A DNA stretch of 31,711 bases from a virus: the IMG/VR virus record IMGVR_UViG_3300006071_001944, positions 1 through 31,711 of that record; one strand, 5' to 3'. Below the pieces are notes generated by a model. That model ran no database searches and had not been told where the DNA came from. It saw nothing but the letters and a program-made list of their open reading frames with translations. How positions within the stretch are numbered: position 1 is the stretch's first letter; each line of letters opens with the position of its first letter. The position numbers and the translations under genes were made by a program. This document shows, piece after piece, positions 1 through 31,711 of the stretch.

Positions 1-1
1 A

Positions 2-1243
2 GGCCTAAATAATACTGTAGCTACTCCTGTTGGCGTTTCACAGGGTTATGAGGTATCTGCTCAAACCTTGCAAATGTTGATAGATAGCAGCAGATTACAA
101 AGACCTTCAACATTTGATTTATATGAACTTACAGGCGGTACTATACTTGCTATTATTCTTATTGTTGCTGCTTGTTGCTTGGGGTATATCCTAAATGGTA
201 TACTAATTATAGTTGCTTTATGTGCACCCTATTTTATTGGATTAAACCAATTTAACACTCACGGATATCTCCTAGATTATACTTGGCCTACTTTAGCAGT
301 ACTACTACCCTGGGTAGGAGCTTTATTCTTTAGATTTGTACAAGAATTTAAGTTAAAACAGCAAATAAAGAAACAATTCGGTACATATCTGTCCCCTGCA
401 ATGGTCGAAAAGTTGCAAGAAAATCCAGACTTACTGAAATTAGGCGGAGATAGTAGAGAGTTATCTATTATGTTTACTGATGTTAGAGGTTTTACCACTA
501 TATCAGAACACTACGGTAAAGACGTACAAGGTTTAACAAAGATAATGAATCGGTATATGACTGCTATGACTAAAGCCATATTAGATAACAATGGCACATT
601 AGACAAATACATAGGAGATGCTCAAATGGCTTTTTGGAATGCACCATTAGACGATAAAGAGCATGCATTAAATGCATTGAAAACTGCAATGATAATGTTA
701 AATAATTTAGATGAGTTTAATAAGGAGATTGCTAAAGAAGGTGTCCCATCGTTCGGAATGGGTCTTGGGATCAACACAGACACTGTTGTTGTTGGTAATA
801 TGGGTAGTAGCCAGCGCTTTGATTACACTTGCTTGGGCGATGGAGTCAATCTCGCGTCGCGTTTGGAGGGGCAGTCAAAACCTTACGAGGTAAAGATTGT
901 AATTGGTCCTAAGACGTACGAGTACGTAAAAGACAAATACAAGTGCTTTGAACTAGATTGTATTGCTGTTAAAGGTAAGAAAGAAGGGGTAAAAATCTAC
1001 ACTGTATCCCAGAACAACTTTATTACAATGGAAAAACCTCATGTAGGTAGAATACATGATGGGTTTTTATTAGATTATAGAGCACAAAATTGGGACAACG
1101 CTATACAGTTAGCAAAGTCATTAATAACCTATAACCCCGAACTAGCTCACTATTACGAAAATATGATAGAAAGAATTAATGAGCTTAGAAACAGTAATTT
1201 ACCTGCAGACTGGGACGGCGTGTTTAGAGCAACTTCAAAATAA
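2..1243 (+). CDS. CHASE2-type class III adenylyl cyclase, 5' end cut by window edge
   Basis: Makes a cyclic nucleotide, most likely cAMP from ATP, at the inner membrane. The frame is open back to base 2, and residues before the first in-window start (TTG at 68) read like the end of a CHASE2 sensor (NTVATPVGV...GYEVSAQ), so the gene begins outside the window. Numbering from base 2: about three membrane segments at residues 45-112, the linker FGTYLSPAMVEKL, then the catalytic domain. Metal-binding aspartates are D160 (FTDVRGFT) and D206 (KYIGDAQMAFW). The purine-selecting pair is K202 and T276 (FDYTCLGD), the Lys/Thr pair of class IIIb adenylyl cyclases. The transition-state Asn and Arg are present in VNLASRLEG. 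The tail (YRAQNWDNAIQLAK...ADWDGVF) is typical of CHASE2 cyclases. All catalytic positions are intact. It is a plus-strand gene converging on the minus-strand oxygenase 3 bp away. A phage cyclase of this type is unusual. Confidence 0.93.
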   Translation, partial: GLNNTVATPVGVSQGYEVSAQTLQMLIDSSRLQRPSTFDLYELTGGTILAIILIVAACCLGYILNGILIIVALCAPYFIGLNQFNTHGYLLDYTWPTLAVLLPWVGALFFRFVQEFKLKQQIKKQFGTYLSPAMVEKLQENPDLLKLGGDSRELSIMFTDVRGFTTISEHYGKDVQGLTKIMNRYMTAMTKAILDNNGTLDKYIGDAQMAFWNAPLDDKEHALNALKTAMIMLNNLDEFNKEIAKEGVPSFGMGLGINTDTVVVGNMGSSQRFDYTCLGDGVNLASRLEGQSKPYEVKIVIGPKTYEYVKDKYKCFELDCIAVKGKKEGVKIYTVSQNNFITMEKPHVGRIHDGFLLDYRAQNWDNAIQLAKSLITYNPELAHYYENMIERINELRNSNLPADWDGVFRATSK

Positions 1244-1246
1244 CAG

Positions 1247-2014
1247 TTACATTATTTTACGCTCTCCCCCTATATAATTTATATTAACAACCGCTCTAAA
1301 ATCATTTTTTTTAGGTAAGCCTGCAGCATGCACATACCGAGCATTAAAAACAACCAACCTACCTCTTTTTGGTGACACCTTAGCCTTTAATGTAAGTTTG
1401 GGTTTTATACCTGGTTTAATATAGTCTTGATACGTTTGATTAAAGATATAAGTATCCCCGTCAGAATCGTTAATATAATAAACACCTATCATTGCATTAG
1501 AAGGCATATCTTCAACATTATTGTCAATGTGCGGGGCGCTATATAAAGCAGTAGTTGTTACTCTAGGTACTAAGTTTATTTTTACTCTCCCTAAACCTAT
1601 AACTACATGCGGTAGAGCGGTTAACAGTGGCATTATGTTTTCTAAAAGTGGCGATAAAATTAAGTTTTTCGGAGCATTATCTTGTTGTACTGACGGATTA
1701 AAACTATTTATTACTTCTTTAAGAGTTCTATTAAATATACCATGAACAAATTGCGGTGCTGCAGCACTATTTTCTAACCACCCTGAACTTTCCATATCTG
1801 AATGATATTTTTTTACGTTATTTACGTAGTTAGCCCCGCTATATACCGCGTCTGTTAATAAAGTATACGAAAGAGTATTAGTCGGGCTTAATATTGTGTT
1901 TTCAATTCTAACTTGAACTTCTGTAGGTAGTACATCATCAATAACAATAAAATCATTAATGTTATTATTTGTTTTTAACAATTTAGAGTTTATTACTTTT
2001 TTATTACTAGACAT
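1247..2014 (-). CDS. 2OG-Fe(II) oxygenase family protein
   Basis: Predicted non-haem iron dioxygenase of 255 residues that would hydroxylate an unknown substrate using 2-oxoglutarate and O2. The iron-binding triad is visible as H162-x-D164 (SAPHIDNN) and H229 (ARYVHAAGLP). R240 (DFRAVVNINY) is placed to bind 2-oxoglutarate. The order and spacing (HxD, then RGRLVVFNARYVH, then RxVVNINY) match oxygenases common in marine T4-like phages. The N-terminal third is not recognised. It is separate in sequence from the prolyl-4-hydroxylase-like oxygenase at 10022-10678, so the phage has two such enzymes. The substrate cannot be read from sequence. Confidence 0.85.
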   Translation of the reverse strand: MSSNKKVINSKLLKTNNNINDFIVIDDVLPTEVQVRIENTILSPTNTLSYTLLTDAVYSGANYVNNVKKYHSDMESSGWLENSAAAPQFVHGIFNRTLKEVINSFNPSVQQDNAPKNLILSPLLENIMPLLTALPHVVIGLGRVKINLVPRVTTTALYSAPHIDNNVEDMPSNAMIGVYYINDSDGDTYIFNQTYQDYIKPGIKPKLTLKAKVSPKRGRLVVFNARYVHAAGLPKKNDFRAVVNINYIGGERKIM

Positions 2015-2068
2015 ATATATTATATATTAATAAGCTGAAGTAAATCAACCTACACTATATAAAATCAG

Positions 2069-2509
2069 TTAAGACTGAACATCGTAAAATTGTTTAGTGT
2101 CAGCACATCCCCATACAAAATAACCTGCTTGATAAAAGATTGAAGTAAAAGTATATCCTACTGCTTTAGCAGATGAAATAACGTTGTTAATATATGTACC
2201 GTTTCTAGCCATATTACCAAGATACGTCCAACCAATTGTTTGGCATTCATTACCGTTAAGGGGTTTACCCATAAAACTATTAATTTCACTTGTAAGAAAA
2301 GCAGTATCTGCCGGCGTAGGTGGTGTTGTATTATTGAGATTTTGTATGCCGGTGATATTAATATTTACACCAGTAGAAGTTACATCACGTGTAAAACTGA
2401 CTTTATAAAATGCACCTGGTGAAGTATCAGTAGTTAATGCATTGTAATGATAAGCATTACCACCATCTGAAATATAAGACTCTAAAAGATTGTGTGAATG
2501 GGCGTCCAT
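2069..2509 (-). CDS. Hypothetical protein, possibly structural
   Basis: A 146-residue protein I do not recognise. It is rich in Asn, Thr, Gly and aromatic residues, has no signal peptide or membrane segment, and has two cysteines (NECQTIGW and VWGCADT). This composition resembles the phage fibre-type proteins at the other end of the window, so a small virion or tail-associated role is possible. A perfect TATAAATA octamer lies six bases before its ATG, suggesting late expression. Function unknown. Confidence 0.7.
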   Translation of the reverse strand: MDAHSHNLLESYISDGGNAYHYNALTTDTSPGAFYKVSFTRDVTSTGVNINITGIQNLNNTTPPTPADTAFLTSEINSFMGKPLNGNECQTIGWTYLGNMARNGTYINNVISSAKAVGYTFTSIFYQAGYFVWGCADTKQFYDVQS

Positions 2510-2515
2510 ATTATA

Positions 2516-2523
2516 TATTTATA
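2516..2523 (-). promoter_or_regulatory. T4-type late promoter octamer
   Basis: Reads TATAAATA on the minus strand, an exact match to the T4 late-promoter consensus. Six bases separate it from the ATG of the 146-residue protein, so a transcript starting at the usual distance would have almost no leader. Confidence 0.6.
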
Positions 2524-2563
2524 AACCGTATTATTAGATAGTATATGTTTTAAAAATAAACTA

Positions 2564-2968
2564 TTACCATTTACCAACAGGGCATTTAGTAGCTTCTAAT
2601 TTAACTTTAGTAGCCATAAAACATCCACATTTTGTACATCTTATTGAATTTTTTTCTAGAAAGTCACAACTTAAACATATAACTAATCTTTTACCTGCAA
2701 CATCCTGCGAAGCCATGATATGACCACTTTGCATAGCGTGTTTAGCTACATCACTAGCTGATTTGGCTAAATTACTTGCCATTTGCATCATGGAAGGCAT
2801 ACTTTGACCGGGTTGTGTATCATGAGGCCTGAAATTCACAGGACCTTGTGTATTAGGAGGTCTCGGTAAAGGTATAGGTGCTGATAGAGTAGCAATACTC
2901 GGTATAGTGTTGCTTGGTACAGCACCAGACAAAGGTGGTGGAAATCCAGGTAGGTTTGCTTTGTTCAT
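2564..2968 (-). CDS. Small protein with C-terminal zinc ribbon
   Basis: 134 residues. The first 60 are Pro-rich and probably unstructured (PGFPPPLSG, PIPLPRPP), the middle (60-88) is likely helical, and the last 37 carry a six-cysteine motif: C98, C101, C111, C114, C116 and C129, in the pattern CLSC...CTKCGCFM...KCPVGKW. Four of these would bind one zinc ion. The ending CPxGKW with a CxxCGC core recurs in small proteins of marine T4-like phages, function unknown. It may bind nucleic acid or a protein partner. The N-terminal part looks unrelated to the usual family and may be a fused linker. Confidence 0.8.
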   Translation of the reverse strand: MNKANLPGFPPPLSGAVPSNTIPSIATLSAPIPLPRPPNTQGPVNFRPHDTQPGQSMPSMMQMASNLAKSASDVAKHAMQSGHIMASQDVAGKRLVICLSCDFLEKNSIRCTKCGCFMATKVKLEATKCPVGKW

Positions 2969-2974
2969 AAAGTT

Positions 2975-2982
2975 TATTTACT
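2975..2982 (-). promoter_or_regulatory. Late-promoter-like octamer
   Basis: Reads AGTAAATA on the minus strand, six bases before the ATG of the zinc-ribbon protein. It matches the TAAATA core repeated before many genes here. Confidence 0.45.
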
Positions 2983-2993
2983 ACTTTATTAAA

Positions 2994-3323
2994 TTATGAT
3001 GTTGGGTATGGTAATCCACCGTCTACAGCAGCACTAACTTGATTTGTAATAACGTAATTTGCCCACGGTACTACAGGTATATTATAAATAAATCCAGGTA
3101 TATTAGCACCACCTGCAGAAGCATAACCTACTGTTGTAGTAAGAGGTGGTACATCGCTGTCAGTGCTAGCGATAACTTGACCGTAATACGCACCTGATAA
3201 TCCACCTGTTACATTAAGAGTTACAGGCGTACGATCACCACAGTTACGGTAAGTTACTGATAGTCTACCGTTACCAGCACCAGCAGTACCACCATAATAT
3301 AAATCATATCTTGAACAAGCCAT
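2994..3323 (-). CDS. Hypothetical protein with Cys/Tyr beta module
   Basis: 109 residues rich in Gly, Ser, Thr and Tyr, likely all-beta. It opens with a pattern C-x(2)-Y-x-L-Y-Y followed about 20 residues later by VTYRNCGD. The same arrangement opens the 1294-residue protein (C-x(2)-Y-x-I-N-Y ... YTYTDCYG) and resembles the last domain of the 738-residue protein. It is therefore probably a small virion or fibre-associated protein built from the same module. No catalytic motif, signal peptide or membrane segment is seen. A late-promoter-like octamer precedes it. Confidence 0.72.
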   Translation of the reverse strand: MACSRYDLYYGGTAGAGNGRLSVTYRNCGDRTPVTLNVTGGLSGAYYGQVIASTDSDVPPLTTTVGYASAGGANIPGFIYNIPVVPWANYVITNQVSAAVDGGLPYPTS

Positions 3324-3330
3324 ATATGAT

Positions 3331-3338
3331 TATTTACT
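3331..3338 (-). promoter_or_regulatory. Late-promoter-like octamer
   Basis: Reads AGTAAATA on the minus strand, seven bases before the ATG of the 109-residue protein. Confidence 0.45.
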
Positions 3339-3363
3339 AATTACGTACGTATTTTAGATTCTT

Positions 3364-3690
3364 TTACTTACGTTTAGTTGACTTACTTGCTTCAGGTTGT
3401 GGTTCTGGTTTAGTTTGAGTTTTATCATTACCAACTATTCTATAAACTACGTTACCTCTTGCATCTTGAGAAGATAGCTCAGCTAAAGGATAGTATTTAC
3501 GTACAGTTGAAGCTATTTTATCAAAAACAGCCTGTGCATGCCCCCACACTTCTAGTCCTTGTTGAGGTTTGTTTTTCAATAATGCGCTATAGTTAATTGA
3601 AATATACATAACATTGTCATTATGATTTTTATACGCAATTTTGCACTTATTCGTAGCTAGTATCTTTGCTAAGTTTGAATTTGGTATCAT
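3364..3690 (-). CDS. Hypothetical protein
   Basis: 108 residues, not recognised. The first 90 look like a small mixed alpha/beta domain. The last 20 are a charged, Pro/Lys-rich tail (KPEPQPEASKSTKRK) that is probably disordered. No cysteine pairs, membrane segments or catalytic motifs are apparent. It is followed on the minus strand by the 109-residue beta module and preceded by the HAD phosphatase, with short gaps, so it is probably co-transcribed. Confidence 0.68.
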   Translation of the reverse strand: MIPNSNLAKILATNKCKIAYKNHNDNVMYISINYSALLKNKPQQGLEVWGHAQAVFDKIASTVRKYYPLAELSSQDARGNVVYRIVGNDKTQTKPEPQPEASKSTKRK

Positions 3691-3719
3691 ATTGTAATTT
3701 ACTAATATAAGAACTTATT

Positions 3720-4283
3720 TCAACTTTTAATAGTGTTAATTATATCCGTTAAATCACTTTGCGTAAATCCGTTTCCTTTATACCCATCAAATTCTTTAAC
3801 TTTAATATATTCAGCAGTACCGTACTTTTTAATAAATGCAATCTTTTCAAAATTGTCTTGAACATCTAAATCATCAATAAGAAAATTCTTACCTTTAGCT
3901 AATTTAGGGGTTTTATATTTCCAGTTTTTTACATATTCTCTATCGAATATTTTATCTTCAGTAAATCCAAAATTAAAAACTCGGTTCATTGTGTTTGCAT
4001 AGTCTTTAGCAGCTCTTGTGAGCATATAAACGTGACCAATTTCTTTTAACGCAAACAATAGTTCTTTAGCGCCAGGCCTCAATACTGTATAATACGTTGC
4101 TTTATATGGCACTACAACAACTTTTACGGGTGTATCAGCATAATCTTCACCTGGTGTAGGTTTCTTAAACTCTATTTCATGTAGTTCAATATGGCCCCTA
4201 TCTTTAGTGAATGGCACCATACCGAGAGTATGAATTAGGGTTTCATCCAAATCAATAAACGTATTAATTATTTCTCTACTCAT
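3720..4283 (-). CDS. HAD-superfamily phosphatase, SCP/FCP1 (NIF)-like
   Basis: 187-residue predicted phosphatase. Motif I is D11-L-D13-E-T15 within FIDLDETLIHT, very close to the DLDETLVH signature of the small CTD phosphatase/NLI-interacting-factor branch. D11 would be the nucleophile and D13 the acid/base. Motif II is the Thr in YMLTRA after LRPGAKELLFALKE, the RPG...L pattern of that branch. The later KGKNFLIDDLD supplies motif III Lys and the motif IV acidic pair. Nearly the whole length is the domain, with about 50 residues inserted between motifs I and II. In phages such proteins may dephosphorylate proteins or nucleic-acid ends. The substrate is unknown. It ends in TGA, showing that TGA is a normal stop codon here. 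Confidence 0.85.
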   Translation of the reverse strand: MSREIINTFIDLDETLIHTLGMVPFTKDRGHIELHEIEFKKPTPGEDYADTPVKVVVVPYKATYYTVLRPGAKELLFALKEIGHVYMLTRAAKDYANTMNRVFNFGFTEDKIFDREYVKNWKYKTPKLAKGKNFLIDDLDVQDNFEKIAFIKKYGTAEYIKVKEFDGYKGNGFTQSDLTDIINTIKS

Positions 4284-4288
4284 TTATT

Positions 4289-4296
4289 TATTTATA
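4289..4296 (-). promoter_or_regulatory. T4-type late promoter octamer
   Basis: Reads TATAAATA on the minus strand, five bases before the ATG of the HAD phosphatase. This is the second exact consensus match in the window. Confidence 0.6.
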
Positions 4297-4330
4297 ATAT
4301 AGTGGTTTACAAAAAAAGCAATAAAAAAAA

Positions 4331-4405
4331 TTCTCACCCTCGGGATTGCTATGCAATCTTTTTATTGTAAGTTGATGAAGACAGAACGAATAATGAGGGT
4401 GAGAA
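4331..4405. repeat. Nested inverted repeat upstream of endonuclease remnant
   Basis: An 11-bp perfect inverted repeat (TTCTCACCCTC at 4331-4341, GAGGGTGAGAA at 4395-4405) encloses a second hairpin (GATTGC at 4344-4349, GCAATC at 4353-4358, loop TAT) followed by TTTTTATT. It lies between divergent genes, the HAD phosphatase (-) and the endonuclease remnant (+). On the plus strand the inner hairpin plus T-run is terminator-like. The outer arms could fold an RNA leader that hides the GAGG in the right arm. Confidence 0.55.
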
Positions 4406-4521
4406 CAGTAAATATTTACGATGAAACAGAACAATATCAATTATCTGATACCTGAAGTTTAGTAAATAATAAACACCATACACGCTGGTTTCAACGTATA
4501 TATAATGCGCATCCGAGCTGG

Positions 4522-4974
4522 GTGTGGACTGTTGAATTATTGCAAGAAGTAGTATTAGCGAATGATTGGTTATTGCTTATTGAACAAGAATATCTTGATG
4601 TGCATTATAATACTATTAAATGTATGAATGCCAACCCTTATGCTATTAAGCCACCAAGCGGTTTAGGTAAACATTATTCTATAAAAACACGCAATAAAAT
4701 AGGTGCTGCATTAAGAGGTAGAATACCTTGGAATAAGAATAAAATATGCCCTTCAATAAGCGCCACTTTAACAGGTAAACCTGGTAGAAATAAAGGTAAA
4801 AAATATATATTCACACATACTGTATATGGTACTCATCATATAACAGGCTTACCTAATATAATAAAAATGTTTCCTGAACTTAAACTTAATGCTACTGGTT
4901 TTCGTTTTTTATTAAAAAATAAAACAAAGCAACTTAACTATAAAGGCTGGCGTGTAAGTTTGGTTAAATCTTAA
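4522..4974 (+). pseudogene. Homing endonuclease remnant with NUMOD3 motifs
   Basis: 150 residues from a GTG at 4522. Residues 51-66 (HYSIKTRNKIGAALRG) are a NUMOD3 DNA-binding motif, with a second degenerate copy near GKPGRNKGKKY. The segment EQEYLDVHYN...MNANPYA resembles the end of a GIY-YIG-type nuclease domain. Coding-like sequence continues upstream in the same frame (NNKHHTRWFQRIYNA) until a TGA at 4453-4455, with further open frame back to an ATG at 4393. No catalytic GIY-YIG or HNH core is visible. It therefore looks like a 5'-damaged homing endonuclease that has lost its nuclease centre. It is a lone plus-strand insertion in a minus-strand array and overlaps the next gene tail to tail by 11 bp, as expected for a mobile endonuclease gene. 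It could still make a DNA-binding protein. Confidence 0.65.
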
Positions 4975-5512
4975 GAGGACATTGACATCTGTCATAATGA
5001 AGACAACCATTACACTCGTCATCCAAATAAATATTTGGACGTAAACAAGCCTCTTTAGTTACCTCTTCAATATTAAGAGGTACATTTTCAGTTGTTTTGA
5101 AGTAGTCTGGTTTGCCAGTCCAAGGATAGACTCTTACTTTTTCTATTTCTCCGTCACTATTGATAGTGGTGGTGGTAGATTCTGCGTGTGAAGCTAAACG
5201 TTTACGCCTGATTTTTTTAGGTGCGTTTGGATGTGGTTTTAACTTAACGTTTATCTTAGGTAGCTTATTGTTCTTGCACTTAGAAGCCATATCTCTAATC
5301 TGCTCTGCAGTATAACCAGCTGCCAAGTACTTCTTAGTCTCTCTGGTAATGTACTCTTTTACAAAGCGTTCTTGACTACCACCATAGTTATCTTGAATAT
5401 TCTTTTTAAAATATTCAATCGGTGCAAATGTCTTAGCACCAGAGATTGCATCTACAGGGTACACGTATTTGCCGCATTTAGATACGGCAATAAGATTAGG
5501 ATCAATGTTCAT
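4964..5512 (-). CDS. Hypothetical protein with C-terminal Cys cluster
   Basis: 182 residues, not assigned. The middle is very basic (KPHPNAPKKIRRKRL), followed by a Thr-rich stretch. The C-terminus holds C156, C167, C170, C176 and C178 in the pattern CLRP...CNGCLHYDRCQC, which could bind zinc or an iron-sulfur cluster. Basic linker plus cysteine knot would suit nucleic-acid or protein binding. ATG start, with about 37 bases to the upstream neighbour. Confidence 0.75.
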   Translation of the reverse strand: MNIDPNLIAVSKCGKYVYPVDAISGAKTFAPIEYFKKNIQDNYGGSQERFVKEYITRETKKYLAAGYTAEQIRDMASKCKNNKLPKINVKLKPHPNAPKKIRRKRLASHAESTTTTINSDGEIEKVRVYPWTGKPDYFKTTENVPLNIEEVTKEACLRPNIYLDDECNGCLHYDRCQCPLKI

Positions 5513-5549
5513 AGTTACAGTATGGTACCGTAACAGTTAATGTGCAAGC

Positions 5550-5792
5550 TTATTGTTGCTTTGGGGCGCCTGAGCCATTACGACGTTCCATAGTGAACTC
5601 TGTAGGCTGTGAAAAATAATGCGCTGTAGAAGTGTCAGGTGAAAGACTACTGCTTTTGCCTGGTAACTTACTATGTATATTGTGTAGTACCTTAAGCGCT
5701 GTAACTGCACGTTTAATTTTCTTACGATAAGAAGGGGAATTAAACATCTTAAGCATTTCTGGATGTAGTTTACCTTGATTTATGTTTGCCAT
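5550..5792 (-). CDS. Hypothetical small basic protein
   Basis: 80 residues, not recognised. The N-terminal half is basic and likely helical (YRKKIKRAVTALKVLHNIH). The C-terminal half is rich in Ser, Thr, Pro and Gln and probably disordered. It starts eight bases after the stop of the 132-residue protein, so the two are probably co-transcribed. Confidence 0.62.
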   Translation of the reverse strand: MANINQGKLHPEMLKMFNSPSYRKKIKRAVTALKVLHNIHSKLPGKSSSLSPDTSTAHYFSQPTEFTMERRNGSGAPKQQ

Positions 5793-5799
5793 AATTTTT

Positions 5800-6198
5800 T
5801 TATATTTTAAAAGTTTTTTTATCGTTAATATTAATTCTATGTGTTAAATAGTACGCTAACATTCTAACATTATCTTTTGTATACGCCACTAAATCGTGAT
5901 ATATTACACCTTGTTCTTCAATAAACTCGTCATCAAAACCTTCTGTTTCTAAACGTTTTATTTCCCCTATGTTAACAATAGTTGCCTGAGCACTGTTATG
6001 ATTAAAATCAGGAAACACAATAATCATTCCTAATTCAGATGTAACTGTATTTTGACGTGCTGCTTGAGTTTTATCTAAACTGGTAATCTCTGTAGTTATT
6101 ACATCTATGTCCGAATTGTAGTTATACTCTTTCGCAACATCAATAATATCTGCTGTAAAATCTTTTACAGCATTATCTACTTTTTCGTTTATCTTCAT
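5800..6198 (-). CDS. Hypothetical protein
   Basis: 132 residues, acidic, with a likely alpha/beta fold. No catalytic or metal motif, signal peptide or membrane segment is evident. It has no cysteine. ATG start at 6198. Function unknown. Confidence 0.68.
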   Translation of the reverse strand: MKINEKVDNAVKDFTADIIDVAKEYNYNSDIDVITTEITSLDKTQAARQNTVTSELGMIIVFPDFNHNSAQATIVNIGEIKRLETEGFDDEFIEEQGVIYHDLVAYTKDNVRMLAYYLTHRININDKKTFKI

Positions 6199-6238
6199 GT
6201 GTGGTTAATTATAACCTATTGAAGATAAAAATCAAGAC

Positions 6239-6448
6239 CTATGCGTACGTATTAGTAGATATACCACCTGGGTTAACAGAGTGTGCTACTTCTCCTTCAG
6301 GTGTAATTACCTTAAGGGCAGTAGCATCATTGTGGTTTCTTTTGTTCTCACAAAAATTAATAGCAGTTTCGAGAGAATGAAACACATATTCAACAGTATG
6401 CAATATACCGTCTTTCCATTTATGTTTTTGTACTTTATGTATGCCCAT
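6239..6448 (-). CDS. Hypothetical small protein
   Basis: 69 residues, not recognised. A basic N-terminus (MGIHKVQKHKWKDG) precedes a short alpha/beta segment. The gene starts eight bases after the glycosyltransferase stop codon, so they probably share a transcript. Confidence 0.6.
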   Translation of the reverse strand: MGIHKVQKHKWKDGILHTVEYVFHSLETAINFCENKRNHNDATALKVITPEGEVAHSVNPGGISTNTYA

Positions 6449-6456
6449 GGTAGTTT

Positions 6457-7524
6457 TTAGTTAAAATATTTATACCAAATATCTTTAGTTTTAGAGGTGT
6501 ATTCAGTTAAAGAATGTTGGTATTGTAAAATGTTCTCTGTTGGGTATTTATATGTATAATATAATGCGTGTGATATGCTTTTACTGTCAGTAGGGTTAGC
6601 TGTAAAATTGGTAATATTAGAAGTACTATCCATTAACCAAGGTATTTCATTACTACCAACTAATGGTACACCTTGACTGATTAAATCTGCACCAACAATG
6701 TTAAAAGTTTCAGAAAAACTAACTTGTAAACCTATATCCATTTGAGCACATATTGATATAAATTCTTCTCTAGGTACCCAAGTATGTTTAACTAATTGAT
6801 GGCCTTGAGATGTTAAATGTTGAAACAACCCTTGCAAGTTGTGCATAACCGGTTCACCTTTCATTTCTATTCTTCCAGCGTTTATATGAAAACGTAACTT
6901 TTTATTAATACTACTAGCAAAATCTAAAGCACCAAACGCTTGTACTAAATGGTTTTTTAATAATCTTACTGCTCCAAAACAAGCTATATCGATAGTATCT
7001 TTGTCATAGTTAAACTCTTTAGTTTTATAGTCTTGTGGGTAGTAATTTGGCAAATAAATTATTTTATTATCAATTGCATTGTTAGATAATTTTTTAGTCG
7101 ATTTTGCATATAATTTAATTTCTCCTAACATTCTTGGTGCATTACATGCTATTACTATATTTTTATAAGTTAAATAATCCCCTACCCAATCCATTGCCAT
7201 ACCTTCTCCTGCCATAAAAGGCATTTCACTGTGTAATCGTATAATCCACTTTACATCAGGGTGTAATTTTTGTAATACGCTAAATTTAGAAGGCACTACC
7301 CATAAAGCTTCAATAACAACATGTGTAGGTTTATATTGTGTAACTTCTCTATCTATATCATTATTATCAATAACGACAACCATTTTCGATTCTAAACCAT
7401 GATTAACGAGCATGTCGTTCATGAATTTAGCAGAATTATAAAGACCGGTACTCAGCCCAATATGTGAGTGTGTTGCTGCGTTAAAGTCTTCTCTCCGTTT
7501 GAGTATGAAAAGTGTACGTGACAT
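6457..7524 (-). CDS. GT-B glycosyltransferase, GT4-like
   Basis: 355-residue predicted sugar transferase. The C-terminal half has the retaining GT-B donor-site pattern: CFGAVRLLKNH near residues 182-192 resembles the conserved 'G....KN' strand, and S271-E272-T273-F274-N-I-V-G-A-D280 followed by LISQGVPLVGS is the E-x7-E/D motif region that binds the nucleotide sugar. The N-terminal half is a variable acceptor-binding domain. There is no membrane segment or signal peptide, so it is probably cytoplasmic. It could glycosylate DNA bases, virion proteins or host glycans. The nearby Pro/Thr-rich fibres, oxygenases and a second glycosyltransferase make virion decoration plausible but not shown. Confidence 0.82.
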   Translation of the reverse strand: MSRTLFILKRREDFNAATHSHIGLSTGLYNSAKFMNDMLVNHGLESKMVVVIDNNDIDREVTQYKPTHVVIEALWVVPSKFSVLQKLHPDVKWIIRLHSEMPFMAGEGMAMDWVGDYLTYKNIVIACNAPRMLGEIKLYAKSTKKLSNNAIDNKIIYLPNYYPQDYKTKEFNYDKDTIDIACFGAVRLLKNHLVQAFGALDFASSINKKLRFHINAGRIEMKGEPVMHNLQGLFQHLTSQGHQLVKHTWVPREEFISICAQMDIGLQVSFSETFNIVGADLISQGVPLVGSNEIPWLMDSTSNITNFTANPTDSKSISHALYYTYKYPTENILQYQHSLTEYTSKTKDIWYKYFN

Positions 7525-7598
7525 TTTAAAGTGGATTTATGTAATTAATTTATACTTACCTATGAGTTGATTTTTAACAGGTCTATATTATATTTTTT

Positions 7599-7606
7599 TG
7601 TAAATA
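7599..7606 (+). promoter_or_regulatory. Late-promoter-like octamer
   Basis: Reads TGTAAATA on the plus strand, 17 bases before the chosen ATG of the glycine-zipper protein. It supports a start at 7624 rather than an upstream one. Confidence 0.4.
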
Positions 7607-7623
7607 TTATTATATCATATCAT

Positions 7624-8106
7624 ATGAAAAACAAACTCGTATTAACCTTAATTGCATTAGCTTTAGCTGTTTCAGCTCAGGCTCAAGAACACACAGCAGA
7701 AGGTGTTGCAGCTGGTGCTGTTGTTGGTGGTGTAATTGGTAATCAATACCACCATAACGTTGTCGGTGGCGCTGTTGCTGGCGCTTTAATTGGCGGAATG
7801 ATTGGTAACGCGGCTGATCATGCTAATGATCAACCTAAAGTGGTGATAGTACAAGCACCACCCCCACCAGCACCTGCTCCGGTAGTAGTACAAGCACCAC
7901 CACCTCCTCCAGTACCTGTTACAATACAATATGTTTGGGGTCCATTAGATCGTTGGGGTCACCCTCAATATGTATATGTACAGGAATGGAACGGCACGCA
8001 ATGGATTACAACCTATTATGATTATAGAATGTTTTTAGGTTGGTACCAACACCGTTACGGTTATGCATTCCGTGAAGATATGTACCGTCACCACTGGCAC
8101 CGTTAA
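7624..8106 (+). CDS. Secreted glycine-zipper envelope protein
   Basis: 160 residues from the ATG at 7624. A longer frame from 7567 exists, but only this start gives a clean Sec signal peptide, about residues 1-20 (MKNKLVLTLIALALAVSAQA). It has no lipobox cysteine. Residues about 25-63 are glycine-zipper repeats (VAAGAVVGGVIGN, VVGGAVAGALIGGMIGN), the membrane-associating pattern seen in bacterial outer-membrane proteins of the 17-kDa/Rickettsia-antigen type. A Pro/Val linker (QAPPPPAPAPVVVQ) leads to an aromatic, His-rich C-terminal domain ending in HRHHWHR-like sequence. It would be exported to the periplasm or outer membrane of a Gram-negative host. Single plus-strand gene with its own promoter-like site and terminator, so it is probably a cargo gene. 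Possible roles are envelope change or superinfection exclusion. Confidence 0.82.
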   Translation: MKNKLVLTLIALALAVSAQAQEHTAEGVAAGAVVGGVIGNQYHHNVVGGAVAGALIGGMIGNAADHANDQPKVVIVQAPPPPAPAPVVVQAPPPPPVPVTIQYVWGPLDRWGHPQYVYVQEWNGTQWITTYYDYRMFLGWYQHRYGYAFREDMYRHHWHR

Positions 8107-8120
8107 TCTTTAACGAATAA

Positions 8121-8149
8121 AAAACCCGCTTTAATAAGCGGGTTTTTTT
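8121..8149. terminator. Bidirectional intrinsic terminator
   Basis: 11-bp perfect stem (arms 8121-8131 and 8136-8146, core ACCCGCTT/AAGCGGGT) with a TAAT loop. It ends in a run of seven T on the plus strand and is preceded by six A, so it can work both ways. It closes the plus-strand glycine-zipper gene and the minus-strand operon that ends at 8159. Confidence 0.92.
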
Positions 8150-8158
8150 GTACTAATG

Positions 8159-8557
8159 CTATTGACCACCAGGTATTAAATCAGAACCTGAAGGCATTGA
8201 TTTACCTTTCGGGTTTTGTTTTAAATCAGCTTCTCTGTTAGCCTTATATTCTTTACGTAACATTTTAGTCATTTCAAAAAACGACTTGTAAGTGTGTTTA
8301 GTCACACCTCGGGCATCATCTGTCATACGCACATAAGTGTTATCACTAAATTTTGCTACGTCTTCTACTTCTCCTGCTGCAACAATTCTAGCTAGACGTA
8401 GAGGGTCGGTTTTAATCTTTTGAAAATCGTATATGACTGTCAGCACTTTCATTTCATCTTCACTGAAAGGCACTTGACGTACCGTTATATCTGGAGTGTA
8501 TTCTACTCCAGATAAACCACTATATATTTCAGATAAGATTTTGTACGAACCACGCAT
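8159..8557 (-). CDS. Hypothetical protein, last gene of sulfation operon
   Basis: 132 residues, not recognised. The first 100 look alpha/beta, and the last 30 are charged, Gly/Ser/Pro-rich and probably disordered. It follows the kinase/nucleotidyltransferase gene by 11 bases and ends just before a strong terminator, so it is the distal gene of that operon. No motif points to a function. Confidence 0.7.
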   Translation of the reverse strand: MRGSYKILSEIYSGLSGVEYTPDITVRQVPFSEDEMKVLTVIYDFQKIKTDPLRLARIVAAGEVEDVAKFSDNTYVRMTDDARGVTKHTYKSFFEMTKMLRKEYKANREADLKQNPKGKSMPSGSDLIPGGQ

Positions 8558-8568
8558 CCATATACTTA

Positions 8569-9342
8569 CTAAGCTTTAAGTATTTCGTTACGTATCTTAG
8601 TAGCAGAAATATCCTGTAAAGCCTTATCTAAGTCTATTTGCTCAATTTTATATCCTACATCTCTACCGTAAAAGATATTAGTAATATTAGGTACTCTAAC
8701 AATAGTGTATTTACCTTCGTACCCCCTCATACCTGTACGTATATTAGCTTCTACTTCATCATTATTGAACGGGTTCTTTTCATCTGTACCTTGTGTATCT
8801 CTAATAGCTATACATACTTGACCGACTCTATTAAGAGCTTCTAAAATAAGAGTTCTATGACCATCATGGAAAGGTTGATAACGACCAAGCATGAAAGCTG
8901 TAGGGGCTTTTGAATTAAATGTAGGTACTAATGCTTTCTTTATTTTGTTAGCCCAATATAAAGGTGTGCCTTCATCTGTTACAGTAATGTCAGGGTTTTC
9001 AGGGGCAACAAATAACTTTGTCGTATCTGCAAAATCCCTAACAGGTGTTCTGTTAATCCAAACAGTGAATATGTTTTCTGTACCAAAAGCAGCTCTTGTT
9101 TCAGGAATAGGACATACAAAATCAGCAATTGCATATTGACCAGATCGCACTGCAATATCGCATAACACACCCATTCTACGGGCTTGTTCGATTCTATCTT
9201 CTGGGCTAAACTTTAAATCTTTATTAATTTCCTTACGAATTTCATCTGCATTAAACCACACAGCCCCTAACATTTTAGACAACTCTTTAGCGAGTGTAGT
9301 TTTACCGGCACCAGGTAATCCCATGATTAGTATTTTTTTCAT
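8569..9342 (-). CDS. APS-kinase-like / NMNAT-like nucleotidyltransferase fusion
   Basis: 257 residues, two domains. Residues 1-140 are a P-loop kinase with Walker A G8-LPGAGKTT. NADEIRKEINKDLKFSPEDR (31-50), then RR and P...R (CPIPETR), follow the order of APS kinase (CysC) motifs D-x-V-R, N-x-DL-x-FS-x-x-DR and fisP-x-R. VAPENPDI matches the YEaPxxPd segment. The product would be PAPS. Residues 148-257 are an HxGH nucleotidyltransferase: GRYQPFHDGH (153-162), NPFNNDE, and ISATKIR (245-251), most like the NadM/NMNAT group. That domain might make NAD, a CDP/ADP compound, or (speculatively) APS. The upstream sulfotransferase, 22 bp away, supports PAPS supply. The kinase-first order is opposite to that of NadR. 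Confidence 0.82.
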   Translation of the reverse strand: MKKILIMGLPGAGKTTLAKELSKMLGAVWFNADEIRKEINKDLKFSPEDRIEQARRMGVLCDIAVRSGQYAIADFVCPIPETRAAFGTENIFTVWINRTPVRDFADTTKLFVAPENPDITVTDEGTPLYWANKIKKALVPTFNSKAPTAFMLGRYQPFHDGHRTLILEALNRVGQVCIAIRDTQGTDEKNPFNNDEVEANIRTGMRGYEGKYTIVRVPNITNIFYGRDVGYKIEQIDLDKALQDISATKIRNEILKA

Positions 9343-9364
9343 AATATATACGATTTAGTACGTA

Positions 9365-10018
9365 TTAGTTAGTTTTCCAGCTGTCTTTATCGTAACCAAA
9401 TAAATTAAATTGATTTGTACATTTACTATAAACAAAGTCTGCTATTTCTTGATTATAATAATGTTGCCAATCTGTAATTTTTTTATCTGAATTTATATCT
9501 TTTTTTAATACACCGACTCCTTTTTGAGCCCAATAATAATTTTTGGAAATGTATGTTTTATACGCGTTTGCAATTACAGGGTTGTTTAAATCTAAGAATG
9601 GTATTTTTTTTATATCATCTTCTAAAAATTCATATCTAATAGCTATATATGGTTCAGCGGTAAGCTTTTTTGCGTGTGTTAATAAACGTTCTTCACCGTA
9701 AGGATCAATAATACCTCTTTTTATAAAATCATTAAAAGTAAACGTATTAATGTTTAAATTATTATGCCAACAACTCCAATACCACAACGAAACAGCCCGG
9801 GAATACGGATTACGAATATTTACTATTAATGTATAGTTTTGTGTGTTTTCAGGAAAACCTATAGTATGTACGTATTCATAACCTTCAGGCATAGAAATAT
9901 GTTGCATTTCAGGATCCATAGGCTTAAACCCGTAATGTTCAAATATCTTCCACACCGGTCTTGTACCACAACGTGGTAGTGCCCACCATACACATTTGTG
10001 TGTGCGTGACACATTCAT
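9365..10018 (-). CDS. PAPS-dependent sulfotransferase-like protein
   Basis: 217-residue predicted sulfotransferase that would move sulfate from PAPS to a hydroxyl or amine. The 5'-phosphosulfate loop is P15-R-C-G-T-R20 (ALPRCGTRPVW). The 3'-phosphate site is R69-N-P-Y-S-R-A-V-S77. RYEFLEDDIKKIP gives the later 'yE.l..D' segment, and the C-terminus (YYNQEIADFVYS...FNLFGYDKDSW) is the usual ending of Sulfotransfer_2-type enzymes. No membrane segment, so it is probably a soluble phage version of enzymes that are membrane-anchored in eukaryotes. It starts three bases after the prolyl-hydroxylase-like gene and is followed by the APS-kinase-like gene, which could supply its donor. The acceptor is unknown: glycan, tyrosine, hydroxyproline or a small molecule. 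Confidence 0.8.
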   Translation of the reverse strand: MNVSRTHKCVWWALPRCGTRPVWKIFEHYGFKPMDPEMQHISMPEGYEYVHTIGFPENTQNYTLIVNIRNPYSRAVSLWYWSCWHNNLNINTFTFNDFIKRGIIDPYGEERLLTHAKKLTAEPYIAIRYEFLEDDIKKIPFLDLNNPVIANAYKTYISKNYYWAQKGVGVLKKDINSDKKITDWQHYYNQEIADFVYSKCTNQFNLFGYDKDSWKTN

Positions 10019-10021
10019 TAC

Positions 10022-10678
10022 TTATAAACCTAGTTGAACTAGGTGAGATATTAACCAATTCGATCTGTTTTCATCTAATAGTTTATCATCTGTAACCCAT
10101 ATAGGTAACGTTACCCTATTACCACCAACTACTTTATTTACCCCGTGTTCGTTAGTTTCATCGCTTAAAAAAAACACAACTGAACCGGTTTTTGGAGAAC
10201 TAATATAATCTGTACCAGTTTCATTTGCAATAAAAGTTTCTCCCCCTGTATAGTCATCGTTTAAGTATGTTACAGTACTCACTTTTCTTGAAGCCATTTG
10301 TTGTTGGTCTTTGCCATCTGAATAACCGTTGTCTTTATGCTTTAACATAAATCTACCTTCTCTCCACAACACGAGATCTGTAAATCTTGGGTAAAGCGAC
10401 TTGTTATACACTTTACTTGCTAACTCTACTACGTAGTTTCTATGTTTGTTTATTTTTTTCTTCAATTCAATATCTGTAAAATTAACCCAATCAAACGTGT
10501 CTCCTTTAGCATTTACTTTTACTTTTTCATCAACCCATGGCAAAGAATTCGCATTATAATCTTTAATTGAAATATTCTTTATTTTGTACATTTCATTACA
10601 TATTTGTGCACATGTTTCTCTGTCTAAAACATCATCAAATCTAAAAATAGTTTTACACCCTGTTTCTACTTGTTGCAT
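10022..10678 (-). CDS. Prolyl-4-hydroxylase-like 2OG-Fe(II) oxygenase
   Basis: 218 residues. The iron ligands are H114-x-D116 (LKHKDNGYS) and H178 (NEHGVNKV), with R188 (GNRVTLPIW) for 2-oxoglutarate. VTYLNDDYTGGETFI and PKTGSVVFF are the diagnostic strands of the P4Hc group. The length agrees with phage and bacterial P4H-like enzymes. The gene is three bases from the sulfotransferase gene, with a late-promoter-like octamer five bases before its ATG. Possible substrates are proline residues in the Pro/Thr-rich and collagen-like fibre proteins of this phage, or a host protein. The collagen-like repeats here are Gly-X-Ser, with few prolines, so the Pro/Thr linkers fit better. Confidence 0.85.
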   Translation of the reverse strand: MQQVETGCKTIFRFDDVLDRETCAQICNEMYKIKNISIKDYNANSLPWVDEKVKVNAKGDTFDWVNFTDIELKKKINKHRNYVVELASKVYNKSLYPRFTDLVLWREGRFMLKHKDNGYSDGKDQQQMASRKVSTVTYLNDDYTGGETFIANETGTDYISSPKTGSVVFFLSDETNEHGVNKVVGGNRVTLPIWVTDDKLLDENRSNWLISHLVQLGL

Positions 10679-10683
10679 ACAAG

Positions 10684-10691
10684 TATTTATT
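10684..10691 (-). promoter_or_regulatory. Late-promoter-like octamer
   Basis: Reads AATAAATA on the minus strand, five bases before the ATG of the prolyl-hydroxylase-like gene. It may give the hydroxylase-sulfotransferase-kinase genes their own late transcript. Confidence 0.5.
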
Positions 10692-10697
10692 TGTTAG

Positions 10698-11543
10698 TTA
10701 TTTTTTGCCAGCTTTGCCTCTACGCATATTAGCTTGCCAATGTGCGAGTTGTTTTTTACGAGGGCTAGCTGTTTTGCTATGTACTATTTTGTCTAATGCT
10801 GCTAAAGTAGTATGTTTCTTAATACCGTGTCTTTTACTATCACCAGGACGTCCCGGTCCTTTATGATTTAAAAAGTTTTCTCCAATATTATCTCCTACAG
10901 AAGCTGCTGCACCGCCATCCGCGTTCACGTCAGGCGCGATTTCACTAGTAGCACTAGAAGGGTCAGCGTCATCTTCATCGAGTTCTTCTGGTTCATTACC
11001 TGCTAAAATTGCTTTTAAATCTTTTAGAGCACCACTACCACCTTTCCAGGCACTAGGGCCGGTTATTAAATATTGATACTGTAGTTCAGGGGTGGCATTA
11101 ACCGCTGCATCCAAATCTGTAGGCTCTATACCTGCATCTCTAATCGAATCTGCCATTGCTTTCACTAAATCTTTATCAACAGGTTTACTCCAATTGTGGT
11201 TAACCGCTAGATCTTCTAAATCTCCTATAACGTCATATATAATTTGTCTTTTATCAATTTCCTCATCAACTACTCCAATATCAGTTGTTTCGTCGTTTTC
11301 ATCTGCATATTCACCTTCTTGTACACCCGTTTGATCACCATTCATACCGGGCATGTTAGGTGCATATGCAGGGTCTTCTTTTATTACACTGTTATAAAAT
11401 TCTTTAAAAGTTTTAGGTTTAGTAGACTCATGCGCATTTATGTGCAATGCTGCAAGGTACTTTTTTACAGAGCCTTTCGTACAACCTACCTTTTTACCGG
11501 TATCTTTTTTATAAACACATTTTCCTCGTACTTTCCAGGGCAT
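10698..11543 (-). CDS. Phage protein with basic Cys tag and acidic middle
   Basis: 281 residues. It opens with KGKCVYKKDTGKKVGCTKGS-type sequence (residues 7-26), a short basic two-cysteine tag that I recall from proteins of marine T4-like phages. The middle is acidic and low in complexity (EEPEELDEDDAD-like stretches), and the C-terminus is strongly basic (ASPRKKQLAHWQANMRRGK). The split charge pattern suggests a scaffold-like or nucleic-acid-binding virion component. No enzyme motif is present. It lies 10 bases after the 98-residue protein and 19 bases before the hydroxylase gene, within one minus-strand operon. Confidence 0.75.
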   Translation of the reverse strand: MPWKVRGKCVYKKDTGKKVGCTKGSVKKYLAALHINAHESTKPKTFKEFYNSVIKEDPAYAPNMPGMNGDQTGVQEGEYADENDETTDIGVVDEEIDKRQIIYDVIGDLEDLAVNHNWSKPVDKDLVKAMADSIRDAGIEPTDLDAAVNATPELQYQYLITGPSAWKGGSGALKDLKAILAGNEPEELDEDDADPSSATSEIAPDVNADGGAAASVGDNIGENFLNHKGPGRPGDSKRHGIKKHTTLAALDKIVHSKTASPRKKQLAHWQANMRRGKAGKK

Positions 11544-11550
11544 AATATAT

Positions 11551-11558
11551 TATTTAGA
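11551..11558 (-). promoter_or_regulatory. Late-promoter-like octamer
   Basis: Reads TCTAAATA on the minus strand, seven bases before the ATG of the 281-residue protein. It lies inside the end of the upstream coding region. Confidence 0.4.
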
Positions 11559-11850
11559 GTTCGTTATCTTGATACCAATATTTCTTTTCAGGTTCTACAA
11601 CAGGTGTAATAATGGCGTTTTCTTCTGCTTGCCTGTAAAGCACTCTCCAAGGTCTTTTGTCTCCTTTTATTAATAAAGCTTCTTTACGTATAAAATTTAA
11701 CAGTGCAGCATTGGGCGTGTCAGCTGTTTCATACCCTTCAAGACGTTTTTGTGTATTGCCCCAAGGCATTACAGTAGCTTTTATATGATATTTTGTTTCA
11801 TTTAAAATACCCGATACAATACGATTAGCTTGTTTGTTAAAAGAATTCAT
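11554..11850 (-). CDS. Hypothetical protein
   Basis: 98 residues, not recognised, with a mixed charged composition. Its ATG overlaps the stop codon of the metallopeptidase by one base (TAATG), implying translational coupling and perhaps a shared role. Confidence 0.72.
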   Translation of the reverse strand: MNSFNKQANRIVSGILNETKYHIKATVMPWGNTQKRLEGYETADTPNAALLNFIRKEALLIKGDKRPWRVLYRQAEENAIITPVVEPEKKYWYQDNEL

Positions 11851-12335
11851 TAATTGTATATATCAGGATTCATCTTACCATACGTTCTTAACAAAATACC
11901 TGCCATTGCGTTTGCTTCGTTTTCATGAGGTGAACCTGTAGTACCGTCAAGTGGTTTACCTTTACTTTGTTCTCTCTGCTTAGCATGCATTAGTTCATGA
12001 CCAATTGTACGTAAAACGTCAGCGGTGTTTCTATTACCAGTGTATATCCAAATTTTATGAAGATCGGGCATATAACCACCCATTGCTTTAAGCTGTAACA
12101 CCGTTTCTTTATTTTTGTCTAATATTATTTTTGGTACTGTTTCAATACCTAGTTTTTTTACAGTATACTCAATAAAGTCTTTCACAATACTTTCTAATTC
12201 TGTACCTTCAATGTTTTCGTTCTTAACACAATTATTAACACGCTTACCACCTTTCATCTTGGTACCTACTTTATGATATCCAGTCCAACAGTGTTTTTCT
12301 AATAAAAAATCAAAATGTTGGTCGTATTTTTTCAC
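11850..12335 (-). CDS. HExxH zinc metallopeptidase with phage Cys tag
   Basis: 161 residues from a GTG start (GTGAAAAAATACGAC). H113-E-L-M-H117 is the zinc-binding and catalytic helix. E138 or E140 in PHENEANAMAGILL could be the third ligand, as in gluzincins with a downstream ExxxA helix. The N-terminus has CWTGYHKVG...GKRVNNC (residues 16-36), a tag that I recall from T4-like marine phage virion proteins. The tag may direct the protease to the prohead or virion. Possible roles are prohead processing or cell-wall/envelope protein cleavage at infection. It leads the operon containing the hydroxylase, sulfotransferase and kinase genes. Confidence 0.8.
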   Translation of the reverse strand: MKKYDQHFDFLLEKHCWTGYHKVGTKMKGGKRVNNCVKNENIEGTELESIVKDFIEYTVKKLGIETVPKIILDKNKETVLQLKAMGGYMPDLHKIWIYTGNRNTADVLRTIGHELMHAKQREQSKGKPLDGTTGSPHENEANAMAGILLRTYGKMNPDIYN

Positions 12336-12340
12336 AAATA

Positions 12341-12348
12341 TATTTACT
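12341..12348 (-). promoter_or_regulatory. Late-promoter-like octamer
   Basis: Reads AGTAAATA on the minus strand, five bases before the GTG of the metallopeptidase. It is the best candidate for the promoter of the operon running down to 8159, and its position supports the GTG start. Confidence 0.5.
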
Positions 12349-12379
12349 TACTTGAGTAGTAATATTATAAATAAAAGTA

Positions 12380-12429
12380 GCGTACTTGGACAACACCCTG
12401 AAAACACCCCAATACACATCCAAGTACGC
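12380..12429. repeat. 11-bp inverted repeat between minus-strand genes
   Basis: GCGTACTTGGA at 12380-12390 pairs perfectly with TCCAAGTACGC at 12419-12429, across a 28-base spacer holding two ACACCC-type repeats. On the minus strand it follows the 67-residue membrane protein and is trailed by TACTTTTATT, so it may be a weak terminator or an RNA stability hairpin upstream of the operon promoter. Confidence 0.6.
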
Positions 12430-12436
12430 CAAAATT

Positions 12437-12640
12437 TTACTTAACCCGAGCTCTGATAGCTAGCGGGCTACCAAATATAAAAAGTAAGAAAAATGTTGCT
12501 GCCCAAGTCTTTAGCGTGTATGGTATAGCTAACACAGGAAATAAAGTATTGAGAGACGCTAAAAACACTAATGGAGCAAATACAGCAAACGACACAATAA
12601 TAAGCACAGCTGCTATTAATAGTGAGTTTTCTTGTGTCAT
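12437..12640 (-). CDS. Small two-helix membrane protein
   Basis: 67 residues with two hydrophobic segments (about 7-30 and 33-58) and a basic tail (RARVK). Small proteins with an LNTLFPVLxIPYTLKTW-like second helix occur in marine T4-like phages, function unknown. It would sit in the inner membrane, perhaps affecting lysis or host membrane processes. It lies head to head with the membrane coiled-coil gene at 12725. Confidence 0.75.
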   Translation of the reverse strand: MTQENSLLIAAVLIIVSFAVFAPLVFLASLNTLFPVLAIPYTLKTWAATFFLLFIFGSPLAIRARVK

Positions 12641-12710
12641 TTGTTAGGACTTATATTAGTTACTCGAGAAATCAACACATTGCTAAAATTAGTATAACAG
12701 TGTAATGTAT

Positions 12711-12718
12711 TATAAGTA
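12711..12718 (+). promoter_or_regulatory. T4-type late promoter octamer, one mismatch
   Basis: Reads TATAAGTA on the plus strand, six bases before the ATG at 12725 of the membrane coiled-coil gene. Confidence 0.5.
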
Positions 12719-12724
12719 TAGACA

Positions 12725-14248
12725 ATGTATTTTTTAGCATTTTTAATACTATTATCCGCATTAGCAATTGCTGGATGCGCTGCATATTTTAGTATAGTCG
12801 GATTAACATTATTGTTCGTTGGAGCAGGCGTTTCTATAGTTGTTATGGGAGCTGCCCTAGAAGTTGGCAAAGTTATAGTGGTTACCTTTTTACACCATAA
12901 ATGGAACGAAATAAGCGCTGCACTTAAAATATATTTAATTTTTGCAACAATGATGTTAATGGCAATAACATCTATAGGTATATACGGATATTTAAGTTCT
13001 GGGTATAATGCTACAACAGTAAAAGTACAAGGCTACGAACAGCAAATAGAAACCAATTTAAAGAGAATAGAAGAATTAAAAATAGAAAATGTAAAACTCT
13101 CTCAAGATACAGCTAATCAAAATGAAATAGATACTATTAATGTAGATAAAGAAAATTTCATAAAAGAACAACTACGTCAAATAGATCAAAAAGAAGCTAA
13201 AATAAAATTAATAAAATCAGATAATAGCGAAAACATAAGAGCTACTGAAGACACGGCTGCTGCTAAAGCTGCCTTAGATGCAGAGAAAGCAGAAATAGAT
13301 AGTAACATTAACAAAGAACTATCTCAAATAGAACTTTACAATAACCGTTTACAGATATTGGACAAAGAAGTACAAACCTGGCTCAATCAAGGTGATGGTA
13401 GTTTGTTTAAGAAAAGTGGCCTGGATAAAGCACGTACCGTAAAAGAACAACAACAAAGTGAAAGAGATAAAATAGATGCTCAAATTAAAGAATGTCAAAA
13501 CAGAATGGAAGGGTTGAGAAACGATTACAAGCAACGTGTAGAAGATTACAACACTAAAATTAGTAACGTGGCTATACGTCTTAATTTTCAAACCTCGTAT
13601 GATCAAAAACTAATCAGTACTTTCGAAAAAGAAATTGATACTATTAGGAACAATATTGAAAAGTACAATAAAGATACAAACGATAATATAAACAATTTAA
13701 TCAGTAAAAAACAACAAATACTAAAAAGCAATAGAGCTACAATACAGTCAAACCTAGATCAAATACAAAAACTATTAATTACAGATAATCAAATTAAAGA
13801 ACAAATATTGCACACAGATGTAGGTACTTTTAGATTTGTTGCTAATAGCTTAGGTCTAGGGTTAGATAAAACAGTAATATACTTTATTTGGTTAATTATG
13901 TCTGTGTTTGATCCGTTAGCTGTATGTCTTGTGTTATGTTTTAACTATCTTATTAAAGACGAATCAACGAAAAAAAAAGAATATAAAAAATTAATTATAG
14001 AACCTGTAGCTGCAGAGGTACCTACGGTTACACCAACTCCTACGTTAACTGTAACACCGACTCCTACATTGATAGCAACCCCGGAACCAATTATTATGAA
14101 ATCAAGCGAAATAATATTCAATAAACCTAAAGAACCATTACCACCACCAGCAGGTGAGGTGTTGAGATTGGAAAATATACTCGAAGAACAACGAGCTCAT
14201 ATTGCAGAAAAAGAAGCTAAGCTTAAAAATAAAAATCAGAACTTATAA
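12725..14248 (+). CDS. Membrane coiled-coil protein with Pro/Thr tail
   Basis: 507 residues. Three hydrophobic segments (about 2-20, 24-46, 66-92) precede a charged coiled coil of about 280 residues (95-375, many ELKIEN- and QIDQKEAKIK-type heptads). A further membrane segment (about 382-412, including VFDPLAVCLVL) and a cytoplasmic-type tail follow. The architecture and the motifs 'YFSIVGLTLLF', 'LEVGKV' and 'FDPLAV' match a membrane protein common in marine T4-like phages, whose role is unknown. The tail (residues 433-455) contains TPTPTL repeats like those of the fibre proteins. The long coiled coil between membrane anchors suggests a spanning or tethering function. It is a plus-strand gene converging on the beta-barrel gene with a 13-bp overlap. 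Confidence 0.85.
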   Translation: MYFLAFLILLSALAIAGCAAYFSIVGLTLLFVGAGVSIVVMGAALEVGKVIVVTFLHHKWNEISAALKIYLIFATMMLMAITSIGIYGYLSSGYNATTVKVQGYEQQIETNLKRIEELKIENVKLSQDTANQNEIDTINVDKENFIKEQLRQIDQKEAKIKLIKSDNSENIRATEDTAAAKAALDAEKAEIDSNINKELSQIELYNNRLQILDKEVQTWLNQGDGSLFKKSGLDKARTVKEQQQSERDKIDAQIKECQNRMEGLRNDYKQRVEDYNTKISNVAIRLNFQTSYDQKLISTFEKEIDTIRNNIEKYNKDTNDNINNLISKKQQILKSNRATIQSNLDQIQKLLITDNQIKEQILHTDVGTFRFVANSLGLGLDKTVIYFIWLIMSVFDPLAVCLVLCFNYLIKDESTKKKEYKKLIIEPVAAEVPTVTPTPTLTVTPTPTLIATPEPIIMKSSEIIFNKPKEPLPPPAGEVLRLENILEEQRAHIAEKEAKLKNKNQNL

Positions 14249-15297
14249 CTTACACTACCAATAATTTCGTAAGGAGCAAAAAAAGCATCTCCTTGTGTGT
14301 ACTTACCAGTTAAAGCTGTAGTTAATTTATCTGCTCTACTTTGCAAACGGTTTGCTCTTTGAGAAATAGGTGTATATATGCTCGTAGTCCAACGTCTACC
14401 GTTATACCTAATACCAGGATCTAAGTCTAATGAATAACCCGGACGACGAAACCCACTACTATAACCAACTAAATCATATACAGGCACACCTTCAATACGC
14501 TCTCCTAAACTTAGAGTAACGTTGCGGTAATTATATTCAACACCTACCCTACCTTGATAAAAGTCAGGTATTGACATAACTTGTTCATATGTGTTGGAAC
14601 GGGCTGTTTGTACATTGTTGATACTTTGAGGTGTCATAGTGTATGTACCGTCAATATAAAACGTAAAAGAGCTTATCTTACGATAACCATAAAAGCTTGT
14701 AACAATACCGTACCCACCACTACCAGGTTGAATAGATTGGTCGTTAGCGTGCGTTGTATATGTAATTGTCTTAGTGGTATTGTTATAAGATTGAAACGTG
14801 CCTTGTGTTGCATCGTTTCCAGAAGGTAGAGACACGCCAACACCTAACTGAATATTACCTTTAGGGTTAGACGGTAACAATAAATGCTTAGCTATAATGG
14901 TGATATCTGCAATGCCAGATGATGTATTAGTGTATCGCCCGATAACCACTCCGCTTGAATTTTTAACAGCTTGAGAGCGTGTATGGTAAACAAATGGTAC
15001 AGTGACATCAACAGTTGATGATAAGAATATATTGCATTTTAAACTTATATCTACAAAATGTGAATGGTTGATAATTTGATCACCTATAATGTTGCGTAGT
15101 GGATTATAGTTTGTACCTATATAATCTCTGTTAGATTCAAACCATCGATATGATATAGAAGACTCGTATGAGTACTTATTATCATCTTCGAGTGTACAGT
15201 TAGGCATTCCTGTGCCGTGTGCAACTACACATCCTTGAGCGGAAACATACTTAACTAAAAGTAAATTTAATAACAATAATGCAAGTAATTTTTTCAT
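14236..15297 (-). CDS. Outer-membrane beta-barrel protein, MetA/porin-like
   Basis: 353 residues from the ATG at 15297. A longer frame from 15384 exists, but this start has a good ribosome site (AGAGGA, 7 bases before) and gives a Sec signal peptide, residues 1-20 (MKKLLALLLLNLLLVKYVSA). The mature part is made of alternating amphipathic strands rich in Tyr, Asn and Thr, and ends IGSVSYKF. A terminal phenylalanine after alternating residues is the Bam-recognition signal of outer-membrane barrels. GVGVSLPSGNDATQG resembles the Phenol_MetA_deg-type outer-membrane channel family. It would form a barrel in the host outer membrane. Possible roles are solute uptake during infection or blocking of receptors. 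Rare in phages. Confidence 0.8.
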   Translation of the reverse strand: MKKLLALLLLNLLLVKYVSAQGCVVAHGTGMPNCTLEDDNKYSYESSISYRWFESNRDYIGTNYNPLRNIIGDQIINHSHFVDISLKCNIFLSSTVDVTVPFVYHTRSQAVKNSSGVVIGRYTNTSSGIADITIIAKHLLLPSNPKGNIQLGVGVSLPSGNDATQGTFQSYNNTTKTITYTTHANDQSIQPGSGGYGIVTSFYGYRKISSFTFYIDGTYTMTPQSINNVQTARSNTYEQVMSIPDFYQGRVGVEYNYRNVTLSLGERIEGVPVYDLVGYSSGFRRPGYSLDLDPGIRYNGRRWTTSIYTPISQRANRLQSRADKLTTALTGKYTQGDAFFAPYEIIGSVSYKF

Positions 15298-15301
15298 GGT
15301 T

Positions 15302-15523
15302 TTATCCTCTAAAACCATATTTACGTATACCCGAGCGATGTCCAGGCTGTGCCATATACTGACTTGCTTGTTTAAAACTATCACCTGTCATAACTTGACA
15401 TGTACCTGCAGTTTTATGATCCCACACCATCACACCGAATCTATTTGCTACCTTTTCTCTTGAAACATAATTCGGGTCTGGTAAGATGCCCATTTCAATA
15501 AGCTTCTGTACTCTTGGATCCAT
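15302..15523 (-). CDS. Hypothetical protein
   Basis: 73 residues from the ATG at 15523 (MDPRVQKLIEMG). An upstream TTG at 15535 is less likely because it would overlap the previous gene. The new start lies one base after the upstream stop (TAATATG), implying coupling. Not recognised; it has a basic C-terminus. Its stop codon abuts the ribosome site of the beta-barrel gene. Confidence 0.7.
   Translation of the reverse strand: MDPRVQKLIEMGILPDPNYVSREKVANRFGVMVWDHKTAGTCQVMTGDSFKQASQYMAQPGHRSGIRKYGFRG
15305..15310 (-). promoter_or_regulatory. Ribosome binding site deciding the barrel start
   Basis: AGAGGA on the minus strand, seven bases before the ATG at 15297. It is one of the few clear Shine-Dalgarno sites in the window and fixes the start that exposes a signal peptide. 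Confidence 0.75.
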
Positions 15524-15524
15524 A

Positions 15525-15770
15525 TTATACCGCAATACGGTGATACAAATCTAAAACAGCATGTGTGTCTAGTTCTTGAAAGAATTCTTTATTATAATCT
15601 TTTACGTCACTTTCTGACATAGGAATATTATTAATGTAATATACACCCTTTTTATCCCTGCTAAATGGTATACCGAAGTACTTGTTCAGTAGATCAGTTC
15701 CAATCTTATCAGTAGTTTGATTACGAACATAAACGTTAATATATTCTCGCATTGAAGCGACTGTTTGCAT
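15525..15770 (-). CDS. Hypothetical protein
   Basis: 81 residues, not recognised. It is likely a small alpha/beta protein, with no cysteine or membrane segment. It begins a short minus-strand operon with the 73-residue protein and the beta-barrel gene, and starts directly after the non-coding region 15771-16048. Confidence 0.7.
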   Translation of the reverse strand: MQTVASMREYINVYVRNQTTDKIGTDLLNKYFGIPFSRDKKGVYYINNIPMSESDVKDYNKEFFQELDTHAVLDLYHRIAV

Positions 15771-16048
15771 AATTTATTATCTTTTAATTTAAGTTAACAA
15801 AACAATAATAGCACGAATTAACAATAAGTCAATAAAAAAATGAAGGCCTTTATGAAATTCTACAGCCCCGTATTTTTGCTATAGTTGCATCGCGAAGGTA
15901 TACGTTATTGCGCGGGGATCAGGCTCTGACAAAGCCTCATGCTCTGTTGAGAAGAATCTTTGGTAATGTAGATGGTTAGTCTACAAAATGTTTAAAGAAC
16001 GAAGATCATTATAGTGCCTGACCGATTAAGATCAAGCACTATGTTTAA
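15771..16048 (-). ncRNA. Gene-free region, possible structured RNA
   Basis: 278 bases with no convincing reading frame, and visibly richer in G+C (about 15850-16045) than its surroundings. On the minus strand an 11-bp hairpin (arms 16032-16042 and 16011-16021, loop 10) pairs fully if one G-U is allowed, whereas the plus-strand version has a C-A mismatch, which favours a minus-strand RNA. Other pairings are CCCCG (15866-15870) with CGGGG (15913-15917), AGGCT (15921-15925) with AGCCT (15933-15937), and GTAGA (15968-15972) with TCTAC (15980-15984). On the minus strand it runs into a T-rich tract near 15840-15834. It is not a tRNA and matches no family I know. It could be a non-coding RNA or a long leader for the 81-residue gene. 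Confidence 0.3.
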
Positions 16049-16168
16049 TTATTGTTGTGTTGTAGTAGTATCAGTTGTTGCAGCTGGTGCGGATTTTTTA
16101 GCAAAGAATTTCTTATAAGCTAAAAAACCTGCAGCTAATACTACGAGAACGATAATAAGTGTTTTCAT
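16049..16168 (-). CDS. 39-residue single-span membrane peptide
   Basis: Short gene below common length cut-offs. It encodes a hydrophobic helix (MKTLIIVLVVLAAGFLAY) followed by KKFFAKK and a Thr/Gln-rich tail ending TTTTQQ. The ATG overlaps the TGA of the DenV-like gene (ATGA), a classic coupling arrangement, which supports real translation. It would sit in the inner membrane with a basic cytoplasmic flank. Function unknown; size and form resemble small phage lysis-associated or membrane-stress peptides. Confidence 0.7.
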   Translation of the reverse strand: MKTLIIVLVVLAAGFLAYKKFFAKKSAPAATTDTTTTQQ

Positions 16169-16596
16169 ACATTATTATTTACTGTTGGCCACTTATATTC
16201 GATATTATCTGGTACATCAGGCCACATAGGCTTATAATGCTCCGGATATTTTCGTATTAGATTTGATTTATGGCTAAGATGTAACTGCTCATCACCGATC
16301 CACTTAGGGTACGATAGTGGTTTAGTTATATCCGCGTATTTAGATATCTTCTCATAACAAGTATCTTTATATCCTCGTGCTTTCCATTCTAAACAAATAG
16401 TTAACCCATAGCTAACTAAAGCTTGTTCATATCCACGCCACATTTCCCGGGCAGGGTGGTTTTTCCATCCTTTGTAATCAGGATTATGTAAAGAGTTTAA
16501 GAGTTGCAGCACTTCAACACGCTGCTTGCCAAGTCGCTTCATATCAAGCACTTTTGCAGAATCTCTGAAAGTTGAATATGGCATGAACGTTTGCAT
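16165..16596 (-). CDS. Pyrimidine-dimer glycosylase (DenV/Pyr_excise)-like protein
   Basis: 143 residues. The sequence MQTF-PY---DSAKVLDMKRLGKQRVE followed by WKNHPAREMWRGYEQAL and YGLTICLEWKARGY matches the MSMEG_6728-type group that is assigned to the same family as T4 endonuclease V, a glycosylase/lyase that starts repair of UV-induced pyrimidine dimers. The length agrees with the family. Catalysis in T4 uses the N-terminal Thr and a Glu; here the N-terminus reads Met-Gln-Thr, so the chemistry may differ and should not be assumed. A repair role fits a phage in sunlit water. Translationally coupled to the 39-residue peptide and divergent from the DUF616-like gene. Confidence 0.72.
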   Translation of the reverse strand: MQTFMPYSTFRDSAKVLDMKRLGKQRVEVLQLLNSLHNPDYKGWKNHPAREMWRGYEQALVSYGLTICLEWKARGYKDTCYEKISKYADITKPLSYPKWIGDEQLHLSHKSNLIRKYPEHYKPMWPDVPDNIEYKWPTVNNNV

Positions 16597-16611
16597 TCCA
16601 ATAATATAGAA

Positions 16612-16619
16612 AGTAAATA
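16612..16619 (+). promoter_or_regulatory. Late-promoter-like octamer
   Basis: Reads AGTAAATA on the plus strand, 11 bases before the ATG of the DUF616-like gene, in the 34-base divergent gap. Confidence 0.45.
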
Positions 16620-16630
16620 ACGAATATCAA

Positions 16631-17539
16631 ATGGTTAAAGTAGCTTTTATTACAGCAATAATGGGGGGTTATGATTTAGAGTGCAAACCTTTTGTAAAAC
16701 AAACTATAGATTCAGACTTTATTTGTTTTACAGATAACCCCAGCATACCAAGTAATGGTTGGATCATAGATAATACCCCTTATCATTTGACATACCCTAG
16801 TCCTGTAGATAAAGGGTATTATATTAATTCTATTCATAAGCTTAAAGTTATTACAGATTATGCTCCGTCTTCCGGTTCACCATTAACAAGCAATAGACAT
16901 CCTTTCAATATTGCAAAATATTATAAACAAAACTGGCAAAACATACCCCGGTTAAAAGAATATGATGTTGTTATTTGGATGGATGGTACGTTAGAAATTA
17001 TATCTCCAAATGTAGCTGAATACATGATTAAAATGTGTGAACAATATAAAATTGTTAGTTGGATGCATGAGTTTAGAGCTGGAAATCTAGCTTGGGAAGT
17101 ATTTGGTTCAGATTTAGGTAGATACCATGATTTAAAATATAACGGTGTACACCAACCGTATCAAGACATATACCGACAGTATCACGATTATATTGAACAG
17201 GGGTATGATGAAAAGTTTTGGAAAACTGTATCCCGTAAAGAAGGAAGGGGTTGTCCTAATAATACACCAAGCGATTGTTCCCATTTCGGAATGTGGATTA
17301 CTTGTTTTGTTGCATTCAACAATAAAAGCGAAGAAGTGAAAAAATTTCTAGATTTATGGTATTTACAAACCCTTAAATATACCACACAAGATCAAGTTGG
17401 TTTTCCTAAAGTAATACAGGACACTAAACTTATACCATACACATTACCAGACGATACATTCTTAGGCGCGTTTCCACACAAACAAACATCTATGTATATA
17501 AAGCATAAACACGCTCCTAATACCGGTAACGATCTGTAA
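16631..17539 (+). CDS. DUF616-like glycosyltransferase
   Basis: 302 residues. The opening VKVAFITAIMGGYD, the strand FICFTDN (residues 30-36) and VVIWMDGTLEI (113-123) follow the DUF616 (TOD1/MUCI70) pattern, a GT-A-like fold in which the Asp of WMDG would lie at the nucleotide-sugar or metal site. In plants members act in cell-wall polysaccharide synthesis; bacterial and phage members are uncharacterised. No signal or membrane segment, so cytoplasmic. Single plus-strand gene in its own island with a promoter-like site. Together with the GT-B enzyme at 6457-7524 it gives the phage two sugar transferases. The acceptor is unknown. Confidence 0.8.
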   Translation: MVKVAFITAIMGGYDLECKPFVKQTIDSDFICFTDNPSIPSNGWIIDNTPYHLTYPSPVDKGYYINSIHKLKVITDYAPSSGSPLTSNRHPFNIAKYYKQNWQNIPRLKEYDVVIWMDGTLEIISPNVAEYMIKMCEQYKIVSWMHEFRAGNLAWEVFGSDLGRYHDLKYNGVHQPYQDIYRQYHDYIEQGYDEKFWKTVSRKEGRGCPNNTPSDCSHFGMWITCFVAFNNKSEEVKKFLDLWYLQTLKYTTQDQVGFPKVIQDTKLIPYTLPDDTFLGAFPHKQTSMYIKHKHAPNTGNDL

Positions 17540-17557
17540 AAAGACTATACAATTAAA

Positions 17558-17911
17558 TTAATGTACCCAATGTTGTGCTAATACCATCAAACTTAACCAC
17601 AACCACATAGTATTAAACCCGACTAACGTTGGTAGTGATTTTTTACGGCTAGCCCAGATTAATGTAGCGCTAGTAATTAAAGTTAAATAATAAAACTGCC
17701 AAATATTAATTCCAAATATTAAACCTGGGATAATAATGATAGCTTTAGCAGTCCAGGAAACAAATTCGATAATGTTAAAATCAGTCCAGTAACTTTTTTC
17801 AAACCACATTGCATAACATTCTTTAACATGCTTCCAACTAATAAAAGAATATAAAGCCGTAATCATACCGGCCCATATAAGCGTTGCCCATACTATTTGT
17901 GTGATACTCAT
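17558..17911 (-). CDS. Four-helix membrane protein
   Basis: 117 residues with about four hydrophobic segments (near 4-24, 48-66, 69-86, 95-113), rich in Trp. No recognised family. It would be in the inner membrane. Its ATG overlaps the stop of the 104-residue gene by one base, so the two are probably coupled. Confidence 0.75.
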   Translation of the reverse strand: MSITQIVWATLIWAGMITALYSFISWKHVKECYAMWFEKSYWTDFNIIEFVSWTAKAIIIIPGLIFGINIWQFYYLTLITSATLIWASRKKSLPTLVGFNTMWLWLSLMVLAQHWVH

Positions 17912-18225
17912 TAAACAATATATACGTCTGGACGTAATGTATTCAACTGTGCATACTGTTGTTTTGCGTATTCAGGGCTATATATATTACGTACCCAATC
18001 AATATAGTCGTATATTTTTTGCTTTGCTTCTTCTACAGTATCACAAATAACTGGTGAATGGTCTATTGCTTTTGTATGATGTATATCAGTACTACCATTT
18101 ACTGCTGGAATGTACTTACCGTTTTCTTCCCGTATAGTAAGATAACAGCTCTTGTAGTTCCAGTATTCCCAGCAACCACCACCTACTTCGACCCAACCAG
18201 TTGTTTGTTTGTTTTTCTTTTTCAT
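17911..18225 (-). CDS. Hypothetical protein
   Basis: 104 residues. It starts with a Lys-rich patch (MKKKNKQ), then a Gly/Trp/Tyr-rich segment with two cysteines (GGGCWEYWNYKSCYLTIR) that looks like a small beta domain, then a helix (TVEEAKQKIYDYIDWV). Not recognised. Coupled with the four-helix membrane protein by a one-base overlap. Confidence 0.7.
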   Translation of the reverse strand: MKKKNKQTTGWVEVGGGCWEYWNYKSCYLTIREENGKYIPAVNGSTDIHHTKAIDHSPVICDTVEEAKQKIYDYIDWVRNIYSPEYAKQQYAQLNTLRPDVYIV

Positions 18226-18283
18226 TAAACCAATACTAGTACACTATTTTATTTTTTTCAACTAAAATATTTAAGTATTTTGT

Positions 18284-18535
18284 CTAATTTGTTGCTGAGC
18301 CGAATGCAACTTTTTTGCCTCTAAAGTTGGTTAAAATCCAACTTATGCTTGCATCTCTAGAGAGAGCTCTTAATGCAGGGGAATTAGGTATAACGTCTTT
18401 ACCGTTTTGTGTGAAGTGTTCTGGTTCTGCAACCAAATAAAACACACTTGTATAAATGTCTGCACCATCTGTGTAGAGAGCTTTTTGCTCGACTGCGGTA
18501 AGTTCAGTAACATTACCAATCAAAGTAAGGTTCAT
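18284..18535 (-). CDS. Hypothetical protein
   Basis: 83 residues, not recognised; no cysteine, membrane segment or obvious motif. It sits in a run of small minus-strand genes with gaps of 30-60 bases. ATG start at 18535. Confidence 0.6.
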   Translation of the reverse strand: MNLTLIGNVTELTAVEQKALYTDGADIYTSVFYLVAEPEHFTQNGKDVIPNSPALRALSRDASISWILTNFRGKKVAFGSATN

Positions 18536-18564
18536 ATAATTCTGCTATAGGATATTTGCGTTGT

Positions 18565-18771
18565 TTAAAAAATAATATTTACTTTATCTTTACAATTAAC
18601 TAACCAATTTTTAAAATTTTCAGGTAATTCTGCTTTTATATCTTTAAGTGTTGAAGCTTCTATTATTTGATCTTCTTTATTAAAAAAGTCAAGCACCGCG
18701 TATGTATTTTCTATTTGATCGCAGGTCATACGGCATTGAAATGCTATATCTAAAAAATCTATCTCTTCCAT
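18565..18771 (-). CDS. Hypothetical small acidic protein
   Basis: 68 residues from the ATG at 18771 (MEEIDFLDIAF). A start eight codons earlier (18795) is in frame but lies inside the stem of a strong terminator hairpin, so the internal start is preferred. Acidic, likely helical, three cysteines (QCRMTCDQ, NCKDK). Function unknown. Confidence 0.6.
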   Translation of the reverse strand: MEEIDFLDIAFQCRMTCDQIENTYAVLDFFNKEDQIIEASTLKDIKAELPENFKNWLVNCKDKVNIIF

Positions 18772-18778
18772 ACTTTGT

Positions 18779-18819
18779 AAAAAAGAGCCCTGCATATTTG
18801 CATATTTATGCAGGGCTCT
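18779..18819 (-). terminator. Intrinsic terminator after 79-residue gene
   Basis: 13-bp perfect stem (arms 18784-18796 and 18807-18819, core GAGCCCTGCAT) with a 10-base loop, followed on the minus strand by six T (18784-18779). It lies 9 bases after the stop of the 79-residue basic protein and overlaps the earliest possible start of the next gene. Confidence 0.88.
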
Positions 18820-18828
18820 GTATGTATA

Positions 18829-19068
18829 TTATCGACGAGACTTCGAAACTCTAGCAAAACGGCCTTTAGTGTCACGAATATTGTAGAAACGTGGCTTTAA
18901 GTATACCTTGCTATATTGTTCATCAAAACCAACAACGCTGTACCTGGAAAGGTTGATTTGGCGCTTAGCTGATGCTAGGGCAGCAGTTAAACGTTGCGAA
19001 GCTGGCTTATTACCAATAGTTCTATTGTTGAACTCACGTACGATTGTGTTTTTTGATGATGTTTTCAT
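18829..19068 (-). CDS. Hypothetical small basic protein
   Basis: 79 residues, strongly basic (many Lys and Arg, ending RVSKSRR), with a helical first half (RLTAALASAKRQINL) and a beta-like second half. No known family. The charge suggests nucleic-acid binding. It is closed by a strong terminator, so it probably has its own transcript and is well expressed. Confidence 0.7.
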   Translation of the reverse strand: MKTSSKNTIVREFNNRTIGNKPASQRLTAALASAKRQINLSRYSVVGFDEQYSKVYLKPRFYNIRDTKGRFARVSKSRR

Positions 19069-19128
19069 ATTAACCTGTGTATTATAATATAGTTAAAATA
19101 AAATTCCACTTGCTTTATGGTATCCAAC

Positions 19129-19136
19129 AATAAATA
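19129..19136 (+). promoter_or_regulatory. Late-promoter-like octamer
   Basis: Reads AATAAATA on the plus strand, 12 bases before the ATG at 19149. Confidence 0.4.
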
Positions 19137-19148
19137 ATTGAACATTAC

Positions 19149-19364
19149 ATGAAGAAATTTATTGCTGTTATAGGTCTGTACGATGAAGTTACTACAGAGC
19201 AAATAGCTCTCAAGGAAATTATAGTAACTGCTACGGACATATACCAAGCACATAAAGAAGCCCTATATAAGTGCAATCTGCAAGAAAATCAACTAGTTCT
19301 TCGTTTGTATTATACAGATAACCGCAGACTTGGATTTGATTTTCAAAAAGGTTTTTTACCTTAA
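19149..19364 (+). CDS. Hypothetical small protein
   Basis: 71 residues, not recognised; likely alpha/beta (KKFIAVIGLYDEV, then a helix). A plus-strand gene with its own promoter-like octamer, converging on the large fibre gene with a four-base overlap at the stop codons. Confidence 0.6.
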   Translation: MKKFIAVIGLYDEVTTEQIALKEIIVTATDIYQAHKEALYKCNLQENQLVLRLYYTDNRRLGFDFQKGFLP

Positions 19365-22300
19365 ATACTGTTAGTAATAGGAGATGGTAATTGTTTATTA
19401 ATTACCGGGGATACTAACTTTAACATGTTAAGCTGTAAGTTGTAGATGTTAGTTAGTGCTCTATTAACTACGTCAGATGTTACAAATTCATTACTATGTA
19501 TGAAGAAGTTTTGGTCTACGTAATAAGGTGTAACAATATCTATACTACTTAAAGATGTAGTTGTAAAGCCTACTGAATTGTTTAATGTAGATATAAGGTT
19601 ACCGTTAGAGTCAAGATTTACTAGGTATTTGCTTTGTATTGCTTTGTAAAGTATTTCGTGGTTTTGTAATAAACGTAAAACACTCTTATTATAAACCCAG
19701 TCTTGTATGAATTCGTTTTGATCAATTGTTATTGAAGAAAGAGGTATGAATAATGAATCTATTCCTGTGTTGTACAGGTTCAATGTACTTGGTATATCAA
19801 TATATTTGAATATTCTCTTATCTGTACAAATAAAGAAGTTTAATCTATTATCAATAAATGCGGTTTTAAATTTTTCCTCATTTGGTGAAGTTGCACCTGC
19901 ACCAACTAACGTGTCTGCAGTTGGATCTGCCATACGGTTTAAAGCAATACCGTTTGAAAGATATTTATATATGTAGTAGTCAGTGATAAAATACAAGAAC
20001 ACGCCAGTAGGGTCAATGACAATCTTGTTTATGTTTGTTGTAGATTGTATGTTACCAGCTGGTGTAATATGTTTTGTATTACTTGGTAATTTAAATGAAT
20101 TAACTAAATTACTACCACTATCTATTTCAAACACTTCATAAGGAGAATCAAAATAGAAATTACCCGGTACTGGTACTGTATTAGATAGGTTCGAATTAAA
20201 ACCGTTACCACCTAATGCCTGTACTGCAAAATTTGAATACGTAATACCTGAAGCAGCAGCATATGTTACAGTTTGTGTTTGGTAATAAATAGAACCGTAA
20301 AGATTAACTGCAGCAGTACTTAACGTGACCGCACTTGTTAATAAAGAGTAACTCTGACCGCCTGCAACTAAACCATAAAGTGCAAATGAAGATAACGTGT
20401 TTGTGTTTGTAGTAGATAATCTTTCTCCGTCGTGAGACCAAGATATAGTGTAAACTGTAGTGTCCGGTTCGGTTAATGAACTCGTACTCTTAAATGCAGT
20501 AACAAGATTGACGTTAGTTAAGACTGGAGCGACAGGTGCAAATGATTCACCTAACACATATACATTGTTAGTTATTGGATTAACCTCAATGCGTTGTGCA
20601 CTATAAGCACTTAACACATCAACATACAATGTGTTCACCCAACTTAATGCTGTATTATAAACTTTTACACAACTGTTTAAACTATCACAAACATATAACA
20701 GGTCGTTACATGCTTTAATTTCTGTAGGTACGTTGAAAGCGTTTGTATTGGTTCTTGTACCCGATACACCACCAACTTGTTGTAAACTAGCTAAACCGGA
20801 ACTCGATAGCGCATTGGTTACAACTAAGTCAGCTTTATATACTGTTGTATTATCAAGAATGTATAACTGATTGTTAATCACATCTATAGCGCTAATACTT
20901 GTAAATGGTGGTAAGTTATAACCAAGATTCGTTGCGCTCAACACCAATGTATTACGCCAATCATTAGTACGTACTTGTATGTGATCTGGTATGCTACCTG
21001 ATAAACTATATGCAATGTATGTATAATAATCAGGAGCTGTATTAGATGTAAATCTATAAGATTTAATATCTTTTATAATACCATCTGCTACACCGTTTGC
21101 ACTTATACTATTAAAATTATTTTGATTAGGTAAACCTACTATATTAGTGTTCCATGCAAATGCAGAGGAACCTGTTACACTTGTAGAATACGTGTTTGCA
21201 CAAAGTTGTGCACACCACTCAATTAGTGTTAACTTATTGTTAAGATTTAAAACCTGAGATATGTTACTAATGTAATTAAAATTATCGTATAGTTTAGTAA
21301 ACGAACTATTAATAACATCGCTAACTGCCCATTCGTTAGAACCTACTTTTACATCTGTTAACTGCCAAGGTAATGTTGGTGTTTGTGTAGTAGGATCAAA
21401 ATAGTTAACTATATCATATGTAGGTAAGGTGTTTTTAACATACAATCCCGGTATATACGTTAAATCTGATGATAAACCTCTTGAAAGTGTACGCGGGAAT
21501 GCAGTTACACCACCTAGGGCTGCAGCTGATACAGAATAATAAGAGACACCAGAAGCTGGTGTACTATATGTATATAATAAGAAATTCTCTGCACTAGGTA
21601 ATACTGAATATGTAGTAAGGTTTGTGCCGTTATCTCCCCAAAGTATTCCGTACTTAGTAACACCTTTTGAAACAGGGTATATACTTTCAATCCATACTGG
21701 TGTGTTAGTAAGTGCAACAACCCATGGTGTATAAACAGCTAATGTACCGGGTGGTAAAGGTGTTGGAGTTGGAGTTATTGTAGGCGTAGCAGTAGGGGCA
21801 CCTGTAGGAGTCGGAGTAGGTGTACGTGTTACCGTAGGAGTAGGAGTCGGGGTAGGAGTAGCCGTAGCCGTAGGAGTCGGAGTAGGTGTAGACCCTGGAG
21901 GAGGCGGTGGAGGAGTTGCTGTCGGAGTCGGAGTAGGTGTTGCCGGTGGTGGTGGTGGCGGGGTAGGGGTAGGTGTAGGTGTTGGAGTTGGCGGTATTTG
22001 AAATACCGCCGTAATAGTCATGTTTTGACTAATATAGTTAACAAATGTATCCCTACCATACGGGTTAACTACTGAACCTGTGCCATTAGTGTCCCAACGA
22101 ACAAATTGATAACCGAAACTACCTGGAACTCTATTATCTACATATATTTCTGGGGTAGAACCTTGTAAAAACGTACCTGTGTTTGTACCAGTCGATACAA
22201 ATATAGGTGTTGTAAGTCCACCTAATGACGTTGGAAATATTGTTAAATTACAGTAATAAGAAGGTGTTGAAGGAGGAGGGGGTGGTGGTGGTGCTGCAGG

Positions 22301-23245
22301 TGTTAATACGGCAGTTACTGTTACATTACTATATAAAGTATTAACAAAAGTAGACGGCGAGTATATGTTGTTTACAACACCCGGGTCAGCAGACCAATAC
22401 GAGAAATTGTACCCGGAACCTCTTGTATCAATAGAAATAGAAGGTTGTGCACCTTGTGTGTACGTACCTGCACCTGATACTATACCAGTATTAGCTGGGT
22501 CAGTATTAATTGTTACCGTATATGTAGGTGAAGGGGTAGGGGTAGGAGTAGGTGGCGGCGGGGTTGGAGTAGGAGTAGGCGGTACTGGTGTTGGTGTTGG
22601 AGTAGATGGAGGGGGTGGGGGAGCAGCTACTACTTGTATTGATTGAGAACCTATTGCAACTGTTACTAAATTATCATTATTTGCATAGATAATAATAGTA
22701 TATGAACCTGGATCGCCTATACTAGTTGTAAAGTCCCATCCCGGATTACAAGATACACCATAACCAGTAGCATCATTACCTGTACAATTACCTAGACCTA
22801 AATTTTGACTAACATCAGGACGTGAATCCCCTAAATTAGGTGAAAATGTAGCATATACATTATTTGAACTGTCGCGTATTTCACCACCAACTTGATTTGC
22901 GTTTTGAAACCCACCTACAGCATTTATATACCCTGCCCAACCATTACCTGAAAACGATTCACCAGCTTGTACTGTTCCATTGCTTAATGAATCAAAACTA
23001 CCTATCGGTGATTGAGATTGTGGTGTGTATGTACCACATGATGGCCCTGTATAAGCTAAAGAACCAACACTAATACTTAAAGAACCTTCAATTGCACAAA
23101 TAAGATCTGTACCTCCCTCATCGCCAGGACCTTGATTGTTAACGGAAGTAAAGTTACCATAGCAATCAGTATACGTATATATTGCAGCCCAATTGTTTGT
23201 GCCGTATGCTACGTAATTGATTTGATAGTTTAAGCAATTAGCCAT
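19361..23245 (-). CDS. Large fibre/adhesin-like protein with InlB-like repeats
   Basis: 1294 residues. Residues 1-45 form a module with paired cysteines (MANCLNYQINY...YTYTDCYG). Residues 46-207 are a beta domain. Pro/Thr linkers lie at 208-240, 317-328 and 418-500 (TPTPTP and PPPPPP runs). Two repeats resembling InlB/Flg_new beta repeats lie at about 242-315 (GAGTYTQGAQPSI...FSYWSADP...VTVTAVL) and 331-416 (GTFLQGSTPEIYV...FVRWDTNG...MTITAVF). Residues about 500-1294 include NHL-like beta-propeller strands (NDLLYVCDSLNSCVKVYN, IVIDPTGVFLYFITD). No signal peptide, so it is not Sec-exported and is more probably a virion tail or surface protein binding host glycan or protein. Last gene of the fibre block, 13 bases after the 1138-residue gene. 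Confidence 0.82.
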   Translation of the reverse strand: MANCLNYQINYVAYGTNNWAAIYTYTDCYGNFTSVNNQGPGDEGGTDLICAIEGSLSISVGSLAYTGPSCGTYTPQSQSPIGSFDSLSNGTVQAGESFSGNGWAGYINAVGGFQNANQVGGEIRDSSNNVYATFSPNLGDSRPDVSQNLGLGNCTGNDATGYGVSCNPGWDFTTSIGDPGSYTIIIYANNDNLVTVAIGSQSIQVVAAPPPPPSTPTPTPVPPTPTPTPPPPTPTPTPSPTYTVTINTDPANTGIVSGAGTYTQGAQPSISIDTRGSGYNFSYWSADPGVVNNIYSPSTFVNTLYSNVTVTAVLTPAAPPPPPPPSTPSYYCNLTIFPTSLGGLTTPIFVSTGTNTGTFLQGSTPEIYVDNRVPGSFGYQFVRWDTNGTGSVVNPYGRDTFVNYISQNMTITAVFQIPPTPTPTPTPTPPPPPPATPTPTPTATPPPPPPGSTPTPTPTATATPTPTPTPTVTRTPTPTPTGAPTATPTITPTPTPLPPGTLAVYTPWVVALTNTPVWIESIYPVSKGVTKYGILWGDNGTNLTTYSVLPSAENFLLYTYSTPASGVSYYSVSAAALGGVTAFPRTLSRGLSSDLTYIPGLYVKNTLPTYDIVNYFDPTTQTPTLPWQLTDVKVGSNEWAVSDVINSSFTKLYDNFNYISNISQVLNLNNKLTLIEWCAQLCANTYSTSVTGSSAFAWNTNIVGLPNQNNFNSISANGVADGIIKDIKSYRFTSNTAPDYYTYIAYSLSGSIPDHIQVRTNDWRNTLVLSATNLGYNLPPFTSISAIDVINNQLYILDNTTVYKADLVVTNALSSSGLASLQQVGGVSGTRTNTNAFNVPTEIKACNDLLYVCDSLNSCVKVYNTALSWVNTLYVDVLSAYSAQRIEVNPITNNVYVLGESFAPVAPVLTNVNLVTAFKSTSSLTEPDTTVYTISWSHDGERLSTTNTNTLSSFALYGLVAGGQSYSLLTSAVTLSTAAVNLYGSIYYQTQTVTYAAASGITYSNFAVQALGGNGFNSNLSNTVPVPGNFYFDSPYEVFEIDSGSNLVNSFKLPSNTKHITPAGNIQSTTNINKIVIDPTGVFLYFITDYYIYKYLSNGIALNRMADPTADTLVGAGATSPNEEKFKTAFIDNRLNFFICTDKRIFKYIDIPSTLNLYNTGIDSLFIPLSSITIDQNEFIQDWVYNKSVLRLLQNHEILYKAIQSKYLVNLDSNGNLISTLNNSVGFTTTSLSSIDIVTPYYVDQNFFIHSNEFVTSDVVNRALTNIYNLQLNMLKLVSPVINKQLPSPITNSI
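21755..21995 (-). repeat. Pro/Thr-coding low-complexity repeat
   Basis: Degenerate tandem repeat of about 12 bases encoding the TPTPTP-rich linker at residues 418-500 of the 1294-residue protein. The plus strand shows runs of GGAGTAGGTGT-type sequence that give false Val/Gly frames. Confidence 0.85.
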
Positions 23246-23258
23246 GTTTGTATATTAC

Positions 23259-26200
23259 TTACTCCCAGATAATGGAACGCAATTGAGCATATGCAGGAGC
23301 AGTTGCAGTGGCAGCCGTTCTTATGTTACTTTCTACTATAGATCTTACATTAGGATCTACTATAGTAGAGTTTTTAATCTTGATATCGTAAAATTGAGAT
23401 TTTGATCCAGGCAATCTATGTAAGAAGAATCTCTCGATTTCCTCTATATACCCACGTGTACCGGTAGGTATTACCCAAGAGAGGTTATCAAATTCATTAC
23501 TTAAATAGTTTTTAGATAACGCTTTTATATCCGACGCATTAAGTGTTATATTGTAGAACCGTATATCAGCTATATAACCACTAAACAAATAAGTTTCTGG
23601 TAATAATATCCATTCATTTAAACGACCTGTTTTAAAATTACTCGTACCGATAGCTATTTGTGGATTGTTTTTATAGTTATAAACAGTATACAATATAGAA
23701 GAAGTAGGTGTAACTATAGTTGTTTGATTTACTATTTTACCATCTACATAGAGTTTTGCAGTGTTGGTTTGATCAAATGTTAATGCAAAGTGATGCCAAC
23801 CGGTTTCTAATGCAGAAGTGCCGTAATTTAGAGTAATGTAATTAGGTACTGGGTTAATTAATGTAGAATCTTGTACTACTAATTTAGCCTGAATACTAGG
23901 TGTAGTTATTTTAGGGGCTATATACTTTCTTTGATAATCAAACCCCGAACTATCTCCACCTGGTATTAACCCTGGTACAAATGTTTTATTAATAACATTA
24001 CCGTTACTGTCTACTTTGTATAAGGATTGAGACTTACCATCTATCACTAAACCATAATAAGTTACACCGCTTGCAGTGTTTTCAGCTAAAAAGTTAATAA
24101 CTCTTGTGCTGAAATTTGTAGCAACAGTATCTGTTGTATTTACTTGCTTACTCCAAATTACATTACCGTTATTATCTACCTTAGCTACATAATAAGTGTT
24201 ATACGCAATCCATATATTATTGTTTCCGTCACAATTAATATATTCAGGCTTGTTTATACTTAATATAGGTGTTCCGTTTTTAGTTAACACCCAACTATTA
24301 GCAGCAGTACCTTGTATACCGTTACCGGAAAGTGTAAACACATTACTATTACTATCTACACAACCGTTTGTACCTACCCATAGTTCATAACCACTCATAG
24401 TGGCGGTAGTGGTTGTAGGTATATTAGAGTTATAATAAATAGGGTTACCAGAAAGATCTAATACGAAATTGTTATATGAAGTATTAGTGAATGAAGAAAG
24501 TAAAGTACCCGTAGTAGTGAATAAGTTATAAGTTACCTTTGTATTTGATGGATGAGTTTTAGTAACGATATTAATGTTACCAGAACTTGTAGGTACTGTA
24601 TACGCATCTACTATATTTGAAGATGATAATGTAATATAAGAACTTAATGGTGATTTATTTGTAATTAAATCCCCCGGGTCGAATGTAGAGATATATTTTT
24701 TATTAGGGAAGTTATCTACAATATAATAATTGTTATCGTATGTACCCTTTAATGTAAACGCTGGTGTGTCCCAAATACTACTTAAAGCAGGAGAAGTAGC
24801 GCTAAGTGTAGTAAATGTTTCTGTGTTAATTAAACTTAGTTCGGTGTTGTAAGTTTGTACTGTACTACCGTTGCTTGTGTACGAACAAACAGTAAAATAA
24901 GGTGTTAATATTTTATTATTGTTAAATACGCCTATACCACCATTAAAGTAATTACCTACAATCTGATCACCAATTACATTAGTCCAGTCTGTTTGATAAG
25001 CAAAAAATGATAATGTGTTACCTTGATTAGAGTTAAAATCAGTGTTTTTAGTGTCTATAAAACCATACGTAGTACCAACATCATAATAAGGCGTTCTTAA
25101 ATTATCATCTGTAACTGAATTAGCACTCGTATAATTTACAATTTGACCAGCTGTTAAACCTGTTACATTATTAATTAAGTTCGTATTCCAACTATTAATA
25201 TTATAGGTTAAACCTGTAATACTTTCTACTATAGTGTTGTTATCAACATCTCCTACACGGTCGTAATAATACAATACACCTGGATCGAATGTTAAAGTTG
25301 AAGGTACATCCCATATTAAGTTAGGATAGTTATTAGAACTGTTAGTTAATATATTAGGGGCACTTTCAGTTAAAGACTGTACATTTACATATCTTGGATT
25401 ATAATATCTATCCACCCAAACTGGACGTCCGTTACCAGTACCGATATTACCTGCCGATAACCAAGAACAAAAATACATACCGCTACGAGAACTATTTGTA
25501 CTATTACCCCAATTGCTGTAATTTTTATAATCAGCTACTTTTTTAAATATTTTATCAGAACGGTAAGGTGTAATGTCTGCCCTTGCACCGTAATCTATCA
25601 ACGTTGAAGAACTTAATGGTAATGTATTTGTACCGTATGGGTAATGAAAATATGTGCTAGTATCTTTTGTAAAAATTATGTTTGACGTGCTTGCATTATA
25701 ACCTAAATAAATCTTATCAAAACCAGTGGTTTCGTTAAGACCAGTATACAGCTTTGTGTAATACCTAAGAGAAGAACTAAGTACCGCACTTTGATTGTGC
25801 ATTGGGGAATAGTAGTTCTTTAATATATTAGCATTTGCATTAACTGTTTGATCAGATGAAAGTGTCTTAAAAGCACTACTAATAAGGTAATTAAACTTAG
25901 TATTACCAGTGTCGTTTCCAACAATAAGTTCGTTATTAACGTTTTGATACTTAATTAAATCTGACTGACCGTATGCCTGCAACTGATTGTTTATATTGTT
26001 ATTGTTTAAACGTGTAGCGTAGAATATAAAATTAGCAGGTACAGTTATATTATTAGGTGTATCAGCTGATAGACCATGAAACTGTAAAGTGCCGCTGTTA
26101 TTATATAGCCATTGTGTTTGTATACCAGGAGCAACTGTTATAAGTGAAAACGCTGCTCCACTTAACATATAATAATACGTGTAGTAGCTTGGATCGTTAA

Positions 26201-26675
26201 TATTATCTATAGGACATCCTGAAACACTATTTAGACTGTTATTACATACTAGATATATATTTTTTGTACTGGTATTGTTTGGTACGGTGTAAAATATTTG
26301 TATGGTTTTAGCAGATAAAGGGAAGTAAAAATTAAATACTGTAGCTAAGTTTATATTAGTTGTAAGACCTATTGTACTACCTGTTATAGCATTACTTGTA
26401 GAATATAAGTAATTACCTGCATAATCTTGTATTAAAGTACTATAAATGTAACTTTCAGGTGCAGGTACAGTTACAGGTAATACACAATCGCTAAGTTTTA
26501 TACTACTTGTTAATACTAATAATTGTTCGTTGTTAAGAGCAACATCCGTTGCACTGGCTAAAAAAGGACTATCACTGTAATTTAAACCGTCAAATGTATG
26601 CACAACACCACCCTTAAACGATATATTATTATCGTATCCGTATTTTAAAATAACTGGTGCAGCGCTTAGTATCAT
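23259..26675 (-). CDS. Large tail/fibre-like protein with LamG-like domain
   Basis: 1138 residues, Asn/Thr/Ser/Tyr-rich and mostly beta. About 800-900 has NHL-like strands (DGNNNIWIAYNTYYVAKVD, NGNVIW). About 925-1055 resembles a LamG/concanavalin-type jellyroll: GWHHFALTFDQT, AKLYVDGKIV, then FSGYIADIRFYN, a fold that commonly binds sugars. The last 65 residues (from YIEEIERFFLHRLPGSKSQF) form a separate Ile/Arg-rich helical unit that may attach the protein to the virion or to a partner. No signal peptide. A promoter-like octamer lies eight bases upstream. Probable receptor-binding or baseplate-associated protein. Confidence 0.8.
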   Translation of the reverse strand: MILSAAPVILKYGYDNNISFKGGVVHTFDGLNYSDSPFLASATDVALNNEQLLVLTSSIKLSDCVLPVTVPAPESYIYSTLIQDYAGNYLYSTSNAITGSTIGLTTNINLATVFNFYFPLSAKTIQIFYTVPNNTSTKNIYLVCNNSLNSVSGCPIDNINDPSYYTYYYMLSGAAFSLITVAPGIQTQWLYNNSGTLQFHGLSADTPNNITVPANFIFYATRLNNNNINNQLQAYGQSDLIKYQNVNNELIVGNDTGNTKFNYLISSAFKTLSSDQTVNANANILKNYYSPMHNQSAVLSSSLRYYTKLYTGLNETTGFDKIYLGYNASTSNIIFTKDTSTYFHYPYGTNTLPLSSSTLIDYGARADITPYRSDKIFKKVADYKNYSNWGNSTNSSRSGMYFCSWLSAGNIGTGNGRPVWVDRYYNPRYVNVQSLTESAPNILTNSSNNYPNLIWDVPSTLTFDPGVLYYYDRVGDVDNNTIVESITGLTYNINSWNTNLINNVTGLTAGQIVNYTSANSVTDDNLRTPYYDVGTTYGFIDTKNTDFNSNQGNTLSFFAYQTDWTNVIGDQIVGNYFNGGIGVFNNNKILTPYFTVCSYTSNGSTVQTYNTELSLINTETFTTLSATSPALSSIWDTPAFTLKGTYDNNYYIVDNFPNKKYISTFDPGDLITNKSPLSSYITLSSSNIVDAYTVPTSSGNINIVTKTHPSNTKVTYNLFTTTGTLLSSFTNTSYNNFVLDLSGNPIYYNSNIPTTTTATMSGYELWVGTNGCVDSNSNVFTLSGNGIQGTAANSWVLTKNGTPILSINKPEYINCDGNNNIWIAYNTYYVAKVDNNGNVIWSKQVNTTDTVATNFSTRVINFLAENTASGVTYYGLVIDGKSQSLYKVDSNGNVINKTFVPGLIPGGDSSGFDYQRKYIAPKITTPSIQAKLVVQDSTLINPVPNYITLNYGTSALETGWHHFALTFDQTNTAKLYVDGKIVNQTTIVTPTSSILYTVYNYKNNPQIAIGTSNFKTGRLNEWILLPETYLFSGYIADIRFYNITLNASDIKALSKNYLSNEFDNLSWVIPTGTRGYIEEIERFFLHRLPGSKSQFYDIKIKNSTIVDPNVRSIVESNIRTAATATAPAYAQLRSIIWE

Positions 26676-26683
26676 ATATATAT

Positions 26684-26691
26684 TATTTAGT
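26684..26691 (-). promoter_or_regulatory. Late-promoter-like octamer
   Basis: Reads ACTAAATA on the minus strand, eight bases before the ATG of the 1138-residue fibre protein. Confidence 0.45.
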
Positions 26692-26695
26692 ACGA

Positions 26696-26899
26696 CTATG
26701 GTAACACTGTAATGGTATGGTTTGATGTTACTTGTATTTGAGCGACTTTTTTATCTACAGGGAAGCACATAATCTCTCCACCACTAAGTGCACGTACACC
26801 AGATATAGGAGTGTTCACACCGTCAAGTGTTAAGTTTACCTTGCTTGGAACATGTCTGTCGTTAATTAAAGCCGTTTTTATTTCGTTAAATGTTAACAT
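26696..26899 (-). CDS. Hypothetical small protein in fibre block
   Basis: 67 residues, not recognised; a likely beta-rich domain (VNLTLDGVNTPISGVRALSGG). It lies between the two large fibre genes with gaps of 12-20 bases and so belongs to the same transcription unit. It could be a small accessory, chaperone or adaptor of the neighbouring fibres. Confidence 0.68.
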   Translation of the reverse strand: MLTFNEIKTALINDRHVPSKVNLTLDGVNTPISGVRALSGGEIMCFPVDKKVAQIQVTSNHTITVLP

Positions 26900-26911
26900 A
26901 TTTTATAAGAT

Positions 26912-29128
26912 TTAACAGTAATCTACTATGTTGAATCCGCCATGTATAATGTCGAAACCATCGGCAAAACATAACTCTCCATAGAAGTCGCCTGGGTTAC
27001 CAGCGCCTTCACCGGTGTCAAACGATGCATCACCGCCGCCACAGCTGTTTGTATTAACTGTGACTTGACCGTTTTCATCGTAGTACAGATCAACCAAGAA
27101 ACACAACAGTGCAGGTGGTGGTGGAGGAGGTGGCGGGCCAGGAGGTGGCGGTGGTGGTAGTGGTGTTGGAGTCGGGGTATCAGGTGGAGGTGGCGGTGGT
27201 GGTAGTGGTGTTGGAGTCGGGGTATCAGGTGGAGGTGGAGGAGGCGGTTGTGGTGTAGGTGTTGGAGTATCAGGTGGTGGTGGTGGAGGGGGTTGTGGTG
27301 TAGGTGTTGGAGTATCAGGTGGAGGTGGAGGAGGTGGTTGTGGTGTAGGTGTTGGAGTATCAGGTGGTGGAGGAGGTGGTTGCGGAGTTGGAGTAGGTGT
27401 ATCAGGTGGAGGTGGTGGTAACGGGGTAGGTGTAGGAGTAGGCGCGTGATATCCGCATTGTCCGTCAACTAACCCTTGTGATTCATTGTACGTACCACAA
27501 TCTCCATCTGCATATGTATATATCAACTCATAACCAATACAACCACTACCTAGATATGTACCGTTAGGTGGACATGGAGTAGGTGTAGGTGTTGCAGTTG
27601 GTGTAGGAGTAGGTGTCGGAATTAACGTAAATACTGCAGTGATTGGTAAATCAGCTGCAGGCATATTAAACGAATATGGGTTACTAGAAGATATAAAGAG
27701 GTGATTTGTTGTATTTTCCCAATGATCAAAACGCGTCACTCCAACTACTGGATATGCTTGAATAGATACTGAGTCGTTTAAATGATAAGAACCACCACCT
27801 GTTGTACCACCGTATCCTATTGGGTCTACTGAAAGAGTAACATTATATGTAGGTGCTGGAGTAACTGTTGGTGTCGGAGTAGGTGTAGCTGTTGAAGTAG
27901 GGGTTGGTGTTACCGTAGGGGTTGGTGTAATTGTAGGTGTTGGTGTAGGTGTAGCATAACCACAATATGTTGAATTATACTCAACTAATACATCGTATGT
28001 ACCACAACAACCATCATGATAAGAAGCATACTTGGTAGTACCTACACAGAAATAACCGTTAAACCCAGCTGGAGGGCATCCAGCGCATGGATTAAGGGTA
28101 GGTGTTGGAGTAGGTGTTGCTGTTGGTGTTATTGTTGGGGTAGGAGTAGGTGTAGCTGGAAGTGGTGTAGCCGTAGGGGTTGGTGTAACTGTTGAAGTCG
28201 GGGTAGGTGTTGATGTAGGTGTTACAGTAGGAGTTACCGTAGGAGTAGGTGTTACGGTCGGGGTAGGTGTCGGTGTTACAGTTAAAGTAGGAGTGACTGT
28301 AGGGGTCGGAGTTACAGTTGGGGTTGCCGTAGGTGTTGGTGTAATTGTAGGTGTAACGGTAGGCGTTACCGTAGGGGTTGGTGTAATTGTAGGTGTTGGT
28401 GTAGGTGTACGAGTCGGTGTAGGCGTGATTGTAGGTGTAGGTGTAGGTGTTGCAGTAGGTGTAGGTGTTACGGTAGGGGTAGGTGTCGGCGTACGAGTTG
28501 GTGTAGGAGAAGGAGTAGGAGTAGGGGTAGGTAGATTTAAATTAACAGGTTTAAGGGCTGTTGCAGATGTTAAATCAGATGTATTAAAAAATATTAATTG
28601 TCCGTGGCTACCAGTTTTTATACCTTCTGCAACTATTATTTGATTATTGTTTGTACCCCAAGACCTACTCTTTATTAAATGTACTGAATCAAATATATTA
28701 CCAGTACCAGAAACGGCAGGGTTAACAGTTAAGTACGGCGTGAAAACAATTGCATTAACTGTATAGCTTATAGTTTTTAAGCTAGGAAACAATAAAGCAG
28801 AAACCACTATTGTGTTTGTTGTTTCACCGTAAGTTGAATTATAAAATGTATAACTGAAGTTACTTCTACTGTCAATGTTTTGAGTATAGCCAGTTAACGC
28901 ATCTTGTAATGAACTATATGTAAAGTTTCTTACTACTGTTATAGGTTCTTGTGTAACTACTGTACCAGATAGGGCCGAACCGGCTATACTATATGTAATG
29001 TTATCAACTATATTTTCTCCAAAGTTAATAGCACTTGGTTGAAACACAACAGTAAATGGTGCATAGCCTGCAATATTAATAGTACCACCTAAATCAGAAA
29101 CCGGGAATGTATATGTTGATAATGACAT
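26912..29128 (-). CDS. Pro/Thr-rich fibre protein with Cys modules and InlB-like repeat
   Basis: 738 residues. 1-200: PKD-like beta domain ([15 protein letters not shown]). 200-346: Pro/Thr linker (TPTPTVTPT repeats). 347-391: cysteine module 1 (C348, C351, C361, C374, C375, C389). 392-426: linker. 427-503: InlB/Flg_new-like repeat ([13 protein letters not shown]...FDHWENTT...ITAVF). 518-560: cysteine module 2 (C519, C530, C544, C558). 562-672: seven units of PTPTP-(Q/L)-P(5-7)-DT. 673-738: C-terminal cysteine domain. Both cysteine modules share CPP-x-G...C-x-G...DG-x-CGTY...CGY. Without a signal peptide it is probably a virion fibre. The linkers are candidate sites for hydroxylation and glycosylation by the enzymes at 6457-10678 and 16631. 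The start overlaps the previous stop by one base. Confidence 0.85.
27117..27440 (-). repeat. Tandem repeat coding [12 protein letters not shown] units
   Basis: About seven copies of a 42-48-base unit encoding (P5-7)DT-PTPTP(Q/L), with near-identical neighbouring copies that differ in number of prolines and in Q versus L. Copy number probably changes by slippage or recombination, altering stalk length. Confidence 0.9.
28098..28535 (-). repeat. Degenerate Thr-Pro coding repeat
   Basis: Low-complexity tract of about 440 bases encoding the residue 200-346 linker (TPT-V/I/A/R-TPT units). Its plus strand reads as an artefactual Val-Gly frame. Confidence 0.85.
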
Positions 29129-30627
29129 TAGTTGGTGGTGATTTTATAGTTGATGAGGCTTATTTGCTGCGCTGTAGCTGAAAAAGCTAAAAACGCTGTA
29201 GAATATTTATTAGTATCTTCATTATAGCAAAACACTGGCGGTTCCATATGACTTATATTACCTACAGGATATACATACTCTAACATTTCATTAGCGGTAG
29301 TACTGTTTGTAGGGTATATTTTTACACGTTCCCGAGGATTGTTAAGATCGAGTTTGTATAAAACAGGTATTACTACACTCCATAAACCACTTGATGAAAC
29401 TAAAGAGGTAGAGTTACCATAAAAAGTAGAAGATAATATAGTACAAATAGTAATTGTTTTAGCATCTGAATCAAACCAATTACCACCATAATATACTTCA
29501 GCAGCAGGTGTAACTAACCCAATACCATATCTAAATTTATCTGTATCGAACGTTGACGCACTAGCAGATAAAAGTGATAATGATAAAAAGTTTTGTAAAG
29601 AATTACTAATTGAATATGTATTATAATCAAATGTAATTTTTTCGTATAATATAGTACTAGATAGTTGTATAACTAATGTATCAAAAAACACTTCAAAATT
29701 AATAATGTTGTTACTAATTAACTGATTGTATATATTAGGAGTGTTGATATAACTACTGTAGATTAAATTTAAAGCAGATGGGCCTGTATATATAGTACTA
29801 TCAATAGTTTTTACCCAAAGATTACCAATAGCATTCATATCTTTGTATAATGAATGCGGGACACTAACAGGTTTATACAGCGCGTATTGATTACCAAAAA
29901 CGTCCGTGTTCCAAGAATACAACGCAGAAGCAGGGGTATATACTAAGCTTTGTATTCTAGCGTTTAAATCAAAATAACCTAAATTGTTTAATTGAGTTGT
30001 AGAATTAAAAGCACTCCACGTTTGTTTAGTAGCACCTGTCCAGAACTCAAAATCATAACGCGCATTAACAACTCCATTACTATCTGTTTTAGTTGTTTCA
30101 AAAGCTGACTGATATGGTATGAACTTTTGATACGTGTCAGCATTAATAATATTACCATCAAAGTAATCAGATGTATTAGTGGATTTCATCCAGTTAATAT
30201 CAACTGCATGGTTTATTATATTACCTTGATCTTTTTGAGTTAATCCGCGGCCTTTATTGAATCTAGTGGGTTCTATGTAATGGTATGTAGAACCTAATCG
30301 TATCTGACTAGTGTTTAAACTATATGTTATATTTTTAGTTAAATATATTGAAGCACCTAAATTACTTGGTACAAAATAACCACCTAACTGGTTCAATGTA
30401 AGTAAGTTAGCATTAGTACTAGGTAATGTAGCTACTGTTGGGTAATACCTATTAGTTAAATTAGCGTACGGAGTTAAAGCCGTAACACTAGCAGAAACTA
30501 AACCGTTATTAGTTGCAGAAATAACATACTCATTGTTAGCTAAGTACTTTTGAGATAAAGTATTTAGATAAGAATTTATTTGATTTTCTGTAGTAAAACT
30601 ATCTACAACTGTAATACCGTTAGCCAT
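29128..30627 (-). CDS. Hypothetical structural protein
   Basis: 499 residues, Asn/Thr/Ser/Tyr-rich with long beta segments, no cysteine pairs, signal peptide or membrane segment. No named domain recognised. Composition and position in the fibre block suggest a virion or tail component. Its stop codon overlaps the start of the 738-residue gene by one base (TAATG), so the two are coupled and may function as a pair in roughly equal amounts. Confidence 0.75.
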
Positions 30628-30668
30628 TAATGTTATTACTTATCATAAGCATATTAACTGCCAACCAT

Positions 30669-31711
30669 TTACTTAAATGTTGCAAGAGACTCTAGAACAA
30701 TATAAGTTGGAGTGTTATCTATCTTAGTTACAGATACTGTGTAGCAGTCATATGATGAAGAGTTGCCAGATGAAGGAGCTGAACCGCCTTGCCAAGACGG
30801 TGTAACAGGCGTGCCGTCAATTTGTAATACTGTTTGGTAATACGGTGTTGAGTTGTTTTTAACTAACAGTGCTACTGTTATGGTTTGATTTACACCTAAA
30901 GTAGCATTTAATGTAGTAGTACTATTACCTCTTAAATTGAGAGTCCAATTGTTTGCTGTATTAGCAGTATAATACTGTATACCCTGATTTAATGTATCAT
31001 AATTAATTGTAACGCTTGGAGCACTTGCCGTATTAACTGTATTCTCTAAAATAGTAGACTCTGTAACAGTACCAGTATAGGTTGCATTTGTACCATTATA
31101 GTTGACAGCAGATAATGAATATGCTGATAAACTTTGATGTATTACGTTACTAGTAGTATTGAGTGTTTGATTAGCACCTGGACCCGAATAACCTGATATA
31201 CCAGAATAACCTGATATACCAGAATAACCAGATGTACCGGACCAACCAGAGGTGCCACTAAAACCTGATACACCAGAATAACCTGATACACCAGACCAAC
31301 CGGACGTACCACTGACTCCTGATACACCACTATAACCTGATATACCACTTGTACCAGATATACCACTAAAGCCTGATGTACCGGAGTAGCCAGATATACC
31401 AGTACCGGAATAACCACTTATACCTGAAGTACCGCTCCATCCAGAAGTGCCACTAACACCTGATACACCAGAATAACCTGATTGACCACCTTTACCAGCT
31501 ACTTCTATTTCAAACCAAGGGTCATCATTACCGGTAAAATCTGTATTAGCGTTTACACCGATAGTGCCACCGTTAAAGCTTGTTAATTGCAATGCGACTT
31601 GCGTATTTACACCCGGTGTGATTGTTGCTTGAGCTATACCACCGAAAGCTATATAACCAGCTGCATCAGAAGCACTGTATACATCAGCAACACTACCTAT
31701 AGCTGTAGAAG
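30669..31711 (-). CDS. Collagen-like fibre protein, 5' end beyond window
   Basis: The frame is open to the right edge. A start can be forced at 31592 (TTG), but coding-like sequence continues upstream ([16 protein letters not shown], then [18 protein letters not shown]), so the gene begins outside the window. The visible part has an N-terminal beta domain, about 100 residues of Gly-X-Ser triplets ([19 protein letters not shown] type), and a C-terminal beta domain of about 150 residues. Collagen-like (GXS)n stalks of this kind are frequent in fibres of large phages and probably form trimers. Few prolines lie in the triplets, so stability must come from elsewhere. It is the most upstream gene seen of the fibre block. 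Confidence 0.85.
31180..31487 (-). repeat. Collagen-like Gly-X-Ser coding repeat
   Basis: About 300 bases of 9-base-based repeats encoding Gly-(Y/V/T/W/I/F)-Ser triplets. Neighbouring units are similar enough for recombination and copy-number change. Confidence 0.9.

Follow-up and report, generated by a model that had tools for sequence, protein, structure and literature searches.

Does a phage that encodes a putative sulfotransferase also supply its own sulfate donor, and is the acceptor hydroxylated beforehand? The question is raised by a minus-strand gene cluster in a virus of bacteria (IMG/VR record IMGVR_UViG_3300006071_001944, positions 1-31,711; this whole stretch of 31,711 nucleotides is referred to below as the window), for which an earlier note had proposed a hydroxylate-then-sulfate pathway with a phage-made donor. 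The features concerned are:

10698..11543, minus strand: conserved upstream neighbour, which abuts the kinase gene directly in relatives
10022..10678, minus strand: 2OG-Fe(II) oxygenase, P4H-like, 218 aa (PF13640, 50.5 bits; phrog_61, E 6e-19)
9365..10018, minus strand: sulfotransferase-like protein, 217 aa, with 5'-PSB loop PRCGTR and 3'-PB loop RNPYSRAVS (PF03567, E 0.0029, below cut-off)
9365..10678, minus strand: oxygenase and sulfotransferase together, a two-gene insertion absent here in four related lineages (synteny)
8569..9342, minus strand: CysC-like kinase and HxGH adenylyltransferase fusion, 257 aa (PF01583, 53 bits; PF01467, 26 bits; phrog_10255 over its full length)
8920..9342, minus strand: APS-kinase-like domain of the fusion, residues 1-141 (P-loop GLPGAGKT, NADEIR, DLKFSPEDR, DFVCP; lid shortened)
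8572..8904, minus strand: HxGH adenylyltransferase domain of the fusion, residues ~147-257 (GRYQPFHDGH, YGRDVGY, ISATKIR), a candidate ATP sulfurylase
8159..8557, minus strand: 132-aa protein, next gene downstream of the fusion, conserved in relatives and outside the proposed pathway

The three genes lie on the minus strand in the order originally described, 22 and 3 bases apart; the interval assigned to them (8159-10678) does contain all three, but its start also takes in a fourth open reading frame (8159-8557, minus strand), for which no Pfam or PHROG match was found. The description of the 257-aa protein as an APS-kinase-like fusion holds for the kinase part, and the C-terminal partner that had been left unnamed matches PF01467 (residues 151-193).

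The kinase domain scored 53 bits against PF01583 (Pfam cut-off 21.1) and 48.2 bits against the CysC equivalog TIGR00455, below its cut-off of 138.7. In a structure model of the whole fusion (pLDDT 85), this domain superposed on APS kinase 3uie with a Z score of 20.1 and 1.7 Å over 141 residues, whereas the best non-APS kinases, the gluconate kinases, scored lower (Z 17.2). The side chains that contact APS in Mycobacterium tuberculosis CysC are Asp480, Arg483, Phe492 and Arg497 (PMC4373884), and these correspond to D33, R36, F45 and R50 of the phage protein, invariant in 33 of 33 rows of an alignment of relatives; outside the lid, all APS-contacting side chains are invariant in the 33 relatives. 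The lid of the reference APS kinase (30 residues, with Arg559, Lys562 and Phe576) is shortened in the phage kinase, where K109 (26/33) and F/W111 (33/33) are tentative stand-ins for the lid Lys and Phe. The CysC-like motifs noted previously are part of a domain that is APS-kinase-like at its substrate contacts and has an APS-kinase fold in the model (Z 20), and the kinase very likely makes PAPS. It has the P-loop, DxxR, DL(G/K)FSxxDR and APS contacts in common with CysC, including phage cysC, which has been reported stand-alone in phages as an auxiliary metabolic gene (PMC8190135, PMC12713726), but it differs in falling under the equivalog cut-off, in its truncated lid, in its fusion to the HxGH domain and in being linked with sulfotransferases instead of reductive assimilation.

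The second domain exceeded the cut-offs of both PF01467 (26.1 bits against 21) and TIGR00125 (29.3 against 27.7). Its HxGH, GRD and SATxxR motifs are all invariant across the 33-row alignment, a conservation equal to that of the kinase. ATP sulfurylases carry the loops QxRNxxHxxH, GRD and SGTxxR (PMC3779200), and the HxGH domain has the Sat-type HxxH, GRD and S(G/A)TxxR loops, with Gly replaced by Ala in the last; in place of the QxRN loop, whose Arg binds sulfate, the phage motif is GR(Y/F/W)QP. A profile of the domain matched NMN adenylyltransferases in the PDB (2qjt, E 5e-11; 1f9a, E 8e-9), no ATP sulfurylase was among the PDB profile matches, alignment against real Sat by hhalign gave 5%, and PF01747 (Sat) was not among the Pfam matches listed for the fusion. 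By sequence, the second domain is NadM/NMNAT-like and not Sat-like: it has the reaction (as proposed) in common with Sat and CysDN, and the three loops with Sat, but shows no detectable sequence relation to Sat and has no RNP-loop Arg. With NadM (1f9a, 2qjt) it shares the GR(F/Y)QPFHxGH motif and the first half of the fold; unlike NadM, it has a nearly invariant YGRDVGYKIE, a length of ~110 aa and sulfur genes around it.

The nearness of NMN adenylyltransferases, which are the closest sequences to the HxGH domain, invites a reading in terms of NAD metabolism, in which the kinase would act on nicotinamide riboside and the NadM-like domain would convert NMN to NAD, as in NadR-like salvage or anti-defence with the domain order reversed. 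The position of the kinase gene after a NADAR gene in Casjensviridae also speaks for it. We regard this as very improbable, since the kinase keeps the APS-contact residues and, both in its sequence and in its fold, resembles APS kinases and not NadR kinases; the HxGH domain missed every NMNAT equivalog cut-off (31.7 bits against 181.2 for NadM, TIGR01527) and has ~110 aa against 168 for NadM-type 1f9a; and the neighbourhoods hold sulfur genes, not NAD genes.

Unrelated sulfotransferases adjoin kinase homologues in many phages and bacteria (L017/18, L019, L024, L046, L054/57, L089, L090, L095, L103, L110, L111 and L112). PF00685 was found in 16 of 50 kinase-bearing phage records and in none of 50 control phages, and DUF2061 in 38/49 kinase-bearing viral records, mostly as the next gene; two isolate lineages had no annotated sulfotransferase within the stretches examined. 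A chance neighbourhood, suggested by relatives that have the kinase without a sulfotransferase, was dropped as an explanation because unrelated sulfotransferases, DUF2061, cysH, aprBA and nodPQ-like genes adjoin the homologues.

The bacterial relatives extend this pattern. In two bacteria (L107, 310 aa, and L108) the HxGH domain, with 46% identity, is joined to a canonical CysC, the CysC part of L107 scoring 243 bits against TIGR00455, over the cut-off; a second OCS116-family genome has another 310-aa frame with an HxGH domain. The domain was also considered as the sole ATP sulfurylase of OCS116 bacteria, a proposal that was rejected because it occurs in only 2 of 18 family genomes and no profile was possible. 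An alphaproteobacterium (L104) has the gene order cysG-cysI-cysH-DUF2061-kinase-HxGH, a SAR11 locus (L105) has kinase-HxGH followed at some remove by aprB-aprA, and in Microvirga (L090) the fusion lies within a nodH/cysD/cysN-DUF2061 cluster, ordered nodJ-sulfotransferase-fusion-CysD-CysN::DUF2061. This last arrangement resembles rhizobial nodH-nodPQ (Nod-factor sulfation), where PAPS-making enzymes also stand beside a sulfotransferase, with the difference that NodPQ makes APS via CysD/CysN and the phage would use a single small protein instead.

Some of the same genomes bear on a narrower reading, in which only the kinase half takes part in sulfate activation, converting host APS to PAPS for sulfotransferases, and the HxGH domain serves regulation or another adenylyl transfer or is a vestige. 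CysD was present in L090 and several others of the 25 bacterial genomes searched, and Sat in the L104 genome, so that an ATP sulfurylase role of the HxGH domain is not required in every case; in L090 its motif has decayed (ESH, GLDLGY) next to intact CysD and CysN, and no relation of the domain to Sat could be detected. Against this, it is the HxGH domain that is fused to canonical CysC in L107 and L108, it equals the kinase in conservation across 33 phage sequences, and in SAR11 it accompanies AprA where Sat is absent. We consider a role for the kinase half only to be unlikely.

The SAR11 comparison covered 247 sampled SAR11-family genomes, many of them incomplete. The HxGH domain was present in 158/247 and AprA in 136/247, Sat in only 10/247. 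Among the AprA-positive genomes, 124 of 136 also had the HxGH domain (Fisher 4e-24, a test that ignores phylogeny), and 117 genomes combined HxGH and AprA without Sat. The split form of the domain occurred with AprA in 119/129 cases, and 55 of 68 HxGH-AprA pairs on the same contig were ≤6 kb apart. Most SAR11 have been reported to be without an ATP sulfurylase though APS reductase is present (PMC10356861), and the HxGH domain may be the missing enzyme. The domain probably makes, or breaks down, APS.

Because the kinase is APS-kinase-like at its contacts and is found time and again beside sulfotransferases and sulfate/APS genes in unrelated genomes, the locus is now best explained by a phage that makes the sulfate donor itself, as first suggested in the earlier note. 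With a candidate ATP sulfurylase as its second domain, the protein would be a whole PAPS synthetase, which goes beyond that suggestion. We therefore propose, with a probability of roughly two in three, that the fusion combines both functions of a PAPS synthetase in compact form and feeds the sulfotransferase encoded next to it; the activity of each domain, the acceptor and a possible cooperation with the oxygenase are inferred. The C-terminal HxGH domain would adenylylate sulfate (ATP + sulfate -> APS + PPi), the N-terminal CysC-like domain would phosphorylate APS (ATP + APS -> PAPS + ADP), and the PAPS would pass to the adjacent sulfotransferase, which would sulfate a glycan or a protein belonging to either the virion or the host.

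Human PAPSS1/2 likewise have an N-terminal APS kinase and a C-terminal ATP sulfurylase (the latter proposed in the phage); the kinase domain superposes, and the fusion model can be aligned over its whole length to 1xjq/1x6v, the domain orientation differing (rmsd 18 Å). Unlike the human enzyme (~600 aa), the phage protein has 257 aa, a NadM-like HxGH domain of ~110 aa without PF01747 and a shortened lid. The literature searched, with incomplete coverage, described neither a phage PAPS synthetase nor this fusion, and the role of phage sulfotransferases has been stated to be unclear (PMC10580990). We lean slightly towards a broader proposal, in which the ~110-aa NadM-like domain is a third, unrecognised ATP sulfurylase family. 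Fused to a short APS kinase it would make up the smallest PAPS synthetase known, which phages would spread to feed their sulfotransferases; encoded by a separate gene beside aprBA in SAR11, it would bring sulfite oxidation to its end (APS + PPi -> ATP + sulfate), a step with no known enzyme in most SAR11. If true, phages carry all that is needed for sulfate activation in one enzyme and sulfate some target while infecting, and an ATP sulfurylase family that is new, and that occurs in 158/247 SAR11-family genomes, fills the stated SAR11 gap (PMC10356861); both points are testable with one small protein.

The sulfotransferase of the window was below the Pfam cut-off of 22 bits for PF03567 (18.2 bits, E 0.0029) and PF00685 (15.7 bits, E 0.0099). 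Its PRCGT at residue 15 and RNPYSRAVS at residue 69 have the proper spacing for 5'-phosphosulfate and 3'-phosphate loops, and a loose pattern of this motif pair was absent from all 1633 shuffled proteins. An HMM trained on ten further phage and bacterial sulfotransferases did not separate the protein from shuffles, which leaves the motifs and the weak Pfam matches as the grounds for its assignment; a single-sequence structure model (pLDDT 35) was too low to use, and searches of phages, viral contigs and bacterial genomes turned up no relatives except one identical contig. The loops claimed for this gene are present, while Pfam recognition is not, and the protein quite likely uses PAPS.

The oxygenase exceeded the PF13640 cut-off (50.5 bits against 27) and has the metal/2OG residues HKD and a distal H...R, in agreement with the intact HxD..H/R residues reported before. 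Its best PDB match was prolyl 3-hydroxylase 1 (E 7e-5), and no close viral relative was found. Apart from a generic 2OG model and P-loop matches that were only weak, PADLOC returned nothing.

Whether the oxygenase belongs to the pathway is another matter. In its full form, the pathway originally proposed has the oxygenase hydroxylating a fibre residue, the sulfotransferase sulfating that hydroxyl and the kinase giving PAPS. The three genes are tightly clustered, and oxygenases also occur near the kinase in L095 (AspH-type, overlapping), L097, DLP_6 and L145. These kinase-locus oxygenases, however, do not all belong to one family, and oxygenases are frequent in phages of this kind (cyanophage relatives); a search for the three-gene order, the check that had been named for this idea, found it in no other virus. 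Four related lineages (L005/L006, L011-L014/L020, L145 and L148) have the kinase at the equivalent place without the oxygenase and sulfotransferase, two genes that have been inserted together next to a kinase that is conserved. With the order not conserved and two of its genes inserted, hydroxylation followed by sulfation is unsupported; we consider the full pathway improbable, and a shared substrate for oxygenase and sulfotransferase doubtful. The collagen-like tail fibre of the window (30669-31592), with a Gly-X-Ser repeat, is almost without proline (1 Pro, 33 Ser, 8 Thr and 8 Tyr in the repeat region), and with Ser, Thr and Tyr so plentiful its sulfation would not require hydroxylation.

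The three minus-strand genes in which the earlier note had read a hydroxylate-then-sulfate pathway supplying its own donor were seen again in the 31.7 kb virus record, in the same order and with the same gaps of 3 and 22 bases. That stretch, which starts at 8159, also takes in a conserved ORF in which Pfam and PHROG comparison found no known domain.

10022-10678, minus strand: 2OG-Fe(II) oxygenase, 218 aa, first in transcription order
9365-10018, minus strand: sulfotransferase-like protein, 217 aa, second in transcription order
8569-9342, minus strand: kinase fusion, 257 aa, third in transcription order
8159-8557: conserved ORF of 132 aa
30669-31592, minus strand: collagen-like tail fibre with Gly-X-Ser repeats

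The kinase fusion most likely works like a PAPS synthetase; as both halves score under the equivalog cut-offs (the HxGH domain below every one), we do not claim it as a Sat or CysC member. Residues 4-85 match APS kinase (PF01583, 53 bits), while phrog_10255, annotated just as 'kinase', spans the whole protein; 59 viral loci carry homologues, and one of these loci is an identical contig. In an AlphaFold2 model built on 33 sequences (mean pLDDT 85), the kinase domain superposed on APS kinases with Z about 20 (3uie, 1.7 Å over 141 residues, 29% identity) and on gluconate kinases with a lower Z of 17. Mycobacterium tuberculosis CysC holds APS by side chains including Asp480, Arg483, Phe492 and Arg497 (PMC4373884); these correspond, through the DxxR and DLxF...DR motifs of both proteins, to D33, R36, F45 and R50 of the fusion, all invariant (33/33 sequences). 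The lid is shorter, and K109 (26/33) and an aromatic residue at 111 (33/33) may stand in for lid residues.

The second half matches the cytidylyl/adenylyltransferase family PF01467 (residues 151-193, 26 bits), and its HxGH, GRD and SATxxR motifs are invariant across the 33 phage sequences; the ATP sulfurylase motifs are QxRNxxHxxH, GRD and SGTxxR (PMC3779200). Its nearest sequences are NadM-type NMN adenylyltransferases, and neither PDB profile matches nor profile comparison with Sat revealed a sequence relation to Sat. The HxGH half would convert sulfate and ATP to APS, the kinase half would phosphorylate APS with ATP to PAPS, and the neighbouring sulfotransferase would pass the sulfate from PAPS to an acceptor, a route most likely on residue conservation, the fold of the kinase half and gene context. 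APS formation is the weakest step, because the HxGH half lacks Sat's sulfate-binding Arg and some bacteria carrying the domain also encode Sat or CysD. Phage cysC and phage sulfotransferases are already known separately; the literature searches turned up no paper that treats this fusion as a PAPS synthetase or assigns ATP sulfurylase activity to the HxGH domain. The fusion is a predicted new form of PAPS synthetase, and HxGH activity, if shown, would define a new family of ATP sulfurylases.

The oxygenase and sulfotransferase are a two-gene insertion next to a kinase already in place: both are absent by synteny from four related phage lineages (loci L005/L006, L011-L014/L020, L145 and L148), where about 26-30 bases separate the upstream gene from the kinase. 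The L011-L014 lineage has a different sulfotransferase elsewhere, adjoining a glycosyltransferase. Since the accessory genes beside the kinase in syntenic relatives are glycosyltransferases, a glycan is a plausible acceptor; the oxygenase may share the sulfotransferase's substrate or have a different one. Prolyl hydroxylation is unlikely for the Gly-X-Ser repeat of the collagen-like fibre, as this region (33 Ser, 8 Thr, 8 Tyr; Val and Ile also abundant) has one Pro. A glycosyltransferase-like gene at 6457-7524 (minus strand; weak phrog_2170 match) is kept in syntenic relatives, and a second 2OG-Fe(II) oxygenase-like protein lies at 1247-2014 (minus strand; phrog_274/61; PF13640 20.5 bits, under cut-off). 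In another locus (L004:7432-11838), glycosyltransferases and a UDP-galactopyranose-mutase-like protein cluster after the phage kinase, which suggests phage-made glycans.

The genes flanking the kinase include sulfotransferases of several unrelated kinds, both in viruses (L017/L018, L019, L024, L046, L054/L057, L111, L112) and in bacteria (L089, L090, L095, L103, L110). All three loci of the L046 sulfotransferase family detected in viral contigs, counting L046, adjoin the kinase. Sulfotransfer_1 occurred in 16/50 kinase-bearing viral records vs 0/50 control phage records (Fisher 4e-6; 6e-4 with duplicates collapsed by hand; 14/48, 1.5e-5, without two records retrieved via a sulfotransferase search). 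DUF2061 was present in 38 of 49 viral records with the kinase, typically directly after it. Directly upstream of the kinase, L019:5147-5992 joins an N-terminus resembling adjacent virion-type genes (MAYFAQLNENNIV...) to a sulfotransferase-like domain. In Casjensviridae, represented by Stenotrophomonas phage Bhz60 (L068:7559-8735), the fusion comes after a NADAR-domain gene, and the stretches read contain no annotated sulfotransferase.

Among bacteria, the HxGH domain is fused to canonical CysC in an OCS116 bacterium (L107; TIGR00455, 243 bits) and a gammaproteobacterium (L108), and in an alphaproteobacterium (L104) separate kinase and HxGH genes lie behind cysG, cysI-like, cysH and DUF2061. 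In Microvirga zambiensis (L090) the fusion has a nodJ/sulfotransferase pair on one side and, on the other, cysD with a CysN whose C-terminus (L090:9733-11319) is a DUF2061-like stretch, tying this uncharacterised membrane domain directly to sulfate activation. The HxGH motif there is decayed (HESH, GLDLGY; L090:7553-8335) beside intact CysD/CysN, as though the fusion could now do without its second domain.

ATP sulfurylase is absent from most SAR11 (PMC10356861). Across 247 Pelagibacteraceae genomes, the HxGH domain occurred in 158, AprA in 136 and both in 124 (Fisher 4e-24, uncorrected for shared ancestry); Sat occurred in 10, and 117 combined AprA and the domain without Sat. The two shared a contig in 68 cases, with 55 pairs at most 6 kb apart, and the L105 locus has unfused kinase and HxGH genes close to aprB and aprA. 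Because it occurs with AprA where Sat is absent, in a group mostly without ATP sulfurylase, the HxGH protein is the best candidate for the missing step. AprA accompanies the split kinase/HxGH form in 119/129 genomes and the fused form in only 3/21, and one enzyme family possibly has two different roles inside SAR11.
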